Shown here: positions 1 through 52,362 of the stretch, one piece after another
Layout of the letters: every line of letters starts with the position of its first letter
Numbering within the stretch: the first letter of the stretch is position 1
Assembly (NCBI GenBank): GCA_020438865.1
Contig: JAGQTU010000022.1
Span: forward strand, 1-52,362
Reading direction: 5' to 3'
DNA: 52,362 nucleotides
Source of the DNA: Mycobacterium sp.
Lineage (GTDB): Bacteria > Actinomycetota > Actinomycetes > Mycobacteriales > Mycobacteriaceae
Position numbers and translations under genes: made by a program
The notes under the pieces: generated by a model
What the model was told of the DNA's origin: nothing
The model's input: the letters and a program-made list of their open reading frames with translations, nothing else
Databases searched by the model: none

Positions 1-168
1 CGGGACGGCTACGCACCCGGCCCCGAGCAGGTCGAGTGGGCACGACACGTGCTCGCGGCGGCACACGAAGAGCGTGGCGTCTTCCAGTTCGAGGGCATAA
101 TGGTGGATGCCCCGGTGCTGCGGCGAGCAGAGCGCATCGTCCAGCTTGCGCCCGACCCCGGCCGCTAG
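1..168 (+). CDS. citE: CitE-like lyase/aldolase, C-terminal fragment (partial)
   Basis: An open frame enters from the left edge and ends at TAG 166-168, giving the last 55 residues of a protein. The tail contains FQFEGIMVDAPVLRRAERI, which I recognise as the end of HpcH/HpaI-family CitE-like proteins (citrate lyase beta-subunit-like, acyl-CoA lyase or thioesterase). In M. tuberculosis citE (Rv2498c) lies just upstream of bkdA in the same orientation, as here. The catalytic part is outside the window, so activity cannot be judged. The identification rests on a short tail plus synteny. Confidence 0.75.
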   Translation, partial: RDGYAPGPEQVEWARHVLAAAHEERGVFQFEGIMVDAPVLRRAERIVQLAPDPGR

Positions 169-268
169 CTGGCACCCCGCCACCACGGGTTTTGCTCTGA
201 CCGCCTCCGCACTGAGCAGACCCTGAGGTCGTGGCCGGCCGAACATGCCGGTGACCGGAGGAGGCGGT

Positions 269-1327
269 ATGGGACAGCCGGTGCAGTTGATCGCACCTGA
301 CGGGACCGCGACTGCGGAGGACCGCTACCGCCGAGACCTGCCACCAGAGCTTCTGACCTGGCTCTACGAGACCATGGTCGTCACCCGCGACCTCGACGGC
401 GAATGGGTCAACCTGCAACGCCAGGGGGAGCTGGCCCTCTACGCGGCGTGCCGCGGCCAGGAGGCCGCCCAGGTCGGCGCCGTCGCCTGCCTGCGCAAGA
501 CGGACTGGCTGTTCCCGCAGTATCGCGAACTCGGTGCCTTCCTGGTGCGTGGCATAACCCCCACCCAGATGGCCGCCATGTGGCGTGGCAGCTGGCACGG
601 CGGGCTGGAGTTCACCGAGAGATGCTGCGCCCCGATCGCCATCCCCATCGCCACCCACACCCTGCACGCCGTCGGCGCCGCCATGGCCGCCCAGCGGCTC
701 GGCGAGGACTCGGTGACCGTGGCGTTCCTCGGCGACGGCGCCACCAGCGAGGGCGACACCCACGAGGCACTGAACCTCGCCGCGGTCACCAAGGCGCCCT
801 GTGTGTTCTACGTGCAGAACAACCAGTGGGCCATCTCGGTGCCGGTGCACCGCCAGCACGCCGCGCCGTCGATCGCCGCCCGGGCGGCCGGATACGGGAT
901 GGCAGGCATCATTGTCGACGGCAACGACGTCCTGGCCTGCTACGCGGTGATGGCGGAGGCCGCCGCCCGTGCTCGCGCCGGCGAGGGCCCTACGCTGATC
1001 GAGGCCATCACCTACCGGATGGGACCGCACACCACCTCCGACGACCCGAGCCGATACCGCAGCGCCGAAGAGGTCGAGGAATGGGCGGCGCGGGACCCGA
1101 TCAGCCGCTACCGGACCTACCTGGAGCGCACCGGCGTGTGGACCGAACGCGTCGAGCAGCGCGCCGCCGCCCGCTCGGCGCGGTTGCGCGCCGAAGCCCG
1201 CACCGCCGTGATCGACGGGCCCGACCCGGACCCGGGGGAGTTGTTCGACCACGTGTACGCCGAGATCACGCCGGCCTTGGCGGCGCAGAGGCGCCAGCTT
1301 CTCACCGAGTTGGCGAAGGAGGCCTGA
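269..1327 (+). CDS. bkdA: Branched-chain 2-oxoacid dehydrogenase E1 alpha subunit
   Basis: This is the thiamine-diphosphate-binding alpha subunit of the E1 component, which decarboxylates branched-chain 2-oxoacids from Val, Leu and Ile breakdown. The ThDP motif is visible as FLGDGATSEGDTHEALN followed about 20 residues later by VQNNQWAIS, the classic GDG-to-NN spacing. The C-terminal part has the YRMGPHTTSDDPSRYR loop typical of BCKDH/PDH E1 alpha. I start at ATG 269 because GGAGGAGG (257-264) sits just before it; an upstream ATG at 245 would add eight residues of little character. The product is 352 residues, normal for the family. The next gene begins one base after the stop, and bkdB and bkdC follow as an operon. 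The orthologue is M. tuberculosis Rv2497c. Confidence 0.93.
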   Translation: MGQPVQLIAPDGTATAEDRYRRDLPPELLTWLYETMVVTRDLDGEWVNLQRQGELALYAACRGQEAAQVGAVACLRKTDWLFPQYRELGAFLVRGITPTQMAAMWRGSWHGGLEFTERCCAPIAIPIATHTLHAVGAAMAAQRLGEDSVTVAFLGDGATSEGDTHEALNLAAVTKAPCVFYVQNNQWAISVPVHRQHAAPSIAARAAGYGMAGIIVDGNDVLACYAVMAEAAARARAGEGPTLIEAITYRMGPHTTSDDPSRYRSAEEVEEWAARDPISRYRTYLERTGVWTERVEQRAAARSARLRAEARTAVIDGPDPDPGELFDHVYAEITPALAAQRRQLLTELAKEA

Positions 1328-1328
1328 G

Positions 1329-2393
1329 ATGACGCAGATCATCGAGCGACCGGCGATGTGCGGCGGCGACGACCCGGAGCCGATCAGACGGTTGTTGACC
1401 GATCTGCCCGCGGTCACCGGCCTCACTATGGCCGCGGCCATCAACCGGGCCTTGCACGACGCGATGGCGGCCGACGAGCGGGTGCTGGTCTTCGGCGAAG
1501 ACGTCGCCACCCTCGGCGGGGTGTTCCGGGTGACCGAAGGACTGGCCGAAACCTTCGGTGAGCAAAGGTGTTTCGACACCCCCCTGGCCGAGGCCGCCAT
1601 CATCGGCGTCGCCGTCGGCCTGGCCGTACGGGGATTCGTGCCGGTTCCGGAGATCCAGTTCGACGGCTTCTCCTACCCGGCCTTCGACCAGATCGTCAGC
1701 CACCTCGCGAAGTACCGGATGCGCACCCGCGGCGCGGTGGACATGGCGGTCACGGTGCGCATTCCGTCGTTCGGCGGCATCGGCGCCGTAGAGCACCACT
1801 CGGAGTCCACCGAAACCTACTGGGCCCACACCGCCGGCCTGAAGGTCGTCGTGCCGTCCACCCCGTCGGATGCGTATTGGCTGCTGCGGCATTCGATCGC
1901 CTCGCGGGATCCGGTGATCTACCTCGAGCCCAAGCGCCGCTACTGGGAACGCGAAGCCGTCGACCTCACGGTGCCCGCCCCGCCAATCGGGCGCGCCGCG
2001 ATCCGCCGTCCCGGTGACGATGTCACCGTGGTGACCTACGGCGGGCTGGTCGGGACCGCCCTGCACGCCGCGGAACTGGCTGCCCAGCAGCATGATTGGG
2101 GCATCGAGGTGATCGACCTGCGGTCGCTGAATCCACTGGACTTCGACACCGTCGCCGCCTCGATCGCCAAGACCGGCCGGGCGGTCGTCATGCACGAGGG
2201 GCCACGCACGCTGGGCTTCGGTGCCGAATTGGCGGCCCGAATCTCCGAAGAGCTCTTCTACGACCTGGAGGCACCGGTGTTGCGGGCGACCGGGTTCGAC
2301 ACCCCCTACCCGCCGGCTCGACTCGAGAAGATCTGGCTACCGGGCGTCGACCGGTTGCTGGACTGCATCGAGAAGACGCTGCGACGGCCATGA
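1329..2393 (+). CDS. bkdB: Branched-chain 2-oxoacid dehydrogenase E1 beta subunit
   Basis: This beta subunit pairs with BkdA to form the heterotetrameric E1. The transketolase pyrimidine domain opens with [24 protein letters not shown] and continues through [18 protein letters not shown], where the acidic residue activating ThDP is expected. The C-terminal transketolase domain contains [10 protein letters not shown] and [15 protein letters not shown]. It has 354 residues, with an N-terminal extension of about 30 residues before the conserved core. The ATG lies directly after the bkdA stop with weak AGGAGGCC spacing, so translation is probably coupled. Its last four bases overlap the bkdC start (ATGA). 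Confidence 0.93.
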
Positions 2394-3535
2394 GCAACGA
2401 CGACGGCAGCCGCGACTTCCTCGTCCCCGACCTGGGGGAGGGGCTGCAGGACGCCACGATCACCGGGTGGGCCGTCACCGTCGGCGACGAGGTGACGCTC
2501 AACCAGACGCTGTGCACCGTCGAGACCAACAAGGCGGAGGTGGAGATCCCCAGCCCCTACGCCGGACGTGTGGTCGCACTCGGTGGTGCCGAAGGTGAAA
2601 CCCTGCCGGTGGGAACGTTGTTGGTGCGCATCGCCACGGGCGTGCCCGCAGCCACCAACGGTTGCTCCCCGAACCGGAAGCCGGTGCTGGTCGGCTACGG
2701 AACCGACGAGGCCATGGACGTCAGCCGCCGCCGGCCACGGGCCGCGCCCAAGGTCCGCAAGCTCGCCGCCGAGCTCGCCGTCGACCTGAGGGCCGTACGG
2801 CCCGCCTCGGAGGAGGGCATCATCAGCAGCGCGGAGGTGCTGGCGGCTGCGGGCACCCAGCCGGAAGCCGTTCCGGTGCAGGGCGTTCGGGCCCGAATGG
2901 CCGCGCAGATGGTGTTGTCGCGCAGCAAGATCCCGGACGCCCACGCCAGCGTGCAGGTGGACTGCACGGCGTTGCTGCGGCTTCGGGACGGGCTGGGGGT
3001 CACCCCGTTTGTCCTGACGTTGCGGTTCACGGTGCTCAGCCTGAGCCGGCACCCCATGCTGAACGCGTCCTGGGTGGAAACCGACGACGGACCGCAGATC
3101 CGCACCCACCGCGGCATCCGACTGGGTTTCGCCGTTGCCACCGAACGGGGTCTCGTCGTGCCGGTGATCGATGACGCGCAGCTGCGTACCACGCGGGAGT
3201 TGGCGGCCGGCGTTGACGACCTCGTCATTGGGGCCAGGGCGGGCACGCTGGCACCGGCGCAACTGGGCAACTCGACCTTCACGGTGTCCAACTTCGGCGC
3301 CTTGGGGCTGGACGAGGGCGTGCCCGTCATCAACTACCCCGAGGCCGCCATCCTTGGCATGGGATCGCTCAAACCCCGGGCGGTGGTGGTGGACGACGCC
3401 GTGGTGGCCCGCCCCACCATGACGCTGACCTGCGCCTTCGACCACCGGATCGCCGACGGCGCGCAGGTGGCGGCCTTCCTCACCGACCTGCGGGGGCTCA
3501 TCGAGTCGCCGGAGACAGCACTGCTCGACGTGTAG
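2390..3535 (+). CDS. bkdC: Branched-chain 2-oxoacid dehydrogenase E2 (dihydrolipoyl acyltransferase)
   Basis: E2 carries the lipoyl arm and transfers the acyl group to CoA. Domains in order are: an N-terminal lipoyl domain (about residues 5-80) with the lipoylated lysine in ETNKAEVE; a peripheral-subunit-binding domain (about 115-155, [17 protein letters not shown]); and a catalytic acyltransferase domain ending with DHRIADG, which supplies the active-site His and Asp. There are 381 residues and one lipoyl domain, as expected for the mycobacterial BCKADH E2 (Rv2495c). The start overlaps the bkdB stop by four bases, so the three genes are translationally coupled. No E3 (lipoamide dehydrogenase) gene is here; the housekeeping Lpd is presumably shared. 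Confidence 0.93.
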
Positions 3536-3571
3536 GCGGTCGCGCTGTTGGGAAATTGTCCGCCCCCGCGC

Positions 3572-3577
3572 TATCGT
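3572..3577 (+). promoter_or_regulatory. -10 element of a leaderless promoter for the HNH gene
   Basis: TATCGT fits the mycobacterial TANNNT -10 consensus and ends seven bases before the ATG at 3585. No Shine-Dalgarno sequence separates them, so the mRNA probably starts at or next to the start codon. Confidence 0.5.
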
Positions 3578-3584
3578 CGAACAC

Positions 3585-4868
3585 ATGTTCGAAGAATTGA
3601 TCGGCGTCGATTTGTCGGCCGATGAGCCGACATTGATCGATCGAATAGCGGCGCTGGAGCGATTGAAGGCGGCCGCAGCCGCAGGTCAGGCGCGGTTGAC
3701 CGCGGCACTCGACGCCGCGCGCCGGTCCGCCGAGGAGGCGGCCGGTGTCCCCGCCCAACGGCGTGGACGTGGCGTGGCGGCGGAGGTGGCTCTGGCCCGG
3801 CGCGATTCACCGGTGCGCGGTGGCAGGCACCTCGGCCTCGCCAAGGCCTTGGTGCACGAAATGCCCCACACCCTCGCCGCCCTGGAGCAGGGTGCGCTCT
3901 CGGAGTGGCGGGCGACCATCCTCGTGCGGGAATCGGCCTGTCTGGACGTCGAGGACAGGCGGCGGCTGGACGAGGAAATGTGCCGCGATACCAGCGAATT
4001 GGATGGCATGGGTGACGCCGCGCTGGCCGTGGCGGCCAAGGCGATCGCCTACCGTCTGGATCCACATGCGGTGGTGGACCGCGCCGCCAGGGCGGAGAAC
4101 GACCGCGTGGTCACCATTCGCCCGGCGCCGGACACGATGACCTACGTGACCGCGTTGCTGCCGATGGCTCAGGGTGTATCTGTCTACGCCGCACTCAAAC
4201 GGGAGGCCGACGTCTGCTTTGACGGCCGCTCACGCGGTCAGGTGATGGCCGACACGCTGGTTGAACGGGTCAGCGGACAGCCGGCGGGGCAGGCGGTGCC
4301 CGTCGCCGTGAACGTCGTGATCTCCGATCAGGCGCTCCTCGGCGTCGAGAACGGCTCGGCGGTCATCGCCGGGTATGGCTCGGTACCGTCCGCCGTCGCG
4401 CAGAAGCTCATCACCGACGCGGTGACTGACCAGCGCTCGCGTGCCACGCTGCGGCGGCTCTACGCCAGTCCGGCCAGCGGCGCGCTGGTGGCGCTCGAGT
4501 CTCGGTCGCGGCTGTTTCCCAAGGGGCTCACCGATTTCATCGGCCTGCGCGATCAGTGTTGTCGGACTCCGTATTGCGACGCACCGATCCGGCACCGGGA
4601 CCATGCACAACCTCATCGCAACGGCGGGCCAACCAGCGCAGCCAACGGTCTCGGCCTCTGCGCCGCATGCAATTACGCCAAGGAGTCGTCGCGCTGGGTG
4701 GTCACCCCGGGTTTCGACCAAAGCGGTAGGCACACAGCGGAATTCACTACCCCGACTGGCGCGCATCACCACTCGGTCGCGCCGCCGATGCCCGGGACGC
4801 CGCGGACCGGATTGGGGCCGGTGGAGGTTTGGCTGAATTCGGAGCTGCTGCGCACGTTCGCCGCCTGA
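3585..4868 (+). CDS. DUF222 / HNH endonuclease-domain protein (13E12 family)
   Basis: This is a member of the large actinobacterial family whose best-known examples are the 13E12 repeat proteins of M. tuberculosis. The N-terminal DUF222 region (about residues 1-310) is helical and Ala/Arg-rich. The C-terminal HNH domain contains CCRTPYCDAPIRHRDHA, then HRNGGPTSAANGLGLC and AACNYAKE, giving the cysteines and histidines of a zinc-stabilised HNH nuclease. The length (427 residues) is typical. The family spreads in many copies and its biological role is not established; nuclease activity is inferred from the motif only. It is a single gene with its own leaderless-type promoter, between bkdC and the convergent crotonase gene, whose stop codon is three bases beyond this one's. 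Confidence 0.88.
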   Translation: MFEELIGVDLSADEPTLIDRIAALERLKAAAAAGQARLTAALDAARRSAEEAAGVPAQRRGRGVAAEVALARRDSPVRGGRHLGLAKALVHEMPHTLAALEQGALSEWRATILVRESACLDVEDRRRLDEEMCRDTSELDGMGDAALAVAAKAIAYRLDPHAVVDRAARAENDRVVTIRPAPDTMTYVTALLPMAQGVSVYAALKREADVCFDGRSRGQVMADTLVERVSGQPAGQAVPVAVNVVISDQALLGVENGSAVIAGYGSVPSAVAQKLITDAVTDQRSRATLRRLYASPASGALVALESRSRLFPKGLTDFIGLRDQCCRTPYCDAPIRHRDHAQPHRNGGPTSAANGLGLCAACNYAKESSRWVVTPGFDQSGRHTAEFTTPTGAHHHSVAPPMPGTPRTGLGPVEVWLNSELLRTFAA

Positions 4869-4870
4869 GG

Positions 4871-5623
4871 TCAGCGCCGGCGCGCGGCCGCCAGTCGCGC
4901 CTTGAACTCCGGCGACTCGATGGACTCCGCCTGCGGGCCCAACTCGATGTTCTTGGCCGCCTCGTGGTGATCGGTGTCGACGAAGCCCGGGATCGCGGTG
5001 GCGCGCATCGACGCCTTGGTGGCCAGCACCACGTCCCGCGGGGCCGCCGCGGGGCCGGCCGCCAGTTCCAGGGCGGCGGCCACCGGATCCTCGGCCACCT
5101 TGAGCACCAGGCCGTACCCCGCGGCGGCGACGGCGTCGAAGCTCATCCCGAACAACAGCGCCGCCCGGGCGACTTCGGGACCCACTGCGCGCTGCAACAT
5201 CCAGGTGGCTCCGCCCCCGGGATGGATCCCGAGCTTCTGAAAGCGCGCGTCGAACACCGCATGCGGTCCGGCGATGCGCACATCGGCGGCCAGGGCCAAG
5301 TTCAGTCCCGCACCTACGGCGGCACCGTTGACCGCGGCGATCGTCGGCAGCGTGCAGCGTCCGACGGCCATGAATCCCGCATAGATCCGCTCGAGGCCGT
5401 CCCGCGCCGCTGCGCCCAGAGCGGACAGATCGGCGCCGGCGCAGAACGCCTTGCCCGCCCCGGTGACGACGACGGCGTTGACCGAGGGATCGGTCTCGGC
5501 ACGATTCACCGCGTCGCTCAGCTGCTCGGACATCTCCGCGGTGACGGCGTTGCGGCGGTCGGGGTCGTTGACGGTGATCAGCGCGACCCGGTCACGGACG
5601 TCATAGAGAACCAAAGCTGCCAT
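4871..5623 (-). CDS. echA14: Enoyl-CoA hydratase/isomerase family protein (EchA14-like)
   Basis: This crotonase-fold protein of 250 residues acts on acyl-CoA thioesters. The first oxyanion-hole segment is [11 protein letters not shown] (about residues 60-70). The second is [21 protein letters not shown] (about 98-118). The downstream motif is [11 protein letters not shown]. The glutamate that normally precedes this LGxxPGxGG motif in true hydratases is not seen (the sequence reads ARFQKLG), so hydratase activity is uncertain and an isomerase, hydrolase or other crotonase reaction is possible. The gene is convergent with the HNH gene and divergent from the ureide operon. The M. tuberculosis counterpart by position is echA14 (Rv2486), next to lipQ there; the 5804-15530 block appears to have been inserted between them. 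Confidence 0.85.
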
Positions 5624-5803
5624 GGGAGATCAGGCTAGTCGGTGGGTTTCGGCACTGACTGTGCGCTGCTCGGCCACCGACCGGCGGACGAATAGCGGGA
5701 GAATTTTTCGCCAATCCGCCCGAAATTGACTGCGGCGAATATTCAATGTGCGAGGGGGGCTGACACGTGGCCGAGGTTCGGCCCCCGTTCGAAGGGATAT
5801 CCG
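5624..5803. promoter_or_regulatory. Divergent intergenic region before the ureide operon
   Basis: This 180-base region holds the promoters for the leftward echA14-like gene and the rightward operon. It is locally AT-richer than its surroundings (around 5700-5750). Visible elements are a TTGACT hexamer near 5728 and an 8-base palindrome GAATATTC near 5739-5746, a possible operator. I could not pair a convincing -10 with the TTGACT. I saw no guanidine (ykkC-type) riboswitch core. Confidence 0.4.
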
Positions 5804-6463
5804 ATGGCCACGATTGACGCTGAGCCCTTCCCGTTGGACTTCGAGGTCGACAGCACCGCCCTCGTCATCATCGACATGCAGCGCGACTTCGTGCTACCGG
5901 GTGGTTTCGGCGAGGCGCTGGGCAACGACACCTCACTGCTGCTGGCGGCGGTCGAGCCGATCCAGCGGGTGCTCCAGCGGGCCCGTGAGATCGGGATGTT
6001 CGTCGTGCACACCAGGGAAGGCCATCGTCCGGATCTGACCGACTGTCCGGCAGCGAAGCTGACCCGCGGTGGCAAGACCTTCATCGGCGAGGACGGCCCG
6101 ATGGGCCGCATCCTGGTCCGCGGCGAGCAGGGCCACGACATCATCCACCAGCTCTACCCGATCGAGGGTGAACCGGTGATCGACAAGCCGGGCAAGGGCT
6201 CCTTCCACGCCACCGACCTGCAACAGATCCTGTTCGACCGCGGGATCAAGACGCTGGTGGTGTGCGGGGTGACCCTCGAGGTCTGCGTCCACACCACGGT
6301 CCGGGAGGCCAACGACCGCGGCTATGAGTGCGTGGTACTCAGCGACTGCGTGGCGTCGTACTTCCCGGAGTTCCAGCGGGTCGGCCTGGAGATGATCAAG
6401 GCGCAGGGGGCCATCTTCGGTTGGGTCTCCGACTCCGACCGCTTCCTCGCCGCCACCGCATAG
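5804..6463 (+). CDS. Isochorismatase-like cysteine hydrolase, biuret-hydrolase (BiuH)-like
   Basis: A cytoplasmic alpha/beta cysteine hydrolase of 219 residues. The family triad is visible as Asp24 (IIDMQRDF), Lys128 (DKPGKGSF) and Cys161 ([10 protein letters not shown]). Several stretches recall the Rhizobium biuret hydrolase as I remember it: [42 protein letters not shown] and KAQGAIFG, the last including the glutamine thought to contact substrate. BiuH converts biuret to allophanate and ammonia. Triuret hydrolase and other amidases share the fold, so the substrate is inferred. ATG 5804 is preferred (AAGGG upstream); a longer TTG-initiated version lacks family similarity. It is the first gene of a five-gene operon, seven bases before the FdrA-like gene. 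Confidence 0.75.
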
Positions 6464-6470
6464 CCGTCCG

Positions 6471-8033
6471 ATGAGTATCGGCTCACGGTTCTACCCCAAC
6501 CTCTACAAGGACTCGGTGTCCTTGATGACGGTCTCGGCTCAGGTCACCGCGATACCGGGCATCGAGGCCGCGTCGGTGGTCATGGCGTCGGCGACCAACG
6601 TCGACAACCTCGCCCAGGCCGGGCTCGGAACATTCGAAGTCCGGCCCAACGACCTCGTGGTCGCCGTCTCGGGCACCGAGGAGGCTTGCGAAGAGGCGAT
6701 CGCCCTCGCCGACAAACTGCTGTCCGCCGCGCCCGGCGACGGTGGTGACGAGACCGCCGCTGCCGCGCCGACGACCAGCATCCAGATGGCCGTCGGCAAG
6801 GATCCGGCGCTGAACCTCGCGCTGATCTCGGTGCCCGGCGACTACGCGGCGGCCGAGGCGCTCAAAGCGCTGCGACTCGGCCTGGACGTGATGATCTTCA
6901 GCGACAACGTCACCCCCGCCGCCGAGTTGGCGCTCAAGCAGTACGCCCGCGACGCCGATCTGATGGTGATGGGCCCGGACTGCGGCACCTCGATCGTCAA
7001 CGGCATCCCGCTGGGATTCGCGAACGTGGTTCGCCGCGGTCCCATCGGGGTGGTCGGGGCCTCGGGGACGGGTACCCAGGAGGTCACGGTTCGCATTCAC
7101 CAGAACGGGTCGGGGGTCTCCCAGGCGCTCGGCACCGGCGGGCACGACCTCGCCGACGCCATCGGCGGCATCTCGATGCTGCACGGCCTGGCTGCCCTCG
7201 ACGGCGACCCCGCCACATCGGTCATCGTCCTGGTGTCCAAACCACCCTCGCCCGATGTGGCGGCGAAGGTGCTGGCGGCCGCCGAGGCGAGCGAAAAACC
7301 GGTCGTGGTGATCTTCCTGGGCGCCGACCCGGCGTCGATCACCCGCAACGGCGTGTACGGCGCGGCCTACCTGGCGCAGGCCGCCGACATGGCCGTGGCA
7401 CTGGCCCGCGGCGAGCAGCCGAGTTCGACCGAGATCGCGCTGTCCAACGAGACCCGCAGGACGCTGTCCGATCTCGCCCGGGCGATGGCGCCGAGCCAGC
7501 GCTACGTTCGGGGGATCTTCTCCGGCGGCACCTTCTGCTACGAGGCGCAACTGGTGCATCGCTCGTTCGGAATCTCGGGCTACTCCAACACGCCGGTGAA
7601 GGGCAACACCGCGCTGTCCGATATCCGGGTCAGCCAGGAGAACACGATCGTCGACATGGGCGACGACGAATTCACTCAGGGCAGGCCGCATCCCATGATC
7701 GATCCGTCCCAGAAGGACGCCCGCATCCGCGACGAGGTCGCCGACCCGACCACAGCGGTGGTGTTGTTCGACATCGTGCTCGGCTACGGATCGGCCGACG
7801 ACCCGACCGCCGAACTGCTCGCGATCATCGGGTCCGCCCGGGCGAAGGCCCGCGCCGAAGGCCGGACCGTCGCGTTCATCGGCTACGTGTGCGGAACCGA
7901 ACTCGATCCGCAGGACCGCGCCAAAGCCGTTGCGGGACTGAAGGCGGCCGGGGTCCTGGTCGCCTCCAGCAATGCCGAGGCCGCGGTCTGGTCGGCAACG
8001 CTGATCGCCGAGCGTCAGGGAGCCAGCACATGA
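6471..8033 (+). CDS. FdrA/AllF-like subunit (oxamate carbamoyltransferase family, acyl-CoA synthetase fold)
   Basis: A 520-residue protein related to E. coli FdrA, now AllF, a subunit of oxamate carbamoyltransferase (oxalurate + phosphate to oxamate + carbamoyl phosphate). Recognisable blocks are YKDSVSLMTVSAQ near the N-terminus, NLALISVPGDYAAAEA, VMIFSDNVT, MGPDCGTSIVNG and GVVGASGTGTQE (the Gly-rich loop of the succinyl-CoA-synthetase-like domain), and later DDEFTQGRPHPMIDPS and VCGTELDPQ. The length is close to E. coli FdrA. The stop overlaps the next start (ATGA), so it is co-translated with the DUF1116 partner. No allantoin or ureidoglycolate genes are nearby, so the natural substrate may differ from oxalurate. 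The family assignment is strong; the reaction is inferred. Confidence 0.85.
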   Translation: MSIGSRFYPNLYKDSVSLMTVSAQVTAIPGIEAASVVMASATNVDNLAQAGLGTFEVRPNDLVVAVSGTEEACEEAIALADKLLSAAPGDGGDETAAAAPTTSIQMAVGKDPALNLALISVPGDYAAAEALKALRLGLDVMIFSDNVTPAAELALKQYARDADLMVMGPDCGTSIVNGIPLGFANVVRRGPIGVVGASGTGTQEVTVRIHQNGSGVSQALGTGGHDLADAIGGISMLHGLAALDGDPATSVIVLVSKPPSPDVAAKVLAAAEASEKPVVVIFLGADPASITRNGVYGAAYLAQAADMAVALARGEQPSSTEIALSNETRRTLSDLARAMAPSQRYVRGIFSGGTFCYEAQLVHRSFGISGYSNTPVKGNTALSDIRVSQENTIVDMGDDEFTQGRPHPMIDPSQKDARIRDEVADPTTAVVLFDIVLGYGSADDPTAELLAIIGSARAKARAEGRTVAFIGYVCGTELDPQDRAKAVAGLKAAGVLVASSNAEAAVWSATLIAERQGAST

Positions 8034-9448
8034 AGAAGCTCTTCGCAGAGGACTTGAAGGTCGTCAACATCGGCCTGCAGGGCTTCGCCAACAACATCAC
8101 CGCCGCCGCCGGCCAGGTCATGAACATCACCTGGGCGCCGCCGGCGGGCGCCGACGCGGCCCTGGGCTGGACGCTGGCCACCCTCGTCGGCGACCCGCGC
8201 CTCGAGGAGGCCAACCGCGTCGCCTACGACCGGTATCTGGCCGCGCAGCCCCGACTGGTCGACCTGGTGCGGGCGGGCGAGGCGATCGCCGGGCTCGGGC
8301 CGGGGGAGCGGCGCATCCTGCACTCCGGGCCGCCGATCGCCTGGCCGGACATGTGCGGACCGCAGCGGGGAGCCATTGCCGGCGCCATCCTCTACGAGGG
8401 CTGGGCCGACGATCTCGAGGCAGCCGAGAAGCTTGCCGAGAGCGGCGCGGTGACCCTCGAGCCATGTCACGAGCACAGCGCGGTCGGGCCGATGGCGGGC
8501 ATCATCAGCCCGTCCATGCCGGTGTGGGTGGTCGAGAACACCGCGGCCGGAAACCGGGCGTACTGCAACCTCAACGAGGGCCTGGGCAAAGTGCTGCGGT
8601 TCGGCGCCAACTCGCCGGAGGTGCTGGACCGCCTGCGCTGGCTGGGCGGTGAGTTCTTCGACACCATGCAGGTCGCGGTGCGCGGACTGGCTGACCCGGA
8701 CCTCAAACCGCTGATGGCCCAGGCCCTGCACATGGGCGACGAGTTGCACAACCGCAACGCCGCGGCCTCGGCGCTGCTGTTCAAGCGGCTCACGTTGGCG
8801 CTGCTGGACTCCGGGGTCGCCGCCGAGGCGGTGCGCAAGGCCCTGGCCTTCGTCTCCGGCAACGACCACTTCTTCCTGAACATCTCGATGGCGGCGTGCA
8901 AGTCGATGACCGACGCCGCCGCCGGTGTTCCCGGCAGCAGCATGGTCACCGTGATGGCGCGCAACGGCGTGAACTTCGGCATCAAGCTCAGCGGCACCGG
9001 CGACCAGTGGTTCCAGGCGCCGGCCAATCCCGTTGACGGGCTGTACTTCCCGGGCTATACGGTGGCAGACGCGGCGGCCGACCTCGGGGACTCGGCGATC
9101 ACCGAGACCAACGGGCTGGGTGGCTTCGCGATGGCCGCGTCGCCCGCCATCGTCCAGTTCGTCGGTGGTACGCCCGCCGATGCGACGGCCAACAGCCGGC
9201 GCATGCTGACCATCACCTTGGGCACGAACCCGGCATTCACGTTGCCGCCGCTGAACTTCGGCGGAACACCCGCCGGCATCGATGCCCGATTGGTCGCCGA
9301 TTCCGGGGTGCTGCCGATCATCAACACCGGTATCGCCCACCGGGAAGCCGGCGTCGGGCAGATCGGGGCGGGCATCACCACCGCGCCGATGGCGTGCTTC
9401 AACGACGCCATCGGCGCGTTGGCCGCGAGTCTGGGAGGCGGGAAGTGA
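8030..9448 (+). CDS. DUF1116 / AllG (YlbE)-like subunit
   Basis: A 472-residue DUF1116 protein corresponding to E. coli YlbE, renamed AllG, which combines with AllF and AllH in oxamate carbamoyltransferase. Typical family segments are LHSGPPIAWPDMCGPQRGA (about residues 104-122), EPCHEHSAVGPMAGI (about 144-158), MGDELHNRN (about 239-247), FVSGNDHFFLNISMAACK and MVTVMARNGVNFGI. There are no membrane segments or signal peptide. Start ATG 8030 overlaps the stop of the FdrA-like gene, and the stop TGA overlaps the kinase GTG. In E. coli a third subunit (AllH, DUF2877) is required. No such gene is present in this window, so the complex here is either two-component or uses another partner. Confidence 0.85.
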   Translation: MKKLFAEDLKVVNIGLQGFANNITAAAGQVMNITWAPPAGADAALGWTLATLVGDPRLEEANRVAYDRYLAAQPRLVDLVRAGEAIAGLGPGERRILHSGPPIAWPDMCGPQRGAIAGAILYEGWADDLEAAEKLAESGAVTLEPCHEHSAVGPMAGIISPSMPVWVVENTAAGNRAYCNLNEGLGKVLRFGANSPEVLDRLRWLGGEFFDTMQVAVRGLADPDLKPLMAQALHMGDELHNRNAAASALLFKRLTLALLDSGVAAEAVRKALAFVSGNDHFFLNISMAACKSMTDAAAGVPGSSMVTVMARNGVNFGIKLSGTGDQWFQAPANPVDGLYFPGYTVADAAADLGDSAITETNGLGGFAMAASPAIVQFVGGTPADATANSRRMLTITLGTNPAFTLPPLNFGGTPAGIDARLVADSGVLPIINTGIAHREAGVGQIGAGITTAPMACFNDAIGALAASLGGGK

Positions 9449-10812
9449 AGACCGCGATCGTCGCCTTCGGCGGCAACGCACTGGTCACCGACGCCGAGCA
9501 CGATTCCATCCCGCAGCAGTACGAGACGGTCAGCCGGACGGTGCCGCCGCTCATCGACATGGTCGAGCAGGGCTGGAAACTCGTTGTCTCCCATGGCAAC
9601 GGCCCGCAGGTGGGTTTCATCCTGCGGCGCTCCGAACTCGCCGAGGCAGAGGTCGACCCGGTTCCCGTCGACTATGCGGTGGCCGACACCCAGGGCGCTA
9701 TCGGCTACATGTTCGTCAAGGCATTGCGTAACGAACTGTCCCGGCGCGGCCTGTCCCGTCCGGTGGTTGCGGTGGTCACCCACTCGGTGGTGAGCCTGGA
9801 GGACCCCGCCTTCCAGAACCCCACCAAGCCGGTCGGTTCGTTCCTGGCGGAGGCCAAGGCCAAGGAGATGGCCGCCACCATGGGCTGGACCATCGCCGAG
9901 GACGCCGGCCGGGGATGGCGGCGCACCGTCGCCTCACCCCGGCCCACCGCGATTCTCGAGACCCCGGTGATCCGCCAACTGTTGGACAGCGGCGCGATCG
10001 TCGTCGCCGTCGGCGGCGGCGGTATCCCGGTGTCCGTGGAACCCGACGGCACGGTGGTCGGCGTGGAAGCGGTAGTGGACAAGGACATCGCCTCCGGTCT
10101 GCTCGCCCATGACCTCAACGCCGAGTTGTTGATGATCCCCACCGGGGTGCCGCGGGTGGCCATCGACTTCGGCACGCCCCAGCAGCGCTGGTTGGAAAGC
10201 ATCACCGTCGAAGAGGCACGCAAGTTCATCGCCTCGGGACAGTTCGGCAAGGGCTCGATGGAGCCCAAGGTCGAGGCCGTCGCGGATTTCGTGGCGAGCA
10301 CACCGGGCTCCACCGGCGTGATCGGCGCGGCCGAGGAGATTCCGGCGATCCTGGCCGGCGAGTCCGGAACCCGGATCGTCGGCGCACCCACGGCGGCTAC
10401 CGAGGCTCCGCAACCGGACACCGGCGCGGTCCTGCTGGCGGTGAACGGCACCCTGATGCGCGGTCTGAAGCTCTCGGCCAACATGGCCGCCGCCGGCGCC
10501 ACCTTCGTCCGCGAGACCAGAACCGAACCCGTGTACCGACTCTGGACGATCAACGACGACCACCCGGCGATGATCCGCGTGACCGACTCCTCCGGCGTGG
10601 CCGTCGCGGTGGAGGTGTGGTCGGTACCCGCCGCCGGCCTCGCCGGGATCCTGCTCAACGAACCGCCCGGGCTTTCGATCGGCAAGGTTCGGCTCGAGGA
10701 CGGCTCGATCGTGCTCGGAGTGATCGGTGAACCGGCCCTGGTGGAGGGACAGCGCGAGATCACCGAGCACCAGGGCTGGCGGTCATACACGGCGGCGGAG
10801 GGGGTCTCATGA
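9445..10812 (+). CDS. Carbamate kinase fused to an allophanate-hydrolase C-terminal (AtzF-C) domain
   Basis: A two-domain protein of 455 residues; ordinary carbamate kinases have about 310. Residues 1 to about 318 are an amino-acid-kinase fold with carbamate-kinase motifs: AFGGNAL (7-13), SHGNGPQVG (49-57), VAVGGGGIPV, a VDKDIAS motif and FGKGSMEPKVEA. It should make ATP and carbamate from carbamoyl phosphate and ADP. Residues about 326-450 match the C-terminal domain of allophanate hydrolase: RTEPVYRLW, VAVEVWSVP, LSIGKVRLEDGSIVLG, EPALVEG and REITEHQGWRSY. In AtzF that domain decarboxylates N-carboxycarbamate. No AtzF amidase domain is present. GTG 9445 is preceded by GGGAGGCGGG inside the upstream gene. 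The fusion is direct, in one frame, with a short Ala/Pro linker. Confidence 0.88.
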   Translation: MKTAIVAFGGNALVTDAEHDSIPQQYETVSRTVPPLIDMVEQGWKLVVSHGNGPQVGFILRRSELAEAEVDPVPVDYAVADTQGAIGYMFVKALRNELSRRGLSRPVVAVVTHSVVSLEDPAFQNPTKPVGSFLAEAKAKEMAATMGWTIAEDAGRGWRRTVASPRPTAILETPVIRQLLDSGAIVVAVGGGGIPVSVEPDGTVVGVEAVVDKDIASGLLAHDLNAELLMIPTGVPRVAIDFGTPQQRWLESITVEEARKFIASGQFGKGSMEPKVEAVADFVASTPGSTGVIGAAEEIPAILAGESGTRIVGAPTAATEAPQPDTGAVLLAVNGTLMRGLKLSANMAAAGATFVRETRTEPVYRLWTINDDHPAMIRVTDSSGVAVAVEVWSVPAAGLAGILLNEPPGLSIGKVRLEDGSIVLGVIGEPALVEGQREITEHQGWRSYTAAEGVS

Positions 10813-11753
10813 CCGTCCTGGGCAAGAACGTGCTACCCGAGGCCAAACACGGCACGCTCCCGTTCTGGCGGCAGTACCTTCGCGGCTTCTCCCAGTGCGC
10901 CTTTCAGGCCAACGAGATCACCGGCCTGCTGTTCGTCATCGGGGTGCTGACATTCAGCTGGCGCATGGCGGTGTTCTACGTGCTGTCGGTGTTCATCGCA
11001 ACCGTTGTCGCCCGGTTGCTCAAGGCCGACCGCACACTGCTGGATCTGGGCCTGTTCGGCTTCAACTCGGGCCTGATGGGACTGGCGATGGGCAACTTCT
11101 ACCAACCCGACCTCGCGCTGTGGGTGTGGGTGATGGTGCTGGCCGCGGTGGTCGCCGTGATCGCGGTGGCGATGGGGAGGTGGTTGCCGATCCCGTTCCT
11201 GGCCGCCCCGTTCATCCTGACGTTCTGGATCATCTGGTTCATCGCCGATGCCCGGCCGGAGTTGATCAAACTCGACTTCGGGCCGTGGCCGGTGGAGGAC
11301 GTGAAGTGGGGCGCCGCCCTGGTGGCAGCGCTGGGCGCGACGCTTTTCGCACCCGCGATCCTGACCGGGGTGTGCTTCTTCCTCGGGCTGCTGGTGAGCA
11401 ACTGGCGTCATGCGGTGATCGCCTTGCTCGCCGCGTTCATCGCGGTGGCGATAGCCGCGCACGTCGGGACCACCGGCGGGGAGATCAATGCCGGGTTCGT
11501 GGGCTTCAACGCCGTGCTCGCGGCGCTGGGTACGGCGACGGTCCTGGACGGCGACCTTCGGTTGGCCGTTCTGGCGGCATTGCTGGGGACATGGTTCTTC
11601 AGCTACATCAACCGAAATGCACCGGTGCCCGCCCTTGCGTCGGGCTTCGTGCTGGCGGTGTGGGCGGTGATGTTCCTCGATTGGCTGCACCGGCGCTTCG
11701 GGCCGCGGGCGGTCACACCGCCGGTGGCTGTGGACGCTCAGCCCGCCGGCTAG
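10809..11753 (+). CDS. Urea-transporter (UT) family permease
   Basis: An integral membrane protein of 314 residues with about ten hydrophobic segments. LRGFSQCAFQANEITGLLF (about residues 21-40) and DLGLFGFNSGLMGLAMG (about 78-95) are the hallmark first repeat of the UT channel family, and a related second repeat appears as VGFNAVLAALGTA in the C-terminal half. UT proteins carry urea or related small amides across the cytoplasmic membrane down a gradient. The ATG overlaps the kinase stop (ATGA), which ties transport to the operon. The substrate may be urea, or a linear urea derivative such as biuret used by the upstream enzymes. The direction (uptake of substrate or release of urea) cannot be told from the sequence. 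Confidence 0.85.
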   Translation: MTVLGKNVLPEAKHGTLPFWRQYLRGFSQCAFQANEITGLLFVIGVLTFSWRMAVFYVLSVFIATVVARLLKADRTLLDLGLFGFNSGLMGLAMGNFYQPDLALWVWVMVLAAVVAVIAVAMGRWLPIPFLAAPFILTFWIIWFIADARPELIKLDFGPWPVEDVKWGAALVAALGATLFAPAILTGVCFFLGLLVSNWRHAVIALLAAFIAVAIAAHVGTTGGEINAGFVGFNAVLAALGTATVLDGDLRLAVLAALLGTWFFSYINRNAPVPALASGFVLAVWAVMFLDWLHRRFGPRAVTPPVAVDAQPAG

Positions 11754-11853
11754 TTCCGTACCTTTCGGCTTATTGGCGGGACCGCTGTGTTCTAACCTGC
11801 CGTCGGGGGTGCGATTCAGTTTCAGACGCTGTCGGCGTTTGGAGGTGCAGCTG

Positions 11854-12268
11854 GTGACGAAGCCCGATGATGCCGCCGCAGAGAATATCCGGCAGATGGT
11901 GCTTCAAACCGCCTTCGATGAACTCGTCGACCGCGGTATCGATCGGTTCACGGTCGACCGCGTCCGGAAGCGGGCCGATGTCGAACCCGACTTGATCATC
12001 ACGATGTGGGGGGGCCGCCGCATTCTGTTGATGGACGCGGTGCTGTCCAGTTCCGAATCGGTGATTCCCATCCCCGACACCGGCACCTTGCGGGGTGATC
12101 TGGCGATGGCGTTCGAGGCCGCCGTCAGCATCGCCTCGACCCGTGAGGGCCGCGACCCGGATGCCGGCCGCCGCCATCAATTTCGATGTGCTGTTCGTCG
12201 ACAATCCCATCGGCGCCGACTACGTCGAGCAGGTTCCCGACATGTTCCTGCACGGAGTTGCCCGGTAG
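11854..12268 (+). pseudogene. TetR-family regulator, frameshifted and truncated
   Basis: Starting at GTG 11854 (GGAGG at 11841-11845) the frame encodes a clear TetR DNA-binding domain: IRQMVLQTAFDELVDRGID, then FTVDRVRKRADVEPDLIITMW as the helix-turn-helix. Near 12140-12160 the reading becomes an Arg-rich, out-of-frame-looking peptide. The +1 frame instead continues plausibly from 12161 (AAINFDVLFVDNP, then YVEQVPDMFLHGVAR) to TAG 12266-12268. Even if the shift is repaired, the protein would be about 138 residues, so roughly 60 residues of the ligand domain are missing. A -10-like TAACCT lies at 11793-11798. It was probably the local regulator of the ureide operon and is now decayed, unless the shift is a sequencing error. 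Confidence 0.7.
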
Positions 12269-12285
12269 GACGGCGCCCGGCACGC

Positions 12286-12291
12286 TACGGT
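12286..12291 (+). promoter_or_regulatory. -10 element of a leaderless promoter for the OCD-family gene
   Basis: TACGGT fits TANNNT and ends seven bases before ATG 12299, with no ribosome binding site in between. This suggests a leaderless transcript separate from the ureide operon. Confidence 0.5.
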
Positions 12292-12298
12292 CTCTCGC

Positions 12299-13255
12299 AT
12301 GAGTGACGATCAGATGTTGGTCCTGAACCGTGCCGACCTCGTGGGACTGGGGCTGACCTGGGCGGAGATCATCGATGTTCTCGAGGACGCCTTCCTGCAG
12401 AAGTCGCGCGGTCTGGTGCAGAACCCGCCCAAGCCCAAGGTCACGTCCCGGGGCGACTCCGCCTTCATCCACGCGATGCCGGCCTATCTGGGCGGCTCGG
12501 ACCGCATCGGCATCAAATGGGTGGCCGGCTATGAAGGCAACCACGCCAAGGGCCTGCCCTACATCTACGGTGCGGTGATCATGAACGACGCCGAGACCGG
12601 CCGGCCGATCGCACTGCTGGACGGCGGATGGATCACCGAGATGCGGACGCCCGGCGTCTCCGGGGTGACGATGCGACACGTGCCGGGTGATCCCAAGCAT
12701 CTGGCGATCGTCGGCTGCGGGCTGCAGGGTCGCCGCCACCTGGAGGTCGCGCTCGAGGTACACCCGGGGCTGACACAGGTGACCGCCTACGACTACGTCG
12801 ACGGCGTCGCACAGAAACTGCTCGACAACACCGGGGACCGGGCGACGCGGGTCGCCGAGAGCCCCATCGATGCGGTCGAGGGAGCGGACCTGGTCATCAC
12901 CACCATCACCGTCCCGCTCGACCCGAAGATCGACTGCGCCAACACCGATCCCAACGCATTGTTGCTGCCGGTCGATTATGCCGATGCCATGGCGCAGGCC
13001 GCGTTCGACAACGCAGTGATCTACAGCGTCGACGACCCCGGCCAGTACAACTCGGTCATCGACATGTATTTCTCCGGACTGCCCAAGCCCACCACCGACC
13101 TGGCTTCCGTGGTCGCCGGCAAGGTCGCGGTCCCCACCACCGGACGGCGCATGTTCCTCAACATGGGGATCGCTATGGACGACATCGCGCTGAGTTCGCT
13201 GGTGCTCGACCGCGCCGCGGCGGCCGGGGTGGGTCGCTACATCGACTTCCCCTGA
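12299..13255 (+). CDS. Ornithine cyclodeaminase / mu-crystallin family protein
   Basis: A 318-residue NAD(P)-binding protein of the OCD/mu-crystallin family. The N-terminal part contains AFIHAMPAYLGG and GIKWVAGYEGN, the substrate-pocket strands; the catalytic Asp of OCD is expected at VDYADAM or nearby. The Rossmann segment is HLAIVGCGLQGRRHLEVAL (about residues 137-156), followed by VTAYDYVDG, an acidic residue suggesting NAD(H) use. Family members include ornithine cyclodeaminase, alanine dehydrogenase and ketimine reductases, and sequence alone does not choose among them. It has its own promoter and starts 30 bases after the broken TetR gene. Whether it belongs to the ureide pathway is unknown. 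Confidence 0.8.
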   Translation: MSDDQMLVLNRADLVGLGLTWAEIIDVLEDAFLQKSRGLVQNPPKPKVTSRGDSAFIHAMPAYLGGSDRIGIKWVAGYEGNHAKGLPYIYGAVIMNDAETGRPIALLDGGWITEMRTPGVSGVTMRHVPGDPKHLAIVGCGLQGRRHLEVALEVHPGLTQVTAYDYVDGVAQKLLDNTGDRATRVAESPIDAVEGADLVITTITVPLDPKIDCANTDPNALLLPVDYADAMAQAAFDNAVIYSVDDPGQYNSVIDMYFSGLPKPTTDLASVVAGKVAVPTTGRRMFLNMGIAMDDIALSSLVLDRAAAAGVGRYIDFP

Positions 13256-13273
13256 TCGCTATCGAGCGCCTAA

Positions 13274-14350
<1,077 letters not shown>

Positions 14351-14353
14351 AAC

Positions 14354-14375
14354 ATGCTGCGCCACAGCATTTTTT
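14354..14375 (+). terminator. Rho-independent terminator after the Ag85-family gene
   Basis: A perfect 6-base stem (ATGCTG 14354-14359, CAGCAT 14365-14370) with a 5-base loop is followed by an uninterrupted run of T (14370-14375). It starts four bases after the stop codon. Classical U-tract terminators of this type are uncommon in GC-rich mycobacteria. Confidence 0.8.
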
Positions 14376-14408
14376 GCGAATTGCGTTCTGGTTGGGGTGG
14401 GGCGCTAC

Positions 14409-15053
14409 CTACTCGGGTTGAGTGTACTGCCGTGCAATTCGGGTGACGAACTCCTGAAAGTAGGGCAGCTTGTCCGTCGGCACGATGCCGCGCAACATCA
14501 TTCGCCACGCTCGGGCCTCATGAGCGAACAAGTCATCGTTGAGGGCATCCGAGAGTAGATGGCAGCCGAGGTCCATGGTGTGCAGCAGCTCGAACAGTTC
14601 GTCCGGGTCGATGTCGTCGCACACATCGCCCTCGAACACGGCATCGTGCGCTGCTTTGACGTAGTGGCTCATTCGCTCTATGTAACTTCGTGACCCCGCC
14701 GGGCTGATTTGGTACAGGCCCTGCCGGAGTCGGTATCCGGACCGGACGATTTGGTCGTTGGTGGACAGTTCGGCAATTGCGAAGGTGGCTCGGATGAGTT
14801 TCTCCAGCCCGGCCGACGGGGAGTCGGTGATGCGGCGGGTCGCCTTCTCGACCCGCACCCCACCCTCGTCGATGATCGCGCTGGCCACCGCTTCCTTGTC
14901 CGCGAAGTGGTAGTAGAACGCGCCCTTGGTGGTCTCGGCCCGCTCGATGATGGCGGTCAGCGTGGTTTCGCCGTAGCCCACCTCGTCGAAAAGCTCGACG
15001 GCGGCGTCCATGATCACCTGTCGAGTGACCTCAGCCCTGGGTTGTTTCGCCAC
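14409..15053 (-). CDS. TetR-family regulator, gamma-butyrolactone-receptor (ScbR/ArpA)-like
   Basis: A 214-residue TetR regulator. The N-terminal DNA-binding domain (VIMDAAVELFDEVGYGETTL, then IIERAETTKGAFYYHFADKE) has the sequence style of the ScbR/ArpA branch, in which GAxYxHFxxKE follows the recognition helix. The C-terminal half is a helical ligand-binding domain (about residues 75-214) of normal length. The ligand is unknown; mycobacteria are not known to make A-factor-type butyrolactones, so the name reflects similarity only. It is convergent with the Ag85 gene and divergent from a small membrane protein gene. A TGACGTCA palindrome in its own promoter suggests autoregulation. Confidence 0.85.
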   Translation of the reverse strand: MAKQPRAEVTRQVIMDAAVELFDEVGYGETTLTAIIERAETTKGAFYYHFADKEAVASAIIDEGGVRVEKATRRITDSPSAGLEKLIRATFAIAELSTNDQIVRSGYRLRQGLYQISPAGSRSYIERMSHYVKAAHDAVFEGDVCDDIDPDELFELLHTMDLGCHLLSDALNDDLFAHEARAWRMMLRGIVPTDKLPYFQEFVTRIARQYTQPE

Positions 15054-15080
15054 AGTTCCGACCCTCCGGCGCGCGCCCCA

Positions 15081-15101
15081 ACATTATTTTCGGTGACGTC
15101 A
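15081..15101 (-). promoter_or_regulatory. Promoter with palindromic operator upstream of the ScbR-like regulator
   Basis: On the minus strand a -10-like TAATGT (complement of ACATTA, about 15081-15086) lies just downstream of a perfect 8-base palindrome TGACGTCA (15094-15101), which would fall in the promoter spacer. The position suits an autoregulatory TetR operator. The site is short and unverified. Confidence 0.4.
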
Positions 15102-15344
15102 GTATGCATCGTCGCGGCTCGATCCGCCTGAACCGAGCGCGGAGCCCGACTTGGCCGTGCGGACGTGGTGTTCTGAACCTGCTGGACAAGGTCGTTGCCC
15201 AATGAAGGACTTTCGTCCCTGGAGGTGGGTTCCCGAGTCCCTGGAGCAAGCGGTCAAAAGCGACATAAAGTAGGTTTTGGCTGCCAAAGCGAGGTGAATC
15301 ATATTTCTCGCCTACCACCGACGGCGGTGACAAAAGGAGGCTCA

Positions 15345-15530
15345 GTGCTCGGTACGCTCGTCGTCGTCGCTTTCTCCCTGGTCTTCTTCGGCACATCGGC
15401 GGTTGCAATGATGAAGTTCGACCGCCGCGCGCCGCGCCCCAAGACCACTACGCGCCATCGGTTTTCAGTGCCCAGCCACCAGGGCCCTCGCGAGTACGGC
15501 CACCACTACGACGACCTCAATCCTCTCTGA
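15345..15530 (+). CDS. Small single-pass membrane protein, unknown function
   Basis: A 61-residue protein starting at GTG 15345 behind a strong AAAGGAGG (15333-15340), which decides the start. The first 22 residues (LGTLVVVAFSLVFFGTSAVAMM) form one transmembrane helix; the rest is basic then His/Tyr/Asp-rich and would face the cytoplasm (KFDRRAPRPKTTTRHRF, then GPREYGHHYDDLNPL). No family is recognised. It is divergent from the TetR gene across a 291-base region containing an imperfect operator-like TTTGGC-T-GCCAAA at 15276-15288, so it may be a regulatory target of that protein. Confidence 0.6.
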   Translation: MLGTLVVVAFSLVFFGTSAVAMMKFDRRAPRPKTTTRHRFSVPSHQGPREYGHHYDDLNPL

Positions 15531-15692
15531 CAGGTCGATCTGCCTGGCTGACGGTGCGCAGATCAGGCGCCGTGGCCGGCCATGCTGAGTGCCGCCGTCG
15601 CACAGAAGGGCGAGTGCCGCCCCGCCAGGCGGTGTCGGCCGTGGCCGCAGCACTCCAGTCAGACCCGGATAACCGCATAATCCCTGGTCAGG
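15531..15692. other. Non-coding stretch before tRNA-Arg
   Basis: I see no convincing gene, repeat or integrase attachment duplication in these 162 bases. The short open frames here lack ribosome binding sites and family similarity. Confidence 0.5.
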
Positions 15693-15769
15693 TGGCGCCC
15701 CCGGCAGGAATCGAACCTGCGACCTAGGGATTAGAAGGCCCTTGCTCTATCCAACTGAGCTACGGAGGC
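15693..15769 (-). tRNA. tRNA-Arg (anticodon TCT)
   Basis: Read on the minus strand, the gene begins GCCTCCGTAGCTCAGTTGG, has anticodon loop CTTCTAATC and T-arm GGTTCGAATCC. It ends with an acceptor strand complementary to the first seven bases, then discriminator G and an encoded CCA (15693-15695). The anticodon TCT reads AGA/AGG, rare codons in this GC-rich genome. No integrase gene or duplicated 3' end is visible nearby. Confidence 0.95.
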
Positions 15770-16059
15770 AACGCGTCCGTCAGTGTATCGGGCGTGGTGG
15801 GGCGGCCCTTTAATCACAGACCAAAGGTCGGGTTGCAGGGCCCAGTGGCGACTGCGGCTCGCTCAGGTGCGAAAGTCCGAACCGCGACTCGGGCGAGCTA
15901 ATGCTTTCGTGTCGTGAAGTCATGCCTCCTGGCCTGCGACAACGCTATGAATGTATAAGCCGCGACGGGAAATCATGTTGGTATCGACCGTGATTGGCTA
16001 GTGTCTGATTCGCGGCCCGCGCCACGCTTGCGGACCGCACGGGCGGTCTGGCAAATGCC
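15770..16059. other. Intergenic region between tRNA-Arg and lipQ
   Basis: These 290 bases carry no recognisable gene. They must contain the leftward tRNA promoter and the rightward lipQ promoter. A TAGTGT at 15999-16004 with a TTGGTA at about 15978 is a weak -10/-35 candidate for lipQ. A GGCTCGC...GGGCGAGC inverted repeat occurs at about 15853-15898; its role is unclear. Confidence 0.4.
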
Positions 16060-17298
16060 GTGGCCACCGAGATGTCGAGGGAGTCCGACAGCCTGATGAG
16101 CAGCATGATCGACGAGGTCAGCGCGTGCTGTAGCCGGGCGTTCCACACCGGTTCGCTGCTGCTGCGCGGTTCGCCGCACGCGGCCGGCTGGATACTCGGC
16201 TGGCTGTCCACCGAGTTCGCACCGCACGTGCTCACCGGGCACGCCCTGTCGGTGGTCGGCGTCTCACCGGTGGAGCGGATCGCCTGCGAGTTGGCCGGAA
16301 GGCGAGCCGACACGGTGCTGGACACCGCGCTGCGGGAAACCTTCGGAGACGGCTACCGGGACGCCGTTCACCACCCCCTCGAGCCGTACACGGCGCGCCA
16401 GCCCCGGGTGGGCGGCCTCGTCGACGCCATGCGGCATCGCCGCCGCTACTCGGCGACCACCACCGACATCCCCTACGGACCGGGTGGGCGCAGCCACCTG
16501 CTCGATGTCTGGCGCCGGCCCGACCTGCCCGACGGTTACCGGGCCCCGGTGTTGATCCAGGTGCCCGGCGGCGGGTGGTCGGTCAACGACAAACGCGGCC
16601 AGGGTTATCCGCTGATGAACCGGATGGTCGAGCTCGGCTGGATCTGCGTGTCGATCAACTACAGCAGGAGCCCGCGCAACGCCTGGCCCACACACATCAT
16701 CGACGTCAAACGTGCCATCGCCTGGGTGCGCGCCAACATCGCCCGATACGGCGGGGACCCGGACTTCATCGCCATCACCGGCGGCTCGGCCGGCGGTCAT
16801 CTGGCGTCATTGGCGGCGTTGACCGCCGGCGACGAACGGCTGCAACCCGGTTTCGAAGACGCCGACACGACGGTCCAGGCCGCCGCACCGCACTACGGCG
16901 TCTACGACCTCACCAACGTCGACAACATGCACGGCCTGATGATGCCGCTGCTCGAGCACGTGGTCATGCAGACCCGCTTCGCCGACAACCCGCAGCTGTA
17001 CCGGGACGCGTCGCCGATGTTCCGGGTGCATCCCGATGCGCCGCCGTTCTTCGTCCTGCACGGCGAGAACGACGCCGTCGTGCCGTCGACGCAGGCGCTG
17101 GCATTCTGCACCGCCCTGCGGGAGGCCGGCGCCACCGCGGTGTCGCATGCGGCAATTCCCAACGCGCACCACGCGTTCGACACCATCGCCACCCTGCGGT
17201 GCCAGATGACGGCTGAGGCCGTCGCGGCCTTCCTGGGGATCAGCTATGGTCGGCATGCCGCCGCATCGAAGAGCATGGCGGTCAGTTCGGCCAGCTGA
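16060..17298 (+). CDS. lipQ: Carboxylesterase LipQ (hormone-sensitive-lipase-like)
   Basis: An alpha/beta hydrolase of 412 residues, close to M. tuberculosis LipQ (Rv2485c) in length and gene position. The oxyanion motif reads PGGGW instead of HGGG. The nucleophile elbow is TGGSAGGHLAS (about residue 247), the acid is in LHGENDAVVPS, and the histidine is in NAHHAFD near the C-terminus. It should hydrolyse short- to medium-chain acyl esters; the substrate is unknown. About 130 N-terminal residues precede the hydrolase core and have no clear signal peptide. Start is GTG 16060 or ATG 16072. The stop codon lies two bases from that of the convergent small membrane gene. Confidence 0.85.
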   Translation: MATEMSRESDSLMSSMIDEVSACCSRAFHTGSLLLRGSPHAAGWILGWLSTEFAPHVLTGHALSVVGVSPVERIACELAGRRADTVLDTALRETFGDGYRDAVHHPLEPYTARQPRVGGLVDAMRHRRRYSATTTDIPYGPGGRSHLLDVWRRPDLPDGYRAPVLIQVPGGGWSVNDKRGQGYPLMNRMVELGWICVSINYSRSPRNAWPTHIIDVKRAIAWVRANIARYGGDPDFIAITGGSAGGHLASLAALTAGDERLQPGFEDADTTVQAAAPHYGVYDLTNVDNMHGLMMPLLEHVVMQTRFADNPQLYRDASPMFRVHPDAPPFFVLHGENDAVVPSTQALAFCTALREAGATAVSHAAIPNAHHAFDTIATLRCQMTAEAVAAFLGISYGRHAAASKSMAVSSAS

Positions 17299-17300
17299 CG

Positions 17301-17525
17301 TCAGGTCATGCAGACGTTGGCCACCAGCAGCACCGGCCACGCCGCGATCGAGCCGAGGAACGACACCACCAGGTCGGCGCCCCGCATGTCGCGCAGATGT
17401 TCGGTATGGGTGGAGGACCAGACCAGACCGATTGCCAGATAAGGGATTCCGAGCAGCAGGCCGATGCCGATCAGCTCGGCGACGCTCAGCTGATAGTCCA
17501 GGATCCGGCGAAGCTTCGCGAGCAC
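17301..17525 (-). CDS. Small membrane protein, paralogue of the divergent neighbour
   Basis: A 74-residue protein starting at GTG 17525 with GGGGGTG just upstream on the minus strand; a longer form from ATG 17579 is less likely because only the later part matches its neighbour. It has two hydrophobic segments (ELIGIGLLLGIPYLAIGLVW and VVSFLGSIAAWPVLLVANVC). The N-terminal LRRILDYQLSV, the central PYLAIGLVW-HTEHL and the C-terminal WPVLL-VC-motif are mirrored in the divergent gene at 17578. The function is unknown. Confidence 0.65.
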   Translation of the reverse strand: MLAKLRRILDYQLSVAELIGIGLLLGIPYLAIGLVWSSTHTEHLRDMRGADLVVSFLGSIAAWPVLLVANVCMT

Positions 17526-17577
17526 GGCACCCCCTCGATTCAGCCCGGACCACCCACGGCTGTGAGACTCTGCTGTC

Positions 17578-17826
17578 ATGACCAGGCTACGGCGGATTCT
17601 CGGCTACCAGGTCAGCATCTCCACCCTCCTCGAGATCGCCCTGTGGTCGGCCGTGCCCTATCTGCTCATCGGCTTCGTGTGGGCCTTCTTCCACGTCGAG
17701 CACATCGAGCGCCTGCGGGTGGGTCTGGAGAAGCTGCTGCCGGCCGGGGCTGAAGTCGCCGCGTTCGTGGAGGCCGCGGCACTGTGGCCGGTACTACTGC
17801 TGCTGCCCCCGGTCTGCGTGCCCTGA
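17578..17826 (+). CDS. Small membrane protein, paralogue of the divergent neighbour
   Basis: An 82-residue protein with two hydrophobic segments (LLEIALWSAVPYLLIGFVWA and FVEAAALWPVLLLLPPVC). Shared with the leftward gene at 17525 are LRRILGYQVSI near the start, PYLLIGFVWAFFHVEHIERL in the middle and WPVLL...VC at the end. The pair is divergently transcribed from a 52-base gap, which suggests an inverted duplication and co-regulation. No family is recognised. Confidence 0.65.
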   Translation: MTRLRRILGYQVSISTLLEIALWSAVPYLLIGFVWAFFHVEHIERLRVGLEKLLPAGAEVAAFVEAAALWPVLLLLPPVCVP

Positions 17827-18055
17827 ACTCGGCCCAGGACATCCCGCGCCGCCTGCGTGTCGTCGGCACTCCGGGGCAGCCCGACCGGACCGCGAATCCA
17901 ACTCGGCAACAATGGCTTCTGACCCCGCTTGACCACGACTTTCCGCAGCTGCGGCGGGCCGCGGCCGGATCGGGAGAATCAACGCCCGTCACCCCCGCGG
18001 GCCGACTAGCGTGGTGCTGGAATCTCGTGTGAGTTGCTGACGTGACAGGAGGGGC

Positions 18056-19540
18056 ATGAGCGGGCCCGTCGACGCAAACGGAATGCCCTCCGAACTCGGG
18101 GCCCTCGACATGCTGCTGCACCGTGGGGAGGCCAACCCGCGGACCCGCTCGGGGATCATGGCGCTGGAAATCCTCGACACCACCCCGGACTGGAATCGGT
18201 TCCGCGGCGCCTTCGACAACGCGTCCCGCAAGGTCCTGCGGCTGCGGCAGAAGGTCGTCGTACCGACGTTGCCGACCGCGGCCGCGCGCTGGGTGGTCGA
18301 TCCGGACTTCAACCTGGACTTCCACGTCCGCCGGGTACGGGTGCCCGAGCCCGGCACTTTGCGCCAGGTGCTCGACCTGGCCGAGGTGAGCCTGCAGTCG
18401 CCGCTGGACATCTCCCGGCCGCTGTGGACGGCAACCCTGGTGGAAGGGCTCGAGGGCGGCAAGGCCGCGACCCTGCTGCACCTGAGCCACGCGGTCACCG
18501 ACGGGATGGGCGCCACCGCGATGTTCGCGGAGATCTACGACCTGGAACGCAATCCGCCGCCCAAGCCGGACCCGCCGATGCCGGTGCCGCAGGACCTCAC
18601 GCCCAACGACCTGATGCGGGAGGGGCTCAACCACCTGCCGGGCGCCGTCGTGGGGGGAGTGGTCGGCGCGGTCGCGGGCGGGCTGTCACTGATCGGCCGG
18701 GTGGTCCGCAGCCCCGGAACCGCGGTCTGGGACGCCGTCGACTACGCCCGGTCCGGACGCCGGGTGATGGGCCGCGCCGCCGACCCGTCCCCGCTGCTGC
18801 GCCGGCGCAGCCTGTCGTCGCGAACCGAGGCCATCGAGATGCGGCTCGGCGAACTGCGTGCGGCGGCCCACGCCGCGGGCGGGTCCATCAACGACGCCTA
18901 CCTGGCCGGCCTGTGCGGGGCGTTGCGGCTGTACCACGAGGCGCTCGGCGTCCCGCTCAACTCGCTGCCGATGGCGGTTCCGGTGAGCCTGCGCGCCGAG
19001 GCCGACCCGGCCGGCGGCAACCGGTTCGCCGGGGTGAACCTCGCGGCGCCGATCGGGGTGGCCGACCCCGCGGTGCGGATCCAGAAGATCCGCAAGCAGA
19101 TGACCTCGCGCCGCGAAGAGGCGGCCATCGACATGATCGGCGCCGTCGCGCCGGTCCTCGGCCTGCTGCCCGACGCGGTGGTCGAGGCGATGAGCGGATC
19201 GGTGATCGCCTCCGACGTGCAGGCCAGCAATGTGCCGGTGTATTCCGGGGACACCTACATCGCCGGTGCCAAGGTGCTGCGCCAGTACGGCCTCGGGCCG
19301 CTGCCGGGCGTGGCGATGATGGTGGTGCTGGTCTCGCGCGGCGGGTTCGCCACCATCACCGCCCGCTACGACCGGGCCGCGATCGCGCACGAGGACCTGT
19401 TCGCCGAGTGCCTGCGCCGCGGCTTCGACGAGGTGCTGGCGTTGGCCGGAGACCCACCGCCGCGGGTGGTGCCCTCGTCGTTCCCCGATGTCGAAGACGA
19501 CTCCGCGCAACCCAAGAACGGATCGGTGTCCTACTCATGA
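18056..19540 (+). CDS. WS/DGAT-family acyltransferase (wax ester synthase / diacylglycerol acyltransferase)
   Basis: A 494-residue member of the mycobacterial WS/DGAT (tgs) family, which transfers acyl groups from acyl-CoA to diacylglycerol or alcohols at the membrane; the positional orthologue is Rv2484c. The active-site HHxxxDG motif appears as SHAVTDG (Ser144, His145, Asp149, Gly150): the second, catalytic His is present but the first is Ser. Family blocks include PLWTATLVEGL, INDAYLAGLCGALR, NRFAGVNLAAPIG and the C-terminal GVAMMVVLVSRGG. Start ATG 18056 follows AGGAGGGG; a -10-like TAGCGT lies at 18007-18012. It overlaps the plsC start by four bases and so forms a lipid-synthesis operon with plsC and plsB. 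Confidence 0.88.
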   Translation: MSGPVDANGMPSELGALDMLLHRGEANPRTRSGIMALEILDTTPDWNRFRGAFDNASRKVLRLRQKVVVPTLPTAAARWVVDPDFNLDFHVRRVRVPEPGTLRQVLDLAEVSLQSPLDISRPLWTATLVEGLEGGKAATLLHLSHAVTDGMGATAMFAEIYDLERNPPPKPDPPMPVPQDLTPNDLMREGLNHLPGAVVGGVVGAVAGGLSLIGRVVRSPGTAVWDAVDYARSGRRVMGRAADPSPLLRRRSLSSRTEAIEMRLGELRAAAHAAGGSINDAYLAGLCGALRLYHEALGVPLNSLPMAVPVSLRAEADPAGGNRFAGVNLAAPIGVADPAVRIQKIRKQMTSRREEAAIDMIGAVAPVLGLLPDAVVEAMSGSVIASDVQASNVPVYSGDTYIAGAKVLRQYGLGPLPGVAMMVVLVSRGGFATITARYDRAAIAHEDLFAECLRRGFDEVLALAGDPPPRVVPSSFPDVEDDSAQPKNGSVSYS

Positions 19541-21207
19541 GCGAGAACAACGGCGGCTCCGGGCGATCCCGCGAGATGCGTCTGCCCGGCTCGGTCGCCG
19601 AGGTGATGGCCAGCCCGCCGGGGCCGAGGATCGGTGCGTTCTTCGACCTGGACGGCACGCTGGTCGCCGGTTTCACCGCCGTCATCCTCACCCGCGAGCG
19701 GTTCCGCAGCCGGGACATGGGCATCGGCGAGCTCATCACGATGATCGCCGCGGGTCTCGACCACAAGCTCGGCCGGCTGGAGTTCGAATCGCTGATCACC
19801 AAGGCCTCCGAGGCCCTGCGCGGGCGCGCGCTCAGCGACATCCAGGAGATCGGGGAGCGGCTGTTCGTCCAGAAGATCGAGAAGCGGATCTACCCCGAGA
19901 TGCGGGAACTGGTGCACGCCCACCTGGAACGCGGCCACACCGTGGTCCTCAGCTCGTCGGCGCTGACCATCCAGGTCGATCCGGTCGCCAGATTCCTCGG
20001 TATCGAGAACACCCTGACCAACAAGTTCGAGGTCGACGAGGACGACGTGCTCACCGGCAAGGTGATCAAGCCGATCCTGTGGGGGCCGGGCAAGGCCAAC
20101 GCGGTGCAGAAGTTCGCCGCCGAGAACGACATCGACCTGCGGGACAGCTACTTCTACGCCGATGGCGACGAGGACGTCGCGTTGATGTACTTGGTCGGCA
20201 ATCCGCGGCCGACCAACCCCGAGGGCAAGATGGCCTCGGTCGCGCGGCGGCGCGGCTGGCCGATCCTGCAATTCAACAGCCGCGGTAGCGGCGGTGTCAT
20301 GGGACAGGTGCGCACCCTGCTCGGCATGGGAGCGCTGGTGCCCGCCGCAACCGGGGCCATCAGCTGGGGACTGCTGACCCGCAGCAGGCGCCGCGGGGTC
20401 AACCTCTTCACCACCGCCTTCCCGCAGCTGCTGCTGGCCGCCAACGGCGTCTCGGTCAACGTCCTCGGCCGCGACAACCTCACCCAGAAGCGGCCGGCGG
20501 TGTTCATCTTCAACCACCGCAACAACTTCGACCCCGTGATCGTCGCGTCACTGGTCAAGGACAACTGGACCGGGGTGGGCAAGAAGGAACTCGCGAGCGA
20601 TCCGGTCGTGGGCACACTGGGCAAGCTCGTCGACACGGTGTTCATCGACCGGGAAGACCCGAAGGCCGCCATCGAATCCCTGCAGCAGGTCGAGGAGCTC
20701 ACGGCGAAGGGGCTGTCGGTGGTGATCGCGCCGGAGGGGACTCGACTCGACACGCGGACGGTGGGCCCGTTCAAGAAGGGGCCGTTCCGGCTCGCGATGT
20801 CGGCCGGTGTCCCCATCGTCCCGATCGTGATCCGCAACGCGGAGGTGATTGCCCCCCGCGACTCGTCGACGATGAACCCGGGCAAGGTGGACGTCGTTGT
20901 CTACCCGCCGATTTCGGTCGAGGATTGGACGATCGACGACTTGCCCGACCGGATCGCCGAAGTTCGCCAGCTGTACCTGGACACGCTGAAGGACTGGCCC
21001 GAGGACAAGCTGCCGACGCCGGAGATCTACCGGCGCCGTCCGGCCAAGCAGTCGGTCCCCGCCAAGAAGGCCCCGGCGAAGAAGGCCCCGGCGAAGAAGG
21101 CCCCGGCGAAGAAGGCGACGGCGAAGAAGGCGGCGGCCAAGAAGCAGCCCGTCAAGAAGGCCGCCGTCAAGAAGGCTCAGTCCGTCAACCCGAAGGCCCA
21201 GTCGTGA
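19537..21207 (+). CDS. plsC: HAD hydrolase fused to 1-acylglycerol-3-phosphate acyltransferase (PlsC), Lys/Ala-rich tail
   Basis: A 556-residue fusion, as in M. tuberculosis Rv2483c. The N-terminal HAD-phosphatase domain (about 25-270) carries FFDLDGT (Asp37, Asp39), LSSSA and [13 protein letters not shown]. The PlsC domain (about 310-510) carries NHRNNFD (His327, Asp332) and APEGTR, the acyltransferase catalytic and phosphate-binding motifs. It acylates lysophosphatidate; the HAD half may act on a phosphorylated lipid or serine phosphate. The last 55 residues are an AKKAP-type repeat, strongly basic, probably binding membrane phosphates or nucleic acid. The ATG overlaps the WS/DGAT stop and the stop overlaps the plsB GTG. 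Confidence 0.88.
21061..21180 (+). repeat. 15-base tandem repeat encoding the AKKAP tail of PlsC
   Basis: The unit GCGAAGAAGGCCCCG recurs in tandem about four times between 21061 and 21119 with near-perfect identity, then decays into variants to about 21180. It encodes Ala-Lys-Lys-Ala-Pro. Replication slippage probably varies the copy number between strains. Confidence 0.85.
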
Positions 21208-23537
21208 ACGCGGACCACCTCGCCGACTTCAGCACCACCGACGACGCACTGGTGCTGGCGTCGGTCTCATCCAAGGCCGAGCTCCAACTGCTCGACGACT
21301 GGCTGCACGCGCAGCGCCGGGCCCACCCCGACACCAAGGTCGAGGTGCTGCAACTGCCCGCGGGGGATCCGCCGGCCGGGGTGGTGGCCCAACTCGTCGA
21401 GGAACTCGGCAGCGGGGAGGACCGCCTTGTTGTGCCGGTGCGGGTGTTCTGGGTGCCGGGCGGACTGCCCACCCGGGTCAAGGTCGTCGGCCTGATCTCC
21501 GGGCGCGACACCTATCGGCCGCCGGAGTTCCTGCAGCGCAGCATTCTTCGCAAGGATCCTTCCCGCGCGCGAATCGTCGCCGGCGAGCCGGCAAAGGTCT
21601 CCGAACTACGTCAGCAGTGGCAGGAGAAGACCGTCGGCGACAGCCCGCGCGACTTCGCCCGCTTCGTCCTGCGCCGCGCGGCGCTGGCCGTCGAGCGGAT
21701 GGAACTGCGGTTGATCGGGCCGGAATACAAGTCGCCGCATCTGATCACCGATGAACTGCTGGCGTCCTCCCGCTTCGTCGAGGGCCTCGAGAAGATTCCG
21801 GGGGCCAGCCCCGAGCAGGCCGAGAAGATGCTCAACGAGCTCGCCACCGGCTGGAGTCGGTTCTCCGTCGACCTGATCCCGAACCTGGGCCGAGCCATCT
21901 TCAGCCGGGGCTTCGACCCCCGAATCGACTACGACGCAATAGAAATCGAGTCGATGCGGCGATCATTGGAGGACCATCCGGCGGTGCTGCTCTGGTCGCA
22001 CCGGTCCTACCTCGACGGCGTGATCGTGCCGGTGGCCATGCAGGAGAACAAACTTCCACCGGCGCACACGTTCGCCGGGATCAACCTGTCTTTCGGGTTC
22101 ATGGGTCCGCTGATGCGCCGCTCCGGCGTCATCTTCCTGCGGCGCAAACTCGATGATCCGCTGTACAAGTACGTGTTGCGCCAGTTCGTCGGCTACATCG
22201 TGGAGAAGCGCTTCAACCTCAGCTGGTCGATCGAGGGCACTCGCTCGCGGACCGGAAAGATGTTGCCGCCCAAGCTCGGTCTGCTCGCGTACGTGGCCGA
22301 CGCTTACCTGGATGGCCGCAGCGAGGACATCCTCCTGCAGCCGGTGTCGATCAGCTTCGACCAGCTGCACGAGACCGCCGAGTACGCGGACTACGCCCGC
22401 GGTGGCGAGAAGACACCCGAGGGCGCGGAATGGTTGTACAAGTTCATCAAGGCGCAGGGTGAGCGCAACTACGGCAAGATCTACGTGCGCTTCCCCGACG
22501 CGGTGTCGATGCGGCAGTACCTCGGCGAACCCGGTGGGCCTATCGCCGAGGACGCGGCCGCGAAACGCCTTGCCATGCAGAAGATGGCGATCGAGGTGGC
22601 CTGGCGGATCCTGCGGGCGACACCGATCAACGCCACCGGTCTGGTTTCGGCACTGCTGCTCACCACCCGCGGCCGTGCGCTGACACTCACCCAGTTGCAC
22701 CACACCCTGCAGGACTCGCTGGACTACCTGGAGCGCAAGCAGACCCCGGTCACAAACAGCGCGTTGCGGCTTCGGACCACCGATGGGGTGCGCGCGGCCG
22801 TCGACGCGATGTCCAACGGGCATCCGGTGACCAGGGTCGACGGCGGCCACGAACCGGTGTGGCGGATCGCGCCCGAGCACGAGCACGAGGCGGCGTTCTA
22901 CCGTAACTCGATCATTCACGCGTTCCTGGAGACCTCGATCGTCGAACTGGCCCTCGCCCACGCCGGTCGGGCACCCGACGGCGACCGGGTGAAGGTGTTC
23001 TGGGACCAGGCGATGCGACTGCGCGACCTGCTCAAGTTCGACTTCTACTTCGCCGACTCCGCGTCGTTCCGCGAGCATATCGCCGAAGAGCTTGCGTGGC
23101 AGGACAACTGGGAGGTCCAGGTCGCGGCCGGCGGCGACGCCGTCGACAACCTGCTGCGGGCCAAACAGCCGCTGATGGCGCACGCCATGCTGCGTCCGTT
23201 CTTCGAGGCCTACGAGATCGTCGCGGACGTGCTGTGCGACGCACCCGCCGAGATCGACGACAAGGAGCTGTCGAAGAAGGCGCTGGGCGTCGGCGCCCAG
23301 TACGCGGCGCAGGGCCGGATCCGCAGCAACGAATCGGTGTCGGCGCTGTTGTTCACCACCGCCCGCCAGGTCGCCGCCGATCAGCATCTGCTGGAGCAGG
23401 CACCCGATCTGCGACAGCGCCGCGAAGGATTCCTGAACGAACTGCGCGCGATCCTGGCCGACATGGACCGCATCCACGAGCTGTCCAGCGAGCAGTTCTA
23501 CGCCCGTGAGCTCCGACTTCGTGAACGGGCCGGCTGA
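21204..23537 (+). CDS. plsB: Glycerol-3-phosphate acyltransferase PlsB
   Basis: A 777-residue membrane-associated acyltransferase for the first step of phospholipid and triacylglycerol synthesis (glycerol-3-phosphate to lysophosphatidate); the orthologue is Rv2482c (plsB2). Catalytic block I is HRSYLD (His266 to Asp271), preceded by VLLW, and block III is [12 protein letters not shown] (Glu344). [17 protein letters not shown] lies between them. The long C-terminal helical region (after about residue 450) is normal for PlsB. GTG 21204 overlaps the plsC stop (GTGA), so the WS/DGAT, plsC and plsB genes form one translationally coupled unit for glycerolipid assembly. Confidence 0.92.
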
Positions 23538-23540
23538 CCA

Positions 23541-23546
23541 TACGCT
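23541..23546 (+). promoter_or_regulatory. -10 element of a leaderless promoter for the CopD/CtaG gene
   Basis: TACGCT matches TANNNT and ends six bases before GTG 23553. No ribosome binding site is present. It allows transcription independent of the upstream lipid operon. Confidence 0.45.
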
Positions 23547-23552
23547 GAACGC

Positions 23553-25574
23553 GTGACCACGTCAGCGGCGCCGATCGCACGCAGTACCGCGGTATGGCCG
23601 GTACTGGCCGCGGTCGGTCTGCTCGCCGGCATCACCGCCGCGGGCATCGGTGCGCTGTCGCTGGCTGAAGCGCTGACGGCGACCGGGCTGCCCGACCCGG
23701 GTCCGGCGACCACCCTCGGCCTGCCGTTCGTGCGGGCCGCCGGGGAGATTTCCGCGGTGATCGCCGTCGGCTCCTTCATGTTCGCGGCGTTCCTCGTGCC
23801 GCCGCAGGAAAACGGGGTGCTCGACGCGGCCGGGTACCGGGCGCTGCGGCTGGGCACCATCGCCTCGGGGGTCTGGACGGTGTGCGCGGCCCTGCTGGTC
23901 CCGCTGACCATCTCCGATGTCTCGGGCCAGCCGCTGCGCGACCACCTCGACCCGATCCAGATCTGGTCGGTGACAAGCCTGGTGGACACGGCGAGCGCCT
24001 GGCGCTGGACGGCGTTCCTGGCCCTGATCGTGACGGTCGCCGGCGTGGCGGTGCTGCGCTGGTCGTGGACGCCGATCCTGCTGGCCGGCGCGCTGTTGAC
24101 CCTGGTCCCGCTGGGGCTGACCGGTCACTCGTCGGCGGGCGGCGCCCACGACCTGGCCACCAACAGCCTGATGATCCATCTGGTGGCCGGCGCGCTGTGG
24201 GCGGGCGGTCTGCTGGCGTTGCTGAGCCACGCGCTGCGCGCCGGGGACCACGCCGACCTGGCAGCGCGCCGGTTCTCCCGGGTGGCGCTCTGGTGTTTCG
24301 TCGCGATGGCGTTGTCCGGTGTCATCAACGCCTTCGTCCGGATCCGGTTCGGCGACCTCTTCAGCACCGAGTACGGCTGGCTGGTGCTGGCCAAGGTCGT
24401 CGCCCTCTCGACGCTGGGTGTGATCGGCTGGTGGCAGCGCCGCAGCGGGGTGGCCGCACTGCAGGCCGATCCTGAGGCCCGCGGGCCGCTGACCCGGCTG
24501 GCGTTGTTCGAGGCCCTGGTCTTCGGGCTGACGTTCGGCGTCGCCGTCGGGCTGGGCCGCACCCCGCCACCGCCCCCGGTGCAGCCGAATCCCTCGGCTA
24601 CCGAGGTCGCGCTCGGCTATGACCTGGCCGGTCCGCCCACCCTGGCCCGGATCCTGTTCGACTGGCGTTTCGACCTCGTCTTCGGAACGGCCGCCATCGT
24701 CTTCGCCGCGGTGTACGTCGCCGGAGTCGTCCGGCTGCGCCGCCGCGGCGATGAATGGCCGACCGGACGCACCGTGGCGTGGTTGCTGGGCTGCGCGCTG
24801 CTGCTGTTCACCACATCGTCGGGCCTGGGTCGCTACATGCCGGCGATGTTCAGCATGCACATGACGGCCCACATGCTGCTGTCCATGCTCACCCCGATCC
24901 TGTTGGTGCTGGGGGCGCCCGTCACGCTGGCGCTGCGAGGCCTGCCCACGGCGGGCAAGGGCAATCCGCCTGGGCCCCGCGAATGGCTGCTGGACGGGTT
25001 GCACAGCAAGTGGTCGAAGTTCTTCACCCATCCGGTCGTGGCGACGCTGATGTTCGTGGTGGGTTTCTACGCGCTGTACTTCGGTGGCATCTTCAACTCC
25101 GCGGTCAGCCAGCACGGGGCGCACGTCCTGATGAACCTGCACTTCCTGATGAGCGGCTACCTGTTCTACTGGGTGGTCATCGGGGTCGACCCGGCACCGC
25201 GGGAACTCTCGCCGGTGGCCAAGATCGGGATGGTCTTCGCCACCCTTCCGCTGCACGCGTTCTTCGGTGTGGTGATGATGGGCATGCCGGAGGTCCTCGG
25301 CGAAAGTTTCTACCGCTCTTTGCATTTGAGCTGGCACACCGACCTGGTGGGCGATCAGCATCTGGGCGGGTCGATCGCGTGGGCCGCCGGTGAGGGACCG
25401 CTCGTGGTGGTGATGATCGCCCTGCTGGTGCAGTGGAGCCGCAGCGACCAGCGCACCGCCAAGCGGCTGGACCGTGCCGCCGAGCGCGACCACGATGCCG
25501 ACCTCGCTGCCTACAACGCGATGCTGGCGGAACTGAGCCGCCGCGACAGCAGCCCCGGCGGCGTCGGTCGCTGA
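23553..25574 (+). CDS. Bifunctional CopD copper-resistance / CtaG-like cytochrome oxidase assembly membrane protein
   Basis: A 673-residue polytopic membrane protein with about fifteen hydrophobic segments. The N-terminal half (about 1-330) resembles CopD copper-resistance/import proteins, with conserved histidines in TGHSSAGGAHDLATN and HLVAGALWAGGLLALL. The C-terminal half (about 370-640) is a caa3_CtaG domain with SMHMTAHMLLSM, LMNLHFLMSGYLFYW and LSWHTDLVGDQHLGG. Such fusions (for example Rv0102) are thought to deliver copper for cytochrome oxidase assembly. Position here, near a candidate cytochrome-oxidase subunit at 37377, is suggestive but not linked. The gene stands alone between plsB and ssb. 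Confidence 0.85.
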   Translation: MTTSAAPIARSTAVWPVLAAVGLLAGITAAGIGALSLAEALTATGLPDPGPATTLGLPFVRAAGEISAVIAVGSFMFAAFLVPPQENGVLDAAGYRALRLGTIASGVWTVCAALLVPLTISDVSGQPLRDHLDPIQIWSVTSLVDTASAWRWTAFLALIVTVAGVAVLRWSWTPILLAGALLTLVPLGLTGHSSAGGAHDLATNSLMIHLVAGALWAGGLLALLSHALRAGDHADLAARRFSRVALWCFVAMALSGVINAFVRIRFGDLFSTEYGWLVLAKVVALSTLGVIGWWQRRSGVAALQADPEARGPLTRLALFEALVFGLTFGVAVGLGRTPPPPPVQPNPSATEVALGYDLAGPPTLARILFDWRFDLVFGTAAIVFAAVYVAGVVRLRRRGDEWPTGRTVAWLLGCALLLFTTSSGLGRYMPAMFSMHMTAHMLLSMLTPILLVLGAPVTLALRGLPTAGKGNPPGPREWLLDGLHSKWSKFFTHPVVATLMFVVGFYALYFGGIFNSAVSQHGAHVLMNLHFLMSGYLFYWVVIGVDPAPRELSPVAKIGMVFATLPLHAFFGVVMMGMPEVLGESFYRSLHLSWHTDLVGDQHLGGSIAWAAGEGPLVVVMIALLVQWSRSDQRTAKRLDRAAERDHDADLAAYNAMLAELSRRDSSPGGVGR

Positions 25575-25577
25575 GCT

Positions 25578-25604
25578 TTCTCCACAATCGGCGCCTCATC
25601 CACA
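25578..25604 (+). promoter_or_regulatory. Two DnaA-box-like 9-mers upstream of the second ssb
   Basis: TTCTCCACA (25578-25586) and TCATCCACA (25596-25604) each differ by one base from TTATCCACA. They are in the same orientation and 18 bases apart in the ssb promoter region. Function is unproven. Confidence 0.4.
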
Positions 25605-25702
25605 GCCGGCGTCGTGGCGGGCGCTCGCACGGTCCGCGGTGTCGGTGGGCGGCGGCTGACTGGGGGCACTGGAATCGACCCTCAACGAAAGGACCCCCAG
25701 CC

Positions 25703-26164
25703 ATGTTCGAAACCCATCTCACCGTCGTCGGCCGCATCGTCACCGACCTTCGCCGCAAGCCGGTCAACGGCCAGGAATTGATCAGCTTCCGGGTGGCCAG
25801 CAACTCGCGGCGCCGCAACGGCGACGGAATCTGGGAGCCCGGCAACTCGCTGTTCATCACCGTCAACTGCTGGGGCAAGCTCGTCACCGGCGTCGGGGCC
25901 GCGCTGTACAAAGGCGCCCCCGTCATCGTCGTCGGCGACGTGTTCACCAGCGAGTACGACGACAAGGACGGCGTGCGGCGCTCGTCGCTGGAGATGCGGG
26001 CCACCGCGGTGGGCCCGGACCTGTCCCGGGCGATCGTGCGCTTCGAGCAGCAGCCCAAGCCGGCCGAGCCCGCGGCCGAGCCCGCGGCCGAGGACGCCGA
26101 GGCGGAGCCCGTCGCTGTCGCCGACGAGTCCGAGGAGACCGTGGACCTGGTCCTGTCGGCGTGA
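25703..26164 (+). CDS. ssb: Single-stranded DNA-binding protein (second SSB, SsbB-like)
   Basis: A 153-residue OB-fold protein (residues 1 to about 110: FETHLTVVGRIVTDLRRKPV, then GNSLFITVNCWGKLV, then VIVVGDVFTSEYDDKDGVRRSS). The C-terminal 40 residues are Pro/Ala/Glu-rich and end in VDLVLSA instead of the DDDIPF-type acidic tip that recruits partners in the essential SSB. This is the accessory SSB (Rv2478c position), with a repeat PAAEPAAE in the tail. It binds single-stranded DNA, and its role is probably recombination or stress related. ATG 25703 follows GAAAGGACC. A strong hairpin lies just after the stop. Confidence 0.88.
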   Translation: MFETHLTVVGRIVTDLRRKPVNGQELISFRVASNSRRRNGDGIWEPGNSLFITVNCWGKLVTGVGAALYKGAPVIVVGDVFTSEYDDKDGVRRSSLEMRATAVGPDLSRAIVRFEQQPKPAEPAAEPAAEDAEAEPVAVADESEETVDLVLSA

Positions 26165-26172
26165 CGGTGCCA

Positions 26173-26206
26173 TGCGGCCGCGCCTGGGAGACCCAGCGCG
26201 GCCGCA
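26173..26206 (+). terminator. Long GC hairpin after ssb (I-shaped terminator without U-tract)
   Basis: TGCGGCCGCGC (26173-26183) pairs perfectly with GCGCGGCCGCA (26196-26206), and the inner TGGG/CCCA pair adds four base pairs around a 3-base loop with one bulged C. It starts eight bases past the ssb stop. No T-run follows. Confidence 0.7.
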
Positions 26207-26227
26207 CGGCCCCCGCGGGCAGCCGCC

Positions 26228-26233
26228 TAGGAT
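26228..26233 (+). promoter_or_regulatory. -10 element for ettA
   Basis: TAGGAT fits TANNNT, between the ssb hairpin and ettA, giving a leader of about 40 bases with GGAAGGCG (26263-26270) as the ribosome binding site. Confidence 0.5.
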
Positions 26234-26281
26234 GGTCGGCGAGCAATACGTGCACAAAAGACGGAAGGCGACACCGCGGCA

Positions 26282-27958
26282 ATGGCGGAATTCATCTACA
26301 CGATGCGCAAGGTCCGCAAGGCCCACGGCGACAAGGTCATCCTCGACGACGTCACGCTGAGCTTCCTGCCGGGAGCCAAGATCGGCGTCGTGGGTCCCAA
26401 CGGGGCGGGCAAATCGAGCGTCCTGCGGATCATGGCGGGCCTCGACCAGCCCAACAACGGCGACGCGTTCCTGGCCACCGGCGCGACCGTCGGCATCCTG
26501 CAGCAGGAACCGCCGCTGAACGAGGAGAAGACGGTCCGCGGCAACGTCGAGGAGGGCCTGGGCGACATCAAGGTCAAGCTCGACCGCTTCAACGAGGTCG
26601 CCGAGTTGATGGCCACCGACTACTCCGATGAACTCATGGAGGAGATGGGCCGGCTGCAGGAGGAGCTCGATCACGCCGACGCCTGGGACCTGGACTCCCA
26701 GCTCGAGCAGGCCATGGATGCCCTGCGCTGCCCGCCGCCCGATGAGCCGGTGACCCACCTCTCCGGCGGCGAGCGCCGCCGCGTGGCGCTGTGCAAGCTG
26801 CTGTTGTCCAAGCCTGACCTGCTGCTCCTGGACGAGCCGACCAACCACCTCGACGCCGAGAGCGTGCAGTGGCTCGAACAGCACCTCGCCGACTATCCGG
26901 GTGCGATCCTCGCGGTCACCCACGACCGCTACTTCCTCGACAACGTCGCGCAGTGGATCCTCGAACTCGACCGCGGCCGGGCCTACCCCTATGAGGGCAA
27001 CTACTCGACCTACCTGGAGAAGAAGGCCGAGCGCCTCGAGGTGCAGGGCAAGAAGGACCAGAAGCTGCAGAAGCGGCTCAAGGACGAACTCGCCTGGGTG
27101 CGCTCGGGGGCCAAGGCCCGGCAGGCCAAGAACAAGGCCCGCCTGCAGCGCTACGAGGAGATGGCGGTCGAGGCCGAGAAGACCCGCAAGCTCGACTTCG
27201 AGGAGATCCAGATCCCGACCGGCCCGCGGCTGGGCACGCTGGTGGTCGAGGTCGAGCATCTGGACAAGGGCTTCGACGGGCGGGTGCTGATCAAGGACCT
27301 GTCCTTCACCCTGCCCCGCAACGGCATCGTCGGCGTGATCGGGCCGAACGGCGTCGGCAAGACGACGCTGTTCAAGACGATCGTCGGGCTCGAGCAGCCG
27401 GACAGCGGCACGGTCCGGATCGGCGAAACCGTCAAGCTCAGCTATGTCGACCAGAACCGCGGCGGGATCGACCCGAAGAAGAACGTCTGGGAGGTCGTCT
27501 CCGACGGGCTGGACTACATCGAGGTCGGACAGAACGAGATCCCGTCCCGGGCGTATGTTTCGGCGTTCGGGTTCAAGGGTCCTGACCAGCAGAAACCGGC
27601 CGGCGTGCTGTCCGGCGGTGAACGCAACCGGCTCAACCTGGCGCTGACCCTCAAGGAGGGCGGCAACCTGATCCTGCTCGACGAACCGACCAACGACCTC
27701 GACGTCGAGACCCTGTCGTCGCTGGAAAACGCGCTGGAGAACTTCCCGGGCTGCGCGGTGGTGATCTCCCACGACCGCTGGTTCCTGGATCGGACCTGCA
27801 CGCACATCCTGGCCTGGGAGGGCGACTCGACCAACGAGGCGAAGTGGTTCTGGTTCGAGGGCAACTTCGGGGCTTATGAGGAGAACAAGATCCAGCGATT
27901 GGGAGCAGATGCGGCCCGTCCGCATCGAGTGACCCATCGCAGGCTCACACGCGACTAA
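26282..27958 (+). CDS. ettA: Energy-dependent translational throttle protein EttA (ABC-F ATPase)
   Basis: A soluble ABC-F protein of 558 residues with two nucleotide-binding domains and no membrane segments. The first has Walker A GPNGAGKSS (38-46), signature LSGGERRRVALC and Walker B LLLLDEPTNHLD. The second has GPNGVGKTT, LSGGERNRLNLAL and LILLDEPTNDLD. An insertion after the first Walker A (the arm) and the charged linker of about residues 240-320 (KKAERLEVQGKKDQKLQKR) match EttA, which binds the ribosomal E site and gates elongation according to ATP/ADP ratio. The orthologue is Rv2477c. It is followed by a perfect inverted repeat before gdh. Confidence 0.93.
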   Translation: MAEFIYTMRKVRKAHGDKVILDDVTLSFLPGAKIGVVGPNGAGKSSVLRIMAGLDQPNNGDAFLATGATVGILQQEPPLNEEKTVRGNVEEGLGDIKVKLDRFNEVAELMATDYSDELMEEMGRLQEELDHADAWDLDSQLEQAMDALRCPPPDEPVTHLSGGERRRVALCKLLLSKPDLLLLDEPTNHLDAESVQWLEQHLADYPGAILAVTHDRYFLDNVAQWILELDRGRAYPYEGNYSTYLEKKAERLEVQGKKDQKLQKRLKDELAWVRSGAKARQAKNKARLQRYEEMAVEAEKTRKLDFEEIQIPTGPRLGTLVVEVEHLDKGFDGRVLIKDLSFTLPRNGIVGVIGPNGVGKTTLFKTIVGLEQPDSGTVRIGETVKLSYVDQNRGGIDPKKNVWEVVSDGLDYIEVGQNEIPSRAYVSAFGFKGPDQQKPAGVLSGGERNRLNLALTLKEGGNLILLDEPTNDLDVETLSSLENALENFPGCAVVISHDRWFLDRTCTHILAWEGDSTNEAKWFWFEGNFGAYEENKIQRLGADAARPHRVTHRRLTRD

Positions 27959-27961
27959 TGT

Positions 27962-27997
27962 GATCGCCTGCGGACCAGCGTCGGTGCGCAGGCGATC
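27962..27997 (+). terminator. Perfect 11-base inverted repeat between ettA and gdh
   Basis: GATCGCCTGCG (27962-27972) pairs exactly with CGCAGGCGATC (27987-27997) around a 14-base loop. It begins four bases after the ettA stop and ends one base before the AGGAG that serves gdh. It could terminate or attenuate read-through from ettA, or be a 5' leader structure gating gdh translation. No U-tract is present. Confidence 0.65.
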
Positions 27998-28009
27998 CAG
28001 GAGTAGCGG

Positions 28010-31000
28010 ATGACTGTTGACCCGAGAACTAGCAGCCTCGACTTGCCGATCGAGTGGAGTCAGCTCAGTCAGGCCGCCGTCGATGAGATGACCGCTGCGA
28101 TGGCCGCGGCATACGTCGCCACCTATCGCGGGCCGCACCCCGGCGCCCCGAACACCGAGGCCGCCGACACCGGCCCGCTGATCCGGGCCGGTGCGCAACC
28201 GGAGGCACCCCGGGCGCTGATCGAGGCGCAGGAGCGCCTGGCGCACAGCCGGCCCGATGGCGACACGCTGGTGGCCGTCTACGCCGAGGATGACCCGGGC
28301 GGCTTCGGCCCGGCCCTGCAGATCGTCACCGACCAGGCCACCATGCTGATGGACTCGGTCACCGTGCTGCTACACCGGCTCGGCGTGGCCTACGTGGCGC
28401 TGATGAACCCGGTCTTCCGGGTGCGCCGCGGGCCCACCGGCGAGTTGCTCGACGTGCGCCCCGGCTCCGGCCCCCCCGAGCCCGGTAGTACCGAGGAGTC
28501 GTGGATCCACGTCCAGCTGTCGCCGTCGGTGAACCGCAAGGCCCTGGCCGAGGCGCAGCGGCTGCTGCCGATGGTGGTGGCCGACGCGCGGCAGGTGGCC
28601 CAGGACTCGATCGCGTTGAGCGAGGTGCTGCAGACGCTGGCCCGCGAGATCGACGCCGACACCGGGGCTCGCTTCCCGGGCCCGGACCGGGCCGATGTCG
28701 CCGACCTACTGCGCTGGCTGGCCGAGGGACACTTCGTCCTGCTGGGCTCCCAGCTGTGTGCCGTCGACGGCGGGACCGCCACGGTCGACGAGTCGAGCCG
28801 GCTCGGGGTCGCCCGGCTACGCACCGAGGTGCTGCCCGAACTCAGCAACCCCGGCGACCTGCTGGTGCTCGCGCAGGCGACGATGCCCAGCTTCCTGCGC
28901 TACGGCGCCTACCCCTACATCGTGGTGGTACGCGAGCAGCGACCGGGCGGTGACGTCGAGCACCGGTTCGTCGGGCTGTTCACCGTGGCGGCGATGAGCG
29001 CCAACGTGCTCGACATCCCGCTGGTCTCGCGACGGGTCCGTGACGTGCTGGCGATGTCGCAGAACGACCCCAGCCATCCGGGGCAGCTGATGCTCGACAT
29101 CATCCAGACCATCCCGCGTTCGGAGCTGTTCGCGCTGAGCGCCGAGCAGTTGCACGACATGGCCACCGCCGTGGTGGACCTGGGTTCGCGCCGGCGGGCG
29201 CTGTTATTCCAACGGGCCGATCAGCTCGGGCACTTCGTGTCCTGCCTGGTGTACATCCCACGCGATCGCTACACCACCGTGGTCCGGCTGGCGATGCAGG
29301 ACATCCTGGTGCGCGAATTCGGCGGGGTCAGCATCGACTACACCGCCAGGGTCAGTGAATCACCTTGGGCAGTCGTGCATTTCACGGTCCGGCTACCCGA
29401 CACCGACGACCGTCGATCGATCGACACCTCCGAGGCCAACCGCGTCCGGATCCAGGCGCTGCTCACCGACGCCTCCCGTACCTGGGCCGACAGACTGCTC
29501 GGCGCGGTGCGCACCGGCTCGATCGAACAGGGCATCGCCGAGCACTACGCGGAGGCGCTGCCCGAGGAGTACAAGCAGGTCGTCGTGCTCCCGGCCGAGG
29601 CGATCACCGATATCGGATACATCGAGTCGCTGCGCCCGGACTCGGTGAAGCTGCAGTTCGAACCCGGCGACGATGGCACCTACGCATTCCTGACCTGGTA
29701 CCTGGGCGGATCCTCGGCGTCGTTGAGCCAGTTGCTGCCGATGCTGCAATCCATGGGTGTGCTGGTGCTCGAGGAGCGGCCGTTCAGCGTCACCCGCCCC
29801 GACGGCATGGCGGTGTCGATCTACCAGTTCAAAATCCAGTTGGACCCGTCGATGCCCGAGCCCGCCACCGAGGAGGAGTGGCGGCTCACCGGTGGGCGAT
29901 TCGGCGACGCGCTGACCGCGATCTGGCACGGTCACGCTGAGATCGATCGGTTCAACGAGCTTGTGTTGCGGGCCGGCCTCACCTGGCAGCAGGTCGTGGT
30001 GCTGCGCAGCTACGCCAAATACCTTCGGCAGGCTGGGTTCCCCTACAGCCAGTCCCACATCGAAGCGGTCCTCAACGACTATCCCGGGACCTCGAGATCA
30101 TTGGTGGCGCTGTTCGAGGCGATCTTCGACCCGGATTCGGCCGATAAGGGCCTGGACGCGCAGGCCGCCGCCGTCGCCGTCGCGGCCGATATCGATGCCC
30201 TGGTCAGCATGGACACCGACCGGGTGCTGCGAGCCTTCGCATCGTTGATCCAGGCAACGCTGCGCACCAACTACTATGTCACCCAGCCTGATTCGGCTCG
30301 GTCCAACGGTGTTCTGTCATTGAAGTTGAACCCCCAGCTGATCGACGAACTTCCGCTGCCGCGCCCCAAGTTCGAGATCTTCGTGTATTCGCCGCGCGTG
30401 GAAGGCGTGCATCTGCGCTTCGGTTTCGTCGCTCGCGGCGGATTGCGCTGGTCGGATCGCCGCGAGGACTTCCGCACCGAGATCCTCGGCCTGGTCAAGG
30501 CGCAGGCGGTGAAGAACGCGGTCATCGTGCCGGTCGGAGCCAAGGGCGGCTTCGTCGTCAAGCACCCGCCGGCGCCGACCGGTGACGCCGCCGCCGACCG
30601 TGAGGCCTTCCGCGACGAAGGTGTCGCCTGCTACCGGCTGTTCATCGCCGGTCTGCTGGATCTCACCGACAACGTCGACCGGCACAGCGGCCACGTCGTC
30701 ACTCCGCCGCGAGTGGTGCGCCGTGACGGAGACGACGCCTACCTGGTGGTGGCCGCCGACAAGGGCACCGCGACGTTCTCCGACATCGCCAACGACGTCG
30801 CCAAGTCCTACGGCTTCTGGCTGGGTGACGCCTTCGCCTCCGGCGGTTCGGTGGGCTATGACCACAAGGCGATGGGCATCACCGCCAAGGGCGCCTGGGA
30901 GGCCGTCAAGCGGCACTTCCGGGAGATGGGGGTCGACACCCAGAGCGAGGACTTCACCGTCGTCGGCGTCGGCGACATGAGCGGTGACGTGTTCGGCAAC

Positions 31001-32884
31001 GGAATGCTGCTTTCCGAACACATCCGGCTGATCGCGGCCTTCGACCACCGCCACATCTTCGTCGACCCCGATCCGGATGCGGCGACATCATGGCGCGAGC
31101 GGCGGCGGTTGTTCGACCTGCCGCGCTCCAGTTGGGAGGACTACGACGCCGGGCTGATCAGTGTCGGCGGCGGAGTGTTCAGCCGCCAGCAGAAGTCCAT
31201 CCCGATCAGCCAGCAGATGCGCGACGCACTGGGCATCGACGGGGGCGTCAGCGAGATGACGCCGCCCGCGCTGATGCGGACCATTCTTCAGGCTCCGGTG
31301 GACCTGCTGTTCAACGGCGGCATCGGTACCTACATCAAGGCCGAGTCGGAGTCCGATGCCGACGTGGGTGATCGCGCCAACGACACCATCCGTGTCAACG
31401 GAAACCAGGTGCGCGCCAAGGTGGTCGGTGAGGGCGGCAACCTCGGCGTGACCTCGCGGGGCCGCATCGAGTTCGACCTGTGCGGCGGGCGCATCAACAC
31501 CGATGCGATGGACAACTCGGCCGGGGTTGACTGCTCCGACCACGAGGTGAACATCAAGATCCTGGTCGACTCGCTGGTCACGGCGGACAAGGTGAGTGCC
31601 GACGAGCGCACCGAGCTGCTGATGTCGATGACCGACGAGGTGGGCACGCTGGTGCTCACCGACAACATCGACCAGAACGACCTGATGGGTACCAGCCGGG
31701 CCAACGCGCCCTCGATGCTCAACGTGCACGCCCGCCAGATCAGCGAACTCGAGGAGCGCCGCGAACTCAACCGTGAGCTCGAGGCGCTGCCGTCGACCAA
31801 GGAGATCAGTCGGCGCGAGGAGCTGGGCATCGGCCTGACCTCGCCTGAGTTGGCGACCCTGATGGCGCACGTCAAACTGGCTCTCAAGGACGAGGTGCTG
31901 GCCAGCGATGTGCCCGACCAGGAGGTGTTCACGGCCCGGCTGCCGCAGTACTTCCCGAGCCGGCTGCGTGACGGCTTCACCGCCGACATCCGCAACCATC
32001 AGCTGCGCCGCGAGATCGTCACCACGATGCTGGTCAACAACGTGGTCGATACCGGCGGCATCACCTTCGCGTACCGGGTCACCGAGGACGTCGGCGTCGG
32101 CTACGTCGACGCGGTACGCACGTTCGCTGCCACCGATGCGATCTTCGGGATCACCAGTCTGTGGCGGCAGATTCGCGATGGCGGTGAGAACAGCCAGCTG
32201 CCGGTCAACGTCTCCGACCGGATGACGCTGGACCTTCGTCGGCTGATCGATCGGGCGGCGCGTTGGCTGCTGAACTACCGTCCGCAGCCGCTGGCCGTAG
32301 GTGCCGAGATCAACCGGTTCGCTGCCAAGGTCGCTGCGCTGACTCCGCTGATGCCGCACTGGCTGCGTGGTGACGACAAGGCGATCGTGGAAAAGGAAGC
32401 CGGGGAGTTCGCCGCGCACGGCGCTTCGCCGGAACTGGCCTACAGCGTGGCCATCGGCCTCTACAAGTACAGCCTGCTCGACGTGATCGACATCGCCGAC
32501 ATCGTTGAACGGGATCCCGCCGAGGTGGCCGACACCTACTTTGCGCTGATGGACCACCTGGGCACCGACGGTCTGCTGACGGCGGTGTCCGGGCTGCCAC
32601 GTGATGACCGTTGGCATGCGTTGGCGCGCTTGGCAATCCGTGACGACATCTACGGTTCGTTGCGGGCGCTGTGCTTCGACGTGCTTGCGGTCGGGGAGCC
32701 GGACGAGACGGGTGAGCAGAAGATCGCCGAATGGGAGCACACCAACGGGTCCCGGGTGGAGCGGGCCCGCCGCACGCTGTCGGAGATCTATGCCGGCGAC
32801 CACTCCGATATCGCGACGCTGTCGGTGGCTGCTCGGCAGATCCGTAGCATGACCAGGACGACAGGAACGGGACAGAGTGCCTGA
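28010..32884 (+). CDS. gdh: NAD-dependent glutamate dehydrogenase, large (180 kDa) type
   Basis: A 1624-residue enzyme, the same length as the M. tuberculosis protein Rv2476c. It deaminates glutamate to 2-oxoglutarate with NAD+. The N-terminal ~700 residues are the regulatory region of L-type GDHs with ACT-like modules. The catalytic domain starts near residue 760: [21 protein letters not shown], then [12 protein letters not shown] with catalytic Lys845, and a NAD-binding segment ([18 protein letters not shown]). In mycobacteria the enzyme is inhibited by unphosphorylated GarA, controlled by PknG. ATG 28010 follows AGGAG (27999-28003) directly below an inverted repeat. The last eight bases overlap the start of the thioesterase gene, so translation is coupled. 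Confidence 0.95.
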
Positions 32885-33290
32885 CGGGTTCACCACCGGC
32901 GTGCACGTGCGTTGGTCGGATATCGACATGTACCAGCACGTCAACCACGCCACCATGGTGACGATCCTGGAGGAGGCGCGGGTCGACTTCCTGCACGAGC
33001 CGTTCGCCGACGACATCTTGACCATCGGGTTGTTGATCCACGAGGTCCGGGTGCTCTACAAAGGTCAACTGCGCCTTGCTGATTCGCCCCTGCAGGTCAC
33101 GATGTGGACCAAGCGGCTGCGCGCGGTCGACTTCACGCTGGGCTACGAGGTGCGCGCCGCCGGTGCGGATTCCGCCTCGAAGCCGGCGGTGATCGCCGAG
33201 ACCCAGCTTGCGGCGGTACACATCGAGGAGCAGCGGCTGGTGCGGCTGTCGCCGAAGGCCCGGGAGTATCTGCAGCGCTGGCTGCGGTGA
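32877..33290 (+). CDS. 4HBT-type hotdog acyl-CoA thioesterase
   Basis: A 137-residue hotdog-fold protein (Rv2475c position). The 4-hydroxybenzoyl-CoA thioesterase signature is [20 protein letters not shown], in which the Asp serves as catalytic base or nucleophile, followed by [12 protein letters not shown]. It should hydrolyse an acyl-CoA thioester; the acyl group is unknown. GTG 32877 overlaps the gdh stop and the stop overlaps the next GTG by four bases, so gdh, this gene and two downstream genes form a coupled unit. Confidence 0.85.
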
Positions 33291-33928
33291 GTCGCCACCT
33301 GAAGATTCCCGACGCCGCCCAGCGCAATGATCTGGCTGCGTTCGTCGACCGTGTGCTGCGGCTCGATGATGCCGCGGTGATCCGGCTGCGCCGTCGCTCC
33401 GACGGCCTGGTGGCCGCGTGGGTCGGCACCGGTCTGGATGTGCTGGCCGTACGTGCGGTGGTGGGTCAGGTCAGCCCCGACGACATCTCCTGCGGCGCCG
33501 ACCAATTGGCACGCGGTTTGCGCTCCGCTGACGCAGCGGGCCACGTCGACACCGGTTTCCCGATGGACTCCGCGTGGCGGGGAGTGCTGCCGCCGGAGAC
33601 CGGCTTCACCCACCTCGACGATGTGCCCGCGGCAGTGCTGGTCGACTTGGGCCGCCGCGGCGCGGATCTGGCCCGCGCCCAGGGCAGCGCGCACGGGCCG
33701 CCCGCTTCGCTGCTCGACCAGGACGTCCTGGAGGTCAGCTCGGGAGGTGTCGAGGCGGCAGTGCCGATGCGCTGTGTGTTCGCCCTGACTGCAATGGGTT
33801 TCGTACCCGAGTCACCTTCGGCCGATGAGATCGTGCGGGTTCGGGTGCTGCCGGCCTGGCTGCGGATCGATGCGCGATTCGGCTCGGTGTTTCGTCGGCG
33901 GGGCGATCCGGCATTGGTGCTGCGATGA
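33287..33928 (+). CDS. Conserved mycobacterial hypothetical protein (Rv2474c-like position)
   Basis: A 213-residue soluble protein with no motif I recognise. The sequence is Asp/Arg/Val-rich, with short segments such as VIRLRRRSDGLVAAWVGTG and a C-terminal VRVLPAWLRIDARFG. No signal peptide, membrane segment or metal site stands out. GTG 33287 overlaps the thioesterase stop (GTGA); a longer frame from 33104 runs inside the thioesterase gene and is out-of-frame translation. Position matches M. tuberculosis Rv2474c. The stop overlaps the start of the DUF1345 gene. Confidence 0.7.
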   Translation: MSRHLKIPDAAQRNDLAAFVDRVLRLDDAAVIRLRRRSDGLVAAWVGTGLDVLAVRAVVGQVSPDDISCGADQLARGLRSADAAGHVDTGFPMDSAWRGVLPPETGFTHLDDVPAAVLVDLGRRGADLARAQGSAHGPPASLLDQDVLEVSSGGVEAAVPMRCVFALTAMGFVPESPSADEIVRVRVLPAWLRIDARFGSVFRRRGDPALVLR

Positions 33929-34587
33929 AAAGTGAACGAAGAAAGTTGCCGCGTAGGCACCGGCCGATCACCCGTGTGGTCGCTGGTGGCATTCTCGGCG
34001 TTGCACTCGCCTTCTTGCTGAGGAGCGATCACGTCGACCTGGCGCCCTCTCTGCTTGCCGGTTGGACGGTTCTCTCGAGCGTGTTCGTCGTCTGGACCTG
34101 GCTGGCGTTGTGGTGGCTGAATCCTCTTGACACCAAGACGCATGCCGAGCAGGAGCAACCTGGGCACGTGGCAGTCGTGTCCTTGGTTCTCACAGGTGCG
34201 GTAGCGAGTTTGTGGGCGATCGGCGTTCTGATCGAACAAGCCAGGGAGAAGGCCAGCGGCGTCCCGCACGGCATCGGTGCTGCAGCCATCGCCGTTGGGA
34301 GTGTTGCGCTTTCCTGGATGACGATCCACACGCTGTACACGTTGATCTACGCCAAGCACTATTTTGGTCGCGAGGATCCGCACGGCATCGACTTCAACTC
34401 TTCGCAACCCCCAAGTTATCGGGACTTCTTCTACGTCGCTTTCGCGATCGGGATGAGCTTCGCCATCCCCGACACGAATCTGAAGTCGACTCGGATGCGC
34501 ACCATTGCACTCGGCCAGGGACTGCTTTCGTTCGTGTTCGGAACGCTCGTCATCGCCTCCGTGGTGAACTTGCTCAGTTCGCTCTAG
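33925..34587 (+). CDS. DUF1345 family membrane protein
   Basis: A 220-residue membrane protein with five or six hydrophobic segments (for example VVAGGILGVALAFLL, LAGWTVLSSVFVVWTWLAL, and VAVVSLVLTGAVASLWAIGV). The segments SWMTIHTLYTLIYAKHYF and SYRDFFYVAFAIGMSF followed by DTNL are hallmarks of DUF1345. The function is unknown. Its codon use is less GC-biased than that of its neighbours, hinting at later acquisition, yet the ATG overlaps the upstream stop (ATGA). It overlaps the convergent aglA tail by 14 bases. Confidence 0.8.
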   Translation: MKSERRKLPRRHRPITRVVAGGILGVALAFLLRSDHVDLAPSLLAGWTVLSSVFVVWTWLALWWLNPLDTKTHAEQEQPGHVAVVSLVLTGAVASLWAIGVLIEQAREKASGVPHGIGAAAIAVGSVALSWMTIHTLYTLIYAKHYFGREDPHGIDFNSSQPPSYRDFFYVAFAIGMSFAIPDTNLKSTRMRTIALGQGLLSFVFGTLVIASVVNLLSSL

Positions 34588-36154
34588 CCGTCACCAACCA
34601 CGCCGCCGAATCGGGTGGCAGCGCGCCCGCGACGACCGGCGCGCTAGCCACCAGCACCTCACCATCGGGCAACTGCACCGCCGGCGTTCCCGCGTTCACC
34701 ACGCACAACACCCCACCGGAGACGAATGCCATCACGTCCGGTCCTAGATCAAGCCATTCGACATCGTTCCCGGTGAAGCGGAAGGCGTTGCGGCGCAGCC
34801 GCAAAATGTCGCAAAAGAAGTTCAGCGTCGATGCCGGATCATCGAGCTGACGCTGCACCGTCAGCGACTCCCACTCCGGCGGCATGGGCAGCCAGGTGTG
34901 TGGATTCGCCGAAAAGCCGAACGGGGGAGCCGACCCGGACCACGGTATCGGCACCCGGCAGCCGTCGCGACCGCGCTCGGTGCGTCCGGATCGCTCCCAG
35001 GTCGGATCCTGCAGCACCTCGTCGGGCAATTCGACGTTGGGCAGCCCCAGTTCTTCACCGTTGTAGACGAACACCGCGCCCGGCAGGGCCAGCATCGCCA
35101 TCGCCATCGCCTTGGCGCGCGCCAGGCCGCGCGCTCCGCCGCCATACCGGCTGACCTCGCGCTCGACATCGTGATTCGACAGCGTCCAGGTCGGGCTCGC
35201 ACCCTCGATCGCGGCGGCCGCCAGCGCGTTCTCGATCGCGCCGCGGATGCTCGCCGCGTTGAACTTCGCGCGCACCAACCGGAAGTTGAAGCCCATGTGC
35301 AGTTCGTCGGGGCGCAGGTACTTCGCGAAGTCCTCGTTGTCGAACACCCAGATCTCGCCGATGGACACCGCATGCGGGTAGTCGTCGAGCACCGACCGGA
35401 TACCGCGGTGGATGTCGTGCACGCCCTCGTGATTGAACCGGGGGTCGTCGTCCTGCGAGGTCAGCATCTCGATGTCGGTGATGGTCATGTCGGGCAGCCC
35501 GGGCGGCTTGGCCATCCCGTGCGCGACGTCGATGCGGAAGCCGTCCACACCTCGGTCCAGCCAGAACCGCAGGGTCTTCTCGAGGTCCTCGAACACCTCG
35601 GGGTTGTCCCAGTTGAGGTCGGGCTGCTCGGCGTCGAACAGGTGCAGGTACCACTGTCCGTCGGCGACTCGGGTCCAGGCCGGACCGCCGAACACTGACA
35701 CCCAGTTGTTGGGCGGCCGGCCGCCGCCGCGGCCCAGACCGTCACGGAAGATGTAGCGCTCGCGTTCGGGGCTGCCCGGTGCGGACGCCAACGCGGCCAG
35801 GAACCAGGGGTGCTGGGAGCTGGTGTGGTTGGGCACCAGGTCCATCGTGACCCTGATGCCGCGGGCGTGCGCCTCGGCGATGAGCTGCTCGAGCGCTTCG
35901 AGTCCGCCGAAGAGCGGGTCGACGTCGCGCGGGTCGGCTACGTCGTAGCCGTGATCGGCCATGGGGGAGACGTTGACCGGGTTCAGCCAGACCGCGTCGA
36001 CACCGAGCAGGCTCAGGTGATCCAGATGCGCGACGACGCCGCCGAGGTCACCGACTCCGTCACCGTTGCTGTCGGCGAAGGACCGCGGATAGACCTGATA
36101 GAAGACGGCGTTGGTCCACCAGAGTGGCCCTGCGGGCCGGGATCGGTCGGTCAC
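34574..36154 (-). CDS. aglA: Alpha-glucosidase, glycoside hydrolase family 13
   Basis: A 526-residue GH13 enzyme (Rv2471 orthologue) hydrolysing alpha-glucosidic bonds such as those of maltose or trehalose-type sugars. The (beta/alpha)8 motifs are DLVPNHTS, GFRIDVAHG with nucleophile Asp209, IGEIWV with acid/base Glu267, and TLSNHDVER with Asp329. The N-terminus (WWTNAVFYQVYPRSFADSNG) is typical of oligo-1,6-glucosidase/alpha-glucosidase types. It has no signal peptide, so it is cytoplasmic. The start is GTG 36154, eight bases after a CACAAT element. It lies 31 bases downstream of glbO on the same strand. Confidence 0.92.
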   Translation of the reverse strand: MTDRSRPAGPLWWTNAVFYQVYPRSFADSNGDGVGDLGGVVAHLDHLSLLGVDAVWLNPVNVSPMADHGYDVADPRDVDPLFGGLEALEQLIAEAHARGIRVTMDLVPNHTSSQHPWFLAALASAPGSPERERYIFRDGLGRGGGRPPNNWVSVFGGPAWTRVADGQWYLHLFDAEQPDLNWDNPEVFEDLEKTLRFWLDRGVDGFRIDVAHGMAKPPGLPDMTITDIEMLTSQDDDPRFNHEGVHDIHRGIRSVLDDYPHAVSIGEIWVFDNEDFAKYLRPDELHMGFNFRLVRAKFNAASIRGAIENALAAAAIEGASPTWTLSNHDVEREVSRYGGGARGLARAKAMAMAMLALPGAVFVYNGEELGLPNVELPDEVLQDPTWERSGRTERGRDGCRVPIPWSGSAPPFGFSANPHTWLPMPPEWESLTVQRQLDDPASTLNFFCDILRLRRNAFRFTGNDVEWLDLGPDVMAFVSGGVLCVVNAGTPAVQLPDGEVLVASAPVVAGALPPDSAAWLVTARAN

Positions 36155-36162
36155 GCCAACCC

Positions 36163-36168
36163 ATTGTG
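36163..36168 (-). promoter_or_regulatory. -10 element of a leaderless promoter for aglA
   Basis: On the minus strand CACAAT ends eight bases before the GTG at 36154, with no ribosome binding site between them. Confidence 0.4.
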
Positions 36169-36185
36169 CCGGGGCGGAAGAATGC

Positions 36186-36581
36186 TCAGAACGGCGAGTT
36201 CACCATCGACTGCGCCGCCATTTCCAGGTAGGCGAGCAACTCGCGGCGATGCTCGTCATCGAGGGTCTGGGCGTCGATGGACGCCACCGCGGTGTGCATG
36301 CAGCGCAGCCATGCGTCCCGTTCGATGAATCCGATCCGGAAAGGTACGTGCCGCATCCTCAGCCGGGGGTGGCCACGCTGTTCGGAATAGGTCCGCGGCC
36401 CACCCCAGTACTGCTCGAGGAACATCCGCAACCGGTCCTCGGCGGCGTCGAGTTCGTCTTCGGGGTACAGCGGGCGCAGCACCTCGTCCTCACGAACCAA
36501 CGCGTAGAAGCGGGACACGATGGTGCGAAACGTCTCGGCGCCACCCACCGCGTCGTAGAACGTCTGAGGATCCTCGGGCAC
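36186..36581 (-). CDS. glbO: Group II truncated haemoglobin GlbO
   Basis: A 131-residue 2-on-2 haemoglobin nearly identical in motif layout to M. tuberculosis TrHbO (Rv2470). The heme-binding core is [20 protein letters not shown], then HPRLRMRH carrying the proximal His, and [11 protein letters not shown] carrying the TrpG8 characteristic of group II. FYDAVGG at the N-terminus is conserved. It binds O2 and reacts with NO and peroxides, and associates with respiratory membranes in mycobacteria. Start GTG 36581 aligns with the family start; the longer upstream frame does not. A CACAAT -10-like element ends six bases upstream (36588-36593). Confidence 0.93.
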
Positions 36582-36587
36582 GCCACC

Positions 36588-36593
36588 ATTGTG
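36588..36593 (-). promoter_or_regulatory. -10 element of a leaderless promoter for glbO
   Basis: CACAAT on the minus strand ends six bases before GTG 36581. The same hexamer occurs in front of aglA. Confidence 0.4.
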
Positions 36594-36722
36594 TACATCT
36601 CGATCGGGCCGACACGCCGCGGAGCCCACGTCACGCGATGTTCACGGATTTGACCTGCGAACACGGTCCAAATAATCGTGCGATCGATGCCGATCCGTGA
36701 TGCACTGGACCGCGGAGGACGT

Positions 36723-37355
36723 ATGGCGCAGCGCAAACGCAACCGCGGTCATCTCGCCGCGGCGGGTCCGATCGGGTCCCTGGCCGGTTCTGCCCTGCAC
36801 AGCATCGACGCGCACCCCCCGACTCCCGAGGGCTCCATCTGGGGCCGCCGCCGGGTCCTGTTGCTCAATTCGACGTACGAGCCGCTCACCGCGCTGCCCA
36901 TGCGCCGGGCGGTGATCATGCTGCTGTGCGGCAAGGCCGACGTCGTGCACGACGACCCGGCCGGCCCGGTGATCCACTCCGCGACCCGGGTGATCGTGGT
37001 CCCGTCGGTCATCCGGTTGCGGACCTACGTGCGGGTGCCGTACCGGGCCCGAATCCCGATGACGCGGGCGGCCTTGATGCACCGCGACCGGTTCCGTTGC
37101 GCCTACTGCGGGGGCAAGGCCGACACCGTCGACCACGTCGTGCCGCGCAGCCGCGGCGGCGAACATTCGTGGGAGAACTGCGTGGCGGCCTGCTCGACAT
37201 GCAACCACCGCAAGGCCGACAAACTGCTCGCCGAGTTGGGCTGGACGCTGCGCCTGGTGCCGATGCCCCCGAAGGGACAGCACTGGCGGCTGCTGTGCAC
37301 CGTCAAGGAGTTGGACCCGGCGTGGGTGCGCTATCTCGGTGAGGGCGCCGCCTGA
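36723..37355 (+). CDS. HNH endonuclease family protein (Rv2469c-like)
   Basis: A 210-residue protein with a C-terminal HNH domain: CAYCGGKADTVDHVVPRSRGG, then WENCVAACSTCNHRKADK, giving two CxxC pairs and the DH-N-H catalytic set. The N-terminal half (RVLLLNSTYEPLTALPMRRA, then VLCGKADVVH-type strand) is the conserved region found in phage- and bacteria-wide HNH proteins of this type. It is probably a DNA nuclease or repair protein; no experimental role is known to me. ATG 36723 is set by GGAGG (36714-36718). Its upstream gap is divergent from glbO. Confidence 0.85.
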   Translation: MAQRKRNRGHLAAAGPIGSLAGSALHSIDAHPPTPEGSIWGRRRVLLLNSTYEPLTALPMRRAVIMLLCGKADVVHDDPAGPVIHSATRVIVVPSVIRLRTYVRVPYRARIPMTRAALMHRDRFRCAYCGGKADTVDHVVPRSRGGEHSWENCVAACSTCNHRKADKLLAELGWTLRLVPMPPKGQHWRLLCTVKELDPAWVRYLGEGAA

Positions 37356-37363
37356 GCCTGCGC

Positions 37364-37369
37364 TACGGT
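37364..37369 (+). promoter_or_regulatory. -10 element of a leaderless promoter for the CtaJ-like gene
   Basis: TACGGT ends seven bases before GTG 37377, with no ribosome binding site; it matches the element used before the OCD-family gene. Confidence 0.5.
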
Positions 37370-37376
37370 TTGCAAC

Positions 37377-37613
37377 GTGAACGTCGCCGTCATCCACGCA
37401 TTGTTCGTGGGCATTCCGTTGGCCGTGGTGGCCCTGCTGGCCCTGCTGATCTTCTCGCGCAAGGGCAATCACCCCGCCACCTACAAGCTGTCCGAGAAGT
37501 GGACGCACGAGCCGATCCTGTGGGCCGCTACCGAAGAGGTCGTCCCGCGCGGGCCGCACGGGCACGGCGCGAGCGAATTCAGTGCGGGAGGTGGGGCAAG
37601 TGGCAAGTGGTGA
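37377..37613 (+). CDS. Small membrane protein, probable aa3 cytochrome oxidase subunit CtaJ-like
   Basis: A 78-residue protein with one transmembrane helix ([20 protein letters not shown], residues about 7-27), then a conserved soluble tail with [20 protein letters not shown] and [11 protein letters not shown]. From memory it corresponds to Rv2468A, the small protein identified as CtaJ in the M. smegmatis bcc-aa3 supercomplex; I am only moderately sure of that link. GTG 37377 is supported by the leaderless-type -10 element. It overlaps the following DUF5130 gene by 14 bases. Confidence 0.6.
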
Positions 37614-38076
37614 CCACGGGGCGCTGGCGACCGTCGATCACGGAAAACTTCCGGTCGGCTGGGCGGTGACCTCCAGCGGCCGGCTGTCCGGTGTCAGTCA
37701 GCCGGGCGTGCTTCCCGTGCAGTTTCCGTTCCCCATCAAGCAACTGGTCGACCTCGACGACGCCCTCAAGTACGGTACCCGCCAGTCCAAGGCGCGGTTC
37801 GCGGTCTACATCGGTGACCTGGGCGCCGACCCGGCGGCCCGCGCCCGCGACCTCCTCGCCGAGGTGCCCACCCCGAACAACGCCGTGCTGTTGGCGGTGT
37901 CGCCCAACCAGCGCGCGATCGAGGTGGCCTACGGCGCCGACGTGCGGGGCCGGGGCGCCGAGTCCGCGGCGCCGCTGGGCGTGTCCGCGGCGGCGTCCGC
38001 CTTCAAGGAGGGCGGCCTGATCGACGGCCTGGTCAGCGCCATCCGGGTGATGTCGGCAGGCATCTCGCGGCCCTGA
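37600..38076 (+). CDS. DUF5130 family protein (Rv2468c-like)
   Basis: A 158-residue conserved actinobacterial protein. It resembles TPM-domain proteins: [19 protein letters not shown], then [40 protein letters not shown] and a C-terminal amphipathic helix. No catalytic site is evident. GTG 37600 is preferred because GGAGGTGGGG lies just upstream (37587-37596); GTG 37582 is the alternative. It overlaps the upstream membrane gene and overlaps the convergent HNH gene by 44 bases at its end. Confidence 0.8.
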
Positions 38077-38395
38077 TCGCCACATAGCGCTCGAGGAACG
38101 CCCGCTCGTCGAGGCGTTTACGCCGCATCCAGCCGGTCACTTCGTCGTTGCACTTGCTGGCATTGCACGCCGCGCACGCGGGCACGACGTTGTCGACGGT
38201 GTACCTGCCGCCGCGCGATATCGGCATGACGCAGTCGCGCTGCAGCGCTGTCCCGGTTGCCCCGCAGTAGGCGCAGCCCTTCCACGCTTCCTTCAGCGCT
38301 GCCCACTGCTCAGCAGTCAGGTCGTTGACTGCGGCCTTGACCCGCCGTGTGCGCCTGCGCGCAGCACGTGCGCGCCGAGAGTTGGGGCCCGCCAT
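38033..38395 (-). CDS. Small HNH endonuclease-domain protein
   Basis: A 120-residue basic protein. After an Arg-rich N-terminus ([15 protein letters not shown]) it has a single HNH domain: [20 protein letters not shown], then [19 protein letters not shown], with CxxC pairs and D-N-H type residues, though the first catalytic position reads RDC instead of DH. It is likely a DNA-binding nuclease or its inactive relative. It is transcribed towards the DUF5130 gene, with a 44-base overlap of the two 3' ends. It lies downstream of pepN on the same strand behind a strong inverted repeat. Confidence 0.7.
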
Positions 38396-38412
38396 GGCCA
38401 GATCCTCCCAGG

Positions 38413-38472
38413 GCGAGCGTGCGCATGCGGTCGCTGCGTGCGGCGTGTCGGTGTGCCGACACGCACGCTCGC
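38413..38472. terminator. Nested inverted repeats between pepN and the small HNH gene
   Basis: Two alternative perfect stems occur. The outer pair is GCGAGCGTGCG (38413-38423) with CGCACGCTCGC (38462-38472). The inner pair is GCGTGTCGG (38443-38451) with CCGACACGC (38456-38464), with a 4-base loop. The right arms overlap by three bases, so only one full stem can form. It follows the pepN stop by 14 bases, so pepN termination is the simplest role. Confidence 0.6.
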
Positions 38473-38486
38473 GGCCATGAAACCGG

Positions 38487-41054
38487 TCAGCCGGCGTCGA
38501 ACGCCCGCGCCTTCAGGGAGCGTTCGACGCCGGCGCGGCCCTCGACCACCAGCCGTCGCAGCGCCGGCGGCACCTGTCCGCCCAGGAAGTGGTCGGCCGC
38601 GCGCAACGCGTCCTCGCTGATGTCCCACGACGGGTACAGCCCGATCACCACGGTCTGCGCCACCTCGCTGGACCGGCGCTCCCACACCCCCGGGATCGCC
38701 GCAAAGTAGCGCCCGGTGAACGGCGCCAGCACCTCGCGCTGCCCGGGCTGGACGAATCCGCCGACGATCGACCGCGTGGTGATGTTGGCCAGCGTGTCGT
38801 CCTCGATGACCTGCTCCCAGGCCTGCTCCTTCACCCGGGCCTGCGGTCGGGCCGCCGCGGCCGCGGCGGCGTGCCGCTTGCCCGCGGCGGTCGGGTCGCG
38901 CTGGGCCTCGGCGTCAATGAACGGCGTCGCCGGGCCGTCCGCGTCGATGTCGCCGGAGGCGGCCAGGGCGGTCACGATCCGCCACCGCAGGTCGGCGTCG
39001 ATCACCAGGCCCGGCAGGTTCACCGCCGCGGGTTCGTTGTCCAGCAGCGTCGCCAGCACGGCGACGTGGTTGCGCGACAACACCGACGTGCACAGAGCGT
39101 TGACGAACGCCAGCTGGTGGTCCGAACCCGGCGCCGATTCGCGGGCCAGGTCCAGCAGCCGGTCGGCGAACGCCGGCCAGCCGTTGGATCTGGCCCAGCC
39201 CGGCTCGGCGTAGGAGTTCAGGGCGGTCTGCGCCTGCAGCAGCAGCCGCTGGGCGACCCCGACCTCGGTCTCGGCCTGCACGCCGCTCATCACCAGCGCC
39301 ACGAAATCGCGCGCCTTCAACTCGGCGTCGCGGGTCATCTCCCACGCCGCCGACCACACCAGCGTGCGGGGCAGCGGCTCGGCGATGTCGGCGATGCGGC
39401 GCAGCGCGGTGCGCAGCGAATCGTCGTCGAGCCGCAAAGAGCAGTACGTCAGGTCGTCATCGTTGACCAGGATCAGCCTGCCGCGCGAAACCCCCTGCAG
39501 GGCCGGAACATCGGTGACGGAACCGGAGACGTCGAGTTCCTCGCGGTGCACCCGGACCAGCTTGCCGGTCATCGGATCGTCGTCGTAGACACCAACCGCC
39601 AGCCGGTGCACCCGGGTCTCGCCGGCGCCCGGCGCCGCGCCACCCTGGGTGATGGCGAATCGGGTGAACCGGCCCGCCTCGTCGACGTCGAAGTCGGCCC
39701 GCAGCGTGTTCAGGCCGGTGGTCTTCAGCCACTGCCTGCCCCAGTCGGACAGGTCACGGCCGGAGGCCTTCTCCAGCGCACCCAGCAGGTCGTCGAAGGT
39801 GGCGTTGTTGAACGCGTGCGAGCGGAAGTAGTCGCGCAGACCGGCCAGGAAATGCTCCAGGCCGACGTAGGCGACCAGCTGCTTGAGCACGCTGGCACCC
39901 TTGGCGTAGGTGATTCCGTCGAAGTTCACCTCGACGGCGTGCAGGTCCGGTATGTCGGCGGCCACCGGGTGCGTCGAGGGCAGCTGGTCCTGGCGGTAGG
40001 CCCACGACTTCTCCACGTTGGCGAACGTCGTCCACGCCTGGTCGTATTCGGTGGCCTCGGCCTGGCACAGCACCGAGGCGAACGTCGCGAACGACTCGTT
40101 GAGCCACAGGTCGTCCCACCACGTCATCGTCACCAGGTCGCCGAACCACATGTGTGCCATCTCGTGCAGCACCGTCTCGGCTCGCCGCTCATAGCTGTAG
40201 CGCGTCACCTTCGACCGGAAGACGTAGTCCTCCAAGAAGGTGACCGCCCCGGCGTTCTCCATCGCCCCGGCGTTGAACTCCGGCACGAACAGCTGGTCGT
40301 ACTTGCCGAACGCATACGGCACCCCGAAGTTGCGGTGGTAGAAGCCGAACCCCTGCTTGGTCTCGGTGAACAGCCGCTCGGCGTCCATGAACTCCGCCAG
40401 CGACGACCGGCAGAACAGGCCGAGCGGAATCTCGCCGTGCTCGTCGACGTAGGTGTCGTCCCAGCGCGCATAAGGTCCGGCGATCAGCGCGACCAGGTAG
40501 GTGCTCATCCGCGGCGTGGTGGCGAACGTGTGGATCTTGACCTTGCCGTCCTCCTCGACGGAGATGGGCGCGCCGTTGGAGATCACCTGCCAGTGCGCGG
40601 GCGCGGTGACCGTGAGGTCGTAGGTGGCCTTGATGTCGGGCTGGTCGAAGCAGGCGAACATCCGCTTGGCGTCGGCGGTTTCGAATTGCGAGTACAGATA
40701 CACCTCGCCGTCGACGGGATCGACGAAGCGGTGCAGGCCCTCACCGGTGTTGGAGAAGCGGCAGTTCGCCTCGACCACCAACGTGTTCTGCTTGGCCAGG
40801 CCCCGCAACGGGATGCCGGTCGACTCGTCGTAGCCGGAGACATCGATCGCGTGCCCGTTGAGCACCGCGCTGTGCACGGCGTCGGCGGCGAGGTCGAGGT
40901 AAGTGTCCGCGCCGGGCAGCGCCTGGAACTCGACGGTGGTGGTCGACCGGAACGTCGTCTCAGAGGCGGTCAGGTCCAGGACGATCCGGTAGTTGTCGAC
41001 GGTGACCAGCACGGCGCGCTCGATGGCCTCGTTGCGGGTGAGATTCGGAAGCAC
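38487..41054 (-). CDS. pepN: Aminopeptidase N (M1 family zinc metallopeptidase)
   Basis: An 855-residue cytoplasmic M1 aminopeptidase (Rv2467 orthologue) removing N-terminal residues from peptides. The substrate-binding GAMEN motif is present (FNAGAMENAGA), followed by the zinc site HEMAHMWFGDLVT (His297, Glu298, His301) and the third ligand Glu in WLNESFATF. The C-terminal ERAP1-like helical domain (after about residue 450) is complete. The size is typical of actinobacterial PepN. Start is GTG 41054, six bases after a TAGGTT element; no ribosome binding site is seen. It is divergent from the DsbA-like gene. Confidence 0.95.
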   Translation of the reverse strand: MLPNLTRNEAIERAVLVTVDNYRIVLDLTASETTFRSTTTVEFQALPGADTYLDLAADAVHSAVLNGHAIDVSGYDESTGIPLRGLAKQNTLVVEANCRFSNTGEGLHRFVDPVDGEVYLYSQFETADAKRMFACFDQPDIKATYDLTVTAPAHWQVISNGAPISVEEDGKVKIHTFATTPRMSTYLVALIAGPYARWDDTYVDEHGEIPLGLFCRSSLAEFMDAERLFTETKQGFGFYHRNFGVPYAFGKYDQLFVPEFNAGAMENAGAVTFLEDYVFRSKVTRYSYERRAETVLHEMAHMWFGDLVTMTWWDDLWLNESFATFASVLCQAEATEYDQAWTTFANVEKSWAYRQDQLPSTHPVAADIPDLHAVEVNFDGITYAKGASVLKQLVAYVGLEHFLAGLRDYFRSHAFNNATFDDLLGALEKASGRDLSDWGRQWLKTTGLNTLRADFDVDEAGRFTRFAITQGGAAPGAGETRVHRLAVGVYDDDPMTGKLVRVHREELDVSGSVTDVPALQGVSRGRLILVNDDDLTYCSLRLDDDSLRTALRRIADIAEPLPRTLVWSAAWEMTRDAELKARDFVALVMSGVQAETEVGVAQRLLLQAQTALNSYAEPGWARSNGWPAFADRLLDLARESAPGSDHQLAFVNALCTSVLSRNHVAVLATLLDNEPAAVNLPGLVIDADLRWRIVTALAASGDIDADGPATPFIDAEAQRDPTAAGKRHAAAAAAARPQARVKEQAWEQVIEDDTLANITTRSIVGGFVQPGQREVLAPFTGRYFAAIPGVWERRSSEVAQTVVIGLYPSWDISEDALRAADHFLGGQVPPALRRLVVEGRAGVERSLKARAFDAG

Positions 41055-41060
41055 GCGTTC

Positions 41061-41066
41061 AACCTA
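41061..41066 (-). promoter_or_regulatory. -10 element of a leaderless promoter for pepN
   Basis: TAGGTT on the minus strand ends six bases before GTG 41054, without a ribosome binding site. Confidence 0.5.
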
Positions 41067-41138
41067 TCGGTTTCGGGAACACTCGACGCGGTTGACGAGT
41101 TGTGCTCGACGTCATACCCCTGACCGGATGGAGTCCGC

Positions 41139-41747
41139 ATGCCCGAGAAGTCCCGTGCCGATTTCTGGTTCGACCCGCTGTGTCCCTGGTGCTGGATCAC
41201 CTCCCGCTGGATCCTTGAGGTCGAGAAGGTCCGCGATATCGAAGCGAACTTCCACGTGATGAGCCTCGCGGTGCTCAACGAGGGCCGCGACCTGCCCGAG
41301 CAGTACCAGGAACTGATGAAGAAGGCCTGGGGTCCGGTGCGGGTCGCGATCGCCGCCGAACAGGCCCACGGCTCGGAGGTGCTGAGCTCGCTCTACACCG
41401 CGATGGGCACCCGCATCCACAACCAGGACAACAAGAACCTCGACGAGGTGATCGTGGAGTCGCTGGCCGAGGCCGGGCTGCCCGCCGACCTGGCCAAGGC
41501 TGCCGACGATGCCTCCTATGACGACGCGCTGCGCAAGAGTCACCACGCCGGCATGGACGCCGTCGGTGAGGACGTCGGTACTCCCACCATCCACGTCAAC
41601 GGGGTGGCGTTCTTCGGGCCCGTGCTGGCCAAGATCCCGCGCGGGGAAGAGGCCGGCAAGCTGTGGGACGCATCGGTGATATTCGCCGACTATCCGCACT
41701 TCTACGAACTCAAGCGCACCCGCACCGAGCCGCCGCAGTTCGACTGA
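41139..41747 (+). CDS. DsbA-like mycothiol-dependent reductase (Rv2466c-like)
   Basis: A 202-residue thioredoxin-fold protein with the active-site motif CPWC in [15 protein letters not shown] (cysteines at about residues 19 and 22) and a cis-proline near [10 protein letters not shown]. The helical insertion and lack of a signal peptide match the cytoplasmic mycothiol-dependent reductase Rv2466c, which reduces electrophiles and activates the nitro prodrug TP053. In M. tuberculosis it is induced by SigH in oxidative stress. ATG 41139 follows a GGAG at 41129-41132. It stands alone between pepN (divergent) and a leftward secreted-protein gene. Confidence 0.9.
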
Positions 41748-41759
41748 TGCCGGCGACGG

Positions 41760-42134
41760 CTACAGGCCGGGCAGGCAGGTGACGAACGGAATCTGCCCGG
41801 CGCACTGCTCGAAGATGTTCGGCGGGTTGGCCGGCGGGGGCGGCGGTGGTATCGGCGTCGGGAACAGGTTCGGTCCCTCCCAGTAGTGGGCCGGGGCGTG
41901 GGTGCGCACGTCGTACTCGAAGTAGTACGTGTGGCAGCTGCCCATGTCCCACACCAGGTCGGTGTCGGAGCGCGGCGGATCGTTGGGCAGGGGCTGACCC
42001 GGGCACCATTGGAACGGGCCGTAGGTGTAGGCCTGGGCGGAGCCCGCGCCTGCCAGTCCGGCCACGGCGAGACTGCCGAGAAGCAGCGCTCCGGCCATCG
42101 CCCGCGCGGCTTGCGTCCTGGTCATCAGGTTCAT
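41760..42134 (-). CDS. Small secreted proline-rich protein, unknown function
   Basis: A 124-residue protein with an N-terminal signal peptide (AMAGALLLGSLAVAGLAGAG, cleavage after AQA). The mature part has four cysteines (FQWCPGQPL, MGSCHTYYFEYD, FEQCAGQ and FVTCLPGL), suggesting two disulphides. It also has a Pro-rich stretch (PTPIPPPPPPANPP). This layout occurs in several small exported mycobacterial proteins. The start may be ATG 42134 or the internal ATG four codons later. It is divergent from rpiB. Confidence 0.75.
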   Translation of the reverse strand: MNLMTRTQAARAMAGALLLGSLAVAGLAGAGSAQAYTYGPFQWCPGQPLPNDPPRSDTDLVWDMGSCHTYYFEYDVRTHAPAHYWEGPNLFPTPIPPPPPPANPPNIFEQCAGQIPFVTCLPGL

Positions 42135-42189
42135 GATGGCGAGTTCACCATCGTCGGACGGCTACCGATACCAATATTCGCCAACGGGC

Positions 42190-42195
42190 TAGGGT
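42190..42195 (+). promoter_or_regulatory. -10 element of a leaderless promoter for rpiB
   Basis: TAGGGT ends seven bases before ATG 42203, without a ribosome binding site. Confidence 0.5.
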
Positions 42196-42202
42196 TACCG
42201 CC

Positions 42203-42682
42203 ATGCGCGTCTATCTCGGAGCCGACCACGCCGGATACGAACTCAAGCAGGCCATCATCGAGCACCTGAAAAAGGGTGGCCACGAGCCGATCGACTGCGG
42301 CGCCTTCGACTACGACGCCGAGGACGACTACCCGGCCTTCTGCATCGCCGCCGCGCTCCGCACGGTCGCCGATCCCGGCAGCCTCGGCATCGTGCTCGGC
42401 GGCTCGGGCAACGGGGAGCAGATCGCCGCCAACAAGGTGCCCGGCGCCCGGTGCGCGTTGGGCTGGAGCGTGGAGACGGCGTCGCTGGCGCGACAGCACA
42501 ACAACGCCCAACTGATCGGCATCGGGGGACGGATGCACACCGTGCCGGAGGCACTGGCGATCGTCGACGCGTTCGTGACCACCCCGTGGTCGGAAGCCGA
42601 ACGTCACCAACGTCGCATCGACATCCTCGACGAATACGAGCGCACCCACGTGCCGCCGCCGGTGCCCGGCGCCCCGGCCTGA
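42203..42682 (+). CDS. rpiB: Ribose-5-phosphate isomerase B
   Basis: A 159-residue RpiB (Rv2465c orthologue) interconverting ribose-5-phosphate and ribulose-5-phosphate. The phosphate loop is GADHAGYELKQ at the N-terminus. The anion-hole segment is GGSGNGEQIAANK, where Glu72 takes the place of the Cys used in the E. coli enzyme, as known for mycobacterial RpiB. HNNAQLIGIGGRM is also conserved. It is followed three bases later by nei, so the two are co-transcribed. Confidence 0.95.
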   Translation: MRVYLGADHAGYELKQAIIEHLKKGGHEPIDCGAFDYDAEDDYPAFCIAAALRTVADPGSLGIVLGGSGNGEQIAANKVPGARCALGWSVETASLARQHNNAQLIGIGGRMHTVPEALAIVDAFVTTPWSEAERHQRRIDILDEYERTHVPPPVPGAPA

Positions 42683-42685
42683 CCC

Positions 42686-43477
42686 GTGCCGGAGGGACAT
42701 ACCCTTCACCGGTTGGCCCGGCTGCATCAGCGCCGCTTCGCCGGCGCGCCGGTGGCGGTGTCGAGCCCACAGGGCCGGTTCACCGACGCGGCCATCCTCG
42801 CCGGCCGGGTGTTCACCCGGGCCTCGGCGTGGGGCAAGCACCTGTTCCACCACTACGACGGTGGCCCGATCGTGCATGTGCACCTGGGTCTGTACGGCAC
42901 CTTCACCGAGGCGCCGGTGCCGATGCCGTTGCCGGTCGGGCAGGTGCGGATGCGACTGGTCGGATCGCAGTACGGCACCGACCTGCGGGGGCCGACCGCA
43001 TGCGAGGTGATCGACGACGCACAGGTCTCGGCCATCCTGGCCCGTCTGGGCCCCGACCCGCTGCGCCGCGATGCCGACCCGGATCTGGCCTGGGAGCGAA
43101 TCGTCAAGTCGCGCAAGCCCATCGGCGCACTGCTGATGGATCAGCGGGTGCTCGCCGGGGTCGGCAATGTGTATCGCAGCGAGTTGCTGTTCCGGCACCA
43201 CATCGATCCGTACCGGCCCGGCCGCGACGTCGGGGCCGGGGAGTTCAGCGAGGCGTGGACCGACCTGGTCGACCTGATGAAGGTCGGCGTGCGGCGCGGG
43301 AAGATCATCGTGGTGCGCCCCGAGCATGACCACGGGGCGCCGTCCTACCTGCCGAACCGGCCGCGCACCTACGTCTACCGCCGCGCCGGCGAACCCTGCC
43401 GGGTGTGCGGGACGGCGGTCCGCACCGCCGAACTCGAGGGGCGCAATCTGTTCTGGTGCCCGACCTGCCAGGGGTGA
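42686..43477 (+). CDS. nei: Fpg/Nei-family DNA glycosylase (endonuclease VIII, Nei1)
   Basis: A 263-residue base-excision-repair glycosylase/AP lyase (Rv2464c orthologue) removing oxidised pyrimidines. The start is GTG 42686: mature Pro2-Glu3 is the catalytic pair (PEGHTLHRL). The helix-two-turn-helix has QRVLAGVGNVYRSELLF, and the C-terminal zinc finger has CRVCGTAV and CPTC. The enzyme is complete. It is the second gene of the rpiB-nei unit. Confidence 0.93.
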   Translation: MPEGHTLHRLARLHQRRFAGAPVAVSSPQGRFTDAAILAGRVFTRASAWGKHLFHHYDGGPIVHVHLGLYGTFTEAPVPMPLPVGQVRMRLVGSQYGTDLRGPTACEVIDDAQVSAILARLGPDPLRRDADPDLAWERIVKSRKPIGALLMDQRVLAGVGNVYRSELLFRHHIDPYRPGRDVGAGEFSEAWTDLVDLMKVGVRRGKIIVVRPEHDHGAPSYLPNRPRTYVYRRAGEPCRVCGTAVRTAELEGRNLFWCPTCQG

Positions 43478-43553
43478 AGGCTCGGCCTGTTCGTGGCTGC
43501 CTCTGCGGCCGATCCGCCCTGCGTCGTCACCGCGCGGCCGGGAGAATGCCCCA

Positions 43554-45245
43554 ATGGAACTGATTCTCGTGGTCGTCGGGGCGATCGTCGTCACCGCGGT
43601 TGCCCACCAGCGCGGACTCGAGCCAGCCCTGATCATCGTCGTGGTGGGGATCGCCGCGTCGTTTCTGCCCGGATTCGCAGCGCCGGAACTCGATTCGCAG
43701 GTCCTGCTGACCGTGGTGCTGCCGCCGTTGCTGTACTCCGCGGCGCTGGACTTCTCGTTCCCGACGTTCGTGCGCAACATCAAGCCGATCCTCGGCCTGG
43801 GCGTGGGCCTGGTATTGGTGACGGCGTTCACCGTCGCGGCGGTGTCCGCCTGGCTGGTGGTGGTGCCACTGACGTTCGGTACCGCGTTGGTGCTCGGAGC
43901 GATCGTCGCGCCACCCGATGCGGTCACCGCGGTCGCGGTCGGTCGCAAGCTAGGACTTCCCAAGCGGGTGATGGCCATCCTGACCGGTGAGAGCCTGATC
44001 AACGATGCTGCGGCACTGACGCTGTTCCTGGTTGCGGTGGCTCAGGTCGCCGGCACCCACACGTTCATCGAGAGCCCTTTGCTGTTGTTCGCCTACAGCG
44101 CTGTGGTTGGGCCGGCCGTCGGCGCCGCCTTGGGCTACACGACGCTGTGGATCCGCAACCGGCTCAACAATCCTGGCCTGGAGACGATCCAAGGCCTCGT
44201 GGTGCCGTTTGCGGCGTTCATCGCCGCCGAGGAACTGCACGCGTCGGGGGTGCTCGGCGTCGTGGTGGCCGGTTTCGTGGTGGGCAGCGGAACGCTGAGT
44301 GCGGGCTATCAGACCCGGTTGCAGGAGCGCTACGTGTGGCATGCGGTCGACGTGCTGCTGGAGGCCTTCGTCTTCGCCTACATCGGATTACATCTCCGGT
44401 TCGTCCTGGAGGATCTTCGGGAGAACCACGAATCGCTCAGCGAGGTGGCCGTCGCGTCGGCGATTGTGCTGCTGATCGTGCTGGCGATCAGGCCGTTGTC
44501 GGTGTTTCTGATGTTCGGCCGCGGCGTCCTGCTGCGCCACGTCGACCGCACGCTGTCCGTGCCGATACCGCAGAGTGGTGGGCGCGGCGCGCTGGGTGTG
44601 CGAAAACGGGACAGGTCGACGGGTAAGTGGCGCGCCATGATCGACCACCGTTCCCTGAGCTGGCGGGAGAACGTGGTGGTCTCCTGGACGGGCATGCGCG
44701 GCGTGGTGACGCTGGCCGCCGCGGCCGGTGTGCCCGTGACGGTCGCGGGCGGCGAGCCGTTCCCCGAACGGGCCACCATCCAGGCGATCGCGTTCGTCGT
44801 CGCGGTCGGGACATTGCTGCTGCAGGGCTGGACCCTGCCGCCGCTGATCCGGCGGCTCGAACTGTCCGGCACGGACGACGAGAAGGCATACGAACGCGAT
44901 GAGACGCTCAAGGCCGAGCGGATGGTTCACGAGGCGGCCGACGTGGTGCTCGCCGATTTCGACAGCGACCCGCCCGCGGGCCTCGACCCGCGTGTGCTGG
45001 CTGAGATCCGCAGTACGATCGCACGGCATTCGCAGGACGCCGACGAGATGCCCGACCCGGAGGCGCACACGTTGCGCGCCGAGGTCTTTTCTGCGCTGTA
45101 CCGCGATGTCCTCGCCGCGCAACGGGCGGCATTGATCAGCGAGCGGGACGCCGGCCGCATCGACGACGAAGCCGTGCGGGCCATGCTCGAGCGACTCGAC
45201 CTCCAAGAGGCCGGGGTGACCGCTCGGCTGGAGAGCCGCCTCTAG
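43554..45245 (+). CDS. Na+/H+ antiporter, CPA1/NhaP family
   Basis: A 563-residue membrane protein with about twelve transmembrane segments in the first 420 residues and a cytoplasmic C-terminal domain of about 140 residues. The ion-binding motif is ALVLGAIVAPPDAVTAVA, and the following TM has ILTGESLINDAAALTLF with the Asn-Asp pair of electroneutral CPA1 exchangers. GMRGVVTLAAAAGVP is the conserved late TM. It exports sodium or potassium in exchange for protons. ATG 43554 starts just before the first TM (ELILVVVGAIVVTAVA); longer upstream frames overlap nei in another frame. It ends 4 bases into the convergent Gly-rich protein gene. Confidence 0.88.
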   Translation: MELILVVVGAIVVTAVAHQRGLEPALIIVVVGIAASFLPGFAAPELDSQVLLTVVLPPLLYSAALDFSFPTFVRNIKPILGLGVGLVLVTAFTVAAVSAWLVVVPLTFGTALVLGAIVAPPDAVTAVAVGRKLGLPKRVMAILTGESLINDAAALTLFLVAVAQVAGTHTFIESPLLLFAYSAVVGPAVGAALGYTTLWIRNRLNNPGLETIQGLVVPFAAFIAAEELHASGVLGVVVAGFVVGSGTLSAGYQTRLQERYVWHAVDVLLEAFVFAYIGLHLRFVLEDLRENHESLSEVAVASAIVLLIVLAIRPLSVFLMFGRGVLLRHVDRTLSVPIPQSGGRGALGVRKRDRSTGKWRAMIDHRSLSWRENVVVSWTGMRGVVTLAAAAGVPVTVAGGEPFPERATIQAIAFVVAVGTLLLQGWTLPPLIRRLELSGTDDEKAYERDETLKAERMVHEAADVVLADFDSDPPAGLDPRVLAEIRSTIARHSQDADEMPDPEAHTLRAEVFSALYRDVLAAQRAALISERDAGRIDDEAVRAMLERLDLQEAGVTARLESRL

Positions 45246-46108
45246 AAGTCGCCGAAGCCGCCGAAGTCGCCGCCGCCGAAGTCGCCGAGACCACCGCCGT
45301 CGCCACCCCAACCGCTGCCGCTGTCGGCCCAGCCGCCGCCGTCACCGGCCCAGCCGCCACCGTCACCGCCCCAGCCGCCACCGTCACCGGCGTTACTGGC
45401 GTCGAGTCCCTGGTCGTAACCCTGATCGAAGCCCTGGTCGAACCCGGAGCCATAACCGTTCTCGAACCCCGACGCGCCGTAGGACACCCCGTGCATGCCG
45501 GAGAACAACGCGTCGAACAGCAGCACCGAGCCCACGCCCCATGCACCGGCCACCAGTGCCGTTTTCCACCACGGCTCGGAATACCAGCCGGCGGGGACCG
45601 GGCGCCCGGCGACCCGGCCGCCGGGGTAGTAGTTCGGGGTGCGCTCCGACGGCACCGGGGAGGCCTCGATCTCGCGGCCCTCGAACTGCACCTTGCGGTC
45701 CTCGGTGACCGCACCCGCCGCCTTCTGGCCGGACATGCTCTCCAGTTCCGGACCCGGATCCATGCCCATCGCGGTGCGCGCCGCCCGCACGTAGTACAGC
45801 CCCTCGATCGCGCTCTCCTTGGCCAGCATCGCCTGCTTGGCGGTGGTGGCCTGCTCGATTTGGGACGAGGCGGCGGTGAACCGCTCCGAAGCGTCGGCCA
45901 GCGCCTGCGTCGATGCGTCGTTGGTGCCGGTGAGGTTCAGCACCTGGCCACCGAGGCGTTCGATCACCCGCCGGGCATCGGCCTTGGCGTCGGCCAGGCT
46001 TGCCGCGTTGCGGTTGCCGGAGGCGCGCGAGGAACTCCACACCGCCAGGGCGATCGCGGCGACCACGACGAGGATCAGCACCAACAACACACCATTCATG
46101 GCGTCCAC
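45242..46108 (-). CDS. Membrane-anchored protein with Gly/Trp-rich C-terminal repeats
   Basis: A 288-residue protein. A transmembrane helix at the N-terminus (GVLLVLILVVVAAIALAVW) is followed by a coiled-coil-like region (about 30-110: DARRVIERLGGQVLNL, then FTAASSQIEQATTAKQAMLA). A second hydrophobic patch (WWKTALVAGAWGVGSVLLF) follows, then a low-complexity tail with repeats of GDGGGWGG/GGGDFGG and Asp-Gln-Gly-Phe repeats (FDQGFDQGYDQGLD). It resembles actinobacterial DUF1542-type proteins; the function is unknown. The start is ATG 46108 or ATG 46099. It overlaps the antiporter tail by four bases. Confidence 0.7.
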   Translation of the reverse strand: MDAMNGVLLVLILVVVAAIALAVWSSSRASGNRNAASLADAKADARRVIERLGGQVLNLTGTNDASTQALADASERFTAASSQIEQATTAKQAMLAKESAIEGLYYVRAARTAMGMDPGPELESMSGQKAAGAVTEDRKVQFEGREIEASPVPSERTPNYYPGGRVAGRPVPAGWYSEPWWKTALVAGAWGVGSVLLFDALFSGMHGVSYGASGFENGYGSGFDQGFDQGYDQGLDASNAGDGGGWGGDGGGWAGDGGGWADSGSGWGGDGGGLGDFGGGDFGGFGDF

Positions 46109-46153
46109 AGTACCGACCGCACGACGGTGCGCCGCGGTATGGATATTTGCCTG

Positions 46154-47335
46154 TCAGAGCACCCCGAGCACCCGGTAGACCTGGTCGCTCAGCGCGGTGC
46201 TGCGGGGGTCGGCGTTGCACTTGGTGGCGTCGAAGTAGTTCATCACGTAGGCGTAGCCGATCCGGTTCTCCAGGTCGACGAAACCGTACGAGCCCCCGGA
46301 ACCGCCGTGGCCGAAGCTGCGCAGGTTCGGCCCGGCCACCCCGCGCTGGTTGAGCATGTAGCCCAGGCCCCAGCCGTGATCGGCGACCCGCGGCCCGAGC
46401 ACCACGTCGGGATCGAAGCCGCCCTGCGAGATCCGAACCGACTCCAGGTGTTCGGCGCTGAGGAGTTTGCCCTGCGCCAAGCCGTTGTAGAACGTCGCCA
46501 GGCCGCGAGCCGACACATGCCCGTTGGTGCCGGGGAACTCCGCCAGCCGCCAGCGACTCAGCTCGTTGGAGCCGAGCTCGTCGTCGGGCACGAACCCCAT
46601 GGCGATCGACAGCCCGGCCATCGGATGCTCGTCGAGCGACTCCGGATCGCCGGGCGCCTCACCCTTGGCCAGCACGTCCCGGATGTGCGGCTTGTTGACC
46701 ATGTCCGCGCACCGGTGGTGTTCGCCGACTGGAAGGCCGATGTGGACGTCGATGCCCATCGGCTCGGCGATCTCGGTTCGCAGATACTGACCGACGGTGC
46801 GGCCGGTGACCCGGCGGATCACCTCACCGAGGATGAAGCCGAACGTCACCATGTGATAGCCCTGCGCGGTTCCCGGTTCCCACCACGGCTCCGACGCCGC
46901 GATCTGCTCGCACACCCGGTCCCAGTCGGTGGTGTCGTTCCAGTGCAGCCGGGTGCGCGGCCCGATCACCCCGGACCGGTGGCCCAGCACCGAGGCGATC
47001 GTGATGTCCTGCTTGCCCGCCACGCCGAACTCGGGCCAGTACTGCGCCACCGGGGCGTGCAGGTCGAGTTCGCCGCGATCGGCCAGCAGATGCACGCAGG
47101 TGCTGGTCAGCCCCTTGGTGCCGGAGAAGACGCTGGCCAGGGTGTTCTCCCGCCAGCGCCGGCGTCGGCGGGCATCGGAGTGTCCGCCCCACAGGTTGAC
47201 CACCAGGTCGCCGTCGACCCACACCGCTACGGCGGCGCCGACCTCGTTGTTCTCGGTGAAGTTCCGCACGAACGCGGCGCGGACGGACTCGAACTCCGTG
47301 GCGCACGAGCCCCCGAGGGGGAGTTGGTCGCTCAA
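46154..47335 (-). CDS. lipP: Beta-lactamase-fold esterase LipP
   Basis: A 393-residue serine hydrolase of the class C beta-lactamase/family VIII esterase type, at the Rv2463 (lipP) position. The nucleophile tetrad SxxK is FSGTK (Ser71, Lys74), the tyrosine motif is QGYHMVTFG, and the KTG-like box is GHGGSGGSYGF. It lacks a signal peptide and so acts in the cytoplasm. It is expected to cleave short-chain esters or similar substrates. The start is the distal ATG at 47335 with an adjacent AGGAGGCG on the minus strand (47339-47346 region). Confidence 0.9.
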   Translation of the reverse strand: MSDQLPLGGSCATEFESVRAAFVRNFTENNEVGAAVAVWVDGDLVVNLWGGHSDARRRRRWRENTLASVFSGTKGLTSTCVHLLADRGELDLHAPVAQYWPEFGVAGKQDITIASVLGHRSGVIGPRTRLHWNDTTDWDRVCEQIAASEPWWEPGTAQGYHMVTFGFILGEVIRRVTGRTVGQYLRTEIAEPMGIDVHIGLPVGEHHRCADMVNKPHIRDVLAKGEAPGDPESLDEHPMAGLSIAMGFVPDDELGSNELSRWRLAEFPGTNGHVSARGLATFYNGLAQGKLLSAEHLESVRISQGGFDPDVVLGPRVADHGWGLGYMLNQRGVAGPNLRSFGHGGSGGSYGFVDLENRIGYAYVMNYFDATKCNADPRSTALSDQVYRVLGVL

Positions 47336-47588
47336 CGCGCCTCCTGTGGCGGAAGATCCCGCCCGGACGGGCGTCGGGAATCGACTCCGAATGTAAGGCC
47401 GCCGAGGTTAGCCGCAGAAGCTGAGATTTCGATTGGAGCCGAACCGACACCGTGTCGTGACCAGGACAGATCGGTGCGTCGACCTGCCGAGTGGCAGGCA
47501 TGAGGTGAAGCCGGTGAACCGCAGTTTCCGCGCCGGGGCTTCGTCCACCAGACTCAGACGCGACGACACCACGAGGGCCGGGAGGCCG

Positions 47589-49034
47589 ATGAGCACCGAT
47601 GACACCGTCCGCACTGCCGTGGTGTTCGTGCACGGTCTGCTGGAACGCCGACCCATGGACGTCCTCGACTCCTTCGCCAAGGTGGCGCTGACCCCGTGCG
47701 ACGGACGCTGGGATTACTACCCGCAGCCCCTCGAAGTCACCGACTCCTACGAGGCGCGCCGCTACACCTCGCCGTCGGAGGGCGCCGAACTGTTCGAGTA
47801 CGACTGGTCCTTCCTGATGACGAGCAGTCGCTACGCGGGCTTCGCCGCGGCCCTCGCCCGGGTGTTCCTCCGCCGGCCGCGCCACGTACCCGACCAGGTG
47901 TTCGGCATCTGGCGGGCGGTGTGGCTGGCGCTGCTCATCCCGACCGCCGTACTCGTGACGCTGTTCGCCGTCGGCGGCTACCTGCTGCACACCGGTATCC
48001 CCGGCTGGATCCTCGGCGTGGTCAGCAGTGTCGTGGTGCTCAGCATCGCGGTCGCGGTGTTCCGGATGCTGCCCAGGGCGTTGACCCGGAGCTTCCTGAC
48101 GACCGGCTTCGTCAACGTCGCCCGCTACTTCGACCCGGCGCCGGAGTCCCACGCCGCGCGGCGGGCGATCCGCGGCGGCCTCGTCGACCTGTTGTCCACG
48201 CTGCACCAGGGGCGCTACGCGCGCATCGTCGTCGTGGGTCACGGTCTGGGGGGATACATCGCCTACGACGCACTGATGACACTGTGGGCCGAAACCCACG
48301 AACTGCACGCCGGGCCGGCCGCAGGGCTGGGGTCTTTGGGCGTTCTGGAGGCCGCCGCCGACCGGGTGCGGGCGGAGCCGACCGCTCAGGGTGGACTCGC
48401 GGACTTCCGGGCCCACCAGTTCGCGCTGTGGCAAGACCTTCGGGGGCGGGGAAACCCTTGGCGAACAACCGATTTCGTCACGGTTGGCACGCCCATGGCG
48501 CTGGCCGACCTGTTCATCGCCCGGCCGCCGGTGCTGGCGGGCCTGGCCGGCTCCGATGTTCGGCATGAGTTGTTCGACCGGCTCACCCGCAGGGGAGTGG
48601 TGGTGGGTTGCCCACCCCGGTCCGAGGCGCTGCCGGTGGACGCCGACGGCGCACCGGTGCGCTACGGCGCGGGAGCGACGCTCGGCGCGCACTCCATGTT
48701 CGCCGTCACCCGCTGGACCAACCTGTGGTTTCCGGTGCGGCGCGGCAGTACGCGCGGTGACTGGTTCGGCGGGGAGTTGGCCGGGTTGTTCGGACCCGGC
48801 GTCCGCGACATCATCCTCACCGGCAACGGGCCCCAGCGGCTGCGCCCCGGGGCGGCCCACACCCAGTACTTCACCCATCCCGAGCAGGACGGGGAGGGCG
48901 ACGTCGCGTTCCATCTGCGTGAGGTGCTGGCGCTGGCCGCCCACCGCGGACTCGACGCGTCGGTGGCAGCGCCCGAGCCCGATCCGGCGACGGTGGGCCG
49001 GGTGGTCCACCGGTCCTGGCAGCGCAGCATGTGA
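47589..49034 (+). CDS. Lipase-fold membrane protein lacking the nucleophile serine
   Basis: A 481-residue alpha/beta-hydrolase-like protein. The N-terminal strand and oxyanion region is TAVVFVHGLLERRP; the nucleophile elbow reads VVGHGLGGYIAYD (His218, Gly219), with Gly where Ser is expected in GHSLGG. Between them are two hydrophobic segments (about residues 114-160: VWLALLIPTAVLVTLFAVGG and ILGVVSSVVVLSIAVAVF) that probably insert in the membrane. It looks catalytically dead or specialised. ATG 47589 follows GGGAGG (47579-47584); upstream in-frame sequence to 47433 lacks similarity. I do not recall an equivalent in the M. tuberculosis lipP-tig interval. Confidence 0.7.
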   Translation: MSTDDTVRTAVVFVHGLLERRPMDVLDSFAKVALTPCDGRWDYYPQPLEVTDSYEARRYTSPSEGAELFEYDWSFLMTSSRYAGFAAALARVFLRRPRHVPDQVFGIWRAVWLALLIPTAVLVTLFAVGGYLLHTGIPGWILGVVSSVVVLSIAVAVFRMLPRALTRSFLTTGFVNVARYFDPAPESHAARRAIRGGLVDLLSTLHQGRYARIVVVGHGLGGYIAYDALMTLWAETHELHAGPAAGLGSLGVLEAAADRVRAEPTAQGGLADFRAHQFALWQDLRGRGNPWRTTDFVTVGTPMALADLFIARPPVLAGLAGSDVRHELFDRLTRRGVVVGCPPRSEALPVDADGAPVRYGAGATLGAHSMFAVTRWTNLWFPVRRGSTRGDWFGGELAGLFGPGVRDIILTGNGPQRLRPGAAHTQYFTHPEQDGEGDVAFHLREVLALAAHRGLDASVAAPEPDPATVGRVVHRSWQRSM

Positions 49035-49087
49035 ACATCACCGGCTCGAGCTGCAGGTACTCCAGTGCTGCCTGCGCCGGGTGGGAA

Positions 49088-49161
49088 TGGAGCGGGCGAC
49101 GGGAATCGAACCCGCGTAGCTAGTTTGGAAGACTAGGGCTCTACCATTGAGCTACGCCCGC
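49088..49161 (-). tRNA. tRNA-Gly (anticodon TCC)
   Basis: Read on the minus strand it begins GCGGGCGTAGCTCAATGG, has anticodon loop CTTCCAA and T-arm GGTTCGATTCC, and ends with the paired acceptor strand, discriminator T and an encoded CCA. It is divergent from tRNA-Pro, matching the glyV/proU pair near tig in M. tuberculosis. Confidence 0.95.
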
Positions 49162-49246
49162 GTGCTGTTACGCGAGCACAAATGTACCGGGGCTGCCGAG
49201 ATCAATACCAATCGGACCTCGCGAAGTCCGGATCGCAACACCTCGA

Positions 49247-49277
49247 TTGAGGCTGAGCTGGGCTCGGGCCGTAGGAT
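49247..49277 (+). promoter_or_regulatory. Promoter for tRNA-Pro
   Basis: TTGAGG (49247-49252) and TAGGAT (49272-49277) are separated by 19 bases; the -10 lies 24 bases before the mature tRNA 5' end. The spacing is slightly long, so this is tentative. Confidence 0.45.
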
Positions 49278-49301
49278 CGCGGACGCGAGAAATCACAGCA
49301 G

Positions 49302-49375
49302 CGGGGTGTAGCGCAGCTTGGTAGCGCATCCGCTTTGGGAGCGGAAGGCCGCAGGTTCAAATCCTGTCACCCCGA
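49302..49375 (+). tRNA. tRNA-Pro (anticodon TGG)
   Basis: The gene starts CGGGGTGTAGCGCAGCTTGG, has anticodon loop CTTTGGGAG and T-arm AGGTTCAAATCCT. Its acceptor ends CACCCCG plus discriminator A; no CCA is encoded. It lies 62 bases before tig, and its transcript may extend into tig. Confidence 0.95.
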
Positions 49376-49437
49376 CGCGCCTGACACACCCGGACCCGGC
49401 CGCCGTACCTAGCAGAACGACATCGAGGAGCACCACC

Positions 49438-50850
49438 GTGAAGAGCACCGTCGAGAAGTTGAGCCCCACCCGGGTTCGCATCAACGTGGAGGTGCCCTTC
49501 ACGGAACTGCAGCCCGACTTCGACCGCGCCTACAAGCAGCTCGCCCAGCAGGTTCGCCTGCCCGGCTTCCGGCCCGGCAAGGCGCCCGCGAAGCTGCTCG
49601 AGGCGCGGGTCGGCCGCGGCGCGGTGCTGCAGCAGGTGGTCAACGACGCGCTGCCCAGTCGCTACAGCGAGGCGGTCACCACCAGCGAGGTGCGCCCGCT
49701 GGGTCAGCCCGACATCGAGGTCACCAAGATCGAGGACGGCGAGGAACTGGTCTTCACCGCCGAAGTCGACGTCCGGCCCGATATCGAGCTTCCCGACCTG
49801 GGCCAGGTGAAGATCTCGGTCGATCCGATCGCGATCACCGACGACGAGGTGGAGACGGAGCTGCAGACACTGCGCGCCCGCTTCGGCACGCTCAAGGGCG
49901 TCGAGCGCCCGGCGCAGGAGGGCGACTTCGTTTCCATCGACCTGTCCGCCACGGTCAACGGTGCGGACCTCGCCGACGCCAAGACCGAGGGACTGTCCCA
50001 CGAGGTCGGCTCCGGGCAGCTCATCGATGGTCTCGACGAGGCCATCGTCGGCCTGTCCGAGGGCGAGTCGAAGACGTTCACCACCAAGCTGGTCGCCGGT
50101 GAGCACGCCGGCGAGGAGGCCGAGGTCACCGTCACAGTCCAGTCCGTGAAGGAGCGGGAGCTGCCCGAGGCCGACGACGAATTCGCCCAACTGGCAAGCG
50201 AATTCGACACCATCGAAGAGCTTCGCGGCAATCTCGAGGAGCAGGTCCGGCGGCTCAAGCGGATCCAGCAGGCCGAGAAGATCCGCGACAACGCCCTCGA
50301 GGCGCTGCTGGAGCTCGTGGAGGTGCCGCTGCCCGAGGCCATCGTGCAGGCCCAGGTCGACGAGACGGTGCACAACGCCGTTCACGGTCTCGACCACGAC
50401 GAGGCCAAGTTCGCCGCGGCCCTGGAGGCCGAGGGCAGCTCGCGGGAGAAGTTCGACGCCGACGCGCGCGAGGCCGCCGAGAAGGCGGTCAAGACCCAGT
50501 TGTTGATGGACGCGATCGCCGACGACCTTGACATCCAGGTCGGCCAGAACGACCTGACCGAGCGGCTGGTCCTGATGTCCCGCCAGTACGGCATCGAGCC
50601 CCAGCAGCTGCTGCAGGTGCTGCAGCAGAACAACCAGCTGCCTGCCATGTTCGCCGACGTGCGCCGCGGCCTGACCGTGGCCGCGGTGGTGGAGGCGGCC
50701 ACCGTCACCGACACCGACGGCAACGCGGTCGACACCAGCGAGTTCTTCGGGCGGTCGCCGGAGGCCGAGGCGGCCGAGGCCGGCACCGACGCCGACGCCG
50801 ACGCCGACGCCGAGGGCGGCGCTGAGCAGCAGGCCGACGAGGCCGAATAA
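49438..50850 (+). CDS. tig: Trigger factor
   Basis: A 470-residue ribosome-associated chaperone and peptidyl-prolyl isomerase (Rv2462c orthologue). The N-terminal ribosome-binding signature is [16 protein letters not shown] (about residues 44-60); the PPIase domain follows (about 160-245: [33 protein letters not shown]), then the helical C-terminal substrate-binding arms. The tail is acidic and repetitive (ADADADAE), from GCCGAC repeats. GTG 49438 is set by GAGGAG (49425-49430). It precedes clpP1 and clpP2, and this tig-clpP arrangement is widely conserved. Confidence 0.95.
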
Positions 50851-50863
50851 CGCCGACAGCGAA

Positions 50864-50890
50864 CGCACCCGCTCCAGGGAGTGCGGTGCG
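50864..50890 (+). terminator. Stem-loop between tig and clpP1
   Basis: CGCAC (50864-50868) pairs with GTGCG (50886-50890), with an inner CTCC/GGAG stem and an asymmetric internal loop. There is no T-run. It may be a weak terminator or attenuator after tig. Confidence 0.4.
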
Positions 50891-50902
50891 GCGCGGGTTG
50901 GT

Positions 50903-50908
50903 TAGGGT
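50903..50908 (+). promoter_or_regulatory. -10 element for clpP1-clpP2
   Basis: TAGGGT fits TANNNT and gives a leader of about 33 bases before GTG 50948. I saw no clear palindromic ClgR site near it. Confidence 0.4.
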
Positions 50909-50947
50909 CTGGGTAGTAGGTCGTTTCTAGAAAGCAGGTACGAAGTC

Positions 50948-51544
50948 GTGACTCACATGCGTTCGGGCATGCCAGGGCTGAACCTCACGGACTCGGTGTA
51001 TGAGCGGTTGCTCGCCGAGCGCATCATCTTCCTGGGCTCACAGGTCGACGACGACATCGCCAATCGGCTGTGCGCGCAGATCCTGCTGCTGGCGGCGGAG
51101 GACCCGACCAAGGACATCTCGCTCTACATCAACTCGCCGGGCGGCTCGATCAGCGCCGGTATGGCGATCTACGACACCATGGTGCTCGCGCCGTGCGACG
51201 TGGCCACCTACGCGATGGGCATGGCCGCCTCGATGGGTGAGTTCCTGCTGGCCGCGGGTGCCAAGGGCAAGCGGTTCGCGCTGCCGCACGCCCGTATCCT
51301 GATGCACCAGCCGCTGGGCGGCATCACCGGCGGGGCGGCCGACATCGCCATCCAGGCCGAGCAGTTCGCACTGATCAAGAAGGAGATGTTCCGGCTGAAC
51401 GCCGAGTTCACCGGCCAGCCGATCGAGCGCATCGAGGCCGACTCCGACCGCGACCGCTGGTTCACCGCCCAGGAGGCGCTGGAGTACGGCTTCGTCGACC
51501 ACATCATCACCCGCGCCCACGTGAACGGACTGTCCAATGCCTAA
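50948..51544 (+). CDS. clpP1: ATP-dependent Clp protease proteolytic subunit 1
   Basis: A 198-residue serine protease ring subunit (Rv2461c orthologue). The catalytic residues are Ser95 ([15 protein letters not shown]), His120 ([11 protein letters not shown]) and Asp169 ([17 protein letters not shown]). In mycobacteria, ClpP1 and ClpP2 form a mixed 14-mer that is essential and works with ClpX and ClpC1. GTG 50948 or ATG 50957 could start translation; the N-terminal propeptide is removed in the mature enzyme. The gene overlaps clpP2 by eight bases, so the two are coupled. Confidence 0.96.
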
Positions 51545-52196
51545 CTCCATGCCTGAAGGCACTGATCCCCGGTTGGCGCCCCAGGCGCGCTACATCCTGC
51601 CGTCGTTCATCGAGCACTCGAGTTGGGGCGTCAAGGAGTCCAACCCCTACAACAAGCTGTTCGAGGAGCGCATCATCTTCCTCGGCGTGCAGGTGGACGA
51701 CGCCTCGGCGAACGACATCATGGCGCAGTTGCTCGTGTTGGAGTCCCTGGATCCCGACCGCGACATCACCATGTACATCAACTCCCCGGGCGGCTCGTTC
51801 ACCTCGTTGATGGCGATCTACGACACCATGCAGTACGTGCGTGCCGACATCCAGACGGTGTGCCTCGGCCAGGCGGCCTCGGCCGCGGCCGTGCTGCTGG
51901 CGGCCGGCACCCCGGGCAAGCGACTGGCTCTCCCCAACGCCCGGGTGCTCATTCACCAGCCGTCGCTGGGCGGGGTGATCCAGGGCCAGTTCTCCGACCT
52001 GGAGATCCAGGCCGCCGAGATCGAGCGGATGCGGACCCTGATGGAGGAGACGCTCGCCCGCCACACCGGCAAGGATGCGGCCGTGATCCGCAAGGACACC
52101 GACCGCGACAAGATCCTCACCGCGGCCGACGCCAAGGAGTACGGGATCATCGACACCGTGCTGGAGTACCGGAAACTGTCGGCGCAGAACGCCTGA
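51537..52196 (+). CDS. clpP2: ATP-dependent Clp protease proteolytic subunit 2
   Basis: A 219-residue partner of ClpP1 (Rv2460c orthologue). The catalytic residues lie in [15 protein letters not shown] (Ser115), [12 protein letters not shown] (His140) and [37 protein letters not shown] at the N-terminus is the conserved mycobacterial ClpP2 segment. In the mixed complex ClpP2 provides the surface that docks the ATPase. ATG 51537 lies inside the end of clpP1; ATG 51549 is an alternative start. Confidence 0.96.
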
Positions 52197-52362
52197 GCCC
52201 GGTCGGCGGCCCGCCCGCATGGCCGGTCAGCACGGTATCGTGGGGGACGGCGAACACCACGACGCAACTGCGCGATCGCCGTTTCCCCGCGGGTCGGTGC
52301 CTCTCGGTTGGGTAACGGCGGCGACACGCCCGAAACACAGTGGCGCGTTCCACAGCGACGCG
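52197..52362. other. Intergenic end of window after clpP2
   Basis: I see no complete gene in these 166 bases. A TATCGT at 52236-52241 could be a -10 element for a gene beyond the right edge. Confidence 0.4.

Follow-up and report, generated by a model that had tools for sequence, protein, structure and literature searches.

A tightly packed mycobacterial operon looks like a phosphate-cleavage route for a urea-like nitrogen compound, with triuret the likeliest candidate

An operon of five plus-strand open reading frames (ORFs), tightly packed at positions 5804–11753 of the window (the whole 52,362-nucleotide stretch of a Mycobacterium-like genome that we analyzed), looks like a route in which phosphate is used to cleave a urea-like nitrogen compound, triuret being the best candidate. 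Our best model, to which the sequence comparisons lead us to give a probability of about 40%, is an ATP-saving breakdown of triuret by a triuret hydrolase (TrtA)-type enzyme, AllF-AllG phosphorolysis, a carbamate kinase fused to the C-terminal domain of allophanate hydrolase (AH_C), and a UT-family channel. The hydrolase would convert triuret and water to carboxybiuret and NH3, and AllF-AllG would cleave carboxybiuret with phosphate to carbamoyl phosphate and allophanate, the same type of reaction as that of oxalurate and phosphate to carbamoyl phosphate and oxamate; carboxybiuret would retain both the acylurea group and the carboxylate of oxalurate. By its family function, the kinase domain would turn carbamoyl phosphate and ADP into ATP and carbamate (and hence NH3 and CO2), while AH_C would decarboxylate allophanate to urea, which the UT channel would let through and which would be usable where urease exists. 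The predicted net reaction is triuret + H2O + ADP + Pi -> urea + 2 NH3 + 2 CO2 + ATP. A single fusion protein would clear both AllFG products, carbamoyl phosphate by its kinase and allophanate by its AH_C domain, and this clearing would pull an equilibrium that is unfavorable to carbamoyl phosphate. Precedents are AllFGH phosphorolysis to carbamoyl phosphate in E. coli (PMC11326118) and the phosphorolysis of allantoate, which is drawn forward as carbamoyl phosphate is removed (PMC4016543).

A preliminary description of this DNA had proposed five coupled genes forming an energy-conserving biuret and allophanate pathway. All five ORFs were found on the plus strand, with a 7-nt gap at the first of the four junctions and 4-nt overlaps at the other three. 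The gene set is beyond chance, because the same set recurs in other genomes. When the opening 20 kb of the window was searched by phmmer with K-12 AllB, AllC, and AllD and with the amidase part of AtzF, nothing matched, as expected from the description, which had noted neither allantoin genes nor an AtzF amidase beside the operon. For genome-wide searches we used the Mycobacterium-like genome, which is 90.9% complete.

The first gene (5804–6463, starting at the ATG at 5804; the mechanical ORF begins further upstream) encodes an isochorismatase-like cysteine hydrolase (PF00857, 147 bits) whose closest solved structures are TrtA (PDB 6XIX, 62% identity) and then the biuret hydrolase BiuH (6AZO, 52%). 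In TrtA numbering, its residues are D24, F29, F35, N41, E72, K129, K132, S134, T158, E160, C162, Y187, Q202, and I205. The catalytic D24, K129, and C162 of TrtA are kept, and all five positions that discriminate TrtA from BiuH are of the TrtA type (F35, N41, E160, Y187, and I205, where BiuH has Y, Y, D, T, and V). The sole departure from the TrtA signature is the serine at A134, a position whose change is the one reported as not deleterious in the TrtA paper. The hydrolase scores 269 bits with the BiuH equivalog model, below its 370-bit cut-off, and in our tree it falls with TrtA in a TrtA-signature clade (98/91, 27 of 38 rows); it and the hydrolases of related loci sit outside the subclade holding characterized TrtA. 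No second strong BiuH or TrtA was found in the 90.9% complete genome, where the next best match reached 50 bits. On the specificity residues and the score under the cut-off we reject BiuH as the entry enzyme; the original label "BiuH-like" is correct at the level of the family, but the specificity residues are those of TrtA. TrtA is described in the literature as very specific for triuret, and the signature residues predict that the operon's hydrolase converts this compound.

The second and third genes encode the putative phosphorylase. The AllF/FdrA-like subunit (6471–8033), of the succinyl-CoA-synthetase-like fold family, scores 461 bits with the FdrA subfamily model NF004760 (cut-off 433), matches PDB 3DMY ("Protein fdrA", E 1e-79), and is 38.5% identical to E. 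coli K-12 AllF. The AllG/DUF1116-like subunit (8030–9448; PF06545, 309 bits) matches PDB 3CLQ ("uncharacterized protein", E 8e-119) and is 46.2% identical to K-12 AllG. Both conserve the positions that are invariant once the oxamic transcarbamylase subunits of E. coli K-12 are included in the comparison; Asn194 of AllG is a Tyr in K-12. AllH, which is required in E. coli AllFGH (PMC11326118), gave no match (PF11392) in the 90.9% complete genome, and none of the 18 further mycobacterial AllG loci in our table, one of them truncated, has it. We considered AH_C as a substitute for AllH and ruled it out, since AH_C loci occur both with AllH (41 of 68) and without it (27 of 68).

The fourth ORF (9445–10812) joins two domains. 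The carbamate kinase domain (residues 1–312; 9445–10380) passes the cut-off of NF009007 (336 bits against 266), narrowly misses that of TIGR00746 (350 bits against 358), and matches carbamate kinase PDB 1E19 (E 1e-79). Its partner (residues 330–449; 10432–10791) belongs to PF21986 (129 bits, cut-off 27), the family of the C-terminal domain of allophanate hydrolase; its PDB matches are 5C5Z (E 1e-41) and, among allophanate hydrolases, 4GYR (E 1e-15), and it has core residues in common with the C domains of AtzF. The AtzF amidase domain is missing from this protein, and the 90.9% complete genome holds no second AH_C. This fragment of allophanate hydrolase, left unnamed in the preliminary description, ties the kinase fused to it to the proposed ureide chemistry. 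We take PDB 5C5Z to be E. coli protein c4763, and a 2013 paper reportedly described the AtzF C domain as a decarboxylase acting on N-carboxycarbamate. Protein c4763 is cited as an allophanate-hydrolase homologue (PMC7558591), and the N and C domains of allophanate hydrolase catalyze sequential reactions (PMC5770610). The last ORF (10809–11753) encodes a UT-family urea transporter/channel (PF03253, 156 bits, cut-off 25; TIGR03441, urea_trans_yut, 118 bits, below its cut-off of 275); urease alpha was not found in the 90.9% complete genome. Family profiles thus bear out the initial assignments of the AllF/FdrA-like and AllG/DUF1116 proteins, the kinase fusion, and the UT permease, and its central idea of a phosphorolytic, ATP-capturing ureide route instead of plain hydrolysis fits the invariant AllFG residues, the coupled kinase, and the AH_C fusion.

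We found that the module of TrtA-type hydrolase, AllF, AllG, kinase, and AH_C recurs across several phyla. Our 127 AllG loci are a non-random sample (40 + 80 + 7). A draw of 396 genomes from the phylum gave 51 matches besides the window, of which 40 were used and the 11 lowest-ranked left out; a further 80 are the top-ranked among 146 loci confirmed by a scan seeded with the window and E. coli AllG, and hence lean toward the module; and the last seven comprise the window plus six named records (L062, L063, L184, L186, L188, and L192; L061 overlaps L062 and was left out). AH_C adjoins 65 of the 70 TrtA-bearing loci in this sample, as against 3 of the 57 others. Five TrtA-bearing loci are without AH_C, and one genome with a TrtA-bearing locus (G568) has no AH_C anywhere. 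The kinase is present in all 68 AH_C loci, with AH_C flagged as fused in 21, and TrtA and AllFG remain together though gene order is rearranged. UT was found in just 5 of the 68 AH_C loci, a CodB-type permease standing there instead in 26, and 15 of the 73 module loci carry a nucleobase-permease type transporter. Relatives of AllB, AllC, AllD, cupin, or HpxZ were found in none of the 73 module loci and AtzD adjoins none (0/73), absences that weigh little because many contigs are short. In the AllG tree, where its rows group apart from K-12 AllG, the module forms nearly a single clade. The association of TrtA with AH_C is therefore not repeatedly independent; tested on this tree, the link gave only 2–3 independent pairs, within which b never differed. 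The E. coli form of the module is found in 1547 of 5426 complete genomes. Other AllFGH-kinase clusters adjoin an AtzD-family enzyme, a molybdenum hydroxylase, and a cytosine-deaminase-like protein.

Of 36 module genomes, hand-chosen from the module loci for the BiuH and AtzF counts, 27 have no BiuH above the cut-off and hence no known biuret-to-allophanate enzyme; together with the TrtA residues of the hydrolase, this speaks against BiuH as the first proposed entry to the pathway. The substrate of AH_C can be approached through its neighbors. In loci L157, L161, and L179, full AtzF stands where a lone AH_C would normally be, and in L179 TrtA is present with no BiuH in the stretch, a replacement that suggests allophanate formation. 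In Mycobacterium pinniadriaticum (G536), whose genome has no AtzF-length protein, lone AH_C follows BiuH, the product of which is allophanate. L179 and this pair support allophanate as the AH_C substrate. Sixteen other stretches, mostly from mycobacterial relatives and same-order genomes, carry a lone AH_C (64–92 bits) with no TrtA, BiuH, or AllFG adjoining it.

Known systems resemble the operon in part. AllFGH and AllK of E. coli K-12 (PMC11326118) likewise place AllF, AllG, and carbamate kinase in one operon, with invariant residues in common, and phosphorolysis to carbamoyl phosphate and ATP would be expected here too; our operon differs in having neither AllH nor adjoining allantoin genes, in adding the TrtA-type hydrolase, AH_C domain, and UT channel, and in being only 46% (AllG) and 38.5% (AllF) identical. 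The triuret pathway TrtA-TrtB-BiuH-AtzF (PMC7948467) shares a TrtA-type first enzyme and a piece of AtzF, whereas the operon lacks BiuH, the AtzF amidase, and a cupin or HpxZ-type neighbor; because AllFG and the kinase are present, ATP could be conserved here, unlike in that pathway. The comammox/AOA clusters biuH-trtA-allFGHK-'atzF' (PMC12625717) have the TrtA-type hydrolase, AllF, AllG, and kinase, but hold, besides BiuH and AllH, a transporter of the ABC nucleoside type. The cluster of E. coli CFT073 and BEN2908, published as pyrimidine-related (PMC12928451), comprises hydrolase, AllH, AllF, AllG, kinase, lone AH_C, and CodB-type permease; it is the same module, with the TrtA signature and an AllG 65% identical to ours, except that AH_C is unfused, AllH is present, and CodB stands where UT does here. 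The ureidoglycine carbamoyltransferase of Rubrobacter phosphorolyzes a ureide to carbamoyl phosphate beside a carbamate kinase, as proposed here, but belongs to an unrelated ATCase-like family and acts on allantoate (PMC4016543).

The carboxybiuret model is backed by the TrtA signature and clade, the AH_C-kinase fusion, and AH_C beside 65 of 70 TrtA-bearing AllG loci; against it stand the absence of AllH, hydrolases outside the characterized TrtA subclade, the rarity of UT, and a genome in which urease was not found. The same net equation would result if AH_C decarboxylated carboxybiuret to biuret and AllFG split biuret to carbamoyl phosphate and urea, with ATP from the kinase and urea leaving by UT. 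This order, which we consider unlikely, would suit UT and fits the arrangement in Nitrospira L145, where a lone 131-aa AH_C lies directly after TrtA, at the place taken in AllFG-free clusters by a cupin or HpxZ/AtzH-type gene (a GntR gene in one); an AtzH protein is a probable decarboxylating enzyme (PMC6219798), and the arrangement fits AH_C as a carboxybiuret decarboxylase, against our best model. Biuret would lack the carboxylate of oxalurate, however, and L179 and the BiuH-AH_C pair point to allophanate as the AH_C substrate. Cleavage of allophanate itself by AllFG to carbamoyl phosphate and carbamate was the initial proposal, with biuret, to which we add triuret, feeding it through the hydrolase; its phosphorolytic idea stands, and its substrate is the weaker version because the hydrolase is TrtA-type and BiuH is missing from most of the 36 genomes. 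AH_C does connect the kinase with allophanate metabolism, and four of five Nitrospira genomes have BiuH without an AtzF-length protein, so that allophanate needs another consumer there. Yet AtzF and AllFG side by side in L157, L161, and L179 would be redundant, and allophanate would have no acylurea group, which leaves this the least probable reading.

It is also distinctly improbable that the cluster houses two routes, AllFG and the kinase acting on oxalurate as in E. coli while hydrolase and AH_C act separately on triuret or biuret. Homology to AllFGH-AllK favors this division, and so does the published account of the nitrifier clusters, where biuret and oxalurate routes are read as separate (PMC12625717); but the kinase is fused to AH_C and not to an oxalurate-pathway protein, the 73 module loci hold no AllB, AllC, or AllD relative, TrtA is not separated from AllFG where the gene order differs, and the module's AllG groups apart from that of K-12. 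We rate as equally improbable a TrtA-like hydrolase acting on a purine- or pyrimidine-derived ureide, with AllFG taking the resulting product. The position of the module hydrolases outside the characterized subclade, the CodB and nucleobase-permease type transporters of relatives, and the neighbors of the other AllFGH-kinase clusters would suit such a substrate, against which all five TrtA-discriminating residues are kept in an enzyme type very specific for triuret.

In a literature search whose coverage left most subscription journals outside, we found no proposal of AllFG-like phosphorolysis of biuret, carboxybiuret, or allophanate, and PMC7948467 and PMC6219798 describe triuret, biuret, and cyanuric acid breakdown as hydrolysis and decarboxylation with no energy gain. 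The proposed substrate does occur in nature: triuret has been reported from urea fertilizer, amoeba, and human urine (PMC7948467). We tentatively propose, at rather less than even odds, that AllF-AllG phosphorolyzes carboxybiuret as part of a widespread, unrecognized ATP-saving triuret route whose two products are cleared by one kinase-AH_C protein and, more broadly, that AllFG(H) proteins are acylurea phosphorylases tuned to oxalurate, to carboxybiuret, and, in AtzD-family-associated actinobacterial clusters, to ureidomalonate or carboxybiuret. The model can be checked directly with a few purified proteins. If it is true, one ATP lost in the known hydrolytic route would be saved, ureide metabolism would gain an entry that forms ATP, and a second substrate would be added for the AllFG family. 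Lone AH_C proteins, such as that of E. coli CFT073, would acquire a role in a pathway, and the published nitrifier and E. coli clusters would have to be read differently.

The operon observation of the preliminary description was borne out: five packed genes lie on the + strand at 5804-11753, with neighbours overlapping by 4 nt at three junctions and standing 7 nt apart at the remaining one. By family match they encode, in order, an isochorismatase-like cysteine hydrolase, the AllF/FdrA and AllG subunits, a carbamate kinase with PF21986 (AH_C) fused to it, and a urea transporter of the UT family. In allophanate hydrolase (AtzF), AH_C forms the C-terminal domain; here it is joined to the kinase, and the amidase is absent. 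No AllH, second AH_C, urease alpha, or second strong biuret hydrolase (BiuH) or triuret hydrolase (TrtA) was found in the window genome, which is 90.9% complete. The closest relatives in the genome collection are mycobacterial loci (L104-L117; AllG identity 84-98%), and AllH was not found in the window or in any of the other 18 tabulated AllG loci from mycobacteria, one of them truncated. Downstream, a short ORF (11773-12306) precedes an ornithine-cyclodeaminase-family gene (12299-13255); it had no Pfam match and looks by eye like the first part of a small regulator.

The pathway interpretation was supported in part, with its substrate moved from biuret and allophanate to triuret and carboxybiuret. 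By its sequence, the window hydrolase is predicted to be of the triuret type. Among solved structures, TrtA (6XIX) is its closest match, followed by BiuH (6AZO), with identities of 62% vs 52%. TrtA and BiuH are reported to differ at F35, N41, E160, Y187, I205, and A134 (TrtA numbering; PMC7948467), where the residues of the window enzyme are F, N, E, Y, I, and Ser, respectively; that study describes A134S as the sole change found not deleterious in TrtA. In a 38-row tree, rows with the TrtA signature formed one clade (98/91), with module hydrolases outside the subclade of characterized TrtA. Among 127 non-randomly sampled AllG loci, a complete TrtA-type hydrolase was found in 70 and a BiuH-type enzyme in 10; seven of these 10 also had a complete TrtA-type enzyme, and L157 had a split one. 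The TrtA-type copy of locus L121 deviates at two further active-site positions. A betaproteobacterial stretch (L167:1367-10434) encodes one BiuH-type and two TrtA-type hydrolases, one of the latter heading AllH-AllF-AllG-kinase, as if the module needed its own TrtA-type copy. On a Peptoclostridium plasmid (L188:4544-15147), a PucR regulator, two xanthine permeases, and AllH-AllF-AllG-kinase accompany a hydrolase whose residues follow a third pattern, with His replacing E160 and Phe replacing Y187. AH_C was not found in that stretch, and the hydrolase probably acts on a different substrate.

AH_C was present within the available stretch in 65 of the 70 TrtA-bearing loci (exceptions L089, L101, and L171-L173) and in 3 of the 57 without a complete TrtA-type gene (L157, L161, and L175). 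These 68 loci all carry the kinase, 41 carry AllH, 26 a CodB-type permease, and 5 UT. Gene orders include hydrolase-(AllH)-AllF-AllG-kinase-AH_C, AH_C before the hydrolase, and fusion of kinase and AH_C. The fusion was flagged in 21 loci, among them L122 with broken frames; in this stretch (L122:8863-11778, Mycolicibacterium litorale F4), AllG and kinase-AH_C are split, through decay or sequencing error. Carriers include Mycobacterium, Nonomuraea, Serratia, Rahnella, Caballeronia, Rhodospirillales, Spirochaetales, Desulfovibrio, and Nitrospira. On an AllG tree restricted to the 51 loci for which long stretches were available, three changes were required for the TrtA label and two for the AH_C label; therefore, the TrtA-AH_C link reflects conservation and not repeated gain, and the tree offers just 2-3 independent pairs. 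K-12 AllG lay apart from the clustered module rows in a quick-method tree of 86 rows. In E. coli CFT073 (L062:5439-11403), the module comes with AllH, a CodB-type permease, and a lone AH_C annotated 'allophanate hydrolase-related protein'. This form was matched in 1547 of 5426 complete E. coli genomes (1542 with at least 80% query coverage), at 1489 chromosomal and 127 plasmid places, one plasmid being pSA186_2 (L063). Triuret has been reported from human urine (PMC7948467).

Four points favour carboxybiuret as the AllFG substrate. It is the reported TrtA product (PMC7948467), and it would keep both features of oxalurate, the carbamoyl-amide and the carboxylate; biuret would lack the carboxylate and allophanate the acylurea. 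Allophanate would be the expected product, matching carboxybiuret phosphorolysis, because a full AtzF occupies the usual place of the lone AH_C in L179 (TrtA-type present, BiuH not found in the stretch) and L161 (a truncated contig in which no hydrolase was found), and follows TrtA in L157. Moreover, AH_C appears to serve allophanate, since in Mycobacterium pinniadriaticum (G536; L199:6530-8888) an IclR regulator, a BiuH-type hydrolase, a lone module-type AH_C, and a CLC-family channel lie in a row, BiuH followed by AH_C, and that genome has no AtzF-length protein besides the fused module. This row is perhaps a minimal biuret-to-urea operon. The main rival is that AH_C is a carboxybiuret decarboxylase: in clusters lacking AllFG, TrtA is followed by a gene for a cupin (L187, L194), for a protein of HpxZ/AtzH type (L193), or for a regulator (L190), and AH_C takes the same place in Nitrospira, where a lone 131-aa AH_C immediately follows the TrtA-type gene. 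With carboxybiuret phosphorolysis, the kinase-AH_C fusion would clear both AllFG products.

Tyr381, Arg382, Arg395, Glu407, Asp436, and Trp462 of AH_C (numbered from the ORF starting at 9394) are conserved in the module set (68 rows) and the AtzF set (30 rows including module rows L028-L031, hence 26 presumed AtzF); the domain start differs between the sets. A remoter class of lone AH_C (64-92 bits) occurs in 16 stretches (L200-L215), with ABC-type ATPases near some and no adjoining hydrolase or AllFG. The window AllF and AllG carry residues invariant in >97% of 115 and 127 rows, K-12 included. AllG Asn194 is present in >95% of 65 module rows; of the 62 other rows, 33 have Tyr, as K-12 does, and 13 have Asn.

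Whole-genome searches of 36 hand-picked module genomes found BiuH above the curated cut-off in 9, AH_C in 35 (none anywhere in G568), and urease alpha in 27, the G560 match being a 25.7-bit scrap. Judged by open-frame length and position, eight genomes (G548, G550, G554-G557, G559, and G560) encode an AH_C protein of AtzF length away from the module; in G564 such a protein is the module's own, and the other 27, G568 included, lack one. Therefore, unless other families act, most of these genomes have no known enzyme set that would convert carboxybiuret or biuret to ammonia by way of allophanate.

AllFGH is reported to interconvert oxalurate with carbamoyl phosphate and oxamate, all three genes being required (PMC11326118). 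Another carbamoyltransferase phosphorolyses allantoate, with an equilibrium toward carbamoylation that makes product removal necessary, for example by carbamate kinase (PMC4016543). In comammox, biuH, trtA, atzF, and allFGHK occur together and were read as separate biuret and oxalurate routes (PMC12625717). The 'atzF' of some such clusters may be a lone AH_C domain, because in four of five Nitrospira genomes (G561, G562, G563, and G565) AH_C occurs only as a lone domain, in frames of 146-196 aa, and AtzF-length proteins are absent; G564 has such a protein. One Nitrospira stretch (L145:14757-18047) combines BiuH-type and TrtA-type hydrolases with the 131-aa lone AH_C. The E. coli cluster has been interpreted as pyrimidine-related (PMC12928451). 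Our literature search found no paper proposing the present triuret/carboxybiuret phosphorolysis pathway.

Of the 54 AllG loci outside the module, 12 encode an AtzD-family ring-opening hydrolase near AllH-AllF-AllG, every one of these 12 being actinobacterial (L070, L071, L072, L074, L077, L078, L080, L082, L083, L086, L088, and L090), and the three such proteins scanned all scored above the cyanuric-acid-hydrolase cut-off. L072 (535-17690) also encodes a molybdenum hydroxylase, a cytosine-deaminase-like protein, a nucleobase permease, and an amidase, a setting that nonetheless suggests conversion of barbiturate to ureidomalonate followed by phosphorolysis. These loci are a possible sister pathway. 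From sequence and gene context, the mycobacterial operon is a candidate variant of known phosphorolytic ureide catabolism that would act on triuret and carboxybiuret, all steps beyond such evidence being our inference.
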